A DNA stretch of 64,000 nt. Source: Candidatus Hydrogenedentota bacterium (lineage in GTDB: Bacteria > UBA8481 > J006). A model generated the notes under the pieces. That model did no database searches and was not told where the DNA came from. It saw only the letters and a list, made by a program, of their open reading frames with translations. Of the stretch, positions 1-64,000 are shown piece after piece (positions within the stretch are counted from its first letter, which is position 1; each line of letters begins with the position of its first letter). A program made the translations under genes and the position numbers. Location: the NCBI GenBank assembly GCA_003697085.1, contig RFFU01000070.1, positions 1 through 64,000 on the forward strand, given 5' to 3'.

Positions 1-183
1 GATCCAGAGTGTGCGGAAAAAGCGTTTTTTGGCACGACGATCCCGGTAACTGAACGCCATTCCACGCATGACCGATTCCTTTGCCGTTTTATAAAGCCGT
101 GACCGACCGCCCCGCATTCCGGCGGCCGCCTTGAAGATCTTCTTTCTTTTCTTGCGCGACGAAGCGCCTTTGGCCCTGGGCAT
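1..183 (-). CDS. rplT: 50S ribosomal protein L20 (C-terminus runs off the window)
   Basis: Reverse-strand translation MPRAKGASSRKKRKKIFKAAAGMRGGRSRLYKTAKESVMRGMAFSYRDRRAKKRFFRTLWI matches the L20 N-terminus; linked to infC and rpmI. Confidence 0.93.
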   Translation of the reverse strand, partial: MPRAKGASSRKKRKKIFKAAAGMRGGRSRLYKTAKESVMRGMAFSYRDRRAKKRFFRTLWI

Positions 184-558
184 CTTTTCTGTCTCCTCTT
201 CTTCCTTGGACTATCCTTGGTTGCTCCCCCCTCACCGCCGCAACTCGGTTTCCCGGGAAACGGAGAGGAACACTAATTCTTTCCCGAAAGAAACGCAACC
301 GGATTTTGCGTTTTTTTTCCTCCGCTCCTTCTCCGTCGAAAAAAAAAACGGTCTCCCGCACGAAATTTTCCTGCGGACGTCCGTCGCTACGAGCAACCCG
401 AAATCTTAAATCAAGACGACGTCGGGCTCTCCCTACTCGTGAAATGTCCCGTATGCCGATTCCGGCTGCAACGGAGAGCCTCCCGATCCGCCGATCGGAG
501 AAGCACGTTTTACGGGCGATCCCCCTTCCGAGCCGGGAGTTCCTTCCCCCACGATCGG

Positions 559-756
559 TCAGCGTCCCTGCAGAACCTGCTTCAGAGGCGCCGCTGCGCG
601 GCTTTCGAGAACCAGGCCTTTCCGAAGACGCCGTTCCCGTTTCGCATTCTTCGTCGAGAAATTATGACTCCGGTTCGGCTTTCTCGCCTTCACCTTTCCC
701 GTCCCCGTCACCTTGAATCGCTTCTTGGCACCGCTATGCGTCTTTAACTTCGGCAC
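559..756 (-). CDS. rpmI: 50S ribosomal protein L35 (GTG start)
   Basis: VPKLKTHSGAKKRFKVTGTGKVKARKPNRSHNFSTKN is typical L35; the ORF track start at 810 is too far upstream. Confidence 0.93.
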   Translation of the reverse strand: MPKLKTHSGAKKRFKVTGTGKVKARKPNRSHNFSTKNAKRERRLRKGLVLESRAAAPLKQVLQGR

Positions 757-841
757 GTCTCTTCGACTCCTTTCCTCCTGTTTCCCCCGCAAAGACATCC
801 GCTTTCTCATCCATCAAACCAAGCGTCCCGCTCGAACGACT

Positions 842-1333
842 TCAGGATTTCGGTGAAAGAACGACCGTCAGGCGGTTTCCCTCCCGTCGCTCGGGCCGAT
901 CGATCTGTGCCTTGTCGTTCACTCGTTCGATCAACCGCGCGATGATCTGCCGTCCCAGTTCCGGTCGCGCCACCTGACGCCCCCGAAACGTCATGGTCAC
1001 CTTCACCTTGTCGCCGCCTTCGAGAAAGCGCAACACGTGGTTCACCTTGATCTCAAAATCGTGGTCGTCGATCATCGGCGAAAACTTCACTTCCTTGACG
1101 TGAATCACCTTCTGGCGCCGCTTCGCTTCTCTCAATTTCTTCTGGCGGTCGTAACGGAACTTCCCGAAATCCATCAGTTTGCAGACCGGCGGCCGGGCGT
1201 TTGGAGCAATTTCGCAAAGATCCAATCCCGTCGCGCGCGCTTTCATCAGCGCTTCCTCTCGCGTGACGATCCCCAACTGCTCCGAATCCGGACCGACAAG
1301 CCGCAACTCCCTGGCCTCGATCTCCTCGTTAAT
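842..1333 (-). CDS. infC: Translation initiation factor IF-3, likely AUU (or AUA) start
   Basis: INEEIEARELRLVGPDSEQLGIVTREEALMKARATGLDLCEIAPNARPPVCKLMDFGKFRY is IF3; the conserved N-terminus extends upstream of the ORF-track TTG with no ATG/GTG before the in-frame stop. Confidence 0.93.
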   Translation of the reverse strand: MNEEIEARELRLVGPDSEQLGIVTREEALMKARATGLDLCEIAPNARPPVCKLMDFGKFRYDRQKKLREAKRRQKVIHVKEVKFSPMIDDHDFEIKVNHVLRFLEGGDKVKVTMTFRGRQVARPELGRQIIARLIERVNDKAQIDRPERREGNRLTVVLSPKS

Positions 1334-1725
1334 CCTTATATTATCCTTGATGCGTCACATTCCTTTCTTCGCTCAAAATTTCCGGGCATCGACACCGCAA
1401 CGGTACCGCAACGTGCACCCCCGGTGATACGCCCATACCACGATTTAACTCCCCGAAACCGCTCACGGTCAAGAACTTTCTCGTGCCGGAGTCTCCCCCG
1501 AAAAAGGAGCACTTCGGTCCGGATCAATCTTCCGATCTTCGAAAACCCCACGCGTGTTGCCCGAGGTCGCGAGCCACACCCCGCCGCCCCTTGCCACAGC
1601 CGAAACGCTCGCGCCGTTGCGGAACGTTTCTCGTGGTTACCCTCTCGATCATTCCACGCAAGCCGAAGTCACCGCAAGACCGGTTTCGCGGTATCCGATC
1701 AGAACTATTTTGCCGCAATCTCCCT

Positions 1726-2451
1726 TCAACTCTTTTTCACCAAGGCTGCATTCCGCTCGATCCAATCCACCCATTCGGAAATCCCGTCGTGATTCTTCGC
1801 CGACAACTCGATGAGCCGCCCCGGACCTCGAAGACGACCGAGATCCCGCTTCGCTCGTTCTCCATCAAACTCGACATAAGGGAGAAGATCGGTTTTCCCT
1901 ACCAGGACGAGATCCGCCCATCGAAACATCTCGGGATACTTCGAAGGCTTGTCGGCCCCCTCCGCAACCGACAACAACACTACTTTCCGACTTTCCCCCA
2001 AATCAAACAGGGCGGGGCAGACAAGATTTCCAACATTTTCGATGAAGAGAATATCCAAATCTTCGGGAGCCTCTTCCAAAGAATGACCAACAAGGTGAGC
2101 ATCCAGATGGCACATCCTCCCCGTCTCAATCTGATGCACCCAAACCCCCGGACTCTCGAGCCGGCGGCGGTCCTCATCTCCGACCTGATCCCCGGTAATA
2201 ATTCCGATTCTCCATCGTTCCGATAAAATCTTCACCGTTTCGAGAAGGAGGGTTGTCTTTCCAGCACCGGGGGAGCCCAAGAGATTTACGGTGAATATTC
2301 TCCGCTTTTGCAAAAACGCTCGATTTCGACCGGCCAAGAGATCGTTCTCCTCCAGAAGACTTCTTCCGACGGGAACCTCTCTTCCGGAAGGTTTGTGGCG
2401 GTGAGGCTCGATCACATCGTCCCGCTCACCACATCCACACGATTCACACAT
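1726..2451 (-). CDS. hypB: Hydrogenase nickel incorporation GTPase HypB
   Basis: P-loop NLLGSPGAGKTTLLLET, MCHLDAHLV, ENVGNLVCPALFDLGE motifs. Confidence 0.95.
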   Translation of the reverse strand: MCESCGCGERDDVIEPHRHKPSGREVPVGRSLLEENDLLAGRNRAFLQKRRIFTVNLLGSPGAGKTTLLLETVKILSERWRIGIITGDQVGDEDRRRLESPGVWVHQIETGRMCHLDAHLVGHSLEEAPEDLDILFIENVGNLVCPALFDLGESRKVVLLSVAEGADKPSKYPEMFRWADLVLVGKTDLLPYVEFDGERAKRDLGRLRGPGRLIELSAKNHDGISEWVDWIERNAALVKKS

Positions 2452-2797
2452 TTGCTTCCTCCATAACGAAGGACTCCGTCACCATCTCACGCCCCTCAAC
2501 CAGTTCCTTCCACACGGAACCACAATTCGGGCAGAACGCTGTTCCGTCTCGATCATCGAATACCATTCCGCAGTCCTGACATCGTGAACGCGCGGTCACC
2601 TCCTCGATCACAAGCGCATCCGGGTCGATCACGGTTCCCCTCGCCGCGGCCTGAAACCCGAACCGAAACGCTTCAGGACTGACTCCGCTGAGAGAGCCGA
2701 GTCTCAGTCGCACCTCCTTGATCCTTGCGGCGCCGCTCTTCCACGCTTCCTCCTGGAGAACCCGAACCAATCCCACGGCCAATCCCCATTCGTGCAC
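2444..2797 (-). CDS. hypA: Hydrogenase nickel metallochaperone HypA (GTG start)
   Basis: VHEWGLAVGLVR N-terminus and zinc motif CQDCG...CPNCGS; overlaps the hypB start. Confidence 0.9.
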   Translation of the reverse strand: MHEWGLAVGLVRVLQEEAWKSGAARIKEVRLRLGSLSGVSPEAFRFGFQAAARGTVIDPDALVIEEVTARSRCQDCGMVFDDRDGTAFCPNCGSVWKELVEGREMVTESFVMEEANV

Positions 2798-2817
2798 CGC
2801 CTTCCTCCGCTCTTCCC

Positions 2818-3282
2818 CTAGGACCCCTCGGGCCAGTGCATCAGGTTCAGCAGCTGTAACCGGGTATCCTTCAGCCGTAAGGCGATCATTCTCGCCAGTT
2901 CCGCCATGACCTGCAGTCCCGCCTTCGGTTCCCTCTCGAAACATTCGAGAATCGCCCCTCCGGGCACCAATATCACGGTCGATCTCTCGACGGCCACAGC
3001 CGACGCAGTCATTCGTCCGGGAGGAACCAAAGCCGACCACCCGCAACACTCCCCCGCCGAAATCGTAAGGACAAGCGCGCGTTGGTTGGAGCCGATTTCG
3101 ATCTCGATCGCCACGTGTCCTTCCTTCAGAAAATACATATATTCCGCTTCCTCCTTCTCGCGGAAGATCAATGCGTTCTCCTGAAAAACCCGTTTTTCAC
3201 TGACCGCCGCCAAGCGCTCCAACGATTCCTCGGACAACGGAGCAAGAAGTTTGGCATCCTGCAGATCCGTTCTGTCGATCAT
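2818..3282 (-). CDS. Stand-alone cyclic-nucleotide-binding (CAP_ED-like) protein without HTH
   Basis: FREKEEAEYMYFLKEGHVAIEIEIGSNQRALVLTISAGECCGWSALVPPGRMTASAVA resembles the cNMP-binding beta-roll; about 155 aa with no DNA-binding domain. Confidence 0.8.
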   Translation of the reverse strand: MIDRTDLQDAKLLAPLSEESLERLAAVSEKRVFQENALIFREKEEAEYMYFLKEGHVAIEIEIGSNQRALVLTISAGECCGWSALVPPGRMTASAVAVERSTVILVPGGAILECFEREPKAGLQVMAELARMIALRLKDTRLQLLNLMHWPEGS

Positions 3283-3761
3283 AATAAACCCTCCTTGCGG
3301 AAAGCCGGTGCTTGAAGCAACACCAGAACCCGCTTCAAGATTTCGGGATAACATCCCTTGAGTTCCTCCGACAATTCCATTCCGTAATCGACATTTGCCG
3401 GTTGAATTCCCACCACGTCGATCTCGGATTCGGGCATAATCCTCTCAATCAAGTTCACGGTCGCTCCGAGATCAAATTCATGTCCGGAAAGAGACGGTTT
3501 CACCGTTGCGGCAATCCGATCTCCTCTGAATCGTTGGACTTCGCCCGGAGAAAGCCCCATATTCACGGCATCAACGAAAATCACCTGTTCGAATCCTTCA
3601 ACGATCCCGAGAAGACTATACCCTCCCGTTCCCCCGTCAGCGGAAAACATCCCCAAGCACTCAATCCGTTCCGCAAGATCGTTGACAACACGGATTCCAA
3701 TTCCGTCGTCCCTTCGCAAGAGATTCCCCACGCCAACAACAATGACACCGCCTTTCTTCAT
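3279..3761 (-). CDS. [NiFe]-hydrogenase maturation protease (HycI/HyaD-type)
   Basis: VVGVGNLLRRDDGIGIRVV...VIFVDAVNMG...LSGHEFDL...VGIQPANVDYGMELS; directly follows and overlaps the large subunit gene. Confidence 0.92.
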   Translation of the reverse strand: MKKGGVIVVGVGNLLRRDDGIGIRVVNDLAERIECLGMFSADGGTGGYSLLGIVEGFEQVIFVDAVNMGLSPGEVQRFRGDRIAATVKPSLSGHEFDLGATVNLIERIMPESEIDVVGIQPANVDYGMELSEELKGCYPEILKRVLVLLQAPAFRKEGLL

Positions 3762-5092
3762 TGGGGCGCACCGTAAGAACGAACACCGTTCCGGTCGCGG
3801 AAAGAGACCTGAAGGAGGTGGGTGGAACAGGAGATACAAGGATCATAAGCCCGGATCAACATCTCGAAATGCTTCGTCGCCTCCGCTTCGTCATTCAGCG
3901 CCAATGCTTTGGGAACATAGGCCTCCATATCCCTCTCCATATGATGGAGATTCTGACCGGTAGGAATAACACAGTTTGCTCTGACGATCCTCCCGTCATC
4001 ATCATAAGTGTATTCGTGGAAGAGGATGCCACGAGGTACCTCGACTACGCCGACGCCACGACCCGCTCGCGGCCGGATCTCGATCGGCTCCGGAACGATT
4101 CCCCTATCGAGAAGTTCATCGCAGATCCCAATGAAATCCTCGACACAATGGACGCACTCCACGATCTGGGCAAGGTTGTTGTTGAATGTATTGAACATGC
4201 CCGGGCGGAGACCCAATGCCTCCGCAGCCGCTTGGGCCGCCGGATGGAGATAATCATGATTGATTTCGTACCGTGCCAAGGCTCCGACCATATAAGCGTC
4301 GAGTCCCCCATGAACATGCTTCGCCGTGGAATGCGGCACGGGATATTCCCGAACTTTCTCCTTGTAGTCCCGCGTTGCATACGCCTCCCCATACGACGAA
4401 ACAATCGCATCCCCCTCTCCTCCGAGAAACGTATACTCGCCTTCCCGCCTCAGCGCCAAATACTCGGTCCTTCGTTCAAACGAGGGCATCGAAATCGTGG
4501 AAAACAACTCGACCGTCGCCTCCATATCCTTCCGCGCCTCGATAAAACGATCTCGAAGATTCCGGATCTGCTTTTCCGAAGGGAAGGAAGTGAACCCGCC
4601 GGGGACCAGGGAAAGCGGATGGATATGACGGCCGCCGATGACGGCACAGACATCATTCGCCAGTTTTTTCAGGCGCAGGGCTCTTTGAACAACCTCCGGG
4701 TGGGACCCCACCAGCGGAATCACGGAGGGGGCGCCGAAGAAATCAGGAGCAGCGAGAAAATAGACGTGAAGGATATGGGACTGGATCACCTCACCGTGCA
4801 TTATCGCCCGGCGTAACAGCATCGTCTGTCGCGAGGGGATGAACCCGAAGGCATCCTCCGTTGCACGCAACGATGCGTTTGTGTGGCCGACAGAACAAAT
4901 GCCGCAGATACGACAAGTGATGTGCGCCGCTTCCTGATACGAACGCCCCCGTAACATCGCCTCGAAGAAACGCGGTGCCTCGACGATCTGGAGTTCACAT
5001 CTCTTTAAAACGCCTTCTTCGACATCGATAACGATATTTCCGTGCCCTTCCACACGGGCCAGGTGGTGAACATCCACCTTCATTTCTTTCAT
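3758..5092 (-). CDS. [NiFe]-hydrogenase large (alpha) subunit, group 3b / sulfhydrogenase-like
   Basis: L1 motif RICGICSVGH and L2 motif DPCISCSTH; C-terminal extension for protease cleavage. Confidence 0.94.
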   Translation of the reverse strand: MKEMKVDVHHLARVEGHGNIVIDVEEGVLKRCELQIVEAPRFFEAMLRGRSYQEAAHITCRICGICSVGHTNASLRATEDAFGFIPSRQTMLLRRAIMHGEVIQSHILHVYFLAAPDFFGAPSVIPLVGSHPEVVQRALRLKKLANDVCAVIGGRHIHPLSLVPGGFTSFPSEKQIRNLRDRFIEARKDMEATVELFSTISMPSFERRTEYLALRREGEYTFLGGEGDAIVSSYGEAYATRDYKEKVREYPVPHSTAKHVHGGLDAYMVGALARYEINHDYLHPAAQAAAEALGLRPGMFNTFNNNLAQIVECVHCVEDFIGICDELLDRGIVPEPIEIRPRAGRGVGVVEVPRGILFHEYTYDDDGRIVRANCVIPTGQNLHHMERDMEAYVPKALALNDEAEATKHFEMLIRAYDPCISCSTHLLQVSFRDRNGVRSYGAPQ

Positions 5093-5865
5093 AACACCTT
5101 CTCCCTCATCGTCGATAAGAAACTGTTGAAAAGTTGGAGGTCGTGTTTCAAGTCCTCTTCGCTCCGTCCGACCTCTCGATAGGCGTACCGGAGACCTTCC
5201 AGATTGGCGTCGGGAAGGATTCCGCGACACCCCTCACACCTCCCACCGAACCGCGTGCAGATCGCACCGCAGCCGCAAGTCGTCACCGGACCCAGGCACG
5301 TCCTTCCCCGGACGTAGTTGCAGACGACTCCCGCCGCCTTGCATTCGAAACAGACGGGGTATTTCGGAATAGGAGCGGGAAGGTCTCGCAGAAGAAAAAG
5401 GAGGAATTTCACCAACTCGGTACGATCAACCGGACAGCCCCGCAATGTGTAATCCACGGGAACGACGGCCGAAACGGGCCGCGCTGGAAAAACGTCGTAC
5501 CACCCCGCCTTTTCTCCGTACACTTCCCTTCGCACAATCTCCAGCGGCCGTGTATTCCGTATCGCGTTCACGCCACACGTCGTCGCACAAGCCCCGAAAG
5601 CGACGACGATCTTCGCATTCTTTCGAAGAAGGCGCACTTCCTCCGCATCCTTTTCTCGGGCAATCGTCCCCTCCAAGAAAACCACGTCGAACTCTTCTCC
5701 TCCGATCTCTCTCCCTTCGTAGGAACTGGCTTCGCGGAAGCGAACTATCTCGACGGCCTCGAGGAGCACGGGTAATTCCTCTTCGCACTCCAGAAACGCC
5801 AGTTGACACCCTTCGCACGAAGCGAAGGAGAAGAAACCGACACGGGGTTTCTTCGCTATATTCAT
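5089..5865 (-). CDS. [NiFe]-hydrogenase small (delta) subunit
   Basis: FFSFASCEGCQLAFLE, GACATTCGVNA, RGCPVDRTEL and several Cys clusters (CFECKAAGVVC, CLGPVTTCGCGAIC). Confidence 0.94.
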   Translation of the reverse strand: MNIAKKPRVGFFSFASCEGCQLAFLECEEELPVLLEAVEIVRFREASSYEGREIGGEEFDVVFLEGTIAREKDAEEVRLLRKNAKIVVAFGACATTCGVNAIRNTRPLEIVRREVYGEKAGWYDVFPARPVSAVVPVDYTLRGCPVDRTELVKFLLFLLRDLPAPIPKYPVCFECKAAGVVCNYVRGRTCLGPVTTCGCGAICTRFGGRCEGCRGILPDANLEGLRYAYREVGRSEEDLKHDLQLFNSFLSTMREKVL

Positions 5866-6713
5866 CAGAGCGCCTCCCCGCGATCGGCTATCTGAGAAAG
5901 GGAAAAGACCGGACCGTCCTTGCAACAAAGCAAATCCTCGATCTGACACTGCCCGCATTTTCCGATCCCGCAAAACATTCGACGTTCCAACGAACAATAG
6001 ATTCGATCGTCTGAAAGCCCCTTCTCCCGTAAGACATCGAGAACATAAGAAAACATCACAGGAGGGCCGACCATCACGGCCAACGTCCGCGCGGGAACGA
6101 TCTCCAAGGAGCGCAAGGGGATCGTCACGGGCCCCACCTCGCCCGTCCAATCCCCCGCCGGCGCCAAATCCACCGTAAGGATGACCGAAATCGGTTTTTC
6201 GTAGTACCACTCGAAAACTTCTTCGCGAAAGAGCAGATCCTTGGGAGAACGTGTTCCGTAAACAAGCGTCACCTCGCCGAACCGGTCACGATTCTTCAGA
6301 ATGTACTCCACAAAAGAACGCAAGGGGGCCATCCCTAACCCTCCGGCGACCAACAAGACATCCTTCCCTTCGGCCTCCTCGAGCGGAAAGGTTGTTCCGA
6401 AAGGACCTCGTATCCCGACGATGGAGCCGGGAACCAAACGGTGGATCGCGGTGGTAACCAACCCCACGCGTCGGACACAGAGTTGAAAGGTCTCCGTCTC
6501 CCGGCAATCGGAGCAGAGCGAAATCGGGCATTCTCCGACCCCAGGGATCGTCACCTGTACGAATTGCCCCGGGCTTCCCCGCAAAGGGGAAGCCGAGGGA
6601 CGCAATTCCAGAAGAGTCTCAGACGGAGTCATCGGCTGTATCGACTCAACCTTCGCCTTCCTCGGTGTGTAGACCGATGACTCCCCAATCGCGCGCCGCA
6701 CAGATTCAGACAT
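5865..6713 (-). CDS. FAD/NAD(P)-binding oxidoreductase subunit (gamma) with C-terminal [2Fe-2S] site
   Basis: Ferredoxin-reductase-like fold: SPGQFVQVTIPG, VAGGLGMAPLRSFVEY, MVGPPVMF, CGIGKCGQC. Confidence 0.92.
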   Translation of the reverse strand: MSESVRRAIGESSVYTPRKAKVESIQPMTPSETLLELRPSASPLRGSPGQFVQVTIPGVGECPISLCSDCRETETFQLCVRRVGLVTTAIHRLVPGSIVGIRGPFGTTFPLEEAEGKDVLLVAGGLGMAPLRSFVEYILKNRDRFGEVTLVYGTRSPKDLLFREEVFEWYYEKPISVILTVDLAPAGDWTGEVGPVTIPLRSLEIVPARTLAVMVGPPVMFSYVLDVLREKGLSDDRIYCSLERRMFCGIGKCGQCQIEDLLCCKDGPVFSLSQIADRGEAL

Positions 6714-7734
6714 CGGCCGTTCCTCCTTGAGCCCGTTTGAATACCTTGAGCGGGGAAATTCCGACGGGACAGGCCGTCACACACCTTCCACAACCGACAC
6801 AAAACGGAACACCGAATCTTCGATTCAGCCACTGCCCCTTTCGATTCATCCGATGTCGGATCCTCGCGCACCGATCCGAACGGAAGTTGTGGGGACCAGC
6901 CACCTCCGCAAAGGAATGAAACATACATCCGTCCCACCTGCGCGACCGCTCACACTCCGTCAAAGATACGTTGCATTCGTCAATCATGGCGAAACAGGTA
7001 CATGTGGGACAAACAGCAACGCATTGCCCGCAATCGAGACATCTCTTTCCCATATCCCGCCACCATGGGGCGTAAAATGATGCCTTCATATCGTCAGGAA
7101 GCCGCTCAAGATCCACCTCGGCCCCCGAAAAGGCGTCCTCCATCCCGCTCTTCATTTCTTCCAACTCCCGTTCCTCTTCGACCGTGGCTTCCAGAAGTAT
7201 CTCTCTCCACGCCTCCTCCACTTCCCGCGCCTTCTCCGTCTCGAATTCGACGAAATAACCGTTATTCATCGGCGTTAGCCGCACGTCGGCTTCGAATATA
7301 CGATACGTACCCATACTCCCGCAGAATGAATCTTCGTTGCATTTCTTCAGACACTGCACCGCGATGATCACCCCGTGCTCGCGACGCCGAAGATATCGAT
7401 CATCCGGTATCCCGTCCCGCATCCAACAATCGAAGGCCTTCATCGCCCAGGTGTCGCAAGGATGAAGCCCAAAGAGAAAACGAGGAGCGGCCGGGGGCAG
7501 TTCCTCCCAATCACCGGAAGAGAGGTCGAAACGTACCAAAGGATCCTTGCTCGGAAAAAACGCTCCCTTGGCGGAATGAACCGTCTGGGCGGCCTCGAGT
7601 CGAAGGTCGGAGGCCCGCTCGATCTCCTCGAAAACAAAATGGTCATCCTTTTCAACGGGAGCATAAACGGAACCGTGGACCAAAAGCGCCTCTACGGCCG
7701 AGATAACATCCCTCTTCTTCAATATCTTACCCAC
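6706..7734 (-). CDS. 4Fe-4S hydrogenase beta subunit (HydB/AsrA-like); start codon uncertain
   Basis: CLDCGQCVAVCPTC and CVGCGRCVTACPVGISP clusters, LFGLHPCDTWAM; first gene after the intergenic sigma-54-like promoter. Confidence 0.9.
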   Translation of the reverse strand: MGKILKKRDVISAVEALLVHGSVYAPVEKDDHFVFEEIERASDLRLEAAQTVHSAKGAFFPSKDPLVRFDLSSGDWEELPPAAPRFLFGLHPCDTWAMKAFDCWMRDGIPDDRYLRRREHGVIIAVQCLKKCNEDSFCGSMGTYRIFEADVRLTPMNNGYFVEFETEKAREVEEAWREILLEATVEEERELEEMKSGMEDAFSGAEVDLERLPDDMKASFYAPWWRDMGKRCLDCGQCVAVCPTCTCFAMIDECNVSLTECERSRRWDGCMFHSFAEVAGPHNFRSDRCARIRHRMNRKGQWLNRRFGVPFCVGCGRCVTACPVGISPLKVFKRAQGGTADV

Positions 7735-7908
7735 TTCCTCCTTCGGTTCACCTCTCCCTCTTAACCTCAATTCCAACCGTCGCCGCCGAAAAACAAAAAG
7801 TCCGACAGAGAACGATTCGTTTTCCGCCCACGAAAAGCAGCCGTCCGCCAGCCAGCGAGGTCGTCCGGCCGCCCGCCGCAGGAACACGTGCCTTTTATCA
7901 CATCTAAA

Positions 7909-7924
7909 GCAATCTTTGTGCCAT
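7909..7924 (-). promoter_or_regulatory. Sigma-54 (-24/-12) promoter for the hydrogenase structural operon
   Basis: Minus strand reads TGGCACAAAGATTGCT, a full match to the consensus TGGCACRNNNNTTGCW, in a non-coding AT-rich gap upstream of the beta subunit. Confidence 0.75.
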
Positions 7925-7991
7925 ATCCTTTATGTGCTTTGTTTACATAAGTTCTACCAATTAAATGGAAGTGTTGTCTCTATTTTGAGAA

Positions 7992-9158
7992 TTATTTCAC
8001 ATTATTTTTCCATCTTTGGGAACGGAACGCCATCCTTGCAAACGCCACCTGCCCCAACGGAAGGGAAATGTCCGACGGGCCGGACCTCGGAACGACCACC
8101 TCGAACCCCCGCTCCTTGAGCAATCCGATGATCCGTTCGCGAAGGATCCCGTTCAAGAAGCATCCTCCGCCAAGCACGACATCCTTGGCCTCCCGCGGCG
8201 CGTTCGCAGCCACAAGTTCCACCACTCCCCCCGCCAATGCATCGTGAAAAGCCCTGGCAAGAGACGCTTGTTTCGATCCCCGCGTCTTCTTTTCGAACAT
8301 TTCTCGGAAGGTCGGGCGAAGATCGAGGCATTTTCCCTCCACCGAAAAGGAAAGTCGCTCTCCTGTTTCGACACCGTCCGCCGCGTTCTGCAAACTTCTT
8401 GCGGCTTCCGCCTCCCCTTCCGTGGACAGAGCGAAATCCAGAAAGGCCGCCGCGGCATCGAAGGCCCGTCCCGCCGATGTGGTCAGTGGCCGACCGGTTC
8501 CCGCCAGATTCCAGACGCCATCGAAGAACGGCGCCGGAATCCGCGCGGCCAAATCCTGTAATTCCTCCTTTTTTATTCCCGCGGCGCGAGCCCAGGACAC
8601 CGCCATCCGCCACGGCTCCCGGGCCGCCGCATCCCCGCCCGGACAGGTTACCGGGAAAAGATGCCCGAGCCGTTCGAAGGAAATGCTTTTTCCAACAAAT
8701 AAAACCTCGCATCCCCAGATCGTTCCGTCCAGACCATATCCCGTTCCATCCATTATCAATCCGAGAAAAGGCGGTTGAAGTCGACTCTCCCCTTTTCGCC
8801 CCTCCTCTCTCTTTTTTTCTCCTTCATACCCTGCCTCCTCCAAGGGTACCAGGGAGTGAGCAAAATGGTGTTGGACTTCGAGAAGCCGTGCCCCAACCTT
8901 CTCGGCAAACCTCCTCCCCCAAAGCCGGGAATGATAAAGGGGATGCCTGTCCACCACGACGATTGCCGGTATTCGTCCGTCCAGCCGCCGCTCGATCTCT
9001 CCCACCCATCGATCAAAATTCCTCTCCTCGGAAAGATCACCGAAGGGACCGAAGAGTCTCGCCGGCTCTGAAGAATCGTCCTGAGCAATCGCAAAGGCTC
9101 CCTTGAGATCCGCTCCCAACGCAAGAATTGTTGTCAGTTCGGGCATCTCAAAAGACAT
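7992..9158 (-). CDS. hypF: HypF C-terminal (Kae1-like carbamoyltransferase) domain only
   Basis: LALGADLKGAFAIA, VVDRHPLYHS, VQHHFAHSL, MDGTGYGLDGTIWGCE, GGGCFLNGIL. Only 388 aa; acylphosphatase, zinc-finger and YrdC-like domains absent. Confidence 0.85.
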   Translation of the reverse strand: MSFEMPELTTILALGADLKGAFAIAQDDSSEPARLFGPFGDLSEERNFDRWVGEIERRLDGRIPAIVVVDRHPLYHSRLWGRRFAEKVGARLLEVQHHFAHSLVPLEEAGYEGEKKREEGRKGESRLQPPFLGLIMDGTGYGLDGTIWGCEVLFVGKSISFERLGHLFPVTCPGGDAAAREPWRMAVSWARAAGIKKEELQDLAARIPAPFFDGVWNLAGTGRPLTTSAGRAFDAAAAFLDFALSTEGEAEAARSLQNAADGVETGERLSFSVEGKCLDLRPTFREMFEKKTRGSKQASLARAFHDALAGGVVELVAANAPREAKDVVLGGGCFLNGILRERIIGLLKERGFEVVVPRSGPSDISLPLGQVAFARMAFRSQRWKNNVK

Positions 9159-9266
9159 TCACACACCACACCCCCGGAAAATCCCGCTTCCAAACAACAA
9201 TTTCCGCTTCCGCGCCTTCAACCGTCTGCGGATTCTTTCGTCTACGCCTGCCTGTTCCTCCCCCGA

Positions 9267-10304
9267 TCAACATATCCGCGGGAGTTCTTCTCCGTAGGGA
9301 GTCGTCAAGATTCTTCTTCCCCCAACCGTCGTCTTCAAGACAACGCGCCCCGGATTCTCCGAACTCAATCGGCCGATGATCGCGGCGTTGCGTCCATACG
9401 GGTGCCCGCGGAGAACATCCAAAGCCTTTTCCGCCGAGTCGTGGGGAACGACCGCCACGATCACGGCTTCGTTCGCCGTCGCCAACGGATCGATTCCAAA
9501 AATGGAAAGCGCCGCAGCCGTTTCGGGTCGGACGGGTATCTCCTCTTCCTCCAATTCCACGCCCACCTCGGCTTCCCGCGCCAGATCACACACGACGCTG
9601 GAAAGACCACCCCTTGTCGCATCCCTGAGAAACCGCGTCTCGGGAACCGCTTCCAACAAAGCCTCCACCAGTCCGGTCAGAGGAGCGACATCGGATCGCA
9701 CCTCTTTCGGAACGTCGACATTATTTCTCGCCGCCATCACTGCCGTTCCGTGATCCCCGAGGAAAGAGGTCACGATGATTCTGTCTTCCGGCGAACATCT
9801 TCGAATCGATAGATTCCGCCCGGGGGGAACGATCCCCATCCCCGCACTAACCGCATAACACCCGTTTCCCGCCCCCCGCTCGACAACTTTCGTGTCCCCC
9901 GTGACAATCGAAACACCGGCTTCCGCGGCCGCCTCCGCCGCGGATTCCATAAGTCTTTCCAATTTCTTCAACTCAAAACCCTCTTCCAAAATCAGGGCCA
10001 GCGAGAGCGCGCGGGGAACCGCCCCCGAAACCGCGAGATCATTGACGGTGCCGCAAACGGCCAGCCGCCCGAGGTCACCTCCGGGAAAGAAGATCGGTGT
10101 CACAACATAGGCATCGGTGGTCATTGCAAGCCGCGCTCCCGGCTCCAACTTTTCCGTCCACACGGCCGCATCATCGAGCGGTTCTTCCCTTTTCTTCAGG
10201 ATCTTCGGGAAGACGAAGCCTTCCAGAAGATCGGCCATCGCGCTTCCTCCCCCTCCATGCGCCCGAACGACGACCCCGCCGGGGACCAGATCCTCTTCGG
10301 ACAT
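9267..10304 (-). CDS. hypE: Hydrogenase expression/formation protein HypE
   Basis: AHGGGGSAMADLLEGFV, TTDAYVVTPIFFPGGDLGRLAVCGTVNDLAVSGA, C-terminal PRIC carbamoyl-acceptor tail. Confidence 0.96.
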   Translation of the reverse strand: MSEEDLVPGGVVVRAHGGGGSAMADLLEGFVFPKILKKREEPLDDAAVWTEKLEPGARLAMTTDAYVVTPIFFPGGDLGRLAVCGTVNDLAVSGAVPRALSLALILEEGFELKKLERLMESAAEAAAEAGVSIVTGDTKVVERGAGNGCYAVSAGMGIVPPGRNLSIRRCSPEDRIIVTSFLGDHGTAVMAARNNVDVPKEVRSDVAPLTGLVEALLEAVPETRFLRDATRGGLSSVVCDLAREAEVGVELEEEEIPVRPETAAALSIFGIDPLATANEAVIVAVVPHDSAEKALDVLRGHPYGRNAAIIGRLSSENPGRVVLKTTVGGRRILTTPYGEELPRIC

Positions 10305-10310
10305 TGCGTT

Positions 10311-11441
10311 CTATGCCGGACCGTATTTGTACGCCGCGGCGCACGCCCCCTCCGAGGAGACCATACACGGACCGATAGGGCGGGTCGGCGTGCAGGCTTC
10401 ACCGAAGAGGCGACACTCCGTCGGCTCCATCGCTCCTCGAAGAACCTCTCCGCAGATACAGGCCTTCGGAACAGGTATCGAGGGAATCTCGACACCGAAC
10501 CGTCTCGCAGCATCGTAATCCGAAAACTCCTCTCGAATCGCCAAACCCGATCTCGGGATAACTCCGATTCCCCGCCACTCGGAATCACACGGTTCAAACA
10601 CAGCCTCGAGTATCTTCTTGGCGTGGATGTTACCGGAAGCTCGAACAGCACGGCGATAAACGTTGACGACCTCCGCCCGTCCCTCCACGAGACACCTCAA
10701 CAACGCTTCCACGCCCAGAAGAATCTCCACGGGTTCAAACCCCGTCACCGCGCACGGAACGGCATACTCCTCGACGATAAACCGATAAAGGTCGGAACCG
10801 GTGATAACAGAAACATGGCCGGGACAGAGGAATCCATCGATCGCGAGGTCTTCAGCCTCGAGCAACGCCCGCATTGCCTCGGGCATCGTCTTATGGGCCG
10901 CGAAAACCGAGTAATTCCTAAGATTCCGTTCGCGCGCCTCGAGAATACTGGCTGCCACAGTCGGAGCCGTCGTCTCAAATCCGACGCCAAGAAAGACGAC
11001 ACACTTCTCCGGATGATTCTCAGCGGTTTCCAAGGCATCCAGTGGAGAATAAACAACGCGCACGTCCGCGCCCTTCGCACTCTCCTCTTCCAATGTCCGC
11101 CCTCCGCCCGGCACACGAAGCATATCCCCGAAGGTCGTAATGATCACTTCTGGCCGCCTGGCCAAATCACAAGAAGCAACGACATAACCGGGCGCGGTAA
11201 CACAAACGGGACACCCGGGCCCTGAAGTCAGCCGCACGCTCTCCGGAAGAAGGGAGTGGAGCCCGGTCCGCGCGGCGGACATCGTATGCGTCCCGCAGAC
11301 CTCCATCAGCCGAACAGGGCGAAGCAGACGAGCGGCCAGTTCAGCGATTGAATCGCGCAAAGCGGCTACGCGGGCCGAATCGCGGAACGGGGTCAGGGGG
11401 TTTGCCGACCCGGAAACGGTGTCCGTCTCCCCACTCCTCAT
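10311..11441 (-). CDS. hypD: Hydrogenase formation protein HypD
   Basis: LMEVCGTHTMSAARTGLHSLLPESVRLTSGPGCPVCVTAPGYV, FLGVGFETTAPTVAASI. Confidence 0.96.
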   Translation of the reverse strand: MRSGETDTVSGSANPLTPFRDSARVAALRDSIAELAARLLRPVRLMEVCGTHTMSAARTGLHSLLPESVRLTSGPGCPVCVTAPGYVVASCDLARRPEVIITTFGDMLRVPGGGRTLEEESAKGADVRVVYSPLDALETAENHPEKCVVFLGVGFETTAPTVAASILEARERNLRNYSVFAAHKTMPEAMRALLEAEDLAIDGFLCPGHVSVITGSDLYRFIVEEYAVPCAVTGFEPVEILLGVEALLRCLVEGRAEVVNVYRRAVRASGNIHAKKILEAVFEPCDSEWRGIGVIPRSGLAIREEFSDYDAARRFGVEIPSIPVPKACICGEVLRGAMEPTECRLFGEACTPTRPIGPCMVSSEGACAAAYKYGPA

Positions 11442-11680
11442 TGCTCTTGCACTCCTTTCTCATTCCCCTCACCGAACGCCTGTGACAGAAATTCCAATGT
11501 TTCCCGCGCCGCCGCCTCGTCCAAAACCTCAATTGCGTAACCGGCGTGCAACAAAATCCAATCTCCGACACGCGCCTCCGGAACCATTCGGAGCGAGGCC
11601 CTGCGTTTCACTCCTTGGAGCTCCACCAAAGCCATTCCGTTCTTTCGTTCGATAACCCTCGCCGGTACCGCCAGACACAT
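11438..11680 (-). CDS. hypC: Hydrogenase assembly chaperone HypC/HybG
   Basis: MCLAVPARVIERKNGMALVELQGVKRRASLRMVPEARVGDWILLHAGYAIEVLDEAAA. Confidence 0.95.
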   Translation of the reverse strand: MCLAVPARVIERKNGMALVELQGVKRRASLRMVPEARVGDWILLHAGYAIEVLDEAAARETLEFLSQAFGEGNEKGVQEQ

Positions 11681-11864
11681 CCTCATCCTCCGAAACGTCC
11701 GAACATCGCGGGCATCCTAAACACAAAAAAGCGTTTCGCAAGAAGAAAGTGGAAACCTCCGGAAAAGGGAACCGGGTGTCCCGCGGAAGGAATTCTCCGC
11801 CGAGAACGGAGTGAATGTGCGGTGCTTCCGCGGACGAGAGATCCCTCGCTCCCGAGGATCCACT

Positions 11865-11989
11865 GCAGACTGGAAAAGCGGCGCTCCACTGCATCCCATA
11901 GGCGGCAGTGTCCGGGGTGCATGCCAAATTTTGGGCAAGGTCAAATTTAGCCAAACAGGCATTCCCGGGAACGCAGGCATCTCGCCTGC
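11865..11989. repeat. Intergenic hairpin-repeat cluster (11865-11887; related unit on minus strand at about 11967-11989)
   Basis: GCAGACTGGAAAAGCGGCGCTCC; revcomp of second unit GCAGGCGAGATGCCTGCGTTCCC. Confidence 0.7.
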
Positions 11990-12278
11990 AAAAACGGGCT
12001 CATAGAAGTGACCTTTCGCCCTCCCCCGATCATATGCAGGATTTCGCCCAGGAGTGGACTGATACGATTCGGCAAAAAGCGCCCATTTTTCGCCATACAA
12101 CCGAGTGTCCGCGCTTCGTTGCATTCCACAGACCCCACACCTTACAATCCCCGGAAGGCCCAACTGCCAAAATTGGGTCGCGCCGCTGATCCACACCTCC
12201 CTCCGACTAATCCTTGCTCGATCACGTCCTCTCGTTTATCTTTCCTTTCCCTGTCCACTCGAAAGGAATGCTTTTTCC

Positions 12279-12938
12279 ATGGCGAAAGAAGATACAGCCG
12301 AAGACGTCGTGAAACGGATACGAGAGTTTCCCGATTGGGAGACACGGTATCGGGAGGTTCCGGTCGAGGAGATGCCGTGGTTCTTCCCGGATCTCGATCC
12401 GGATTTCAATAAGGCGCTCGAGAAGACGGGTTTATCGGGAGGAAAGGTATTGGATCTCGGAACGGGGCCCGGAACACAGGCCGTCGCGCTGGCAAAACGG
12501 GGCTTCACAGTCTCCGCCTATGACGTCTCCCCCTCAGCGATCGAAGCAGCCCGAAAACGTGCGGTGCAAGAGAATGTGGTGCTCGATACGCGTGTCTTCG
12601 ACCTTTTGAAAGATCAGACTCCGGAATGTTTCGACGCTGTTTTTGATCGCGGTTGTTTTCACGTCTTCGATCCCGATCCGCGCGCGGCCGCCGTCCGAAA
12701 GCATTATGAACTCCTCAAACCCGGCGGTTTTCTCTTCCTCAAAACGTTCAGTATCGACGAAACGCGGGAGGAGGGCCCTTATCGGTTCTCCGAGGAAGAG
12801 ATCGAGGAACTCTTTGTGCCGGGCGGATTCGAGATTCTCGATACTTGGAAGAGCGAATTCCCGGGGCGTTTGGACCTTCCTCCAAAGGCACTCTTTACGA
12901 TCCTGCGCAGGAGAACGACAGCCCCGAAACCCGCATAA
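12279..12938 (+). CDS. SAM-dependent class I methyltransferase
   Basis: VLDLGTGPGTQAVALAKRGFTVSAYDVSPSAIEAAR, LKPGGFLFLKTFS. Confidence 0.9.
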   Translation: MAKEDTAEDVVKRIREFPDWETRYREVPVEEMPWFFPDLDPDFNKALEKTGLSGGKVLDLGTGPGTQAVALAKRGFTVSAYDVSPSAIEAARKRAVQENVVLDTRVFDLLKDQTPECFDAVFDRGCFHVFDPDPRAAAVRKHYELLKPGGFLFLKTFSIDETREEGPYRFSEEEIEELFVPGGFEILDTWKSEFPGRLDLPPKALFTILRRRTTAPKPA

Positions 12939-13007
12939 CCGATTCCCCTTCTTCCTCGTCCCCAATCTCCCGCCCGAGAACGCCTCCCTCCTGAAAATCC
13001 GCCTCGA

Positions 13008-14756
13008 TCACGCCTCGAAGAAGAACTCACTCGAAAGGACAGGCGCCAGTCGTTGAACGCGACGGGCCCAGCGTTCCACGCGTTCCCGCTCGGCTTCCCC
13101 TTCCCCATCCCGCTCTCCCGCACCTCCCGCTCCGCCCTCCGCATCTTCCGCTTCTCCGCTTCTTCTTCCCGATGACTCGTCGCCTTCGGGCAGCGTTGCC
13201 ATCAGAGTCACGAGAGCAAATCCCTCGAGCGCCAGGTCGGCGAGCCGACGTAACTCGTATCCGTGTTCCTGCACGCAAGGGCCGTAATGCCGAAAGACGA
13301 GGTCGGCTCGTTCCCCCAAAACTCCCAAGGTTTCCCCCGCCAAGGCGGCCACCTGCGGAACCTCCCGCCCGAAAGGCGGACGCGGACGAGCCATTCGCAG
13401 ACGGAGGTCGTGCCGCAGTCGCTTCATCATAGCCGCAAACATTCCGCGTTCGCCGAAGCGTTTCGAGGTCTTCACGAGAAACCGCGCCAGAGGAAGCCCC
13501 GCATACAGCCCGGCGAAGAACCGCAAAACATCGCGTCCTCCGGTCATGATCCGCGCGGCCGCAAGAAGCAATCCCTCGTCTGGGCCGGCAGCGGCCGGTA
13601 CCCCTGTTCTCCCCATCAACTCAACGGCCTCCTCGAAGACCCTCCCCGCTTCCTCACAAGCAAAGAGGGCTGTGACCGCCGCCTCGGCACCGATATCCCG
13701 CTCCGCTGCCGCCAGTTCGCTGGTTACACCCAACATCGCCCCTAATACCGCCAAGCGGTCTTCCCACCCTCGCACGCGTTCCGCCACGATCTCCTGATCC
13801 AGAAGGCTCTTCCCAAACAGTCGGCGCTTGCGCGCGTAATTCTTCGCCTCCCGCGCGCGTCGGCTTACCACTTCCCCGACCACGGCCGCAATTCCCAGGC
13901 GCAGCACGCTGAGAACCCCGAGGAGCACGGCGTACCCCTCGCCGGGTCGGCCCACCAGATCCTTCTCCGTAACTTCCACGCCCCGGAATTCGATGGTTCC
14001 CATACCGATCCCGTCGAGCGGCGGATGCCGATCCTCCAGGACCGCTATTCCCCGGCGCGCGGCCGGGACAAGGAATAGGGAAAGGCGTTCCGTTTCCTCT
14101 CCTTCTCCATATCCAAGTGCTCCGACGAGAAAGGCATCGGCCAGCGTAGAATTGACGACAGCCACCTTCCTCCCGGTGAGGAGAAACCGTTCGCCTTCTT
14201 TTCGGATCGCGGTCTTGAGGAGGCTGAGGTCGCTGCCCGATTCTTGCTCCGTCACGGCATAGGCGAGGGGTTTTTCCCACGAATCCCAGGAAGGAAAGTC
14301 GTCCTTCCAACGAAGGCGCTCTTCGCGACGAATCCCGAGACCGGAGACGACGGCGGAATGAGCCGCTGCCAACAAGCCGGCGCGTCCCTCGCGGCGCGCC
14401 GCCGCCGCAACAAACGCAATCCGCGAGCGCACCGCCCCCGCCGCACTTCCTTCTTCTTCGCACCAAGAACCCTCGCCTCCTCTCGCGAGGTCCCGCAAAT
14501 ACGCGATCCGGTCCTCACAAGAGGCGAACGGTTCGAACGGCAACGCCTCCTCCTCCGCCACCGTTTCCGCCTCCGAATCCTTCTTTCCCCCGCCGAAACG
14601 AATCCGCCACGATGGATCACCGTCACCCAGATAGCCCCACGTGGGTTTTCCGAGAAAGACACTTTGAAGAAACCCGGCCGCCGACGGCTCCCACGAAGCC
14701 TTTCGGCTCTGCCAGTACGCGCCGACGTAACGGAAGATATCCGCCGGATCAGCCAC
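13008..14756 (-). CDS. Acyl-CoA dehydrogenase family protein (divergent C-terminal half)
   Basis: AYAVTEQESGSDLSLLKTAIRKEGERFLLTGRKVAVVNS; YARKRRLFGKSLLDQEIVAERV; downstream in a beta-oxidation operon. Confidence 0.82.
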   Translation of the reverse strand: MADPADIFRYVGAYWQSRKASWEPSAAGFLQSVFLGKPTWGYLGDGDPSWRIRFGGGKKDSEAETVAEEEALPFEPFASCEDRIAYLRDLARGGEGSWCEEEGSAAGAVRSRIAFVAAAARREGRAGLLAAAHSAVVSGLGIRREERLRWKDDFPSWDSWEKPLAYAVTEQESGSDLSLLKTAIRKEGERFLLTGRKVAVVNSTLADAFLVGALGYGEGEETERLSLFLVPAARRGIAVLEDRHPPLDGIGMGTIEFRGVEVTEKDLVGRPGEGYAVLLGVLSVLRLGIAAVVGEVVSRRAREAKNYARKRRLFGKSLLDQEIVAERVRGWEDRLAVLGAMLGVTSELAAAERDIGAEAAVTALFACEEAGRVFEEAVELMGRTGVPAAAGPDEGLLLAAARIMTGGRDVLRFFAGLYAGLPLARFLVKTSKRFGERGMFAAMMKRLRHDLRLRMARPRPPFGREVPQVAALAGETLGVLGERADLVFRHYGPCVQEHGYELRRLADLALEGFALVTLMATLPEGDESSGRRSGEAEDAEGGAGGAGERDGEGEAERERVERWARRVQRLAPVLSSEFFFEA

Positions 14757-14824
14757 GTCTCACTCCAACCGGCCTTCTTGAAGACCCCGTTTTCCCATCT
14801 CGGCGTATTTGTTTCACCGGTAAT

Positions 14825-16945
14825 TCAACCCAAAATATCTTTGAGAATTTCCGGCGGTCGAAAGCGTTCACCCAATTCCGACAGCGGCGCAAGCCGGCGA
14901 AGCACCGCCGCCCCTCCCAGAGACACGCCCCACCGAATCAGCCCCCCTCGGAACGGGGGAAAACCCGTTCCGTAGATCATTCCAATATCGACGTCCTCGG
15001 GCGTCCCCACTACTCGTTCCTCCAGCGCTCGAACGGCTTCGACGAGCATCACGAGGAAGAGTCGGTCCTCCATCAGTGTCTCGGGAATCGCCTTTCCCGC
15101 ACGCGGAACGAGCGCGGAGAGGCGGGGATTGACTCCGACCGGTTTCCCCGCCCGGTCGTACCGATAAAACCCTTCTCCTCCCTTCCGCCCCAAAAGTCCC
15201 GCCTCGAAAACCTTCCGCATCGCCTCCGGGAGAGCCATTCGTTCTCCAAAGCACCTCTCCAGATGCTCCGCGACGTGAAAGCCCACATCGAGCCCGACCT
15301 CATCCGCCAGCCTCAACGGCCCCATCGGCATACCGAAACGCTCCGCGACCCTGTCGATAGCCCGTACATCAGCCCCCTCCGTGAAGAGCCGGATCGCCTC
15401 CAAGATATAGGGAATCAAGATGCGGTTGACGAGAAAGCCGGGGCGGTTCTCCACGAGGATCGGCGTCTTCCCGAGCCGACGGGCGACGGAGAAGAGGGTC
15501 GCCAACGTCCGGTCATCCGTCTTCTCGCCGCGAATGATCTCAACAAGCGGCATCCGATGAACCGGATTGAAGAAGTGAAGCCCCGCGAAACGACCGGGGT
15601 GCACGAGAACGGAGGCCATCTCGTCGATCGAAAGCCCAGAGGTATTCGTCGCGATCACGGCGTCCGCACGAACACGCCGTTCAACCTCGCTCAACACCGC
15701 CTGTTTGACCTCCATCCTTTCGACGACGGCTTCAACCACGAGTTCCGCGCGGCGGAATCCGAAATAATCGAGCCCGACGGCGATGCGTCCCATCGCGCGC
15801 CGAAATTCCGCCTCGGTCATCCGCCGGCGCTTCATCGACGTCCGCCCGATCTCCTCCGCCGTCTTCAGCGCCCCCAGAAGCGGCTCGGAACGAATATCCT
15901 TCAAACGAACATCCCACCCGGCATTCGCCAGCGCCCAGGCGATACCTCCTCCCATCGTTCCGGCCCCCAAAACCCCGGCGTAGGTGACGACCCCCGGTTC
16001 CGATTCGTAAGGAGCATATTTTTTCCTGGCCTCGGTCAGAAAGAAAAGATGGCGCAAATTCCGTGAAACATCCGTCACCACCAGTTTTCCAAAAGCCTTC
16101 GCTTCCCGAGCCAAACCTTCCGGAGCCACGATGAGTCCCTTTCCCGTAACATCCTCGGGAGGCCGAAGAGCCGCCGTCTCCTTCATCAGTTTCACCACGG
16201 CTGGAATTGCGGGATAGTGACCCCGCGCCTTCTTCTCGGCCTGCTCCAGTGCCTTCGGAAAAAGGATCCAGTCCCGCAACGGAGCCCGTTCGAGAAGACC
16301 CGAAAACCCCCGCGGAATAAACCGGTGCGGGCGCGGCCGCTCCCGAAGAAAACGGATCGCTTCCTCTACAAGAAGCCCGGGTGCGACAGCCGAGTCCAGA
16401 AGACCGATCCGAAGCGCCTTCCGGACATCGACCGTCTTCCCCGCCAGAATCATTCCCAGCGCCTCACGCATCCCCACGAGAAGCGGAAGCCGTTGCGTCC
16501 CTCCAAACCCGGGAAGAATTCCCAGTTTCGTCTCGGGAAGTCCGATCCGAATCTTCTCGTCGAGCGCCGCGACGCGGTAGGTGCAGGCCAGAGCCATCTC
16601 CAATCCGCCCCCCAGACAATACCCTCCAATGGCCGCCACGGAAGGAACCGGAAGAAGGCTGATTCTGTTGAGTATCTTCTGCCCCAACGCCGCCTTGATC
16701 CGTCCCTCCTCCGATGATGTGATCCCGTCGATCTCCCGGACATCCGCCCCCGCAATAAAGGACCCGGGTTTGGCCGAGTAGATGACGATGCCTTTGACGT
16801 CTTTCGCGGCTGTCTGCTCGAAGTCGGTCAGAATCGCGTCCAATTCCTTCATGATCGCTTCCGTGAGAACGTTCTGCTTCTTGTCCGGTACATCGAGGCC
16901 GAGCAAGGCGATCTCCTCCTCGATCCGTGGTTGCCAAGCGCTCAT
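14825..16945 (-). CDS. Enoyl-CoA hydratase / 3-hydroxyacyl-CoA dehydrogenase (FadJ/FadB-like)
   Basis: IAGADVREID, IGGYCLGGGLEMALACTYRVA, VLGAGTMGGGIAWALANAGWDVRLKD, NTSGLSIDEMA, HFFNPVHRMPLVEII. Confidence 0.94.
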   Translation of the reverse strand: MSAWQPRIEEEIALLGLDVPDKKQNVLTEAIMKELDAILTDFEQTAAKDVKGIVIYSAKPGSFIAGADVREIDGITSSEEGRIKAALGQKILNRISLLPVPSVAAIGGYCLGGGLEMALACTYRVAALDEKIRIGLPETKLGILPGFGGTQRLPLLVGMREALGMILAGKTVDVRKALRIGLLDSAVAPGLLVEEAIRFLRERPRPHRFIPRGFSGLLERAPLRDWILFPKALEQAEKKARGHYPAIPAVVKLMKETAALRPPEDVTGKGLIVAPEGLAREAKAFGKLVVTDVSRNLRHLFFLTEARKKYAPYESEPGVVTYAGVLGAGTMGGGIAWALANAGWDVRLKDIRSEPLLGALKTAEEIGRTSMKRRRMTEAEFRRAMGRIAVGLDYFGFRRAELVVEAVVERMEVKQAVLSEVERRVRADAVIATNTSGLSIDEMASVLVHPGRFAGLHFFNPVHRMPLVEIIRGEKTDDRTLATLFSVARRLGKTPILVENRPGFLVNRILIPYILEAIRLFTEGADVRAIDRVAERFGMPMGPLRLADEVGLDVGFHVAEHLERCFGERMALPEAMRKVFEAGLLGRKGGEGFYRYDRAGKPVGVNPRLSALVPRAGKAIPETLMEDRLFLVMLVEAVRALEERVVGTPEDVDIGMIYGTGFPPFRGGLIRWGVSLGGAAVLRRLAPLSELGERFRPPEILKDILG

Positions 16946-18246
16946 ATCCGCTCCACCGCCACCGCTCCCCCCTGCCCTCCTCCGATACACAGCGTCGCCA
17001 GCCCTAATGTCTTCTCCCGCCTCCGTAACTCTTCCAAAAGCGTTAGAACGAGCCGCGTTCCCGTCATTCCGACCGGATGACCCAAGGCGATGGCTCCGCC
17101 GTTGACGTTAAGCCGTTCGCGATCGAGTGTTCCCAGCGGAAGACTCCTCCCCAATTCCCGTTCCGCAAACTCCTTCGAGGCAAACGCCCGCTCGCAGGCG
17201 ATCACCTGCGCCGCAAAAGCCTCGTTCAACTCGACGAGATCGAAATCGGAAAGGCGCAGGTTCGTCGCCTCGAGCAACCGCGCGGTGGCGAATACGGGAC
17301 CGAGCCCCATCCGATGCGGATCAAGTCCCGCGTATTTCCAATCCAGGAGTCGCCCCTTCGCCTGCAACCCGAGGGAACGACAACGGCTCTCCGAGAGCAC
17401 AATCATCGCCGCGGCCCCGTCCGTGATGGGACAGGCGTTGCCGACCGTTACCGTTCCGGCGGTCCTGTCGAAGTAAGGCCGCAACTTTCCCAAAGCCTCC
17501 ATACTCTGATTCTCCCGGGGCCCGTTGTCCTGATCGATCCATTTCGAAAAATCCGCCGAGGGCACGGGTGAAATCTCTTCCGCGAGACGTTCCCGCGCGG
17601 CGATGGCGCGCTGATGCGACATCAACGCGAATTCATCCTGTTCGCGACGCGAGATCGAGAACTCGACCGCAAGATTCTCGGCCGTCTTTCCCATAATGAT
17701 TCCACAAGAGTAATCGGTAAGCCCTTCGACGACACCGATCCTCGGTTTGAGCATTCCCGGGCGAAAGCGCACCAAAGCAGCCAGTTTTTCCGCCGGACTC
17801 TTCGCCTTCGCGAACGAAGCGAACCAGTCCGTGAAGGATTTCGAGTAGAGAAGCGGATAGTTCGACATCGATTCGGTACCGCCGACCAAATAAATCTGGC
17901 CGCGCCCCAAACGAATTCTTTCCGCAGCGGTCGTGATCGCCTCGAACCCCGAGGCGCAGTTTCGATGCACCGTCACGGCGGGGACGGATCGCGGAACCCC
18001 CGCCGCCAGCGCCACGGCGCGCGCAACATTCTGGGCCTCCGACGGTTGGCCGACACACCCGACGATGACCTCGTCGAATACCCCAGGGTCGAGCCCGGTT
18101 CGGTCCAACACGGCGCGAAAAGCCATCCTTCCCAACTCGACCGCGTTCCACCCGGCCAGATCCGTACCCGCCTTGCACAACGGCGTCCGGACACCATCGA
18201 GGATCAGAACCTTCTCCCGATCCTTCACGCCGCTCTCCGATGTCAT
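16942..18246 (-). CDS. Acetyl-CoA acyltransferase / thiolase
   Basis: ILDGVRTPLCKAGTDL, VHRNCASGFEAITTAA, NVNGGAIALGHPVGMTGTRLVL, CIGGGQGGAVAVE. Confidence 0.95.
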   Translation of the reverse strand: MTSESGVKDREKVLILDGVRTPLCKAGTDLAGWNAVELGRMAFRAVLDRTGLDPGVFDEVIVGCVGQPSEAQNVARAVALAAGVPRSVPAVTVHRNCASGFEAITTAAERIRLGRGQIYLVGGTESMSNYPLLYSKSFTDWFASFAKAKSPAEKLAALVRFRPGMLKPRIGVVEGLTDYSCGIIMGKTAENLAVEFSISRREQDEFALMSHQRAIAARERLAEEISPVPSADFSKWIDQDNGPRENQSMEALGKLRPYFDRTAGTVTVGNACPITDGAAAMIVLSESRCRSLGLQAKGRLLDWKYAGLDPHRMGLGPVFATARLLEATNLRLSDFDLVELNEAFAAQVIACERAFASKEFAERELGRSLPLGTLDRERLNVNGGAIALGHPVGMTGTRLVLTLLEELRRREKTLGLATLCIGGGQGGAVAVERI

Positions 18247-19712
18247 TCCCCGGCTTCCTCACGTCGATCGAGAATGCGGTTTTCTTTCATCTCCGTCTCG
18301 AGGCCGATTCTCTTGATTACCGAAGCTACATCCTCGATCACGATCTCGTTCGGACGAACTTCAGCGCCGTCGAAAATCCTCCGCTTAAGTTCCTCACGAT
18401 CAATCTCATCGCCTGCGGCGGGCGCGACGTAAACAATCAGTTCATCCACGTCATCCGGATCATCGTTGCGCTTTCGAATCTCGATCTGCCACTCCTCGAC
18501 TTCCGGCCGCGCACTCAACACCTCCACGAGATTGTTGAGATCGACAAGTGTTCCCTTGACCTTCGTCAGATTCAGATCCTTTCTGTTGGTCAAGCGGGTG
18601 ATGCGTGACCCAAGCCGCGGCACCGTTCGACCACACCCCGGGCAGGGCTCCGTCACGATCCCCCCCTCGACAAAATCCCCTGTGCGGTACCGCAGAACAA
18701 CGGTTCCTCGCGCGCCGATCGGAGTAAATACGATCTCGCCGGACTCTCCTTCCGCCCGAATCTCCCCTGTCTCGGGATCGATGATCTCGACCACCCCCAT
18801 ATCGGGAAAGAGATGATAACCTTCTCCCCCGGGGCACTCGGCCCAGGCAATCTTCGCCTCGGTGAAACCGTATGTCCCCATCACGTGTACATCCGTCGCT
18901 CCGCACGCGGCGGCATGCTGGCTCAATTTCCTCCGAAGGCTGTCCGTCGTCTTCTCGGCTCCGAGAACGATGCGGCGAAGGTTCGAAAGATCGATTCCCA
19001 TCTCATGGGCCGTCCGAAGACAGTGATAAACGTAACTGGGAACACCGAGGAGCAGACTCGGGCGGATCCGCTCCATCGCGCGAATGTTGCCCAGCGTCCC
19101 GATGGTTTTTCCGCCGCCGGTCGAGAGCATAAAGAGTCCCGCCTCAAACCCTGCAAAGGCGACCTGCCAGAAAGCCAGATGCGGCGCATAAGGGAAGAGA
19201 TTGAGCCCGCGATCATACGTGGTACACCCGAGTACATCCGCCAGGCGCCGCCCCGCCGTCGCCAACCTCTTGAGGTCTGTTCTCGTATACAGGAAGGGAG
19301 TCGGCCGGGCCGACCTTCCCGTCGTGGCCGTCATAAAGATCGGAAAGTACTCCTTCTCCAACCTTCTCCGCACCGCTTCCTTCCCCGCGATCAACCCGCG
19401 GAGAAAGAGCGGGGTGCTTCGTGAAAGCGGCCAATTCTTCTTGATTGTCTCCTTCTCCGGTTTAAGCACCAAGCAGGTTGGATCGTCGGCATTCGCATCG
19501 ATAATATCCTTCTTCGTCGTGAAGGGAAGCCGAGGAAGATCCCGTACGCCGTGGATCTCTTCCGGATCGATGCCGGCCGTCGCGAGTTTCTTCCGATAGT
19601 AAGCGCTGAAGGGAATCAGTTCCTCCCGGAGATAGGCGGAAAGCAATCGATCCTGCATCTCCCGTATCTGGGAAATATTCATCCGCGAAAGACGGCGCCA
19701 TCCGATGGTCAT
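18243..19712 (-). CDS. PaaK/CapK-like adenylate-forming enzyme (acyl/aryl-CoA ligase family)
   Basis: LPFTTKKDIIDA, MTATTGRSARPTPFLYTRTDL, VMGTYGFTEAKIAWAEC, LRYRTGDFVEGGIVTEPCPGCGRTVPRLGSRI; GGAGG upstream of ATG at 19712. Confidence 0.82.
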   Translation of the reverse strand: MTIGWRRLSRMNISQIREMQDRLLSAYLREELIPFSAYYRKKLATAGIDPEEIHGVRDLPRLPFTTKKDIIDANADDPTCLVLKPEKETIKKNWPLSRSTPLFLRGLIAGKEAVRRRLEKEYFPIFMTATTGRSARPTPFLYTRTDLKRLATAGRRLADVLGCTTYDRGLNLFPYAPHLAFWQVAFAGFEAGLFMLSTGGGKTIGTLGNIRAMERIRPSLLLGVPSYVYHCLRTAHEMGIDLSNLRRIVLGAEKTTDSLRRKLSQHAAACGATDVHVMGTYGFTEAKIAWAECPGGEGYHLFPDMGVVEIIDPETGEIRAEGESGEIVFTPIGARGTVVLRYRTGDFVEGGIVTEPCPGCGRTVPRLGSRITRLTNRKDLNLTKVKGTLVDLNNLVEVLSARPEVEEWQIEIRKRNDDPDDVDELIVYVAPAAGDEIDREELKRRIFDGAEVRPNEIVIEDVASVIKRIGLETEMKENRILDRREEAGE

Positions 19713-19908
19713 AAAGAACTTCCTCCATCTCGGAGGCGTTTCCTCGCCCGTCTTCCGGAGGGGCGCCCCTCCACCCCCGATGTCGTCCTTCCCTCTTCCC
19801 CTTTCACCCGATAAAAACGTTCTGGCCGTTCCCGATCCATAGACGGGAGTTTCTCTCGAATCTCTTTTGAATACAACTCTAAATCGGAATCCCTTCGGTC
19901 CTCCTTTC

Positions 19909-20041
19909 TCCGGTTGGAGAACCTGCGCCCCATTCCTGCAGGAAAGAAACCCGCGCGCCACTTTCGCCTTGTTATGGAGGGCGGACTCTGTAGTCTGCGG
20001 ATGGCCGATCCGCTTTTCGCAGTTTAGAGAACCTGGGCTCC
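19909..20041. repeat. Intergenic cluster of 23-bp hairpin repeats (3 copies: 19909-19931, 19976-19998 inverted, 20019-20041)
   Basis: TCCGGTTGGAGAACCTGCGCCCC; revcomp GCAGACTACAGAGTCCGCCCTCC; GCAGTTTAGAGAACCTGGGCTCC. Confidence 0.75.
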
Positions 20042-20239
20042 ACATTTTTTCCCTTGATCATGCCCTTCCACCGCAGTCGAAGACACGAAGATTCATCAAG
20101 GCTTATCGAGAGGTTGATCGAACGTTTGGTGGGCTGGTTACAACTCGAGAAAAGAAATCTTCCAGACGACCCTGAACCCCGATCCTACTTTCCGTCCCAA
20201 CCCCGTGAATGTTTACGAAAAATTCTCCTCGGAATCCGT

Positions 20240-20701
20240 TCACGCCGCCGAAATAATCCGCTCAACCTTTTCTTCGACGGCTCGGAGGCGACTATCAATC
20301 CTCAATACCTCATCGAAACGCCGATCACGCTCAATGAGAATATCGAGTTTTCCGTCCATCTTTGCAAACCGCTCGTCCATCTTCGCAAAGCGCTCATCCA
20401 TCTCCCTTTGTAACGCCGCAAAGCGTCCATCCATCTCCTTCTGTAACGCCGCAAAGCGTTCATCGACCTTCGCAAAGCGTTCATCCATCTCCCTTTGTAA
20501 CGCCGCGAAACGTTCCTCTACCTTCGCAAAGCGTTCGTTCATCTCCCTTTGTAACGCCGCGAAACGTTCCTCTACCTTCGCAAAGCGTTCGTTCATCTCT
20601 TTCCGAAGATCTTGCATCACCGTGGAAACGTTTCGAATCTCCGGTACGAGCACGTCTACCAACGCCCGCCTCAGAGCCTCCACGAATTGCTCCGCCGTCA
20701 T
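20240..20701 (-). CDS. Coiled-coil repeat protein with tandem 18-residue MNERFAKVEERFAALQRE units
   Basis: Near-identical 54-nt direct repeats translate to repeated (M/D)ERFAKVEERFAALQRE; amphipathic helix pattern. Confidence 0.75.
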   Translation of the reverse strand: MTAEQFVEALRRALVDVLVPEIRNVSTVMQDLRKEMNERFAKVEERFAALQREMNERFAKVEERFAALQREMDERFAKVDERFAALQKEMDGRFAALQREMDERFAKMDERFAKMDGKLDILIERDRRFDEVLRIDSRLRAVEEKVERIISAA

Positions 20702-21137
20702 TTCGCACCTCCCTTTTCCACCTCTATATTATATATCCGTACCTGTTGGGTTTCGAATAAAAAACCGTTATTTCCCCTTCCAACTTCGCCCATGGCTGAA
20801 TCCGTCTCCACCGATCCGCCGCGGATGGGGCTGCTCTGCCTCCCGGTGAGCGGAACCGCGAAGACGTATCTGCTTCTCTGGCCGAAAAACGACCTCTGTA
20901 TCGCGCGCTCCTAGACTTCCGGGGTTTATTTCCATAAGGCCTTCCTCCGCCACGTCTCACTCGCACTCGAATTCTCGTTCCCGAGTCGGCTCTGATTCAG
21001 AAAACGCAAAACCGGGAAGAACATCCTCGAAAAATCCCCGTAAGAGGGAATTTCTTGCCTTCCGACTGCAAATCGCTTTTAATCTCACCCAGGAGTCATA
21101 TCACCTTTCCTTCTTTCCAAACGTTGGAGACACACGA

Positions 21138-22403
21138 ATGACCGGTAACGGATCAACTGACATTCCGGCGGTGCAGACCGTGAAACGACGATACTTGGCG
21201 CGCCAGCCGATCTACGACCGCGGCGGCGGCGTCGTCGCGTACGAGATTCTCTATCGGTCCGGCAGCGTCAACTCTTATGACGGCGTCGATCCCGATCTGG
21301 CCACGTCCCAAGTCCTGGTTTCCACTCTCCTGACCTTCGGTCTTGATCGTCTTACCTCCGGCCGGACGGCCTTCATCAACGCGACGCGCGCCTCCGTCTC
21401 CAGTGAATACATCGGGGTTCTCCCGCGGGACAAAGTCGTGATCGAGGTTCTGGAGCAGATCGAACCGGATCGTTTTTTTCTCGAAGACTGTCGTCGGCTC
21501 AAGCAACAAGGGTACCGCCTCGCTCTTGATGACGTTGTCTTCGATGGACGAATGTCCGAACTGATGAAACTTGCCGATATCGTCAAGGTGGACTTCCGAT
21601 TGACAAACCCGAAAGGCCGGGTCGAAAACATCGAAAAATACTCCCGCCCCGGCCTCGTCTTTCTCGCCGAGAAGATCGAGACGAAAGCGGAATACGAGGA
21701 AGCGCTCGCGCACGGATATGAACTCTTTCAGGGTTATTATTTCAGCAAGCCGGAGATAGTAAGCCGTTCCGATCTTTCCGGCCTCAAGGTCAATGTGCTC
21801 GATCTTCTTCGCGCGGTTCACAGACCTGTTTTGGATTTTCGGGAACTCGAGATGATCTTGAAACAAGATGTCGGACTCTCTTACAAACTTCTGCGATACA
21901 TCAACTCCGCATTTTTCTCTCCCACGCAACCGATTTCCTCTTTGAGGCATGCTCTCGCATATTTGGGAGAGGTCGAGATTCGAAAATGGGTGACGCTGTT
22001 GACGCTGGCGAGAATGAGTGAACATCTGCCGGACGAAACCTTCATCACAGCCGTGATCCGCGCGCGTTTTTGCGAGAAGATCGCCCAACTGGCTCGGGAC
22101 GAGGGTTCCGCGCCGGGAAGTTTTCTCGTGGGAATGTTCTCTCTCATCGACACACTCTTGGGACGCCCCCTTCCGGAAATCCTCGATGAGATCGGCGTCT
22201 CGAACGAAATCAAGGCGACCTTGCTAGGCCGAAATACTCCGTACAGTTCCTATTTCGCGTTCACCCGTGCTTATGAAGAGGGGGATTTCGATGCGCTCGT
22301 CCGACTCGGAACCCAGTTGCGGATCCCCGAGGAGGAGGCCGTCGCGGCCTATCTTGAATCGGTGGCCTGGGGCGAGGATATCCGCCGCAATCTGGAACGC
22401 TGA
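21138..22403 (+). CDS. EAL and HDOD domain protein (YuxH-like)
   Basis: N-terminal RQPIYDRGGGVVAYEILYRSG...FQGYYFSKPE (EAL-like); C-terminal LSYKLLRYINSAFFSPTQPISSLRHALAYLGEVEIRKWVTLL (HDOD). Confidence 0.9.
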   Translation: MTGNGSTDIPAVQTVKRRYLARQPIYDRGGGVVAYEILYRSGSVNSYDGVDPDLATSQVLVSTLLTFGLDRLTSGRTAFINATRASVSSEYIGVLPRDKVVIEVLEQIEPDRFFLEDCRRLKQQGYRLALDDVVFDGRMSELMKLADIVKVDFRLTNPKGRVENIEKYSRPGLVFLAEKIETKAEYEEALAHGYELFQGYYFSKPEIVSRSDLSGLKVNVLDLLRAVHRPVLDFRELEMILKQDVGLSYKLLRYINSAFFSPTQPISSLRHALAYLGEVEIRKWVTLLTLARMSEHLPDETFITAVIRARFCEKIAQLARDEGSAPGSFLVGMFSLIDTLLGRPLPEILDEIGVSNEIKATLLGRNTPYSSYFAFTRAYEEGDFDALVRLGTQLRIPEEEAVAAYLESVAWGEDIRRNLER

Positions 22404-22426
22404 TCTCCTCCGGCAACGCAAAGCAT

Positions 22427-23659
22427 TCAGGTCGATTTCCTATAGAAATCCGACGCGAGATAGAGTTCCCAAATCTCCTTCAAAAGAACCTTGATCATTG
22501 CGGCGACGGGAAGGGCCGCCACAACGCCGAAGATCCCCAAAAGGACCCCGCCGGCGGAGATTGCGAACAACGTCGCCACCGGACCCAGTCCGACCGCTCC
22601 TCCGGCCAACCTCGGCGTCAGAAGGAATCCTTCCAGAAACTGAACGATTCCAAAGACGACGACGATACCAACCAACCCCGGCAGCGCCGGCCCCAAGACC
22701 CACCCCGCCTCGAAAAAGACCAAGAGCACCGCGGGCACTAGCCCGAAAAGCGGTCCGATATACGGAAGAAAATTGCCGAAACCGGCGAGAATGCCGATTG
22801 GAATCGCGTAAGGAATACCGACAAAGAGCAACCCGACGGCATAGAGGGCCGCCATAATCCCGGCCACGACCAATTGGCCGCGCAACACCGCTCGCAAATT
22901 CCGGCTCATTTCCCGCAGTATCCTTTCGGCTCGATCACGAAATCTCGGGGGAACCGCCGTCATCATCGCGTCTCTGAGACGATGATAATCCCGCAAAAAG
23001 AAGAAAAAGACGAAGAGAAATATCAACGTCGAGAAAAAGAACGAGAGAATCCCCAGGGCCGAGGAGACGGAGGCGACGAAGAGATTTCCGAGGAATGCGG
23101 CGATCTCCGGCGCCGCTTCCCGAGCCTTCTCCGCGGCGATGGACAAACCTTCATCGATGGCCTGCCGAACGGCCGGCGGAAATCTTCGTCCCTCCGCCCA
23201 TCGTTCGACTTGGCCTCGGAGGTTCGAGACGTAATCCGGAACGGCCGAAACAAAATCGACACTCTGGCGTATCAAAGGAGGAAGGATCAGAAGGAGAACA
23301 AGTAATACAAAGCACGCGAAGAAGATGAGCACAACGGTTACCGCGCGCGATCTTCGAAATTTGAGCCGAAATTCCAGAATATCGACGATCGGAGTCACGA
23401 GATACGCTGCGATCCAGGCCAAAAGGAACGGCATCAGAATGGATTGGAGCTTCACCAGAAGAAATGCAGCGAGAAGAAGAAAGAGAAAAACGGCAAGGCG
23501 ACGTGCCCAATCTCCGCGAAAAGAATCGTCCCTTGAATCCCTCCTTCCGGAACCGCGTGCTCTCTTCTTCTCATTCCCGCCGGCTGCAGGGGAACCGTTC
23601 GGCGAAGGAGTCGACGAGGCGGAATTGTCGCCGGAACGCTTGCTTCTCCTTCTTCTCAC
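22427..23659 (-). CDS. AI-2E family transporter / PerM-like permease
   Basis: Multiple TM segments; PYIGPLFGLVPAVLL, GFLLTPRLAGGAVGLGPVATLFAISAGGVLLGIFGVVAALPVAAMIKVLL. Confidence 0.9.
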   Translation of the reverse strand: MRRRRSKRSGDNSASSTPSPNGSPAAGGNEKKRARGSGRRDSRDDSFRGDWARRLAVFLFLLLAAFLLVKLQSILMPFLLAWIAAYLVTPIVDILEFRLKFRRSRAVTVVLIFFACFVLLVLLLILPPLIRQSVDFVSAVPDYVSNLRGQVERWAEGRRFPPAVRQAIDEGLSIAAEKAREAAPEIAAFLGNLFVASVSSALGILSFFFSTLIFLFVFFFFLRDYHRLRDAMMTAVPPRFRDRAERILREMSRNLRAVLRGQLVVAGIMAALYAVGLLFVGIPYAIPIGILAGFGNFLPYIGPLFGLVPAVLLVFFEAGWVLGPALPGLVGIVVVFGIVQFLEGFLLTPRLAGGAVGLGPVATLFAISAGGVLLGIFGVVAALPVAAMIKVLLKEIWELYLASDFYRKST

Positions 23660-23864
23660 GCGTAGGATCCTCCACGAACGCTATGGTACAATTTCTTGAT
23701 TATAAGACGGAAGTTGAGAGACGGCCAACCGTGTTTCCTCGTAATCGACTCCCGTTTCCGGCGGCCACGGCATCTTTTTCAAGGCTGTTTCCCCCGCGAG
23801 ATCGTCGTGACATCCTGATTCCGATCTTTCTTTTTCATGAATCTTTCACGGGAGGGGGACTGCG

Positions 23865-24698
23865 ATGACGAAATCCGCAACAAACCCGCACCCTCGTTTC
23901 GGGATGATGAATCATCCGGGGCGGGATCTCGAAACGGAGATTCTCGCCGCGGCCAAACTCGGGTTCGATTTCCTCGACCTGACGCTGGAACCCCCGGAAG
24001 CCTCCGTGGAAGATTTTCCGGTCAGGAAAATCCGAGCGGCGTTGAAGAAACAAAACCTCGGCCTCGTCGGCCATACGGGATGGCACCTTCAAGGAAACGC
24101 CGCCTATCGAGAAGCGCGCGCCGGAGTGACCCGTGTCCTTCTCGACTCCCTGTGCATCTTCCATTCCCTCGGCGCCGAGGTGATGACCTACCATATCCAC
24201 GGATCGTTGGCCGGATATCTGGGACTCCAATCCGGGATCGATTCCCAGGTGGAAACCCTCAAGCCCGTCGTTCGCGAAGCCGAGAATCTCGGGATGACGG
24301 TCCTTCTTGAACACGTCTCGGGATATCCAGAACAATTCGAAATCTTGGATGCCCTCTTCTCCGAACTCCCTTCCCTCGGATTCCACCTCGATGTCGGCCA
24401 CGCCAATCTGACGCCGGACGGCACCAACGCCACGTCGCAATTTCTCTTTCGCTACGGATCGCGGCTGAGACATATCCATTTTTCCGACAATCGAGGTCGC
24501 ACGGATGATCACATGCCCCTCGGCGTCGGATCTGTTCCGTGGGACGACATCGTACGAGAATTGAAAGCGGCGTCCTACCGCGGCACGATCACGCTCGAGA
24601 TCTTCTCGACGGATTCCGAGTACCTTTCCCTGAGCCTTGCTCGGGCGCGAGAATGGTTCGACATCGGAGTGTTCAATCGGAGTGAACCGAAATGCTGA
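23865..24698 (+). CDS. Sugar phosphate isomerase/epimerase (xylose isomerase-like TIM barrel)
   Basis: LGFDFLDLTLEPPEA, LLEHVSGYPEQFEILDAL, GFHLDVGHANL, HIHFSDNRGRTDDHMPLGVGSVPWDDIVRELK. Confidence 0.88.
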   Translation: MTKSATNPHPRFGMMNHPGRDLETEILAAAKLGFDFLDLTLEPPEASVEDFPVRKIRAALKKQNLGLVGHTGWHLQGNAAYREARAGVTRVLLDSLCIFHSLGAEVMTYHIHGSLAGYLGLQSGIDSQVETLKPVVREAENLGMTVLLEHVSGYPEQFEILDALFSELPSLGFHLDVGHANLTPDGTNATSQFLFRYGSRLRHIHFSDNRGRTDDHMPLGVGSVPWDDIVRELKAASYRGTITLEIFSTDSEYLSLSLARAREWFDIGVFNRSEPKC

Positions 24699-24891
24699 GT
24701 CACGGAGCGATAACTCTCCGATCCGGAGGAGAGCCTCGATTCTCCATTCCGCGGTGGAGCGAAGCCCCTATCCGAAAACCACCGTCCTTTCTTTCGCAGA
24801 TTTCAGACCCCCCCTGCCTGTTTGTGATGGAGCAAGGACGTTCCAGTCCCCGGATCGTCTTTCCGCCCTCCCTACTTTCTTTCTCGGCTTG

Positions 24892-25650
24892 TCACTGAAC
24901 CTGCAGGGCATCCATAACGCGATCGAGATACTCCTCGTCGTAATTGTAACGAGACGGTGACTCCTGGATCACCTGCGCCAGAAACTCCGGTTTGATCACC
25001 GGGTCCTCCGAGCCTTCGATCCGCACTATCGCCCGAGGATTCGTAAAGACGACGATGGATTTCAGATCGTCCGTCACAAGCCCCGCCGCTTGAAGTTTCT
25101 CGCGAATGACATCGAGATGATATCGATTCTGAGAAACGGGATTCTTGATCCGCGTCTCCGTGGTTTTCCCCCTGAAGGTTTTGACTTGAAGGATCGTATC
25201 GTCCTCCGCGCGCCCCGTCAGGCGCCCCGTGTAGGCCTTCGTCTCGATCACAAAGATCCCATTGGGCCCCAAAACGATGTGGTCGTTCTGGGCTTTTCGC
25301 AAGCCTGACTGAACCGTGACGTCGTTCAGAATCCGATAACTCTCCGGAAGATTCTTCTCCAGGATCTCCGATACGACCTCCTCTCCGCGGGCGCCTCCGG
25401 CGAAACGTCCGATATTCCCCTTCGTCTCGCCTCGCTTCATCCAATGGGCGATTCCGAGAAAGAGAAAGGCTCCCCCGATCGCCGCCGTCATCCAACCCTT
25501 TCCGAATACTCCCAACGGGAGTCCGATCAGAAGAACGATCCCCCCCGAAAGGAGTTCGATCTTCCAGAGTTTTTCCAGCCACCGGCTTTCCTTGCCGAGG
25601 CGTTTCATTTCCTGTTGCAGTGTCGTTTCGCGTGAAATCACCCGCGCCAT
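24892..25650 (-). CDS. NERD (nuclease-related) domain protein with N-terminal TM region
   Basis: GARGEEVVSEILEKNLPESYRILNDVTVQSGLRKAQNDHIVLGPNGIFVIETKAYTGRL. Confidence 0.87.
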   Translation of the reverse strand: MARVISRETTLQQEMKRLGKESRWLEKLWKIELLSGGIVLLIGLPLGVFGKGWMTAAIGGAFLFLGIAHWMKRGETKGNIGRFAGGARGEEVVSEILEKNLPESYRILNDVTVQSGLRKAQNDHIVLGPNGIFVIETKAYTGRLTGRAEDDTILQVKTFRGKTTETRIKNPVSQNRYHLDVIREKLQAAGLVTDDLKSIVVFTNPRAIVRIEGSEDPVIKPEFLAQVIQESPSRYNYDEEYLDRVMDALQVQ

Positions 25651-26513
25651 CACCAAGACCTCCGAGCCCAGCGCGAGAGCAACACGGCCGAAATCCCCCA
25701 TGCCATCGGCAACGAGGCCGGAAGGCCGGGAATGCCCCACCGCGCCAGCCAGGCCGTCTTCCACAGAGGGGTCGTGTATTCCCACCATCCCGCCCGCATC
25801 GCCAGGATCTCCCCGCCGGTTCCCAGTATCGCGGCGATCCCAAAGAGGAGAAAATCTCGTAATGAATTCCAACGGAAAAGGATCAAGAATCCGAGCGGAA
25901 GAAAGATGACCAGAAAACGACCGCTGATCGCCGTGGAGAGAAACAACATATAGAGAACCAGAAGGCTCCCGCCCACAATTCTCCACGCCCTCTCGACGAT
26001 TCCGAAGTATCCCGCCGATTCGCCGCCACCTCCGTCCGAGCCATCCTCGCCCTCCTTACCATCACCGTTTCCTTCCACCGTAAGCATCCTCAATCGAACC
26101 TCTCCCCGGTCCGCAAGAGCCGAAAAGAGGACGAAGAGGTTTCCCCAAACGAGGGGAATCCAAACGGGGATGGGAAGCGAAATTCCAAGAAGTGGGGGAA
26201 AACGATATATCCAGAGACCCGCGCCGGTGGAGGTCCACGGCAGCGCGACACAAGCCGCCTCGCCGATCGTTCCGAGAAGAGCCGCCAAGAAGAAGAGCCG
26301 GCGACTGAAGGCCTCAGGAGGCCTCCCAAGAACGAGCGCTCCCGACAAAAGAAGGAGAGCCGTCGTCATAACGGGACTGCCTCCAAACCCCAACACCGCC
26401 GTTGGGACGAGAACCAGCGGAGCGAAGGAAATCAGCCGTAGTACCACGAAATCAAGAGGCGCCCGAATCGAAAACCGGAAAACCAATCCCGAAGCCGGCG
26501 CAACCCGCGCCAC
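25650..26513 (-). CDS. Polytopic integral membrane protein of unknown function (start may lie downstream, e.g. GTG 26447)
   Basis: Several hydrophobic segments; stop/start overlaps the NERD gene ATG at 25650. Confidence 0.65.
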   Translation of the reverse strand: MARVAPASGLVFRFSIRAPLDFVVLRLISFAPLVLVPTAVLGFGGSPVMTTALLLLSGALVLGRPPEAFSRRLFFLAALLGTIGEAACVALPWTSTGAGLWIYRFPPLLGISLPIPVWIPLVWGNLFVLFSALADRGEVRLRMLTVEGNGDGKEGEDGSDGGGGESAGYFGIVERAWRIVGGSLLVLYMLFLSTAISGRFLVIFLPLGFLILFRWNSLRDFLLFGIAAILGTGGEILAMRAGWWEYTTPLWKTAWLARWGIPGLPASLPMAWGISAVLLSRWARRSW

Positions 26514-28456
26514 GCCGAAGTCGCAAACCGCATTTTCTCGAGAAGGCAGGTACCGCCGGAAGAAACAGAGGTACCGGATCCGGAGACGGCCGCTCCCCCC
26601 AGCCCACCGGGAAGATCACGGGTCACCCCTCGAACACGGAGATTGATTCCGCCCGAGGCGTTCGTCTCGACGGAAACGGAAGCCGCCGCGTCAAGTTTCC
26701 ATACTCCTCCGTGAGTGTCGGCGTACCAGAACCCGAAATCCGTACTCGAACCGCGCGTGTCAAATCCAAGGGCCGCAAAGCGCCGAGTCGTTGTTTCCGA
26801 CAGTTCGTAAAGAATCGAAAAGGCAAAGGTCTCCCCGATCTCTCTCGTCGAAATCGTATCCCCGATCAGTTTTCCGGAACCGTCGGCGAACTCCATGAGA
26901 AACTCCGTGGCCAAAAGAGCCGAGAGGCCCGTATCGTCGCCGGAGATGGATCGCGGAAGGCTTTCCGTATCAAAACCGGACGTATCGGTTCGGAGCCCGA
27001 GGAAGACGGCCGGGGCCGGATCGCTCGTCCAAAGCGAAACCGTTGCGGAGTCAAAGCCGGAGACTAGCGGAAAGTTCAGAGTGTAATTTGCTCCTTTCTC
27101 CGCCGCCGCAGCCGTCCGAAGCGCCCCCGAGGTCGTTCCGCCGAAATTCAGATTGACCTGGACGAAGGTCTCGGCGGCCGCGGAAGGCGGCGTCAGTCTC
27201 ACGTTCGTTTCATAGGGATCAAGAAGGAAGGCGACTGGAAGAGCCGAAAGAGTATCGTACTGGCTCCGGTCATAGCGAAGAACGCGGTGATTCGCTTGAT
27301 CCGCGACGAAGATACGGCCCCGCGCGTCGGCGGCGACGGCGAGCGGAACGTTGAGCGAAAGTGCGGACCGGCCTCCGTCGTTGGGGTTTCCGGTCGTGAA
27401 ATCACTTTGCCCAAGTACGGTATCGGCCGTCGTATCGCCCGACGCGGGCCCGTTGAAAACGAGGATGCGATGATTGAGTTGGTCGGCCGCGAAGAGATTC
27501 CCCGCGGCGTCCACGAATATCCCTTCCGGCGAACTCAGCGTGTTCGCCGAACGACCTCCGTTGTTGGCCAAATTTCCCGTAAAATCCGGTTGGCCGAAGA
27601 CGGCGTCGGCCGTCGTGTCTCCGGACCCCGGATCATCGAAACGAAGAATACGGTTGTTTCCGAGGTCGGCGACATAGAGACGGCCGGCGGAATCGAAGGC
27701 CACTCCGCCGGGACCGGAGAGGGTATTGGCGTTCGGAGGGAAGGTCGCCGCCGCCCTATCGAAGTCCGGCTGGCCAAAAACGATGTCGGCTCCGGTGTCC
27801 GCCGCCGTCACATTCCGATAATAAAGAACGCGGTTGTTGTTGAAATCCGCAACCGCTATGGCTCCGGAGGGATCGACGGCCACATCAAAAGGAGTAGAGA
27901 GACTGTTCGCGGAAAGTCCTCCCTGATTGGCGCCGTTTGTCGTGAAGTCGGGTTGCCCGATCACGGTGTCCGCGGTCCGCGGATCAACGGAAGGAGAGTC
28001 GAAGATCAGAATACGGTTGTTGACGGCATCGGCTATGTAAAGGCGATCTGCTCCGTCCACGGCAAGCCCCAACGGATTCCAAAGACTTCCCGCCGAAAGT
28101 CCCCCCGCGTTGGCTCCACTGGAGCCGAAGTCGGGCTGTCCTATCACCGTATCAGCCGCCGTATCCGAAAGCGGCGGAACGGAGAAGACCAGAACGCGGT
28201 TGTTTCCGGCGTCGGAGATGAAAAGCCTCCCGTCGGCATCCACAACGACGCCGCCCGGACCGGACAACGAGCGAGCCGAAATGCCTCCGTTGTTGCTCAC
28301 GCCGCTGGTCATTGTCGGCTGTCCGAAGACTTGATCGGCGGCTCGATCGAGAAGCGTCATTCGGCCCGTCACGTCGCTGCTGTTTCCTGAAACGGCCGCC
28401 AGCACCGCGAAAAGGAGCATCCCGCACGCCGCCGCATATCGCCCCGCTTCTCTCAT
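26432..28456 (-). CDS. Secreted NHL-repeat (beta-propeller) protein
   Basis: Signal-like N-terminus; at least 6 repeats of the type GQPDF...NGG.SA.SL..P.GVAVD..GRLYVAD..NNRIL.F. Confidence 0.88.
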   Translation of the reverse strand: MREAGRYAAACGMLLFAVLAAVSGNSSDVTGRMTLLDRAADQVFGQPTMTSGVSNNGGISARSLSGPGGVVVDADGRLFISDAGNNRVLVFSVPPLSDTAADTVIGQPDFGSSGANAGGLSAGSLWNPLGLAVDGADRLYIADAVNNRILIFDSPSVDPRTADTVIGQPDFTTNGANQGGLSANSLSTPFDVAVDPSGAIAVADFNNNRVLYYRNVTAADTGADIVFGQPDFDRAAATFPPNANTLSGPGGVAFDSAGRLYVADLGNNRILRFDDPGSGDTTADAVFGQPDFTGNLANNGGRSANTLSSPEGIFVDAAGNLFAADQLNHRILVFNGPASGDTTADTVLGQSDFTTGNPNDGGRSALSLNVPLAVAADARGRIFVADQANHRVLRYDRSQYDTLSALPVAFLLDPYETNVRLTPPSAAAETFVQVNLNFGGTTSGALRTAAAAEKGANYTLNFPLVSGFDSATVSLWTSDPAPAVFLGLRTDTSGFDTESLPRSISGDDTGLSALLATEFLMEFADGSGKLIGDTISTREIGETFAFSILYELSETTTRRFAALGFDTRGSSTDFGFWYADTHGGVWKLDAAASVSVETNASGGINLRVRGVTRDLPGGLGGAAVSGSGTSVSSGGTCLLEKMRFATSAWRGLRRLRDWFSGFRFGRLLISWYYG

Positions 28457-28557
28457 ACCGCTACGATACGCGAAACTCTTCCCGCCGACAACCGAACACC
28501 CCCATTTCACGAAATCCTTCTCACAAACTCCTGCTCGTTATAGAGTTACCGAGGAGA

Positions 28558-29640
28558 ATGATTATGACCCCTATAACAACTGTTGCCCAAAGAAGTCATG
28601 CCGCCGGAAATCGCCGTTCGGACTCCCCGCGGCGTTCGAGACTGGCGCGGTCTCAAACCGAACTTCTCACTCTCTATCACGCCCCCCTCGAAGAGATCGA
28701 AAAGAAAGCCGACACTCTCCGGAAGGAGATCAACGGCGAAATCGTCACGTACAACATCAACCGGCATATTGAACCGACGAACATCTGCCACCTCGGGTGC
28801 ACCTTTTGCTCCTTTGCTCGGAACGAGCTCGGATCTCCCGGTGCTTTTCGTTTCACGGTCGAGGAGATTCTCGAACGAACGATCGGCGACGAAGAGCGGG
28901 GAATCACGGAATACCACATCGTCGGCGGCGTGGACCCCGCCCTGAACCTTGACTACTACACGAAACTCATCTCCTCCCTCAAGAAGAATCATCCCAAAAT
29001 CACCGTCAAGTCCCTTTCGGCGGTGGAGATCGGCGCTTTGGCGAAGCGCCACCGGCTCTCCTTTCGGGACACGCTCGAACGGCTCAAGGCCGCGGGAGCC
29101 GAGGGCATCACGGGAGGGGGGGCGGAGATTTTCGCGCCGCGGGTACGCCGCCGGATTGCGGGAACGAAGATCACGGGGGAGGAGTGGCTCGAGATTCACC
29201 GCCAGGCCCATCGCCTCGGCCTTTTCTCGACGGCCACGATGCTCTTCGGACACATCGAGACACCGGAGGAACGGATCGACCATCTTCTGGCGCTTCGTGA
29301 ACTACAGAACGAAACCGGGGGATTCCGCTGCTTCGTTCCTCTCCCGTTCGTCCCGTCGCCGGGAACTCCGATGGCCGGGTGTAAACCTCCCTCCGCGGTC
29401 GAATATCTCAGGACCGTGGCGCTCTCCCGCATCGCGCTCGACAACTTCCCCGTGATCAAGGCCTATTGGCCGGCGGCGGGAGTCGGGGTGGCTCAACTGG
29501 CGCTCCATTTCGGCGCGGCGGACCTGGATGGAACAGTGACCGAGGAAACGATCTACGAGACGAATCAAAGCCCTCTCACCCGTTTCGAAATCGAAGAACT
29601 GATCAGGCAGGCCGGCCGAATTCCTCGGAAACGCCGATGA
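28558..29640 (+). CDS. mqnE: Aminofutalosine synthase (radical SAM)
   Basis: YNINRHIEPTNICHLGCTFCSFAR, YHIVGGVDPAL, SAVEIGALAKRHRLSFRDTLERLKAAG, LHFGAADLDGTVTEETIYE. Confidence 0.9.
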   Translation: MIMTPITTVAQRSHAAGNRRSDSPRRSRLARSQTELLTLYHAPLEEIEKKADTLRKEINGEIVTYNINRHIEPTNICHLGCTFCSFARNELGSPGAFRFTVEEILERTIGDEERGITEYHIVGGVDPALNLDYYTKLISSLKKNHPKITVKSLSAVEIGALAKRHRLSFRDTLERLKAAGAEGITGGGAEIFAPRVRRRIAGTKITGEEWLEIHRQAHRLGLFSTATMLFGHIETPEERIDHLLALRELQNETGGFRCFVPLPFVPSPGTPMAGCKPPSAVEYLRTVALSRIALDNFPVIKAYWPAAGVGVAQLALHFGAADLDGTVTEETIYETNQSPLTRFEIEELIRQAGRIPRKRR

Positions 29641-30248
29641 CATCGTCTTCTCCCCCGATCGTCGTCGGAATCACGGGCGCTTCCGGGGCCATCTATGCCG
29701 AGGCGCTTCTCTCCGAACTCGTTGCGTTGAACCGGCGCATCGAACTCGTCGTCAGCCGCCTCGGCCGCCGGCTCCTTTCCGAAGAGTTGGGAAAACGTCC
29801 CGAGGATTTCACGGGACCTTTGGTGCGCCTTCATCCTGTCAATGATCTCGGAGCCTCGATTGCGACGGGGACGAAAGAAACGGCCGGAATGGTCATCGTT
29901 CCCTGCACCACGGGAACCGCCGGCCGAATCGCGGCCGGAACCTCCGACAATCTCCTTTGCCGCGCCGCCGACGTGACTCTCAAGGAGCGCCGTCCGCTCC
30001 TCCTCGTCATCCGTGAAACCCCGCTCAATCTCGTTCACCTGCGAGCCCTTACGACCCTGGCGGAGGCCGGAGCCGTCATCCTTCCGGCTTCGCCCGGATT
30101 CTACCACAATCCCACCTCGATCGAAGACCTGGTTCACTTCGTGACCGATCGAGTCCTGCGACACCTCGGTCTTTCTCCCCGCGTACCGATCCGATACAAT
30201 CCCGGAGCCGAAAACCCCTCCGCCCAAAGCGCCGGAGAAGACTCCTGA
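29637..30248 (+). CDS. ubiX: UbiX-like flavin prenyltransferase
   Basis: VVGITGASGAIYAEALL, VPCTTGTAGRIAAGTSDNLLCRAADVTLKERRPLLLVIRETPLN; overlaps mqnE stop (ATGA). Confidence 0.93.
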   Translation: MTSSSPPIVVGITGASGAIYAEALLSELVALNRRIELVVSRLGRRLLSEELGKRPEDFTGPLVRLHPVNDLGASIATGTKETAGMVIVPCTTGTAGRIAAGTSDNLLCRAADVTLKERRPLLLVIRETPLNLVHLRALTTLAEAGAVILPASPGFYHNPTSIEDLVHFVTDRVLRHLGLSPRVPIRYNPGAENPSAQSAGEDS

Positions 30249-31717
30249 TGGCTTACCGAAATCTCAACGATTGGATCGCACGCCTGGAAGAGGAGGGAGA
30301 ATTGCGCCGGATCTCCGCCCCCTGCGATGTCCACCTCGAGATTTCCGCTCTCACCGACATTGTCTCGAAGGCCCAAGGCCCCGCTCTGCTCTTTGAAAAC
30401 CCTTCCGGAACCCAAAGCAGGATGCCCGTTTTGATCAACCAATTCGGTTCACGCCGCCGGATGGAATTGGCTCTCGAGACCGAATCTCTCGACGCGCTGG
30501 CGGAGGAAATGGAGGCTCTCCTGGAAACCCGACCCCCGCGGGGAATCCTCGAGGGAATCAAACTCCTGCCGCAATTCCGCCGCCTCACCGGCATCGCACC
30601 GCGTGCGGCGAAAACGGCTCCGTGTCAGGAAGTGGTCAAGACGGGAACGGATATCCGGCTCTCGGAACTGCCGGTCATCACAGCATGGCCGAAAGACGCC
30701 GGGCCGTTCATCAGTCTCGGATGTGTCTTCACGAAGGACCCGAAAAGCAAAAAACGGAATGTCGGTCTCTACCGCCTTCAAGTCTTCGATGAGACCTCCA
30801 CGGGAATGCACTGGCATAGACACCACGGCGGAGCGGAACACGCGGATGCTCTTCCCCGCGGGAAACGCTTACCGGTCGCCGTTGCGATCGGAACCGATCC
30901 CGCGACGACGTTTTCCGCGGTCGCGCCGCTTCCGCCCGGAATGGACGAACTTCTCTTCGCCGGATTCCTGCGCAAAGCGCCCGTGCCTCTTGTTCCCTGC
31001 CGGACCGTTCCGCTCGAAGTCCCTGCCGAAGCGGAAATCGTTCTTGAAGGTTGGGTTAATCCCGAAGATCTCCGGACGGAAGGCCCCTATGGTGACCACA
31101 CCGGCTTCTATTCTCTTCCCGATCAATACCCTGTTTTCCGCCTGACGGCGATCACGCACCGGAGAGATCCGATCTACGCCACGACGATCGTCGGCCCTCC
31201 CCCGATGGAAGATTGCTGGATGGGGTACGCCGTCGAACGCCTTTTTCTTCCGATGTTGAAAAAAATGATACCGGAGATCGTCGACTACCATATGCCTTTC
31301 GAGGGGGTCTTCCACAATCTCGTTCTGGTGTCGATTCGGAAACGTTACCCTGGACAAGCCCGAAAGGTGATGCATGCGCTTTGGGGCCTGGGGCAGATGG
31401 CTTTTGCGAAAACGATCATCGTCTTCGACGAGGATGTCGATGTCCAGAACCCCTCAGAGGCCGCCTGGGTCGCTTTGGCGAATATCGATCCCGAGCGGGA
31501 CTTGGAGTTCTCCTTCGGACCTGCCGAGACGCTGGACCACGCTTCGCGCCTTCCGTGGTATTCTTCCAAAGTCGGTGTCGACGCAACACGCAAGAGGCCG
31601 GATGAAGGATTCGCACGTCCCTGGCCCGACCGCCAGGTTATGGATCCCGATGTTCGGCAAAGAATCCTCAAACGGTGGGAAGAGTGGAATCTTCCTTTTC
31701 CTCCTCCCGTCCGATAA
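30248..31717 (+). CDS. UbiD-family decarboxylase, likely menaquinone biosynthesis decarboxylase
   Basis: NVGLYRLQVFDETSTGMHWHRHHGGAEH, LRTEGPYGDHTGFYS, IVGPPPMEDCWMG. Confidence 0.92.
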   Translation: MAYRNLNDWIARLEEEGELRRISAPCDVHLEISALTDIVSKAQGPALLFENPSGTQSRMPVLINQFGSRRRMELALETESLDALAEEMEALLETRPPRGILEGIKLLPQFRRLTGIAPRAAKTAPCQEVVKTGTDIRLSELPVITAWPKDAGPFISLGCVFTKDPKSKKRNVGLYRLQVFDETSTGMHWHRHHGGAEHADALPRGKRLPVAVAIGTDPATTFSAVAPLPPGMDELLFAGFLRKAPVPLVPCRTVPLEVPAEAEIVLEGWVNPEDLRTEGPYGDHTGFYSLPDQYPVFRLTAITHRRDPIYATTIVGPPPMEDCWMGYAVERLFLPMLKKMIPEIVDYHMPFEGVFHNLVLVSIRKRYPGQARKVMHALWGLGQMAFAKTIIVFDEDVDVQNPSEAAWVALANIDPERDLEFSFGPAETLDHASRLPWYSSKVGVDATRKRPDEGFARPWPDRQVMDPDVRQRILKRWEEWNLPFPPPVR

Positions 31718-32595
31718 AGGAGCCGCGGGGGCCGACGTCGCCCCCGGCAGGAGGGGCGGCGTTCCACGAATTCGCCCGCGATATCAAGATCGAACACAGT
31801 CTCTTCGCTCTGCCCTTCGCCTTCCTCGGGCTCCTTGCGGCTCTTCGGACGGGTCGCGGAACGGTGACCCTTCCTCTTCTTCTTCTCGTGCTGCTGGCGA
31901 TGGTAACCGCCCGCTCCGCCGCGATGGGTTTCAATCGCCTCCTCGACGCCGAGATCGACGCTCGCAATCCCCGTACGAAGGATCGAGCGATTCCTTCGGG
32001 CCGCCTCTCGAAAAAGACGGCGGCGATCATCGTCTTCCTCTTCTCACTCGCCTTCGTCGACATCGCGTTCCTCATCAACGCCACCGCGGGAATCCTCTCT
32101 CCGATCGCGCTCGCGATCCTCTTCGGTTATTCGTCCACGAAACGGCATACCGCGCTTTGCCACCTTGTCCTGGGAATCACCCTTTCTCTGGCTCCCCTGG
32201 GCGGTTGGATCGCGGTGGCAGGAATGCCGATCCCCGAACTCTTTCTGCTCGCCGCGGGTATGATCCTCTGGGTCGCCGGTTTCGACATTCTCTATTCTCT
32301 TCTCGACCTCGATTTCGATCGCCGCCACGGCATCCGTTCCTTGCCCGCGCTCATCGGACCGTTTCGCGCGCGGATTCTCGCGGCTCTGCTCCACGCCGCC
32401 GCCTTCAGTCTCTTCCTCGCCTTCGGAAGACAACTCGACCTCGGAACGGCCTGGAATTTATCCTGTCTCGCCGTTGGGTTGCTTCTGACCGCAGAACATA
32501 TTCTGGCCCGGAACCCGCGCGGAATTCCGATCGCCTTCTTTCACCTCAACGCCGCGGTCGGTTTTCTCCTTCTCGGCGGGCTTTACTTTTCCTGA
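31675..32595 (+). CDS. UbiA-family prenyltransferase, likely MqnP-type (true start may be downstream)
   Basis: SLFALPFAFLGLLAAL, ARSAAMGFNRLLDAEIDARNPRTKDRAIPSGRLS, DILYSLLDLDFDRRHGIRSLPAL. Confidence 0.92.
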   Translation: MGRVESSFSSSRPIKEPRGPTSPPAGGAAFHEFARDIKIEHSLFALPFAFLGLLAALRTGRGTVTLPLLLLVLLAMVTARSAAMGFNRLLDAEIDARNPRTKDRAIPSGRLSKKTAAIIVFLFSLAFVDIAFLINATAGILSPIALAILFGYSSTKRHTALCHLVLGITLSLAPLGGWIAVAGMPIPELFLLAAGMILWVAGFDILYSLLDLDFDRRHGIRSLPALIGPFRARILAALLHAAAFSLFLAFGRQLDLGTAWNLSCLAVGLLLTAEHILARNPRGIPIAFFHLNAAVGFLLLGGLYFS

Positions 32596-32741
32596 ATTCC
32601 CAGCCGCTTCCGTTCGCAAAGGGAATTTTTTCGATCTCGGGACCTTTTTCTGCACCAAAATAACGCCCCTTCTCCGGAATTCCCACGAAAAAACCTCTTC
32701 CTCCTTTTCAAGAAGGGAAAACCGAATATAATTCGCCGGTT

Positions 32742-34304
32742 ATGCAAGAGAATCGCGTCATAATTTTCGATACGACTTTGCGCGACGGAGAGCAATGCCC
32801 CGGAGCCTCGATGAATTTAAAAGAGAAACTCGAGGTGGCGCGGCAACTGGCACGCCTTCGCGTCGATGTGATGGAAGCCGGATTCCCGATCTGCAGTCCG
32901 GGCGACTGGGAAGCGGTGCACACGATCGCCCAAGAGATCGACGGTCCCACCATCGCCGGTCTTGCTCGCGCTCAGGAAAAGGATATCGAAGCGGCGGGAA
33001 CGGCCATCGAGCCGGCCCGGAAGCGTCGCATCCACACCTTCATTGCGACAAGTCCCATTCATATGGAGAAGAAATTGAAGAAGACCGCCGCGGAGGTCGT
33101 GGAGATGGCCGTGCGATCCGTCTCCCTCGCCCGCTCCTTCACGGACGACGTCGAGTGGAGCGCGGAGGACGCCGGACGCACGGATCTCGAATTTCTCGTC
33201 GAGATCGTCACGGCGGTCGTTGAAGCGGGGGCAACCACGATCAATATCCCGGACACGGTCGGATACCAGGTGCCCAGCCAATACGGCCGTATCTTCGCGA
33301 CGTTGCGCGAACGCGTTCCCGGCATCGAAAAGTGTGTCCTCTCGACGCACTGCCACAACGACCTCGGCCTCGCCGTGGCGAATTCGCTGGCGGCTCTTGA
33401 GAACGGTGCGCGGCAGGTTGAATGCACGATCAATGGAATCGGCGAACGCGCCGGGAATTGTTCGCTCGAGGAGATCGTTATGGCTCTCAAGGTCCGCCGG
33501 GACAGGTACGGCCTCGAGACGGGGATCCGTACCGAGGAAATCTATCGCTCTTCCCGGCTGGTCTCTTCTCTTACCGGGCTCCCCGTCCAACCGAACAAGG
33601 CGATCGTGGGCCGGAACGCCTTCGCACACGAGGCCGGAATCCATCAGGACGGTATCTTGAAACATTCTCAAACGTACGAGATTATGACTCCACAAGACGT
33701 CGGTGTGCCCAGTTCGCAACTCGTCCTGGGGAAACACTCCGGTCGCCACGCTTTCCGGAAACGTCTCGAGGAATTGGGATACGACCTTTCCGATGAAGAG
33801 ATCGGAAAGGCCTTCGAGCGTTTCAAGAAACTGGCGGACAAGAAGAAGGAGATTTACGACGAGGATCTCGAGGCGATCGTCGAGGACGAGATCTATCAAG
33901 CGGGAGAATTTCTGACCTTGGAGTATCTGCAGGTCACCGCCGGAAACCGCACCGTCGCCACGGCGACGATCCAGTTGGGGCGGGAAGGCGACATCAAGGA
34001 GGAAGCGGCGACCGGAGACGGACCGGTGGACGCAACCTACAAGGCGATCAACCGTCTTGTTCCGATCGAGGCTGAATTGACGGATTATTCGATCAAGGCG
34101 ATCACACGCGGCCGGGACGCCTTGGGAGAAGTCAGCGTGACGCTGAAGATCAACGGGCGGCGCGTTGCAGGCCGGGCCGCGGCGACCGACATCATCGAGG
34201 CAAGCGCGCGTGCCTACCTCAACGCCGTCAACCGATTTCTCGCCCAAGAAAAGCGCGCCGGTAAGGATATCCCGGCTTTCGGCGAAAAACTCCCGGGCGT
34301 CTGA
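32742..34304 (+). CDS. leuA: 2-isopropylmalate synthase
   Basis: [92 protein letters not shown]. Confidence 0.96.
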
Positions 34305-34326
34305 CCTTCTTCTTTCCACCGCCTGT

Positions 34327-35583
34327 ATGCTCGATCTCAATGCCGTTCGGAACGATCCCGAAACGTATCGGGCCGGCTTGAGACGCCGGGGCGAGGAGCC
34401 CGTGATCCTCGAAAAACTCCTCGAACTCGATCAACGACGACGCTTGCTCATCCGCGAGGTCGAGGAACTTCAATCTCAACGAAACAGCCTTTCCCGGGAA
34501 ATCGGTTTCGCGAAACGCGGAGGGGGCGATCCAGCCGAGATCATCTCACGCGTGCAGGAGATCAAAAAGGTCCTTCCGGAACGTGAGGCGGAACTCAAGG
34601 CCGTCGCCTCCGAACTGGAACGCCTCCTTCTCGAAATTCCGAATCTTCCCGCTCCCGAGATTCCGGACGGCGAGCCTCGGATTCTCAAGACGGTGGGAGA
34701 CACTCCGCGACACGGCACGCCTCACTGGGAGATCGGCGAACGCTTGGGAATGCTCGACACCGCGCGCGGGGTCAAGGTTGCGCAGGCCCGGTTCTATCTC
34801 CTTCGCGGAGACGGTGCGGCACTCGAACGCGCACTGATCTCCTTTATGCTCGACCTCCAGATACAAAAACGCGGCTACCAAGAGGTTATCCCTCCGTTTC
34901 TCGTCAACCTCGATTCGATGACCGGAACGGGGCAGTATCCGAAATTCGCCGAGGATTTCTTCACCTGCGAAAAAGACGGCCTGGCACTCGTTCCGACGGC
35001 CGAAGTCCCCGTGACGAATCTTCATCGAGACGAGATTCTCGAGGAACTGCCGCTCAAGTACACGGCATGGACGCCGTGTTTCCGGCGCGAGGCCGGGTCC
35101 TACGGGAAAGAAACCCGGGGGCTCATTCGCGTGCATCAGTTCAACAAGATCGAGTTGGTTCGTTTCACGAAACCCGGGGAGTCCGACGCGGCGCTCGAAG
35201 AACTGACCGCGGACGCCGAATCCGTTCTCGAGACTTTGGGCCTTCCTTATCGTCGCGTCGTTCTCCCCGCCGATGATCTCGGCTTCTCCGCGCGCAAGAC
35301 GTATGACCTCGAGGTCTGGATGCCAGGGGTCGAACGGTATGTCGAGATCAGTTCCTGTTCGAACTTCGGCGATTTTCAGGCCCGACGAATGCGTATTCGT
35401 TATCGCCCCAAACCCGGCGCCAAACCTCAATTCGTCCATACACTCAACGGCAGCGCGCTTGCCGTCGGAAGGACATGGGCTGCGATCCTCGAAAACGGTT
35501 TTCGCGAGGATGGAAGCGTCGAGATTCCGCCCGTACTTCGCCCGTATCTGAACGGACGCGTGCGCTTCGAAGCGGCCTCGTGA
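34327..35583 (+). CDS. serS: Seryl-tRNA synthetase
   Basis: MLDLNAVRNDPETYRAGLRRRG; LVPTAEVPVTNLHRDEIL; PCFRREAGSYGKETRGLIRVHQFNKIELV; VEISSCSNFGDFQARRMRIRYR. Confidence 0.97.
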   Translation: MLDLNAVRNDPETYRAGLRRRGEEPVILEKLLELDQRRRLLIREVEELQSQRNSLSREIGFAKRGGGDPAEIISRVQEIKKVLPEREAELKAVASELERLLLEIPNLPAPEIPDGEPRILKTVGDTPRHGTPHWEIGERLGMLDTARGVKVAQARFYLLRGDGAALERALISFMLDLQIQKRGYQEVIPPFLVNLDSMTGTGQYPKFAEDFFTCEKDGLALVPTAEVPVTNLHRDEILEELPLKYTAWTPCFRREAGSYGKETRGLIRVHQFNKIELVRFTKPGESDAALEELTADAESVLETLGLPYRRVVLPADDLGFSARKTYDLEVWMPGVERYVEISSCSNFGDFQARRMRIRYRPKPGAKPQFVHTLNGSALAVGRTWAAILENGFREDGSVEIPPVLRPYLNGRVRFEAAS

Positions 35584-36494
35584 GCCGCGTCGTCATCGAT
35601 CCGGAAGTTCTCGGGACGCTTGCCGAAGTCCTTCGGGGAAAATCCTTGCCGCCGTTCTCCTTCACGGAACCGGCCGAGTTCTTTCCTCCCGTCGGACATC
35701 CTCGCGCGCTTGAATATTTTTTCGCCGTCGTGATGCACCAGTACGGTTTCTGGTTCCTCGAGGGTGAGCGTTGGAACGGGGTGTTTCTCGGTGTTCGCGA
35801 CGGCCGCACGCTCAAGGGTTCCGATTTCGTCTGGTATACCGCCACGCGCGATCTTCTGGCGAACGAGCCGGTCTTGACGCGCTTTCACGACGACTCCGGA
35901 ACGTCACCGCTTCCGATGAAGGAGACCCACGAGAAATTCACGATCACCTTCGCCGCCTTCAAAAAGAGCCACTCACTTGAGGCGATCGTCTCGGATGCCG
36001 CAAAACGCCGAGACGGCGTCGCCTTCTTCGTCAGATCGCTCTCCGAACTTCCCGGATATCGCGAGGATCCGTTGAAGAAGAAAGCGATGCTTCTGGCGAT
36101 GGCTCTGGCGAATCGCCCGGAGCGTTTCCTTCCCTTTTCTCCGGAGGACCGAGAAGCCGGCTGGGGACCGGTCATCGATTATCATATTCAGAGGACCTCC
36201 CTGAGAACGGGGTTGGTGCGGATCGAAGACGAGTCTCTTGCGCAAAGGCTGATCGAGCGTGTTGCGGTCTCGAAGGACGAAGAGGCGGACATCCGGAATA
36301 CCGTCTTCGAGGCGATGAGAGAATTGGAACGGCTCTCCGGAACCAGTCACGCGGCGTTGGATCTTCTCTTCTTCACCGCACGACGCGTTTGTCCCGAAAC
36401 AAAGCCGCCGCGATGCGTCGAATGTCTCCTCGAACCCGTCTGCCGAAAACGAAAGGAACTCTTCCAACCCGTCTTCCGCACGACATATTACTGA
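35580..36494 (+). CDS. Uncharacterised protein with C-terminal Cys cluster (possible HhH-GPD-like / Fe-S loop)
   Basis: GTG start overlapping serS stop; C-terminal CPETKPPRCVECLLEPVC (C-x7-C-x2-C-x5-C). Confidence 0.72.
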   Translation: MSRVVIDPEVLGTLAEVLRGKSLPPFSFTEPAEFFPPVGHPRALEYFFAVVMHQYGFWFLEGERWNGVFLGVRDGRTLKGSDFVWYTATRDLLANEPVLTRFHDDSGTSPLPMKETHEKFTITFAAFKKSHSLEAIVSDAAKRRDGVAFFVRSLSELPGYREDPLKKKAMLLAMALANRPERFLPFSPEDREAGWGPVIDYHIQRTSLRTGLVRIEDESLAQRLIERVAVSKDEEADIRNTVFEAMRELERLSGTSHAALDLLFFTARRVCPETKPPRCVECLLEPVCRKRKELFQPVFRTTYY

Positions 36495-36727
36495 GGGGAT
36501 CTGGAAACGGGTGAATGCGCGGTGCCGCAGCATCGTGTTCTCCCCCGATCTCCCGAAAAAAAGCGTTGGCTCGTCAAGACATCGCTGCGAGGAACGGAAA
36601 AAAGTGCAAAACGGGCGGCAGCCGCCCCCCTCGATTTTCGCTTCATTGCTGATGCCGTGTCCGCGTTCCTCCATTCAACAATCATCGTTTTCTTCGACAG
36701 GGTGTTTACCTGTATAATCGGGGCATA

Positions 36728-39700
36728 ATGGAATCCGCGCCCGACAATCTTTCTTCTTCCGGTTCGCGTGTGCCCGCGCGACGCCTCAAGGCCTTCTCGG
36801 TCTTTCTCCTCTTCTTCGCGCTCTTTTGTATCGTCACCGCGGCCGCCTTCCTCGGATACTCCTCCGGAAACATCCATCAAGCGGTCGAAATCGCGCTTCG
36901 CGGTTATATCGGCCGCGATGTTCGGGTGGGGAAGATGCACCTTTCCTATCCCGTGCGAATCGAAACATTGGTTGTCCCCGGACCGGATTATTCTCCCGAG
37001 GAGCCGACAATGACCGGTCAGAATCTCTCCGCATATCCTCGACTCAAGGATCTTCTCTTCCACGCACGCTTCACCTTCTCTCGGGTCGTCCTCGAACACG
37101 CCCGGGTCACGATTCAATACAGTTCGAAGCACGGTTGGAGTACGCGAGGGCTCTTCCCGAAACCGGCCGGTCCGGAACCGGCGGTCCGCCGGATCGAACT
37201 GCCGGCCCTCGAACTCGTCATAAAAAAAGACACCGCCGCCTCAGTGCGGCATCTCTCGGGAACGCTCTCGTTCGGACCTTACGGTGACTTCGACTTTACC
37301 GGAAAGGGGCCGGGCCTTGCCGTCGAAGTGAAACGAAGACGATCGAACGAACGGGCGCGTTTCGCCGTCGGTCTCGATGTCGATACTCTCCCCTTCACCT
37401 CCGGTCTTCCTCTCTCCGGAAACCTGGACCTCGAGCCGGCTTCGGGTCGTTACTCCGGACGTCTCTTCTCAAAACTCCGGGGACTTCCCGCCGGTGTTTC
37501 ATTTGAGATAAAAAAACACGGAGCCGGCTATTTTCTCGATTCCGGCACCTGGACTCTGGGAGAATATACCGGTCCGCTTCAGGCTGCGCTGCCCGGTTCC
37601 GCGGACCGGCGATTCGTTTTGAGCACGCGGCGCGTCGGACCGCTTTCCGCCTCGACTTTCGACGGTCGATTTCAAGAAGGCTCGCTGACCATCGAGACAG
37701 CCGTCTTGACGGGCCGCTGGCGCGGAAAGATGACTCTGACGGCCGCGGCCCGCGTCTCCGCGCTCTCGGCGGACACTCCGCTGTATTTGCGGAATGTTTC
37801 CGGAAATGTTCGAGCACGAATAACCATCGACTCCACATTCCGTCGGCGAATCGAACAATTCGAGGCGGAGGGAACCTTTCGCTCCTACCGGTCGAGGAGA
37901 ATAGCCGCTCGAGACGGACGGATTCGAGTTCATTCACGACCGGGTGAACTTTTTCTTTCCGGCCGTGCAAAACTCCTCGGCGGCTCCGTCGTCGTGCGAA
38001 AGGCCCGAATGGGAATGTTCGGCTTGAAGCCTCGGACTTTGGATGCGGATTTTCACGCCGATTCGATCTCTCTCGATGCCTTCGGATGGACATTCCGCGG
38101 AATAACCCCACGCCATGCAACGGGCGACTTTCAGATTCGTGCTCACGCCACACCCGCCGGTTGGAAACCGGAACGGGTTTTCGGGCGGTGCCGACGCCTT
38201 GCCGTGGAATGGAACGGCGATCCCGTCACGACAACGCAAACCGTTATTGAAACCAAAATGCATCCGGCCCTCTCCGGACGTCTTTCGGGAAGAGCCACCT
38301 TGGAGGGGTTCCACGGAGACGTAACACTGGAGATCAAGAACGGCCGCCTCGAAAAGACGGAAATCAGTGCCGAGACGATCGCCATCGCGGCGCTCAGAAG
38401 ACACTTTCGCATTCCGATCCTCGACACGGCGGCCCGTTACCTCTCCACCTTCGGCGCCAAAGGCTCTTTGATCTTCAACCTTCCCTCGCCCGACAGTCCC
38501 CTCCGTCGGGATTACTGCCGCTTCGAAGGGCGGGCTTGGACATCACGTTTCCGCCCTTTTCCTCGCAAGCGCCGCCCGTTGCTCCCTTCGGATACGCTTG
38601 TTATTCCTTTCGGCGTTACGGCTCAGGTTCTGGCTCCTCTCCGCGGCGGACTCACTTACGTCCGAAACTGTACACTCTTCGTTCCTGGGAAAAAGGGGAC
38701 GGTCGGCGTTTCCGATTTCGTCTATCCTTCCGAGGACCTCGCGTTGCAACTGGCCCTGCGGGGAATCCCCGGTCGAACCGCAATGGAATTTCTCAACGCC
38801 TATAAACCCGACCTTCATCTGGATCGGTTGGACGTATCCGGGATCCTTTCCGGACCGGTTTATTACACCGCAAAGCCCGTCCCGGCTTTCGAGGTCACTC
38901 TTTCAGGGGATGCCTTTTTGAAAAAGACACCGTTTCATTTCAATCTCGAGGGGCGGATTTCTCAGCGCGATCCGAGCCTTCTTCTGTTCGTCGATGAATT
39001 TTCTCCGCAAGCTCTCTATGAATCCCTCGCCGACATCAATCCCGTGATCAAACTCAATCTCGTTCGGTTCCTCGGAACGGCGGCGGCACGGGTGACGGTT
39101 GTCGGGGACACCTGGGCCGACCTCAACATCGAAGGAACGATCGAACCGAAGAAAACCAGCCTCTATTTCCGCAATCTTCCCATACGAGTCGAGGGGATCA
39201 CGGGCGCGATTCCCTTCCGCCTTCGGCGCGCGGAGAAACTCACCTACCTCGAGGTCGCGCCCGACCGCTCACGCAGAATCCACGTGGACACCGTCGCCTA
39301 CGACAAACTTCATATCAATGATCTCGATGCCACGAGTCGTTTCGACGTGAAAACGATCTCCGTGGAGGATGCTCATTTCTCTTTCGCTTCAGGAACGGGA
39401 AAAGGGGCGTTCGCCATCACCTTCCCTACCTGGGACCATCCCCGCGTCGCCTTCTTCGGCTCGGCCGATTCGGTCGATTTCGGCATCGTTTACCGAAAGA
39501 TGCAGCCCTTCAAGGGAGTGTTAGAAGGAAAGGGGTCTCTGCGCGGAGAATTGAAACTTGACGGAACGGTGCTCAACGTTCTCAACGTCGACGTCACGAT
39601 GGAGAGCGGAGTTCTCGGCAGTGAACTCCTGAAGGTCTTCGTGCAGGATATGAAACCGGTAACGACGCTGAAAACCCTTGCCCGCGATGCTTTGTTGGAA

Positions 39701-39979
39701 TTAACCGAATGGAATTTCGATTCCGCCGTCTTTCGCGTCAAATACAATCCACTCTATTATTCCCCCGGGGTGGCACTGAGAAAATTCGGTGATCGTTCCA
39801 TCCGGGGAGAGTTTCTTGCGGATTACACCATCGTCGGCAAGGTGGCGCCGTTGGCGAAATTTTATCTCTTCTCCAAAAAAATTCGTCCGTTCCGGGATAC
39901 CCGCGTTCTTGTCACTCTCAAGGTGGTCCAGGCGCAAATGCGTCTCCTGCTCGATCGCGTCGGCCGTCATACGCGTTGA
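36728..39979 (+). CDS. AsmA/TamB-like large envelope protein (1083 aa)
   Basis: N-terminal TM anchor, then a long beta-rich sequence beginning HQAVEIALRGYIGRDVRVGKMHLSYP. Confidence 0.65.
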   Translation: MESAPDNLSSSGSRVPARRLKAFSVFLLFFALFCIVTAAAFLGYSSGNIHQAVEIALRGYIGRDVRVGKMHLSYPVRIETLVVPGPDYSPEEPTMTGQNLSAYPRLKDLLFHARFTFSRVVLEHARVTIQYSSKHGWSTRGLFPKPAGPEPAVRRIELPALELVIKKDTAASVRHLSGTLSFGPYGDFDFTGKGPGLAVEVKRRRSNERARFAVGLDVDTLPFTSGLPLSGNLDLEPASGRYSGRLFSKLRGLPAGVSFEIKKHGAGYFLDSGTWTLGEYTGPLQAALPGSADRRFVLSTRRVGPLSASTFDGRFQEGSLTIETAVLTGRWRGKMTLTAAARVSALSADTPLYLRNVSGNVRARITIDSTFRRRIEQFEAEGTFRSYRSRRIAARDGRIRVHSRPGELFLSGRAKLLGGSVVVRKARMGMFGLKPRTLDADFHADSISLDAFGWTFRGITPRHATGDFQIRAHATPAGWKPERVFGRCRRLAVEWNGDPVTTTQTVIETKMHPALSGRLSGRATLEGFHGDVTLEIKNGRLEKTEISAETIAIAALRRHFRIPILDTAARYLSTFGAKGSLIFNLPSPDSPLRRDYCRFEGRAWTSRFRPFPRKRRPLLPSDTLVIPFGVTAQVLAPLRGGLTYVRNCTLFVPGKKGTVGVSDFVYPSEDLALQLALRGIPGRTAMEFLNAYKPDLHLDRLDVSGILSGPVYYTAKPVPAFEVTLSGDAFLKKTPFHFNLEGRISQRDPSLLLFVDEFSPQALYESLADINPVIKLNLVRFLGTAAARVTVVGDTWADLNIEGTIEPKKTSLYFRNLPIRVEGITGAIPFRLRRAEKLTYLEVAPDRSRRIHVDTVAYDKLHINDLDATSRFDVKTISVEDAHFSFASGTGKGAFAITFPTWDHPRVAFFGSADSVDFGIVYRKMQPFKGVLEGKGSLRGELKLDGTVLNVLNVDVTMESGVLGSELLKVFVQDMKPVTTLKTLARDALLELTEWNFDSAVFRVKYNPLYYSPGVALRKFGDRSIRGEFLADYTIVGKVAPLAKFYLFSKKIRPFRDTRVLVTLKVVQAQMRLLLDRVGRHTR

Positions 39980-40039
39980 TCGAACATTCGACACCCCGCG
40001 ATCGGCCCCCTCCTCTCTCGAAGTAAATCCCGACATATC

Positions 40040-40165
40040 CTCTTTCGTCTTTGCTCTTTTCCTTTTGCCCTTTTCCCTTTGCCTTTTTTCCTTTGCCTTT
40101 TTCCTTTTGCCTTTTGCCTTTTGCCTTTTTCCTTTTTCCCTTTGCCTTCTACCTTCCCTCCTGGC
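40040..40165. repeat. Heptanucleotide (CCTTTTG)n-type low-complexity tract
   Basis: ccttttgccttttgccttttgcctttttcc...; same motif at about 44775-44860 and 56305-56345. Confidence 0.85.
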
Positions 40166-40195
40166 TTCGAGAAATGTGACTCGTGTCGCTCCGCT

Positions 40196-41248
40196 TCAGG
40201 GATAAAGTCCTGGAAATTCCAGAGCCGTCGTCTCCGGAAATCCCGCCATGACATTGAGGTTCTGGACGGCGCTTCCGGCCTGTCCCTTCACGAGGTTATC
40301 GATGTGAGACACGATGACCGCTTTCCGAGTCCGCATGTCCGCATTCACCCAGATCTTGACGTAGTTCGAACCGCGAACCTCGGAAGTCGCCGCCGAAGCA
40401 TCCGGCCCCACCACGCGAATGAACGGCTCGCTGCGATAAAATCGTCGGTATTCTTTTAAAAGTTCCTCCACTCCGATCCCCCGCTCCAGGTCGGCGTAGA
40501 TCGTCGAAAGAATCCCCCGCGTCATCGGAACGACGTGCGGCGTGAAGGTGACGCGGAGGTTCTTGCCGGCCAGAAGCGAAAGTTCCCGCTCCATCTCGAA
40601 GACGTGCTGATGACCGGAAATCCGATAGGCATTCGTCGATTCATACCGGGCCGGATAATGGAAGACCGCTTGCGGTTTCTTTCCAGCACCGCTTACGCCC
40701 GTCTTGCCGTCAATGACGATACCGGAAAATTTCACGAGACCTTCCCGGACCGCCGGCGCAAGGCCCAAAATCGCACTGACGGCAAAACAACCCGGATTCC
40801 CCACAACCGCCGCTCTTCGAATCTCCTTTCTGTGAAGTTCCGCCAGGCCGTATGCGCTCTTCTTGAGTAATTCCGGACTGGCGTGCCGAGGTTCCCGCCC
40901 GATCCTGCGGGCATAACCGGCATAGGAAGCCACGTCGTTGAAACGAAAATCCCCGGAATAGTCGATCACCCGAACTCCATGGGCGAGCCATTCCCGCGCC
41001 TGAACCTGTCCGACCCCATCGGGAGTCGCAAAGAAGACGAAATCAATCCCCCGGAACCGCCGTGGATCATCGGCGGCTTCGATTTGCAGATCACAAACCG
41101 ACTCGAGATGAGGATAGAGTTCGGCCAGCGGCCGACCAATGTCGGTCACATCGAGGAGGCGTGTAATCCGAACGAAAGGATGTCTCGAGAGAATCTCGAC
41201 GGCGCCGACACCTCCGTATCCGAGTGCGCCGACGATCGCGACATTCAC
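40196..41248 (-). CDS. argC: N-acetyl-gamma-glutamyl-phosphate reductase (GTG start)
   Basis: VNVAIVGALGYGGVGAVEILSRHP, VVGNPGCFAVSAILGLAP, GKTGVSGAGKKP, TFTPHVVPMTRGILSTIYA. Confidence 0.95.
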   Translation of the reverse strand: MNVAIVGALGYGGVGAVEILSRHPFVRITRLLDVTDIGRPLAELYPHLESVCDLQIEAADDPRRFRGIDFVFFATPDGVGQVQAREWLAHGVRVIDYSGDFRFNDVASYAGYARRIGREPRHASPELLKKSAYGLAELHRKEIRRAAVVGNPGCFAVSAILGLAPAVREGLVKFSGIVIDGKTGVSGAGKKPQAVFHYPARYESTNAYRISGHQHVFEMERELSLLAGKNLRVTFTPHVVPMTRGILSTIYADLERGIGVEELLKEYRRFYRSEPFIRVVGPDASAATSEVRGSNYVKIWVNADMRTRKAVIVSHIDNLVKGQAGSAVQNLNVMAGFPETTALEFPGLYP

Positions 41249-41440
41249 GTACGTTCTTTCCCGCCGCGCCCTCGTCCTTTTTTCTTCTCGCTTTTTTCCC
41301 TTCACGCTTCTCTCCCTTACGTTTTTTCCACCCCCCCGCGTAAAAAATTGAAAAGGCCGCCTGACTCTAAAGGCGTCCCCCCGGCCGAGCAAGATTTTTT
41401 CTCCCCTTCCCCCGCTCCTTCACGGTATTATTTCATCCCT

Positions 41441-43093
41441 ATGCCGATCCGCGAGAACGTCACCAGAAAAATTCAGAACGCCCCTTCGACTCCGGGAGTC
41501 TACACCTTTCGTGACGGCCGGGGCCGCCCGATTTATATCGGAAAAGCGCGCTCCCTCGCCAACCGGCTCCGCTCTTACCTCCAGCGCGCTCTTCCCGAAA
41601 AGACCCACGCGATGCTGGCAGCGGCCCGGGATCTCGACTGGATCGTATTCCGTTCGGATTTCGAAGCGATCCTCGCCGAGGCATCGATGATCCGGCGGTT
41701 CCGCCCCCGGTACAACATAGCGCTGCGGGACGACAAACGACATCCGATGATTCTCTTGACAAACGAACCGTATCCCAAACTGCTCAAGATCCGCCGCCCG
41801 CGGCCCGGGAGAGGACGCCACTACGGCCCCTTCCCCACGCAGATCGTTCATCACCTTCTCGAGATCGCTTCACGGGAATTTCATATCCGGCGCTGCAACG
41901 GCCCCCTCCCAAAACGGAATCGGCCGTGCATCGATTATGATCTTGGACGCTGCGAGGCTCCCTGCGTGGGTTTGATCGGGGCCGATCGATATGCAGAATC
42001 CGTCGAAAAAGCGGCGCGGCTCCTCGGCGGAGAAACTCAAGAGATCATCGAAATGTTGAAATCGGAAATGAAGGCGGCGGCGGACCGCCGGGATTACGAA
42101 TCCGCGGCGGAATTGCGCGATGCCATCGCCGGTCTTCGCCGGCTCCGCGACCTCCGGCTCAAACAGGCCGCGGACCGGCCGGAACGAGGTGATCTCGATG
42201 CGCTCGGGTGGAGTCTCGACGAGGGCCAGGCCGCGGTCGTTCTCTTGCGGCGACGGGGGGGAGCCGTCGCTGATTCCAAGGTCTTCCTTTACGATCTACC
42301 GGTCGAGACGAACACCGAGGAGATACTTTTGCGAACGATCCTCGAGGCTTCCGAGGCAGGTCTCCTTCAGGCGCCGCTGGCGCTTGCCGCGACGCAGGGG
42401 GAGCCGAAAGCGCCGGAAGAACTCCAGCGCGTCTGGCGGAAACTTACGGGACGTTCCTCCCGAATCCGCATCCCCCGCCGCGGACCGGATGCCGCACTCA
42501 CGCGTCTTGCCGAACAGAACGCTGTCGAGGCGTTAAGGCTGGCCCGCGGAGAACGAACGGAGGCCGCACGAAACGCCGCGCTGAAGGAACTCGTGGAACT
42601 CCTCGATCTCGATCGAATCCCGCTCGAAATCGAGGGGATCGACATCGCGACAATGAGCGGCCGTGACACCGTCGGAGCACTCGTCCACTTCCGAAAGGGG
42701 CTCCCCTTCAAAACCCGCTACCGGAAGTACCGAATCCGTGGACGACAAGACAGCGACGTGGATGCGGTGGAGGAGGTGGTCGCCCGGCGCTGCAACGCCC
42801 GGGAGCCGCTCCCCCAGATTCTTCTCATCGACGGAGGAGTCCCTCAACTTCACGCGGCCATCTCCAGCCTCTCCTCAGCCTATTCCGGTCCTCCCACCGA
42901 AGCCCCCGTCGTTCTCGCTTTAGCCAAGAGAGAAGAACGGATTCACACGGCCGACGGCGCCGTCCTTGAGTTGAACCGCTCATCGCACGCCCTCCGACTT
43001 CTCCAGCAGGTTCGAGACGAGGCCCATCGTTTCGGCGGGCAATACCATCGCTGGCTCCGCTCCCGAGGTTCCCGCGGTCACGAGAAACGATAA
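41441..43093 (+). CDS. uvrC: Excinuclease ABC subunit C, lacking C-terminal HhH domain
   Basis: PSTPGVYTFRDGRGRPIYIGKARSLANRLRSYL; KRNRPCIDYDLGRCEAPCVG; MSGRDTVGALVHFRKGLPFKTRYRKYRI; ends at RDEAHRFGGQYHRWLRSRGSRGHEKR. Confidence 0.93.
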   Translation: MPIRENVTRKIQNAPSTPGVYTFRDGRGRPIYIGKARSLANRLRSYLQRALPEKTHAMLAAARDLDWIVFRSDFEAILAEASMIRRFRPRYNIALRDDKRHPMILLTNEPYPKLLKIRRPRPGRGRHYGPFPTQIVHHLLEIASREFHIRRCNGPLPKRNRPCIDYDLGRCEAPCVGLIGADRYAESVEKAARLLGGETQEIIEMLKSEMKAAADRRDYESAAELRDAIAGLRRLRDLRLKQAADRPERGDLDALGWSLDEGQAAVVLLRRRGGAVADSKVFLYDLPVETNTEEILLRTILEASEAGLLQAPLALAATQGEPKAPEELQRVWRKLTGRSSRIRIPRRGPDAALTRLAEQNAVEALRLARGERTEAARNAALKELVELLDLDRIPLEIEGIDIATMSGRDTVGALVHFRKGLPFKTRYRKYRIRGRQDSDVDAVEEVVARRCNAREPLPQILLIDGGVPQLHAAISSLSSAYSGPPTEAPVVLALAKREERIHTADGAVLELNRSSHALRLLQQVRDEAHRFGGQYHRWLRSRGSRGHEKR

Positions 43094-43097
43094 CGCT

Positions 43098-44231
43098 TCA
43101 GAATTCCGCCAACGCCAATGGCAACGGTCGAAGACCGGAATGACGCCGCAAAAGCGACACACTCTGCATCCCCCCCCTGGGAACGAAAACATCCGGACCG
43201 AAACCGGCGGTCGAAACCGATTTCGTTCTCTCGTGATCCGCACTCTTGAGGTTCCCACCTATCGAAACCGCCTCGACCCATTCCCGATACGGCGTCAGTC
43301 TTTTCATCGCGTCCTCCAGGGACCCCACGATCTCCACGGAAAGTGTTCGATGGCCCACGGCGTCTCGCGGAAGCCATCGCTCGGCACGTAACGCCACCGT
43401 CCACGCGGTTGATTCCGGTGAGGCCCAAACGCGGCCTCCTTCCCCCCCAACGGCGGCGCGAAAGGTATGGATACGGAGATGTTCTCCCGGTGCTACATCC
43501 CCTCGCGGATATTCCCGCTCATAAGCGGAGAATATCTCCACCAGACTTTCGCAGAGAACCTCGGCAACCTTCCTTTCCGAAACAGCGACGTAAAGTACTT
43601 GCGGTGACAGACAGCCGCACTGATCCCAAACGATAACGTCCTCCACGATCTTTTTCAGATTCTCGTAAAGCCGGTCCCCCTCGACTTCCGATTCCTCAAG
43701 GAAGGCCGCCGAGAAGCGATGGCCATACGCCATCACCGGCACCTCTCCGCCCCACTCCGCCTTCACCGACTCCACCGTCTCGTCGTTTCCAAAGACGACC
43801 ACCGCGAAATACCGTTTTTCGCGGGGAGTGGGTTCCCTGACGAAATCGAAATCCCAACCGGGGAGAGCGCGGAAGAAGTATTCGGTCCATCTTCGAATGA
43901 GAGCGGCGCGTCGACGAGAAGCCCGGATCGAGACGGGACGGCCCGCCGCCACGACCGAGAGGAGCGCATGCCCCCAGGCGGCGGGGGAATTTGCGGGAAG
44001 AATCAAGAGGACGCGCTTCCCGCCGTCCGAACGGAGATCAAGGCTTCCTATTCGGGCGGCGAGTTTCTCAGTCCCGCGACTCCATCCGAGAAGATTTCGT
44101 TCCAGACTGAATCGGGCGGTCCGAGTATCCCACGGTCCGTCGGCAAACATCTCTTCCGGGATCGAGTGCAGTTGCTCGATGGTTCTTCGAATCCGGTCCA
44201 GGCACACTTGCTCGGCCCGCGTAGGAGTCAT
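43098..44231 (-). CDS. Acyl-CoA reductase, LuxC-like
   Basis: LILPANSPAAWGHALLSVVAAGRPVSIRAS; VWDQCGCLSPQVLYV resembles the LuxC catalytic-Cys region. Confidence 0.7.
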   Translation of the reverse strand: MTPTRAEQVCLDRIRRTIEQLHSIPEEMFADGPWDTRTARFSLERNLLGWSRGTEKLAARIGSLDLRSDGGKRVLLILPANSPAAWGHALLSVVAAGRPVSIRASRRRAALIRRWTEYFFRALPGWDFDFVREPTPREKRYFAVVVFGNDETVESVKAEWGGEVPVMAYGHRFSAAFLEESEVEGDRLYENLKKIVEDVIVWDQCGCLSPQVLYVAVSERKVAEVLCESLVEIFSAYEREYPRGDVAPGEHLRIHTFRAAVGGEGGRVWASPESTAWTVALRAERWLPRDAVGHRTLSVEIVGSLEDAMKRLTPYREWVEAVSIGGNLKSADHERTKSVSTAGFGPDVFVPRGGMQSVSLLRRHSGLRPLPLALAEF

Positions 44232-44265
44232 CGCGGGTGATTCCGGAAAACCAAAACCTCGTGAA

Positions 44266-44772
44266 TCACCCAAGCCATTTCGAATAGCGCACGTAATTTT
44301 CCGCGGATTGCTTGAGTTGTTCCTTCTCCTCTGGAGTCAGCGGTCGCACCACACGCGCCGGACGACCGAAGGCCAAAACGCCGGGCGGAATCACCGTTCG
44401 CTCCGTCACAAGTGATCCCGCGCCGACAAGACTCAACTCACCGACAATCGCTTTATCCATCACGATCGACCCCATTCCGATCAAGGAAAAATTGTTGATT
44501 CGACATCCGTGAAGCAGGCACATATGGCCGACCGTTACACCGTCACCGATCCAGAGATCGGCGGTTTCGTGCGTCACGTGAAGGCAGGAAAGGTCCTGGA
44601 TATTCGTCCGTTCACCGATATGAACGGAATTGACGTCTCCACGAATCACGACGCCGTACCAGACGGAGGATTCCTTTCCGATCTCGACATCTCCGGTGAT
44701 CACGATATTTTCCGCGAGGCGGGCGCGAGGATGAATTCGTGGCCGCTTGCGGTTCACCGTTCGAAGTATCAT
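44266..44772 (-). CDS. Gamma-carbonic-anhydrase-like hexapeptide-repeat protein
   Basis: VWYGVVIRGDVNSVHIGERTNIQDLSCLHVTHETADLWIGDGVTVGHMCLLHGCRI, left-handed beta-helix with three His. Confidence 0.92.
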   Translation of the reverse strand: MILRTVNRKRPRIHPRARLAENIVITGDVEIGKESSVWYGVVIRGDVNSVHIGERTNIQDLSCLHVTHETADLWIGDGVTVGHMCLLHGCRINNFSLIGMGSIVMDKAIVGELSLVGAGSLVTERTVIPPGVLAFGRPARVVRPLTPEEKEQLKQSAENYVRYSKWLG

Positions 44773-44965
44773 CGTCCTCCCTTTCCCTTCTCTCTTCCCT
44801 TTTTCCTTCTTCCTCTTTCCTTTTGCCTTTAGCCTTCTTCCTTTTTCTCTCTTTGCGGCGGGCGTATGCAGAGCCATCTGCGGGGCAATTTGCACGAATC
44901 CGGCCGAAAGTCAATACGAATCCCGGACATCGTGTTTCGTACGAAATGTCAAAAAGTAAACCCCT

Positions 44966-45038
44966 GGGGCTTAGAATTCGCTGGGGCTTGAAGTTGGGCC
45001 TTGAAATTGGTGGGGTTTAAAGTTCGGGGCTTAAAGTT
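44966..45038. repeat. Five-copy tandem repeat, GGGGYTTRAARTT
   Basis: ggggcttagaatt / ggggcttgaagtt / gggccttgaaatt / ggggtttaaagtt / ggggcttaaagtt at 44966, 44983, 44996, 45012, 45026. Confidence 0.8.
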
Positions 45039-45043
45039 TCGGA

Positions 45044-45451
45044 TTAGAAACGAAAGCCGACCAGGATCAGGGTCAGGGTCGCGATGAGGAGACCTTCGAG
45101 GTAGAGAATCGTCAGGAGATACCTTCTTTCGACCCGATGTGGTTTCTTGGCGACACGGACTGCGTCATAGATCGCGAATCCCGAGAAAAGAAGTCCGAAA
45201 AGGAGAAATCCGGCACACCACAGGAGCGGCGCGAAAAACGACCGCCGCAGCCATAACGCCCGCAACGTCGCCAAAGCACTGCCAACGCCGCCGAAAACGA
45301 CGGCAAGCGAGAGGTAAAGAAACAACGCCGCGCGAAAGGGATATCCCGCAACCGCATGCCCCAGCCCCGGCAGGATCACAGTCAAGCCGATAATGCGCTC
45401 TGGCTTCGGCGCTTCCGGATCGTTTTCGGAAGTGAAACTCGAAGGACTCAA
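45044..45451 (-). CDS. Small integral membrane protein of unknown function
   Basis: 135 aa, hydrophobic segments; 4-nt overlap with sppA. Confidence 0.65.
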   Translation of the reverse strand: MSPSSFTSENDPEAPKPERIIGLTVILPGLGHAVAGYPFRAALFLYLSLAVVFGGVGSALATLRALWLRRSFFAPLLWCAGFLLFGLLFSGFAIYDAVRVAKKPHRVERRYLLTILYLEGLLIATLTLILVGFRF

Positions 45452-46380
45452 AACTTGTAAAGGTACCAGAGGCCGCCCCGCGCCGCGGGATCTCTCACCG
45501 GGGCCAGCGCGTCACCGAACATCTCCTCGAGAATATCGAACTTCTTCTTCGGTTTATCATAGATGACATTCGGCTTTCCGGCGATTCCACTGAGACGTGC
45601 GGCCTCATCGATCGCATCTTCGAGACCGCCCAGGCGATCAACCAAGCCGGCCTCCAGGCCCTGTTTCCCCGTCAGAACCCGACCGTCCGCAATGGCGTCA
45701 AGAGCTGCGGCGATCGCGGGGGTATCGGTAATCGGCACGCCGGCCGCCCGCGCCAGCGCCGCGCGGCGGCGTTCCAATACCGTTCCTCGGAACTGCTCGT
45801 AGGCATCGTTCACCATCTCCTGCAAGACCCTCCGCTCCTCCTTCGTCATCGGACGCGTGATCGTCCCGGCATCCTTGAAGGGGCCCGACTTGATCGCGTC
45901 GAATTTAATTCCCAGCCGGTCGGTCAGTTCGTTTACCGTCATGTGTTCGAGAATGACACCGATCGAACCGACGATACTGCCGGGATTCGCCACGATTCGA
46001 TCCGACTCGACGGCGATGTAATAACCGCCGGAGGCCCCGAGATTTTGGATCGAGGTGACGACTTTCTTGCCGTAATCGACGCGCAATTTCCGAACAGCGG
46101 CCGCCACTTCCTGCGAGGCGCCCACCGCGCCGCCGGGCGTCTCCATCCGTAACACGATCGCCTTGACGTCCTCGTCCTCACGGTACTTCTCAAAGCGCTC
46201 CGTGATCTTCCTCGCATCGACAATCAGATCCTCGACCTTGATCACGACCACCGAATTCTCGTCCGCCCAGACGGATTCTTCTCCGCTCGAAACCGCCAGG
46301 ACCACCAGGGCGATCGTTTCGACGAAGATCACCACCAGAAAGACGAAGGCCAGTATCCAACCCCACGAGGACTTCTTCAT
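45448..46380 (-). CDS. sppA: Signal peptide peptidase SppA (S49)
   Basis: LRMETPGGAVGASQEVAAAVRKL, SIQNLGASGGYYIAVESDRIVANPGSIVGSIGVI. Confidence 0.94.
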   Translation of the reverse strand: MKKSSWGWILAFVFLVVIFVETIALVVLAVSSGEESVWADENSVVVIKVEDLIVDARKITERFEKYREDEDVKAIVLRMETPGGAVGASQEVAAAVRKLRVDYGKKVVTSIQNLGASGGYYIAVESDRIVANPGSIVGSIGVILEHMTVNELTDRLGIKFDAIKSGPFKDAGTITRPMTKEERRVLQEMVNDAYEQFRGTVLERRRAALARAAGVPITDTPAIAAALDAIADGRVLTGKQGLEAGLVDRLGGLEDAIDEAARLSGIAGKPNVIYDKPKKKFDILEEMFGDALAPVRDPAARGGLWYLYKF

Positions 46381-46384
46381 CCGA

Positions 46385-47005
46385 TCACTTCTCCTTTCCC
46401 GACTCTTCCTTTCTCCGCTTCACTTCTTTTCGAACCTCACGCCAGTGTTGCAGGATCACCGGGTGATCCGGGTTCAGCCGCACGGCTTCGTCCAACTGCT
46501 CCATCGCCGCCTCGAGGTCGCCGACGCGATAGAGCACCCAGCCGACGGTATCGCGCACGGCGGCCGACTGTGGATCCAACCTCAAGGCCTCCTGCGCCTG
46601 ATACAAGGCCTCGTCAAGGTTCCTTTCCTCCTCCAAGAGACTCCACGCCAACCCGTGTCGCGCCTGCGGGTTGGCTGGATCCTTCTGCACCGCAACGCGA
46701 AACGTCTCGACGGCTTCGGGAATCCTTCCAGCCATCAGATAGGCGTGTCCCAAGGCTGTATAGGCCGGAAGGCACTCGATATCGTTGACCATCGCCTGCC
46801 GGAAATGCGGGATCGCCTCCTCCCATTTCCCCATCTCTCCACAGACGAACCCCGCCAGCATACGGCAATGTTCGAGTCTCCCGAAATCGAGTTGCGCAGC
46901 CGCGAGAATCTTCTCGAGAAGCGGAAGGGCCTCCTCGTACGCGCTCGCACGAACCAACTCCACCGCCTTCTCATATTCGCGCAAAACTTCCTTCAACGAA
47001 ACCAC
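46385..47005 (-). CDS. TPR repeat protein (start uncertain)
   Basis: GKWEEAIPHFRQAMVNDIECLPAYTALGHAYLMAGRIPEAVETFRVAVQKDPANPQARHGLAW tandem TPRs. Confidence 0.85.
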   Translation of the reverse strand: MVSLKEVLREYEKAVELVRASAYEEALPLLEKILAAAQLDFGRLEHCRMLAGFVCGEMGKWEEAIPHFRQAMVNDIECLPAYTALGHAYLMAGRIPEAVETFRVAVQKDPANPQARHGLAWSLLEEERNLDEALYQAQEALRLDPQSAAVRDTVGWVLYRVGDLEAAMEQLDEAVRLNPDHPVILQHWREVRKEVKRRKEESGKEK

Positions 47006-47150
47006 ACCCGCCTTTCTCGCCGGCGCCCTTTCCTCACTCCGCCTCCGCTCTCCCTCGCTCCGCCTCCAACATCGGCCCTTCCCTTCCGCCTCCGCGAAAA
47101 GGACACCCGGATGCCCGGGAAAAGTTCTCCCTTTAAACCGCCCGCGCCTG

Positions 47151-47948
47151 CTACTCCTCCAAAAAATTGAGATCAGTATAGGGGGCGAAAAGGTCGGAGT
47201 CGAGGGGGGTAACGGAGATATAACCGTCGAGCACGGCGTTGATATCGGTCCCCGGTTCGTGGCGTTTGCGAACCCGGCCGCCGCCGGCCAGCCAATAGTA
47301 CGGCCGCCCAAAGGGATCCCGCCGTTCGAGTATTTTATTCGCAAACATCGCGTTCCCCGGCCGCGTCACGCGAACTCCCTTCGGAATCCCTCCCGGAACG
47401 TTCACGGAAACAGCCACTCCCTCGGGAAGAGGTCGTCTGAGAAGTCTTCGGACGAACTTCATCGTATACCCGACCGCCTCCGAGAAATCCTCGGCCTTCT
47501 CCGCCGCCAACGAGGCCGCCAGAGCCGGGATTCCCAGTCGTGCCGCCTCGAGCGCCGCGGAAACGGTTCCGCTGTAGGCGATATCGTGACCGAGATTGGG
47601 GCCGTGATTTATTCCAGAAATAACGAGCGCCGCGTCACCCTTCAACAAAAATCGGATTCCCCAGAGAACGCAATCCACCGGCGTTCCCTCGACGGCATAC
47701 CGTCCTGGCGCGATCTCATCACACCGCAAGGCCTTCAAAAGCGAGATCGACCGCGAAGTCGCGGTGGACTGAAACGCCGGAGCAACGGTTACAATCCTGC
47801 CACCGTACCGTTTCCGCAACGCGCGTTCGAGTTCCACGAGCCCCGGCGCACTGATTCCGTCATCGTTCGTGATCAAAATCGAACCGCGCCGTGGATAGGT
47901 TTCTCTCTCGCCTTTGCGCGCGCCCTGCGCCCTGTTCCGCGCCCTCAA
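47151..47948 (-). CDS. surE: 5'/3'-nucleotidase SurE; probable TTG start coupled to glgA stop
   Basis: ILITNDDGISAPGLVELERAL, VEGTPVDCVLWGIRFLL, VISGINHGPNLGHDIAYSGTVSAALEA. Confidence 0.93.
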   Translation of the reverse strand: MRARNRAQGARKGERETYPRRGSILITNDDGISAPGLVELERALRKRYGGRIVTVAPAFQSTATSRSISLLKALRCDEIAPGRYAVEGTPVDCVLWGIRFLLKGDAALVISGINHGPNLGHDIAYSGTVSAALEAARLGIPALAASLAAEKAEDFSEAVGYTMKFVRRLLRRPLPEGVAVSVNVPGGIPKGVRVTRPGNAMFANKILERRDPFGRPYYWLAGGGRVRKRHEPGTDINAVLDGYISVTPLDSDLFAPYTDLNFLEE

Positions 47949-49456
47949 ACCTTTTCTTTCCACGAACCATGCCTCCCGGTCGTCGCGTGGGCCGGATGAA
48001 ACGGCTCGACTCCCGAAAGCGCCTCCGCGAGGAGTTCCGAATAGAGGGAATGATATTCCTTCGCCGACCGTTCCCAAGACCAGTCCGTCGCCATACAGTT
48101 TCCGATCAGTCGGCCCCACGCTTCCGGGTGACTCCTTACGGCCACGGCGCGATCCAGAGCGTCGAGCAATGCTTCCGCAGAGTACTGTTCGAAACGAAAT
48201 CCGTTTCCCCGTCTCGTCGCCTCCTCGAATTCCTCAACCGTATCCGCCAAACCACCGACGGCGTGAACGATCGGCGGCGTCCCATAGCGATGGGAATAGA
48301 GTTGGTTCAGGCCGCACGGTTCGAAACGGGAAGGCATCAGGAAGAGATCGCATCCCGCCTCGATCCGATGTGCCAGTTCGTCGGAAAAGGTCACGTTGAT
48401 CCCGCACTGAAGCGGATAGCGCCGTCCCAACTCCTCGAATGCCGTCTCGTACCGCGATTCTCCCGTTCCGAGAAGAACGAACTGGACTCCGCGCTCCATA
48501 AGCCGTTCGAAGGCCGCCAGAAGGATATCGATCCCCTTTTGTTCCGTCAGCCTGCCGATGAACCCCACGAGCGGCGCATCGGAGATCGGAAGATTGTTCA
48601 ACCCTTGAAGTTCCTCGCGGCACCGGTATTTTCCGGACAGATCATCGGCCGAATACGTCGAGGGAAGATAGGGATCCTCGGCGGGATTCCACACCTCCGT
48701 ATCGATCCCGTTGACGATTCCGGAAAGATGGCGCTCCCGAAAACGCAATACGGCGTCGAGTCCGCAACCGAACTCGGCCGTGAGAATCTCCCTTGCGTAT
48801 CGAGGCGAAACCGTCGTGATTCGGTCGGCGAAGGCGATGCCTCCCTTGAGAAGATTCATCTTTCCGTAAAACTCCAGTTGATCGTAGCGAAAGACCTCCC
48901 ACGGCAACCCCGTCAGGGGAAATTCGTGATGCCAGAAAATCCCCTGATAGGCCAGGTTGTGAATCGTAAAGACGGTGCGGATGCGTGCCAAGGAGGCCTC
49001 CCCGGAATAGAGCGTCTTGAGGTAAACGGGAACGAGCCCCGTAAACCAGTCGTTGGCGTGAATAATCTCCGGAAGAAAGGGGCCATGCTTGGCGAAGAGA
49101 ACAGCCGCGTGAGAGAAGAAGATGAACCGCGCGGCGTTGTCTTCGTAATCTCTTCCGTTTTCTCCATACAAGCCGGCCCGATCGAAGAAACGCGGCGCAT
49201 CGACGAAATAAACCGCCACACCCTCGCGCGTGCGATCCATCAGAATCGACGCGGGTAACTGCTCGGAGCCGAACGGAACGGCGAATTCGCAGACGGTATC
49301 CAAGCGGGACCGTTCGACCGAACCGTAGCGCGGCATAATCACGGCCGTTTCGACACCCAGACGCCTCAGGACCTTCGGAAGCGCCGCGGCCACGTCGGAG
49401 AGGCCGCCGGTTTGAGCGTAGGGACGCATTTCACTGGTTACGAAAAGAACCTTCAC
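47945..49456 (-). CDS. glgA: Glycogen synthase (ADP-glucose type)
   Basis: VKVLFVTSEMRPYAQTGGLSDVAAALPKVL; HANDWFTGLVPVYL; GFIGRLTEQKGIDIL; MPSRFEPCGLNQLYSHRYGTPPIVHAVGGLADTV. Confidence 0.96.
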   Translation of the reverse strand: MKVLFVTSEMRPYAQTGGLSDVAAALPKVLRRLGVETAVIMPRYGSVERSRLDTVCEFAVPFGSEQLPASILMDRTREGVAVYFVDAPRFFDRAGLYGENGRDYEDNAARFIFFSHAAVLFAKHGPFLPEIIHANDWFTGLVPVYLKTLYSGEASLARIRTVFTIHNLAYQGIFWHHEFPLTGLPWEVFRYDQLEFYGKMNLLKGGIAFADRITTVSPRYAREILTAEFGCGLDAVLRFRERHLSGIVNGIDTEVWNPAEDPYLPSTYSADDLSGKYRCREELQGLNNLPISDAPLVGFIGRLTEQKGIDILLAAFERLMERGVQFVLLGTGESRYETAFEELGRRYPLQCGINVTFSDELAHRIEAGCDLFLMPSRFEPCGLNQLYSHRYGTPPIVHAVGGLADTVEEFEEATRRGNGFRFEQYSAEALLDALDRAVAVRSHPEAWGRLIGNCMATDWSWERSAKEYHSLYSELLAEALSGVEPFHPAHATTGRHGSWKEKV

Positions 49457-50709
49457 GAACCCCGTCCTTTCTTCCCCTTGGGTGAATCTTTTTGGGCGAG
49501 GGTGTCCGGAATATCGTCGAGAATCGGGAGCAGCCGCGCCATCTCGCTCGGTGGAATTCCCCTCCACCAATAGAACCATCCCCCTCGCCGCATCATTCCA
49601 TCGGCCTCTCGATAGTACCACTGGTTCACCGGATTGGAAGCGCGGCTCCTCCAAAAAAATTTGTCATGGTATTCCAGAAGGGTTCTCCAGAGGTCGCGCG
49701 CGAGTCCCTCCCCTCGCGCCGCGGGCAAGACCGCAAACTTATCAAGGTACTCCCATTCTCCCGCGGAACGGACGACCGCGCCACCGCGGTAACCCCTCTC
49801 GAGAAAGATCGATCGGATCGGGTACCGTCTGTTAAAGGATCTCGAATGATAAATCCGGCGAAGCGGCACTCCGAAGGCGCGCCCCAGCATCGAGGAAAAT
49901 CGCCCACGCGAAAGAGTCGAAAAATCCTCGTGTCGGACGATCTCGGCCCCCCTTTTCACCAATGTTCCCTTTCCCCTCTGCGTGAAGAGTTCCTCCAGAA
50001 ACCCTTCCGCTCCCGTCACCTGAACGACCAACGGCGGCGGCGCTACCTCGAGAAGAGAAAGAATCTCCCCAAACAGAAGCGCGGAAACCCGCGATAATTC
50101 CTTTTGCAGGGCGAGCGGGGGATCCAAGCGAAGGTTGACATTCGAAAGAATCCTTCCCTCTCGCGTTACAAGACCGGCCTCCGGAGTGACATACAACACC
50201 TTGAAGGGCTTCAATTCCGCAACGATCCATTTGAGGAATTCGGAGCGGACGCTTTCCTTCCGCTTGGGAGTACCTGTCCCGGACGTCGATATCGGCACGA
50301 GAGGAACCTGACCGGAGCGCGTCGCCCGCCGTATTCCGGAAAGATTCGGCCGGCTGTCCCTCTCGTCCTCTTCGAGGAAACTGACGACCGGAATCCCCTT
50401 CAGATTCCAAGAAGCGACCAAGGTCTCGTGAAGCGCGTCAACGCCGTCCTTCCGGCGCCTTCCCCCTCGATTGAGAACGCCTTCGTGGAGAACGATCGGG
50501 GTCAGCCCGAGTTCCGAGAGGAAGGCGAGTTGAATTGCGAACATCTCGAGTTCGAGATGCGTCAGGCGCGGATCGAGCAGAATGACGGCGAATCGGTGCG
50601 GGCGTCGGGAACGGAAAACCTTGATGTAGAAACGCGCTTCATTTTCGGCTCCGACGGCACGAAAGGAATTGATGACCAGATTTCGAATCCGGTCTTGACC
50701 CGCCTTCAT
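49453..50709 (-). CDS. Amino-acid-kinase-fold + GNAT (DUF619-like) protein, NAGS-like
   Basis: N-terminal MFAIQLAFLSELGLTPIVLHEG AAK-like; C-terminal WEYLDKFAVLPAARGEGLARDLW...RASNPVNQWYYREADGMMRRGGWFYWW resembles the vertebrate-like NAGS NAT domain. Confidence 0.8.
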   Translation of the reverse strand: MKAGQDRIRNLVINSFRAVGAENEARFYIKVFRSRRPHRFAVILLDPRLTHLELEMFAIQLAFLSELGLTPIVLHEGVLNRGGRRRKDGVDALHETLVASWNLKGIPVVSFLEEDERDSRPNLSGIRRATRSGQVPLVPISTSGTGTPKRKESVRSEFLKWIVAELKPFKVLYVTPEAGLVTREGRILSNVNLRLDPPLALQKELSRVSALLFGEILSLLEVAPPPLVVQVTGAEGFLEELFTQRGKGTLVKRGAEIVRHEDFSTLSRGRFSSMLGRAFGVPLRRIYHSRSFNRRYPIRSIFLERGYRGGAVVRSAGEWEYLDKFAVLPAARGEGLARDLWRTLLEYHDKFFWRSRASNPVNQWYYREADGMMRRGGWFYWWRGIPPSEMARLLPILDDIPDTLAQKDSPKGKKGRGS

Positions 50710-50721
50710 TCGCGGCGATAT

Positions 50722-51993
50722 CTATCCGGACAGTCCAAAGGCGCGATCGAGGACGGCCTTGAAATCCTCGCGCGATGGATTCTCGATCGAATTGGCGAAG
50801 GCATGACCGAGCATCGGATAGGAATGGAATTCGACGGGCAATTTCCGGCGCGTTCGCTCTTGAACCAAGGCTCGGCTCTGCTTGATGGAGACGATGTTGT
50901 CGTTCTCACCGTGAAACACCGCCACCAATCCCGGCACAACCTCGGTGTGGTAAATCGGAGAGATCATCCGGATGATATATTCGACCTCCGCTTTGTCGGC
51001 TCTCCTCTTCGAGGCTTCCACGGCCAAGTTCTTGACGCCGTTCGAAGCGCGGCCGGGGTCGATGCCGGCGACGATTTCGCGGAATTCCTCCAACGAACCA
51101 AACATCTGCGGATAATACAGCACCGTTACCTTCAGGCTGGGGTCGAGAATCGAAGCGCGCAAGGCGATCCCTCCGCCCATCGAATACCCGACCAGACCCA
51201 GACGCTTCGGGTCAACCCGCTCATCCCTCTTCAACGATTCCAAGGCATTGAGAACATCACGAACCTCGTTGCCCCGCTTCCCCTCCGAACGCCCCCATCC
51301 CCGATAATCCGGAGCCACGGAAAGGATTCCGTTCTCGGCCAACCATTTCACCGTGTCTTCCGTGTGCAATCCCGTCGTGTACGGCTTGTCCGATGGATGA
51401 CACACAACGAGCGCGGGGAAGGGACCGTCCCCCGCGGGAACTCCCAGAATCCCGTAAACCTTCTCCGAATCGGACCGGTAGGAGATCTCCAGAACCCGCG
51501 AACCATCCTTGGACTGAGAACGCGTTTTGAGAATCGTGAAAGGCGTCGTGGAAAGAGGACGATCGAGCCGATATTTGACCGCTTGGTTCCCCAAACGCGG
51601 AGCCAATACCCACGTCATATTGCCTCGCGCGGCCACCGGTGCCGGTTGCCTCCCGAACCATTCCACGGCTCCAATGCCCAAAATCGGATGGTTCAGGACG
51701 TTGGCGAGCCAGAGGACGAAAAGCGTCAGATACGTCAACGCAACCGCTCCCAGGGCGGCTACTTTCCACGGCGGCAAACCTACAAAGGCCACCCCTCCTC
51801 CGCCGGAAACTATCGAGCCGTTCTCGATAGATTCCTTTGCCACATCCTTCTTCCCTCCGTATCTCCCTTCTTTGACTCCACCGGCCTTCACGTTCGAAGG
51901 CGTTCTCCGTTTCTCCCGCGCCCTTTTGCCGCTGGAATCCGGCCTACCTGGAGCGTTCGAAGAAGTGGCATTCCGCTTTTTCTTTTTCGCCAT
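50722..51993 (-). CDS. Membrane-anchored alpha/beta hydrolase (dienelactone hydrolase / S9-like)
   Basis: ILSVAPDYRGWGRSEGKRGNEVRDVLNALESL, GLVGYSMGGGIALRASI, HGENDNIVSIKQS. Confidence 0.88.
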   Translation of the reverse strand: MAKKKKRNATSSNAPGRPDSSGKRAREKRRTPSNVKAGGVKEGRYGGKKDVAKESIENGSIVSGGGGVAFVGLPPWKVAALGAVALTYLTLFVLWLANVLNHPILGIGAVEWFGRQPAPVAARGNMTWVLAPRLGNQAVKYRLDRPLSTTPFTILKTRSQSKDGSRVLEISYRSDSEKVYGILGVPAGDGPFPALVVCHPSDKPYTTGLHTEDTVKWLAENGILSVAPDYRGWGRSEGKRGNEVRDVLNALESLKRDERVDPKRLGLVGYSMGGGIALRASILDPSLKVTVLYYPQMFGSLEEFREIVAGIDPGRASNGVKNLAVEASKRRADKAEVEYIIRMISPIYHTEVVPGLVAVFHGENDNIVSIKQSRALVQERTRRKLPVEFHSYPMLGHAFANSIENPSREDFKAVLDRAFGLSG

Positions 51994-52349
51994 GGCTCTC
52001 CTTCCGAAAAGTAATCCTCTCCACCGTTATCCTAGAAGAAACCCCCTCCCACGCAATCAAAAAAGGTGTCATTCTTCCAATTTGTCAATTTCACCACTTC
52101 GGAAGTCTAAATTTTTGAGACATTTTTATTGTAAGAGTCCATCCGAAAAACCTGGTTGTCGCCAAGCCGCATCCCTTTCTATCTTGCTGGGAACGAAACG
52201 GATCCTTCGTCGTCCAGGAGATTAAGGGATCGATTTAAGCACGCCAACGGTGCCGGGGATACGAAGGCTGTTCGTAACAATTTACCAAAAGATGCCCGGA
52301 TCAATCGGGCACGCAACACTGTTCAGTTTCGTCTTTCCACGATGGTCCT

Positions 52350-52488
52350 GCAGACTGGAGAATCCGCGCTCCAACGCGGTGCTGAGATCACCGCACCGAC
52401 AAGATGCCAGCGGTCCGGGCAACCACGCTCTTTGCGGTTCTTCTGCCGGCAAGATGCCTGCGTTCCCAGGTTGGAGAGCCCTCGCTCT
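52350..52488 (+). repeat. Intergenic hairpin-repeat cluster (23-bp units 52350-52372 and 52466-52488, plus related GCCGGCAAGATGCCTGCGTTCCC unit)
   Basis: GCAGACTGGAGAATCCGCGCTCC; CCAGGTTGGAGAGCCCTCGCTCT. Confidence 0.75.
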
Positions 52489-52637
52489 CTCAGACGGCTT
52501 GAAATGAGAGGTGAATTTTCCGCGGCCAAAAATCTTTTCGACATAAGGAACCATTTCTTGACCCGCCCCCCCGCGGAATACTCGGGAGGTTGCCCGGAGG
52601 AAGAATGCCACTTACAATCCTGTAACGGACCTCAAAA

Positions 52638-55600
52638 ATGATATTCGACGAAAAGAAGAAATATCGCCTTGCATTCCTTTCCCGCACGGCCAGGAAGCGA
52701 ATCCTGCTTCTCGACGGAGCGATGGGAACGATGATCCAGAGACACTCACTCGCGGAGGAGGATTTTCGAGGCGAGCGATTCCGGAGTCATCCGAAGGAAC
52801 TGAAGGGGTGCAACGACCTCCTTGTCCTCACGCAACCCGATCTCATCGCGAAAATTCACCGTGAGTATTTCGAAGCCGGTTCGGACATCATCGAAACGAA
52901 TACATTCAATTCCACGCGGATTTCGATGGTCGACTACGGCCTTGAATCCACTGTCCGCGAGATCAACGAAGCCGCGGCGCGACTGGCTCGAAAAGTCGCG
53001 GATGAATTTGAAACGGAGGAGCATCCGCGTTTTGTTGCCGGAGTGCTCGGCCCCACCAACCGAACGGCCACGCTCTCCCCAGACGTTGAGCGTCCCGGTT
53101 TCCGCAACGTCACATTCAAGGAACTGGTTGCGGCCTATACGGAAGCAACCGAGGGGCTCATCGCCGGCGGCGCGGACCTCTTGTTGATCGAAACGGTCTT
53201 CGACACGCTCAATGCCAAGGCGGCCATCTGGGCCGTTCTGGACTCCTTCGAGCGACTTGGTTTCGCACTTCCGATCATGATTTCGGGAACCATCACCGAC
53301 GCAGGCGGACGCACACTTTCGGGACAGACACCGGAAGCGTTCTGGTATTCCGTCTCCCACGCGAAGCCCTTCTCGATCGGATTCAACTGCGCCCTGGGCG
53401 CGGCGGAATTGCGCCCGCACATCCGCGAGATTTCCTCCGTCGCCGATACCTTCGTAAGCGCTCATCCGAACGCGGGACTTCCCAACGAGTTCGGGGGGTA
53501 CGATGAAACTCCGGAGAAGATGGCGCACATTCTCGAAGACTTCGCCCGCGAGGGGCTTCTCAACATTGTCGGAGGTTGTTGCGGAACGACGCCGGATCAT
53601 ATCCGTGCCATCGGCGAAGCGGTAGCCGGCCTTCCTCCTCGGGTCGTCCCCGAGATACCGCCATACTGCCGCCTCAGCGGTCTCGAACCGCTCGTGATCC
53701 GACCGGAGGCGAACTTCGTAAACGTCGGAGAACGAACCAACGTCGCCGGCTCACGCCGATTCGCTCGGCTCATCCGGGAGGAGAAATACACTGAAGCGCT
53801 CGCAGTCGCCCGCGAACAAGTTGAGAACGGCGCCCAGATGATCGACGTCAATATGGACGAAGGAATGCTCGACTCCGAGGAAGCGATGCGCCGATTTCTC
53901 TTTCTCGTCGCCGGAGAGCCGGACATCTGCCGCGTCCCCATTATGATCGATTCGTCGAAATGGAACGTCATCGAAGCAGGATTGGAATGCGTCCAAGGGA
54001 AGGGCGTCGTCAATTCACTGAGTCTGAAGGAAGGTGAGGAGGCTTTTCTCGAGCAGGCGAAACGCGTCCGAAGGCATGGTTTCGCCACGATCGTGATGGC
54101 CTTCGACGAAGAGGGACAGGCGGACACCGTTGAACGGCGCATCGCGATCTGTCGGCGGGCCTACCGGCTCCTCACCGAAAAACTTGACTTTCCTCCTCAA
54201 GATATCATCTTCGATCCCAACATCTTCGCCGTCGCCACGGGAATTCCGGAGCACAACAACTACGCCGTCGATTTCTTCACGGCCACCCGCGAAATCAAAC
54301 GGCAGTGTCCCGGAGTTTTGATCAGCGGTGGTGTCAGCAACGTGTCCTTCTCCTTCCGCGGCAACAATGTGATTCGTGAGGCGATGCATGCGGTCTTTCT
54401 CTATCATGCGATAAAGGCCGGGATGGATATGGGCATCGTCAACGCGGGTCAGTTGGCCGTTTACGATGAAGTTCCCCCCGAATTGCGCAAACGGGTGGAA
54501 GACGTCATTCTGAATCGCCGCCCCGACGCAACGGAACGTCTGATGGAATTCGCCGAGACGGTCAAGCAGGGAGCCGAGTCCGCAAAAACCGAATCGGAAG
54601 CGGCGCGATGGCGTCGGGCTCCCGTCGAGGAAAGACTTCAGCACGCGCTTTTGAAGGGAATTGCGGAGCACATCGAGGAGGATACGTTGGAAGCGCTGGA
54701 GAAGTTCGGCCGCCCGATCTCCGTTATCGAGGGACCGTTGATGGATGGAATGAACCGCGTGGGGGATCTCTTTGGAGCGGGAAAGATGTTCTTACCTCAG
54801 GTCGTCAAGAGCGCGCGGGTGATGAAACGAGCCGTGGCGGTACTGATCCCCTTCCTCGAAAAAGAAGAGGCGGAGGGAGCCCAAAAGCGGAAAGGTCGCA
54901 TCGTTTTGGCGACCGTGAAGGGCGACGTGCATGACATCGGAAAGAATATCGTCGGAGTCGTTTTGAAATGCAACGGATACGATATCCTCGATCTCGGTGT
55001 TATGGTTCCGGCGGAGAAGATTCTTGCGGCGGCACGGAAGCACAATGCGGATGCGATCGGCTTGAGCGGACTGATTACACCGAGCCTCGATGAGATGGTG
55101 AATGTCGCTCGGGAGATGGAGCGGGCGGGATTGACCGTTCCTCTGCTCATCGGCGGCGCGACAACCTCGCGCATCCACACCGCCGTTCGAATCGACCCGG
55201 AGTACTCGCATCCCGTAATCCACGTCAAAGACGCTTCTCGTGCCGTCGGAGTGACGGGTGAAATCTTCAGTGACGATCTTCGCGAAAATTTTCTTCAGCG
55301 TTTGGGGCAGGAATACGCGGAATTACGCGAACGCCATACGAACCGGAAGAAACGTGAAGACCTCCTGAGCCTCGAAGAGGCTCGGGAACACCGATTCGAT
55401 GGAGGGTGGGACGAGTATACACCGCCGCGACCGAGTTTCCTCGGCGTGCGTCCTCTCGAAAACCTCCCGCTCGACGAGATCATCGCCCGATTCGATTGGA
55501 CGCCTTTCTTTCAAACCTGGGAATTGAAGGGCCGCTTTCCGGCGATCTTGGACGATCCGAAGGTCGGCACCGAGGCGCGAAAACTTCATTCGGATGCGCT

Positions 55601-56252
55601 CGCCATGCTGGAAAGAATTCGCGATTTGGGGCGCGTTTTTCCCCGGGCTGCTGTCGGGTTCTTCCCGGCCAATTCCCGAAACGAAACCGTGATCATTTAC
55701 CGGGATGACGAGCGCACCGAGGAACGCGGGGCTTTCCAATTTCCGAGGCAGGTCCGAAAAAGGGGCGCCCGGTCCGATTCCTCTTTCATCTGCTATTCTC
55801 TGGCGGATTTCATTGCGCCGGTGGAGACGGGATTGCGTGATTATCTCGGAGGATTCGTGGTGACGGCCGGGCCGGAAATCGAGGAGTTGGCCCGGGAGCA
55901 CGAAGAAGCGGGCGACGACTACGGTTCGATTCTCATCAAGTCTTTGGCGGACCGGATCGCCGAGGCGTTGGCGGAATACCTCCATCTTCTCGTTCGAACG
56001 ACGCTTTGGGGCTACGCGCCCGAGGAGTCTCTTTCCAACGAGGACATCTTGCGCGAACGTTATCGAGGAATCCGACCGGCATTCGGTTACCCCGCCTGCC
56101 CGGACCACTCCGGCAAGCGGCTTCTGTGGGAACTGCTCGAGGCCGACCGCCTCACGCCCGTTCGACTGACCGAGACCTTCGCGATGCAACCGGCTTCTTC
56201 CGTCAGCGGCCTTTACTTTGCGCATCCGGGAGCATGCTACTTCGCCGTTTGA
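52638..56252 (+). CDS. metH: Cobalamin-dependent methionine synthase
   Basis: [98 protein letters not shown]-terminal activation domain present. Confidence 0.97.
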
Positions 56253-56574
56253 GAACGGGGAACAAGACCAAGGGAAAAAATCCTTTTATAGCCCCCCGCC
56301 CCGTTTTCCTTTTTCCACTTGCCTTCTCCCCTTTGCCTTTTTCCCATGAAGGGCCGGATTAACCGGACGACGTCCCCGCCAACACGGGGCGGGGCGCAGC
56401 TTCAGAGGTCGTTAGGCCGTCCGAACGCCTTCAGTTTCTTAGGGGGAATCTTTTCGATCTTACGGTCGTTCCGCCGCGGTCTCGTTGGCCCCCTCCAGAT
56501 CGTAAAGAATGTGTTCGTTCGGTCGAAAAACCTTCTCCTCCGAAGCGCCGATCTACGAGGGCGGAGAGAGTTTT

Positions 56575-56868
56575 TCATCTTTCGCGGCCGTTTTCGCGAC
56601 CGTAATCACCCCGACGATCTTCCCGACATCTTTGTCCCTGAGTGTCAACACCTTCCCTTAGATTCTCTCGGGCTTCTTCAAGAGACGAACCTTGAGTATT
56701 CGCTCCCGGGATCTTCTCCGCATAGCCTAACCAGCCTCCTTCCTCCTGCTGATAGACAGTGTGAAACTTTCCGATTCGTGGCACCTTTGTATTTCCGCGT
56801 ATCTTTGAAACGAGTCTAGAAGCGGCTTCATAAGTACCGCTCCTGCCTCGAAAATCCTGAAATATCAA
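56575..56868 (-). pseudogene. HicB-like antitoxin remnant, apparently frameshifted
   Basis: KFHTVYQQEEGGWLGYAEKIPGANTQGSSLEEARENLREGV resembles HicB; after it the frame degenerates while another frame reads LRDKDVGKIVGVITVAKTAAKDEKLSPPS. Confidence 0.45.
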
Positions 56869-56900
56869 GGGGAAAGAAAGCCTTATGAAACCGCTTCTAG
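56816..56900. repeat. 85-bp inverted repeat (19-bp arms, 1 mismatch)
   Basis: ctagaagcggcttcataag (56816-56834) versus cttatgaaaccgcttctag (56882-56900). Confidence 0.85.
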
Positions 56901-56981
56901 TCCAAATCGTTGGTCGTGCCTAGAACGAATCGACGGCGGCGTTGGGGGGCGCGTCAAAGAAACGGCAAGCCGGTCCGTTCC

Positions 56982-57097
56982 GCAGGTTGGAGAACCTGCG
57001 CTCCATTACTGCAGGCAGACCTGCGCTCCCAGGTTTCGCCGCAGACTGGAGTGTCGGCGCTCCAACTGCCAGCCGTGGACTGGAGGGTCCGCGCTCC
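56982..57097 (+). repeat. Intergenic hairpin-repeat cluster (56982-57004, 57041-57063, 57075-57097, plus related 57011-57029)
   Basis: GCAGGTTGGAGAACCTGCGCTCC; GCAGACTGGAGTGTCGGCGCTCC; GTGGACTGGAGGGTCCGCGCTCC. Confidence 0.85.
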
Positions 57098-57210
57098 GTT
57101 GCCGCGCTTTCATACCGCGAAATTGACAAATTGGAAGAATGACCCCCTTGTCAGGTGGGGTTTAAAGGCATATTCTGCTTTGCTTGAATGAAATGGGAGG
57201 TCGAGGAATC

Positions 57211-58041
57211 GTGTTACCGAACGTTCGAAAGTTTTATCGTCCCACCAGTTTGGAAGAAGCCGTTGCACTTTTGAATTCCGAGAAGGAGCGGAACGTGGTT
57301 CTGGGAGGCGGAACGCAATTGGCGCTCTCGGCGCATCCAGGGATCGAGGGGCTGATCGACCTGGGCGGACTGGGGCTCGATAAAATTGAGCGGCGGGGGG
57401 AGGAGATCGTGATCGGAGCGCGGGCACGGCCGAGCGACCTCTTCCGATCAGAACTTCTTCGCGACGTCGCCGACAATATCCTGGCCGAGGCTGCGGGGAA
57501 TTATCTGGCGGAGGTGCAGCGGAACCGGGCCTCGATCGGCGGCATCCTCATCTCCTGCGCCGCCTGGGCCGACATTGCGGCCGCGCTTCTTGCCATCGGT
57601 GGTCGAATCACGATCGCCGGAAAGGACGGCGAGAAGACGATGACGGTGGACGAGTTCTACGAGGCGGGCCCTTCGAAGGCGGCGCACCGGGCCATCATCA
57701 CGGAACTGCGGATTCGTGCCGGCGGTCGCGGCGCCTACCAGCGGCTCGCCAAGACCGAGACGGACATCTCGATCCTTTCTTCCCTCGTCCGCCTCGACGA
57801 AGAGACCGACGGGACGATCCGCGAAGCACGCGTGGTCATCGGGGGCGCCACGGCGTTGCCGGTGCGTGTCCGAGAAGTGGAAGAAAAACTGCGAGGAAAG
57901 AGACTCGACCCCGCGTTGGCCGAGGAAGCCTCGCGGGATTGTCCCATCGAGACGGTGGGTGATTTCCGCGCCTCGGCCGACTACCGAAGAAAGATGGCCG
58001 CGGTTCTTACCAAACGCGCGCTTGCAGCGCTGGCGAAATAA
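57211..58041 (+). CDS. Molybdenum hydroxylase FAD-binding subunit (xanthine dehydrogenase family)
   Basis: FYRPTSLEEAVALLNSEKERNVVLGGGTQLAL; NRASIGGILISCAAWADIAAALLAIGG; GTG start with upstream GGAGG. Confidence 0.9.
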   Translation: MLPNVRKFYRPTSLEEAVALLNSEKERNVVLGGGTQLALSAHPGIEGLIDLGGLGLDKIERRGEEIVIGARARPSDLFRSELLRDVADNILAEAAGNYLAEVQRNRASIGGILISCAAWADIAAALLAIGGRITIAGKDGEKTMTVDEFYEAGPSKAAHRAIITELRIRAGGRGAYQRLAKTETDISILSSLVRLDEETDGTIREARVVIGGATALPVRVREVEEKLRGKRLDPALAEEASRDCPIETVGDFRASADYRRKMAAVLTKRALAALAK

Positions 58042-58063
58042 CGAGAAACGGGAGAAAAAGAGG

Positions 58064-58573
58064 ATGAAGGTTCAATTCACGTTCAACGGAAGCAAAGTCG
58101 AATGGGACGTCCATCCCGGAGAAACGCTCTTCGAAACAATCCGGCGCGAGGGTTACTACGGGACGAAACGCGGATGCAACACCGGGGATTGCGGAACCTG
58201 CACGGTGCTGATCAACGGTGATCCCGTCAACTCTTGCCAGGTCTTCACCGCCTCACTGGAGGGCTCGGAAGTCCGCACGATCGAAGGGGTCGTTTACCGC
58301 GACCGGAAGACCGGAGAGGTCATACGCCATCCGGTCCAGGAAAAGTTCGTCGAGGCGGGTGCGATCCAATGCGGCTATTGCATCCCCGGGATGGTCCTTT
58401 CCGCAATCGGACTTCTCGAGAAGAATCCGAATCCGTCGGAAGAAGAGATCCGGCGCGCGCTCGACGGGAACATCTGCCGGTGCACGGGTTACGTGAAGCA
58501 GATCGAGGCGGTCAAGGAGGCCGCCAAGGCTTTGGCTTCCGGCGCCTACCATCCCGCCCCGAATCGGGCTTGA
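58064..58573 (+). CDS. Molybdenum hydroxylase [2Fe-2S] subunit
   Basis: GCNTGDCGTCTVLINGDPVNSC; QCGYCIPGMVLSAIGLL; GNICRCTGYVKQIEAV. Confidence 0.96.
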   Translation: MKVQFTFNGSKVEWDVHPGETLFETIRREGYYGTKRGCNTGDCGTCTVLINGDPVNSCQVFTASLEGSEVRTIEGVVYRDRKTGEVIRHPVQEKFVEAGAIQCGYCIPGMVLSAIGLLEKNPNPSEEEIRRALDGNICRCTGYVKQIEAVKEAAKALASGAYHPAPNRA

Positions 58574-58593
58574 TTCAGGAAGGAGAGATCCGA

Positions 58594-60954
58594 ATGGACC
58601 AACAGAAGATTCATGGAATGGACTTATACGAGGAATTGAACCCGAAGACCTTCCGCACGGTCGGTCACAACGTCAGGAAAGTAGACGGGCTGGGGCTCGC
58701 TTGCGGGCTCCCGGCATTCGTGGACGATGAGACCTTTCCGCATCTCCTTCATGCCCGTCTTCTGACCTCTCCCCACGCTCACGCGCGAATTCGTTCCATT
58801 GACACGACGGCTGCGGAAGCAGTGGAGGGAGTCGTCTGCATCCTTCATGCCTTCAACACGGAGCCGATCCGTCACACGACCGCCGGCCAGGGTTACCCGG
58901 AGCCCTCACCGTACGATACGGTCATGTTCGATACGAAGGTTCGGCATGTGGGCGACAAGGTGGCGGTGGTCGCGGCGGAGACGGAAGCGGCGGCTGTGGA
59001 AGCGGTTCGGAAGATCCGCGTTGATTACGAGATTCTTCCGGCGGTCTTCGATCCGGAAGAGGCGATCTCGGGAGAAGCGCCGGTCATCCATGACGAGGAA
59101 GATTTTTCCGGCGTTCTCGGATCCGACCCGAAGCGAAATCTGGCCGCGGGAATCGAGGCGGAATTGGGCAAGATCGACGAGGCCCTACAGGAATGCGCGG
59201 TTGTTGCGGAAGGAAGATACGATCTCGGTTACGCGCAGCATTGCCCGCTCGAGCCGCACTCCTGCATCTCCTACCTCGACGAGAACGATCGCCTCGTCAT
59301 AAAGACGGCGACTCAGGTTCCGTTTCACGCGCGCCGCATCACGGCCCAAGTTTTGAAGAAGAACATTCGGGACATCCGGGTCATCAAGCCTCGGGTCGGA
59401 GGAGGTTTCGGCGCGAAGCAGGAGGTCATCCTCGAATACATCTGCGGGGCCGTAACACTGAGGACCGGCAGGCCTTGCCGGTTGGTGATGACGCGTACGG
59501 AAGAGTTTATTACGGCGCGGACGCGGCACCCGCATATCGTGAAAATCAGCGTTGGCGCGGACAAAGACGGAATGATCCGCGCGATCAAGATGGACGCCCT
59601 TTCGAACACAGGCGCCTACGGCAGCCACGGGCTCACGGTCGTCTGCAACGCCGGTTCGAAGACCCTGCCGCTCTACAACAAGACGAAGGCGGTTTATTTC
59701 CGCGCTCGGGCCGCTTACACGAACCTTCCGGTCGGCGGGGCGTATCGGGGATACGGCGGCACGCAGGGCTACTTTGCGCTCGAATGCGCCGTGGATGAAC
59801 TCGCCGAAAAACTCGGAATGGATCCGATCGAAATTCGGAAGAAGAATCACATTCGGGAAGGCGAGGGCTCCCCTGTTTTCGCCGTTCTTGGCGAAGGGAA
59901 GGAGGGAATCGAACAGACGCTGAAATCCTGCGAACTCGATGCCTGCCTCGATCGAGGAGCCGAAGCGTTCGGGTGGCACGAGAAGCGAAAGCGTCCCCCC
60001 GACGAGGGACCGGTGAAGCGCGGCATCGGAATGTGCGCCTTGATGCAAGGGTCGGGGATTCCCGAGATCGATATGGCGGCGGCGACACTTCGAATGAACG
60101 AGGACGGGAGCTTCCAGTTGCGGGTCGGGGCCACGGACATCGGGACGGGTTCCGACACTGTCCTTGCCCAGATCGCGGCGGAAGCACTGACGGTTCCCGT
60201 CGAGAAGATTCAGGTCGTTTCGTCCGACACGGACCATACACCCTTCGATGTCGGTGCTTATGCCTCTTCGACAACGTACATCTCGGGAGGAGCGGTGAAG
60301 CGGGCGGCCTACAAGATGCGGGATCTCGTCGCCTCCATCGCCGGCGAAATGCTCAATCTTCCCTCGGAGAAGATCCACCTTGCCGACGGGAAAGCCGTCT
60401 CCGAGGACGGAAAATCCTTGCCGTTCGACAAGATCGCCCTCCGGGCCTATTACAGCCAAAATCAGCAACATCCGATAACGTCGGCGTCGTTTTACTCGCC
60501 CGAATCACCTCCGCCTTTCGCGGCGCATTTTGCGGAAGTGGCGGTGGATACCGAAACGGGGCAGATCAAGGTCCTCGATTACGTCGCCGCGGTGGATTGC
60601 GGCGTTGCAATTCATCCGAGGCTTGCTGAAGGGCAGGCCGAAGGCGCCGTCCTCAACGGAATCTCGTACGCCTTGACCGAAGAATACGTCTTCGACGGGA
60701 ACGGGCGCATGGTGAACAGCTCCTTCTCGGATTACAAGATCTTCTCCATGCGAGATCTCCCACCGATCCGAACGATCCTGGTGGATTCGTTCGAGCCCAG
60801 CGGCCCGTTCGGAGCCAAATCGATCGCGGAGATCAACATCAACGGACCCATTCCCGCCATCGCCAACGCCGTTTACGACGCGGTCGGAATCCGTCTCAAG
60901 CGGATCCCGTTCACTCCGGAATCGGTTCTGGCGGCGCTGGAAGAACGCGGATAA
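58594..60954 (+). CDS. Molybdenum hydroxylase large (Mo-cofactor) subunit, xanthine dehydrogenase family
   Basis: GGGFGAKQEVILEYICGAVTLRTGRPCRLVMTRTEEF; GGAYRGYGGTQGYFALECAVDELAEKLGMDPIEIR; GPFGAKSIAEININGPIPAIANAV. Confidence 0.93.
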   Translation: MDQQKIHGMDLYEELNPKTFRTVGHNVRKVDGLGLACGLPAFVDDETFPHLLHARLLTSPHAHARIRSIDTTAAEAVEGVVCILHAFNTEPIRHTTAGQGYPEPSPYDTVMFDTKVRHVGDKVAVVAAETEAAAVEAVRKIRVDYEILPAVFDPEEAISGEAPVIHDEEDFSGVLGSDPKRNLAAGIEAELGKIDEALQECAVVAEGRYDLGYAQHCPLEPHSCISYLDENDRLVIKTATQVPFHARRITAQVLKKNIRDIRVIKPRVGGGFGAKQEVILEYICGAVTLRTGRPCRLVMTRTEEFITARTRHPHIVKISVGADKDGMIRAIKMDALSNTGAYGSHGLTVVCNAGSKTLPLYNKTKAVYFRARAAYTNLPVGGAYRGYGGTQGYFALECAVDELAEKLGMDPIEIRKKNHIREGEGSPVFAVLGEGKEGIEQTLKSCELDACLDRGAEAFGWHEKRKRPPDEGPVKRGIGMCALMQGSGIPEIDMAAATLRMNEDGSFQLRVGATDIGTGSDTVLAQIAAEALTVPVEKIQVVSSDTDHTPFDVGAYASSTTYISGGAVKRAAYKMRDLVASIAGEMLNLPSEKIHLADGKAVSEDGKSLPFDKIALRAYYSQNQQHPITSASFYSPESPPPFAAHFAEVAVDTETGQIKVLDYVAAVDCGVAIHPRLAEGQAEGAVLNGISYALTEEYVFDGNGRMVNSSFSDYKIFSMRDLPPIRTILVDSFEPSGPFGAKSIAEININGPIPAIANAVYDAVGIRLKRIPFTPESVLAALEERG

Positions 60955-60965
60955 AATCCTTTCCC

Positions 60966-62354
60966 GTGGCACCTGAGGCGGAAAACAAGTCGCTTCTCGT
61001 CCGCAATGCCGCCTGTCTTCTCACGCTCGACGGTCCCGATGACCTGCTTCCCAACGCCTCGATTTTGATCTCCGGCGGGACCATCGAGAGGATTCTACCG
61101 GAAGGTTCGGAACTTCCCACCGCCGATAGAATCGTCGATGCGGAGGGCCATCTCGTTCTCCCGGGGCTCGTCAACTGCCATCACCACTTCTACCAGACGT
61201 TAACCCGCAATCTTCCCGGAATGGCGAATGCAAAACTCTTCGATTGGCTTCTCTATCTCTACGACATCTGGGCCGAGATGACGCCGGAGGATCTCTTCGA
61301 CGCCTCTGCAGTGGCGGCGGCGGAACTGCTATTGAGCGGGTGCACCACGGCACTCGATCACTTCTATGTTTTTCCGCACGGAGAGAATTCGTATTTCGAC
61401 GCCGAGGTCGAGGGTGTCCGTCCCACCGGATTACGATTCCATCTCACGCGCGGAAGTATGAGCCTCTCCCGGAAAGACGGCGGACTTCCTCCGGATTCCG
61501 TCGTCCAGACGGACCGCGAGATTCTCGACCACACCCGCGAGGTCGTCGCCCGGTACCACGACGATTCCTTCGGTTCGATGCTTCGCATCGTTCCGGCTCC
61601 CTGCTCCCCTTTCTCGGTCACGGAAGGAATTCTCCGGGAATCGGCCGCGCTCGCGCGCGAGAAGAACCTGACTCTTCACACCCACCTCGCCGAAACGGAG
61701 GACGAGGAGAAATTCTGTCAAGAAAAGTTCGGGATGCGCCCGGTCGATTATATGGAGAAGGTAGGGTGGCTTTCCGAGAATGCGATCTTCGCACACTCGG
61801 TCTGGGTGAACCAAGATGAGATTCACCGTTACGCCCGGCACCGGTGCGGGATCGCGCACTGTCCCACGTCGAATATGCGGCTCGGCTCGGGCATCGCTCC
61901 GATCGTTCCGATGCTTCGCGCCGGCGTCAAGGTCGGGTTGGGTGTGGACGGAAGCGCCTCGAACGACTCGAGCCATATGATTCAGGAAGTCCGCCAGGCC
62001 CTTCTCCTCCAGAGGGTTCGGTACGGGGCCGACGCGATCTCCGTCCGCGATGCCCTTCGCATTGCGACGAAGGGAGGAGCCGAGGTCCTTCTCCGCGATG
62101 ACATCGGTGTGATCGCTCCCGGTTACGCCGCGGACATCATCGGTGTTGATCTGAAGAGGCTCGGCTATGCCGGCGCCTTGGCGGACCCTCCCGGGGTCCT
62201 GCCGCTTTGCCATACCGATCGCGTCTCTTTTTCGATCATCAACGGCCGCGTGGTCGTCGAGAAGGGGGAACTTCTCACCGTCGATCTCCCCACCTTGATC
62301 GAACGGCACAACGGGAACGCGGCGGCTCTGCTTCGCCGCGCGGGCAAGGCCTGA
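60966..62354 (+). CDS. Amidohydrolase, 8-oxoguanine deaminase-like (GTG start)
   Basis: LPGLVNCHHHFYQTLTRNLPG; LLLSGCTTALDHFYVFPHG; LTRGSMSLSRKDGGLPPDSVVQTD; PCSPFSVTEGILRESA; HTHLAETEDEEKFC; GLGVDGSASNDSSHMIQEVRQALLLQRVRYG. Confidence 0.9.
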   Translation: MAPEAENKSLLVRNAACLLTLDGPDDLLPNASILISGGTIERILPEGSELPTADRIVDAEGHLVLPGLVNCHHHFYQTLTRNLPGMANAKLFDWLLYLYDIWAEMTPEDLFDASAVAAAELLLSGCTTALDHFYVFPHGENSYFDAEVEGVRPTGLRFHLTRGSMSLSRKDGGLPPDSVVQTDREILDHTREVVARYHDDSFGSMLRIVPAPCSPFSVTEGILRESAALAREKNLTLHTHLAETEDEEKFCQEKFGMRPVDYMEKVGWLSENAIFAHSVWVNQDEIHRYARHRCGIAHCPTSNMRLGSGIAPIVPMLRAGVKVGLGVDGSASNDSSHMIQEVRQALLLQRVRYGADAISVRDALRIATKGGAEVLLRDDIGVIAPGYAADIIGVDLKRLGYAGALADPPGVLPLCHTDRVSFSIINGRVVVEKGELLTVDLPTLIERHNGNAAALLRRAGKA

Positions 62355-62374
62355 AGGCCTGATCGGAAAGCCCT

Positions 62375-64000
62375 ATGCCTTCCTCGCACGAACCGCTTGA
62401 TTACGCCGCCGGATTGCGGCGGGAATGGTACGAATCGGACCTCTTCGGTAATTTCGGCTGCGGCACGGTCAGCGGACCGTCCACGTCGCGTGGTCACGGG
62501 TGGTTTGTCGTTCCCGAATCGCCGGAACGGATCCGCGTTTTCGTTAATCACTGCGAGGAATGGGTCGAGGTAGGAGGAAAAGAAGTCTCCCTGACATCGA
62601 CGGTCTATCACGACCCGACGGCGCCCGGCGAGATCACCGTCTCTCCCGCCGGTTACCGCCACCTCGTCGACTTCGCGGCGGCCCCGCACCCGCGCTGGAT
62701 TTACAACATCGAGGGATACAAGATCATTCGAACGATCCGGCCGATCGAGGGGCAGCGCGGTCTCCTCGTGGAATACTCCGTCATTCCCGCCAACGGCTCC
62801 GAGGCGGTTCTTCGTGTCAGACCGATGCTCTCCGGACGCCTTCACAATGAGTTACAGAAAGAGCGTTCGGACATCGAGGGGAAGCCATCCCTTTCCGAAG
62901 GAGGACAAGAGTTTCGGCTCCTTCCGGACATTCCTCCCCTCTTCGTACGAACGCCGCCGTTCACAGAGTGGATCGAGCAACCGTACTGGTACCGCAATGT
63001 CCGTCTTGTGAAGAGCCGTACGGACAAGGAAGATCTCTTTTCCCCGGGGGAGTATCGTTTTCCGCTTCGGCCGGACAGCGGCGCTTGGATCTTCTTTTCG
63101 CCGCGCCCGATTCCGACTCGACTGGAGCGAACGGCTCTTCGATTTTATTCGATTCCGGAGTTGGAAACGAATCTCCCCGCCCAAGCCGTACGGCGGACGG
63201 CCGTCTATCCTCCGGACGGCGATGCCCCCTCCTCCGATTCCTCCTCTCCCCTCTTCTTTTCCGCTCATCCCGCCGCCGTCGCGCCGGCGGAACCCGAGGA
63301 TGCTCTGCCGGCTCTTCTGGCGATCCATCCTTTTCTGGAAGACGACGTCCTGGCGCGCTTCCTCAGAGGAATCGCACTCCTGCCCTCTCTTCCTCTCGAC
63401 CTCGACCTCCTTCGGTTCATTCTCCTCTCCGAAGGGGTCCGCCGAGGCCTCGATCTCTCTGATCTCCTCTTGAGTCTTCCTTCTCCTGTCGACGAAATTC
63501 TGCGCAACCGGCGCTCAACGGCCGCCTTGGCCGAAAATAATCTTCTCGAAATTCGTTCCGCCGAGGAATCGTGGTGGGGACGCGGCGAGGACGCGATCCC
63601 CGGCCGGATCGGCTTCCCCGTCGATATTCAGGCGCTTTGGGTCAACGCCCTGGGAAGCGCCGAGATCATCGCTCGCGCCCTCCGACGGGATCAGACGGGA
63701 TCGCCGAATTACAGTCGAGCCTTCGTCAAGGCGGTGGATGCCATCCGCCGAAGCTTCTGGGATCCGAAGACGGATTATCCCTACGATCGTCTCGCTCCTT
63801 CCACTCCCAGACCGCGCTCGAATGCCGCCCCGTTTCAACCGTCACGGGATATCACGAGCGCACCGCTTTTTCTCCAGTCTCTTCGCTTCGATCTGCTTCC
63901 GCCGGGGCGAACGCGGATTCTGCTCGAAACCGTCAAGAACACGCTCCTTTCTCCCGGAACCCATCCGGAATGGGATCAACTCGGTTACGAGTATCCCCGC
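62375..64000 (+). CDS. Glycogen debranching enzyme-like protein (N-terminal GDE region; runs off the window)
   Basis: LRREWYESDLFGNFGCGTVSGPSTSRGHGWFVV...LVEYSV; IPGRIGFPVDIQALWVNALGSAEIIARAL; frame open to window end. Confidence 0.8.
   Translation, partial: MPSSHEPLDYAAGLRREWYESDLFGNFGCGTVSGPSTSRGHGWFVVPESPERIRVFVNHCEEWVEVGGKEVSLTSTVYHDPTAPGEITVSPAGYRHLVDFAAAPHPRWIYNIEGYKIIRTIRPIEGQRGLLVEYSVIPANGSEAVLRVRPMLSGRLHNELQKERSDIEGKPSLSEGGQEFRLLPDIPPLFVRTPPFTEWIEQPYWYRNVRLVKSRTDKEDLFSPGEYRFPLRPDSGAWIFFSPRPIPTRLERTALRFYSIPELETNLPAQAVRRTAVYPPDGDAPSSDSSSPLFFSAHPAAVAPAEPEDALPALLAIHPFLEDDVLARFLRGIALLPSLPLDLDLLRFILLSEGVRRGLDLSDLLLSLPSPVDEILRNRRSTAALAENNLLEIRSAEESWWGRGEDAIPGRIGFPVDIQALWVNALGSAEIIARALRRDQTGSPNYSRAFVKAVDAIRRSFWDPKTDYPYDRLAPSTPRPRSNAAPFQPSRDITSAPLFLQSLRFDLLPPGRTRILLETVKNTLLSPGTHPEWDQLGYEYPR

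Follow-up and report, generated by a model that had tools for sequence, protein, structure and literature searches.

Published superfamilies of repetitive extragenic palindromes (REPs) carry a characteristic tetranucleotide tag, either GTAG (with the variants GYAG, GYRG, GTRG, GTMG and GTGG) or CGTC (PMC3733652). In published REPtrons, the tetranucleotide serves as a guide and cutting takes place at a CT (PMC8266576), and an automatic survey of REPs used a GT[AG]G tag and described class 3 hairpins with CnGA feet (PMC6006769).

Here we analyze a dispersed hairpin repeat in a bacterial genome, starting from a window of 64,000 nucleotides (the whole stretch of DNA examined). The repeat resembles GTAG REPs and REPtrons (PMC3733652, PMC2817692, PMC8266576) in being a palindrome of 20-30 nt with a 5′-foot tetranucleotide, a 6-9-bp stem, and a 2-4-nt loop, in its more than 100 intergenic copies with complementary stem changes and inverted doublets, and in the occurrence of such units on both sides of RAYT genes, whereas its tag is GGAG (in some copies GGAA or GGGG) and its source genome was found to contain no cognate RAYT. 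With E. coli-type BIMEs and REPINs (PMC2817692, PMC3116915), it shares alternating opposite-facing units, two related motifs (A and B), and fixed linkers, but these linkers measure 14 and 18 nt, some are widened by dispersed repeats, and there is a third unit, C. CGTC REPs (PMC3733652) are likewise tagged short palindromes, similar also in that no linked transposase was found in the source genome, although their tag is different and GGAG hairpins flank RAYTs in other genomes. The hairpins of class 3/subclass 2.6 TnpA_Y1 (PMC6006769) also lack GT[AG]G, flank Y1 transposases, and come partly from Acidobacteria, but class 3 has CnGA feet and a weaker structure, while the GGAG-flanked proteins match the REP_Tyr_transpos equivalog. 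Finally, a TIRYT element (PMC3733652) is present in the source genome, on contig C64, with many dispersed copies of its terminal inverted repeat (TIR); unlike the GGAG repeat, it has long inverted ends (GGTGTCATTCTTCCA...), and the two have no sequence in common.

As a tag (at the beginning of a word), GGAG was absent from the main texts of the REP literature checked, with figures, supplements, and most subscription papers outside that scope, and a search for the literal unit sequences returned no relevant paper. The tag is likely, though not proven, to be new. Our preferred reading, to which we assign a probability of roughly 0.8, is that the repeat constitutes a REP family tagged with GGAG and comprising three unit types (A, B, and C), arranged in BIME-like mosaics with REPIN-like inverted A-B doublets and moved by a RAYT.

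Structure and tag of the hairpin unit

The first-pass annotation described a 23-mer on the less informative strand; read as the reverse complement, the 23-mer is a REP with a 5′ GGAG tag, and what that description calls the "GGAG loop" and the "CTCC tail" correspond there to a CTCC loop and to the GGAG tag, respectively. On the REP strand, type A reads TGGAG-CGCAGACT-CTCC-AGTCTGCG and type B reads TGGAG-CGCAGGTT-CTCC-AACCTGCG, the difference between them lying in two pairs with compensated changes (A-T to G-C, C-G to T-A). The A/B unit is a palindrome within the 20-40 nt expected of a REP and forms a hairpin with an 8-bp stem and a 4-nt loop, with GGAG touching the stem foot. The pairing originally proposed between positions 1-7 and 12-18 is real, but the stem is one pair longer than the 7 bp then claimed, the additional pair joining, on the strand first read, the C before position 1 to the G after position 18. 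A sister unit, type C (CCTGGGAGC-GCAGGCA-TCT-TGCCTGC), has a 7-bp stem and is present at three of the four sites in the window.

All nine copies initially reported at these four sites are present (Table 1), and chance does not account for them, with four matches to the consensus at up to three mismatches compared with 0.00 expected from dinucleotide shuffles. Eight of the nine are recovered by the covariance model at E <= 7e-4, the copy at 19909-19931 being weak (E = 0.027), and four units, a degenerate A and three of type C, had been missed.

Table 1. Repeat units and doublet linker in the window, in order of position (strand is that of the REP reading; units marked "new" were not in the first-pass annotation)
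Feature	Position	Strand	Score or basis
Type A REP unit, degenerate (new)	11829..11853	-	17.4 bits, E 0.039
Type A REP unit, degenerate	11864..11888	-	27.0 bits
Type C REP unit (new)	11964..11990	+	41.9 bits, E 1.6e-8
Type B REP unit, weak	19908..19932	-	18.1 bits, E 0.027; type from A/B pair analysis
Type A REP unit, left half of inverted A-B doublet (REPIN/BIME-like)	19975..19999	+	Covariance model and pair analysis
Doublet linker, 18 nt (gatggccgatccgctttt)	20000..20017	.	Same 18-nt spacing in five doublets
Type B REP unit, right half of doublet	20018..20042	-	Covariance model and pair analysis
Type A REP unit	52349..52373	-	36.2 bits
Type C REP unit (new)	52444..52470	-	43.4 bits, E 6.5e-9
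Type B REP unit, degenerate	52465..52489	-	24.4 bits; type from A/B pair analysis
Type B REP unit, perfect 8-bp stem	56981..57005	-	41.3 bits, E 3.8e-8
Type C REP unit, degenerate (new)	57010..57033	-	27.8 bits, E 5.3e-5
Type A REP unit	57040..57064	-	35.9 bits
Type A variant REP unit (GTGGACT/GGTCCGC on the strand first read)	57074..57098	-	30.8 bits

Among 40 distinct A/B sequences, 91.6% of the stem cells are paired, and the covariation score (0.350) is above that of shuffles (0.212 +- 0.018), none of 500 scoring as high; the signal collapses when the partner is slid by 1-3 columns, which bears out the compensatory changes first noticed in the window. G-U pairs are among the tolerated stem changes, and column conservation across copies stops at about -1 and +24, short linkers excepted. 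Folded as DNA, a single unit reaches -8.7 kcal/mol (z -3.65), and an A-B doublet forms one long hairpin of -16.2 kcal/mol (z -3.9). A suggested pseudoknot between the GGAG loop and the CTCC tail was rejected: tag-loop pairing has no clear covariation, its score being reached by 26 of 500 shuffles and equally by a 2-column slide, and TCC loops are also found with GTAG tags. One copy, at C16:34491, has the single double change, combining the tag GGTG with the loop CACC. The tail is not invariant as had been stated, reading CCCC at 19909 and CTCT at 52466.

A conserved 5′-foot tetranucleotide, as in REPs, is seen in all three unit types, more weakly in B and C than in A: GGAG stands in this register in 49 of 58 A units, in 24 of 43 B units (with GGGG in 12), and in 30 of 66 C units (with GGAA in 14). 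The tag is neither GTAG or one of its variants (GYAG, GYRG, GTRG, GTMG, GTGG) nor CGTC. GTAG-1 REPs from Pseudomonas putida (TGTGGGAGCGGGC) and Xanthomonas (GTAGGAGCGCGC) contain GGAGCG like the GGAG family, with their own GTGG/GTAG tag placed upstream of it, and in many A/B copies NTGG can be read one step upstream of GGAG. The bases just upstream of GGAG in type A are GTGG, TTGG, and ATGG at about equal frequency, and the GTGG register two bases upstream is kept by no more than 16 of the 58 A units and 12 of the 43 B units. The NTGG register of GTAG-1 REPs was set aside, being less well kept in A and unsupported at six RAYT loci that carry GGAG hairpins, although it is possible for type C. 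Because 14 of the 16 flanking units at those six loci lack TGG upstream, GGAG at the foot appears to be the better reading of the tag, the register being not beyond doubt. The GGAG family may have descended from a GTAG-1-like REP.

Copy number and mosaic arrangement in the source genome

The source genome measures 3.2 Mb in an assembly of 145 contigs that is 94.6% complete. A genome-wide search of the kind first proposed, with covariance models for A/B (R1) and C (R2), returned at least 153 A/B and at least 152 C copies, counts that are lower bounds since only the best candidates were scored; the family thus comprises at least about 300 copies, of which the window's nine are a small sample. 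The A/B pattern with up to one mismatch has 109 copies in the genome compared with 0 for the reversed pattern. As in REPs, the copies are numerous, dispersed, and mostly located between genes: in sampled stretches that are 74% coding, 127 of 135 lie outside genes called approximately from codon usage, so that the earlier description as purely intergenic holds for nearly all copies, but not strictly for all (8 of 135). Copy number, covariation, and the chance test together bear out a REP-like, structured, dispersed element. A MITE would show the TIRs of an autonomous element and target-site duplications. Conservation in the GGAG family was confined to the 25-27-nt unit and its linkers, and there was no empty site to compare.

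Neighboring units lie at discrete distances from one another. The arrangement of C, 4 nt, and then A/B accounts for 16 of 35 such neighbors, and every inverted A/B pair (18 of 18) joins one A with one B. The spacing is exactly 14 nt in five pairs (A- B+) and exactly 18 nt in five others, whose tags face outward; a further seven pairs are 74-135 nt apart, and the last is separated by 42 nt. Most of the 74-135-nt linkers contain another dispersed repeat, either a GTAGGGGCGACC hairpin or a TCATTCCGAG/GAGGAATC element. Most pairs have a linker of exactly 14 or 18 nt or an 18-nt linker widened by other repeats. With opposite-facing pairs at preferred spacings, the copies form a BIME-like mosaic whose A-B doublet architecture is that of BIMEs and REPINs. 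Such mosaics are now known also from a lineage for which the genome collection searched contains hardly any sequenced relatives. Other dispersed repeats of this genome (L013, L016, L023, L027, and window positions 56820-56900) include GTAGGGGCGACC hairpins, TGTCATTCCGAG/GAGGAATCC elements, CACGGAAGACACGGAA strings, and TGAAACCGCTTCTA pairs, and some of them sit in A-B linkers.

Transcribed hairpins could produce a similar pattern if they acted as terminators, mRNA 3′-end stabilizers, or protein-binding sites under selection for RNA structure, and the units are indeed stable as RNA (-11.4 to -13.0 kcal/mol for single hairpins; -36 kcal/mol, z -5.8, for the doublet) and tolerate G-U pairs in their stems. 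Nevertheless, an Rfam scan of the window gave no match at the gathering score, and the copies are not enriched after genes, their flanking-gene orientations (59 tandem, 26 divergent, and 22 convergent) following the background of 62, 21, and 20 gaps. As the alternating A-B pairs, fixed linkers, nested linker repeats, and RAYT-flanking relatives also fit a mobile element better, we consider it unlikely that the repeat is primarily an RNA element, although an RNA role could be a secondary function.

Still less likely is a spread that needed no dedicated enzyme, by replication slippage, gene conversion, or segmental duplication of intergenic DNA. Long flanks are common to some copies, and a pair of close Acidobacteriota genomes have arrays of unequal size; yet most copies have only the 25-27-nt unit in common, every inverted pair joins A with B at preferred spacings, and units of this kind bracket RAYT genes elsewhere. 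The shared flanks belong to two loci, one with a GGDEF-like gene (L013, 1501-2694) and one with a glutamine-amidotransferase-like gene (L023, 1484-2775). Each gene is enclosed by two type A units whose long flanks are nearly identical and which are separated by about 1.2 kb, as if from segmental duplication.

Relatives, transposases, and proposed mode of spread

A search of 114 further genomes, among them the sole member of the same order in the set, did not find the A/B pattern (up to one mismatch), and the R2 model has no match in this closest relative (G001). An R2 match was found in a Blastocatellia genome (G133), and among 297 genomes of its phylum, Acidobacteriota, 20 contain the C-type pattern, with up to 111 copies and none in reversed controls. 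In the Acidobacteriota set, the loop-closing pair varies among A-T, G-C, T-A, and C-G while the TCY loop is kept. Two of the positive genomes, G274 and G315, consist of one large contig each (2,683,362 and 2,639,773 bases). An empty-site comparison of two near-identical Acidobacteriota genomes revealed a difference in REP array size and no clean insertion.

The Y1_Tnp genes of C-positive genomes led to loci in which a RAYT is bracketed by CCTG-GGAG or other GGAGC hairpins, including L242, L243, L247, and L261 with GGAG hairpins on both sides. Seed proteins score 96.9, 89.5, and 83.3 bits against the NCBIfam REP-associated tyrosine transposase cut-off of 80, and a GGAG-RAYT profile built from three proteins retrieved further members. 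When all 256 tags were tested at 26 loci, the RAYT gene was bracketed by GGAG at 11, GTAG at 5, and GGAA at 2, compared with 0 of 218 control segments with any bracketing tag; four of the 11 GGAG loci are profile seeds or near-copies, and without them GGAG accounts for 7 of 22. GGAG-tagged hairpins thus flank RAYTs in other genomes, as in REPtrons, while the A/B form was not seen adjoining any RAYT. A supported clade of the RAYT tree (95/98, 13 rows) contains eight GGAG and two GGAA loci, no GTAG, and otherwise no tag; over the whole tree, the GGAG label does not cluster above shuffles (361/500), and tags mix outside that clade. RAYTs of the GGAG-profile type occur in 15 of 20 repeat-positive and 10 of 20 repeat-negative Acidobacteriota genomes, which hardly separates the groups, and one genome with 40 repeat copies (G202) has no close RAYT of the GGAG-flanked kind.

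The link to a REP-associated transposase that the first-pass annotation had suggested looking up is therefore found in other genomes and not in the repeat's own, where the single Y1_Tnp gene, on C64, ends in long inverted repeats (GGTGTCATTCTTCCATTTTGACAATTTC / GAAACTGTCAAACTGTAAGAATGACACC) unrelated to the hairpin. That the repeats are MITE-like relics of this TIRYT, mobilized in trans by the C64 enzyme, is the least likely of the alternatives: the gene is the genome's only Y1 transposase, its TIR end motif has 61 dispersed copies (0 in reversed controls), and TIR copies lie near two hairpin clusters of the window, but no GGAG hairpin occurs at the ends of the transposase locus, the TIRs and REPs have no common sequence, and the protein, the only one found in the source genome with the GGAG-RAYT profile, scores 46.4 bits, under the RAYT cut-off of 80, and has no more than remote similarity to the GGAG-flanked RAYTs. 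A link between the repeat and this transposase was rejected, the ends of the latter being TIRs. The TIR copies in the window (GTCATTCTTCCAATTTGTCA at 52068-52087, +, and 57124-57143, -) are oriented toward each other on the two sides of an interval of about 5 kb that contains a methionine synthase (52638-56252) and two hairpin clusters.

Most likely, then, the GGAG REP/BIME family spread as single-stranded hairpins through a RAYT that is now lost or unassembled. In a single strand, such as the lagging-strand template, a unit would fold into its 8-bp (A/B) or 7-bp (C) hairpin with GGAG at the 5′ foot, in the guide-sequence place held by GTAG in known REPs. A RAYT (TnpA_REP, an HUH/Y1 nuclease) would recognize tag and hairpin, cut at a nearby CT dinucleotide, and copy or move the unit or doublet into intergenic DNA. 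We infer the cutting, the mobility, the lagging-strand step, and a past cognate RAYT in the source genome. No RAYT flanked by the same REP was detected in the 94.6%-complete assembly, which does not prove its absence; the family has probably been orphaned, unless its cognate RAYT lies in the unassembled part.

Scope of the GGAG family and the setting of its RAYT genes

Tentatively, and at somewhat less than even odds, GGAG REPs may form a third large superfamily beside GTAG and CGTC, with its own clade of GGAG-reading RAYTs, present in Acidobacteriota and at least one further deep lineage, that of the source genome, where hundreds of copies would persist after loss of the enzyme. As the automatic survey relied on GT[AG]G (PMC6006769), a large GGAG family with RAYT partners could have been missed. 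A single RAYT family offers natural guide variants (GGAG, GGAA, and GTAG), so that how the tetranucleotide sets the cleavage site becomes testable with existing proteins instead of mutants. GGAA-tagged hairpins bracket two RAYT loci, in G160 (L298) and G283 (L295), making GGAA a possible further tag variant.

Several RAYT genes are also found in frame within other genes. In L242 (71-3682), L243 (38-3658), and L247 (1296-4880), a whole GGAG-REP-flanked RAYT lies in frame inside HmaB (DUF1156), the adenine methylase of a defense system, at positions that differ between two lineages. Similarly, in L295 (91-3540), L286, and L289, RAYTs are embedded in frame in restriction-modification methyltransferase genes of type III and type IIG, and all RAYT loci checked with reading frames of more than 1000 aa are in DNA methyltransferases. 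In L261 (1732-3579), the frame of a GGAG-flanked RAYT runs without a stop into aminotransferase-like sequence.
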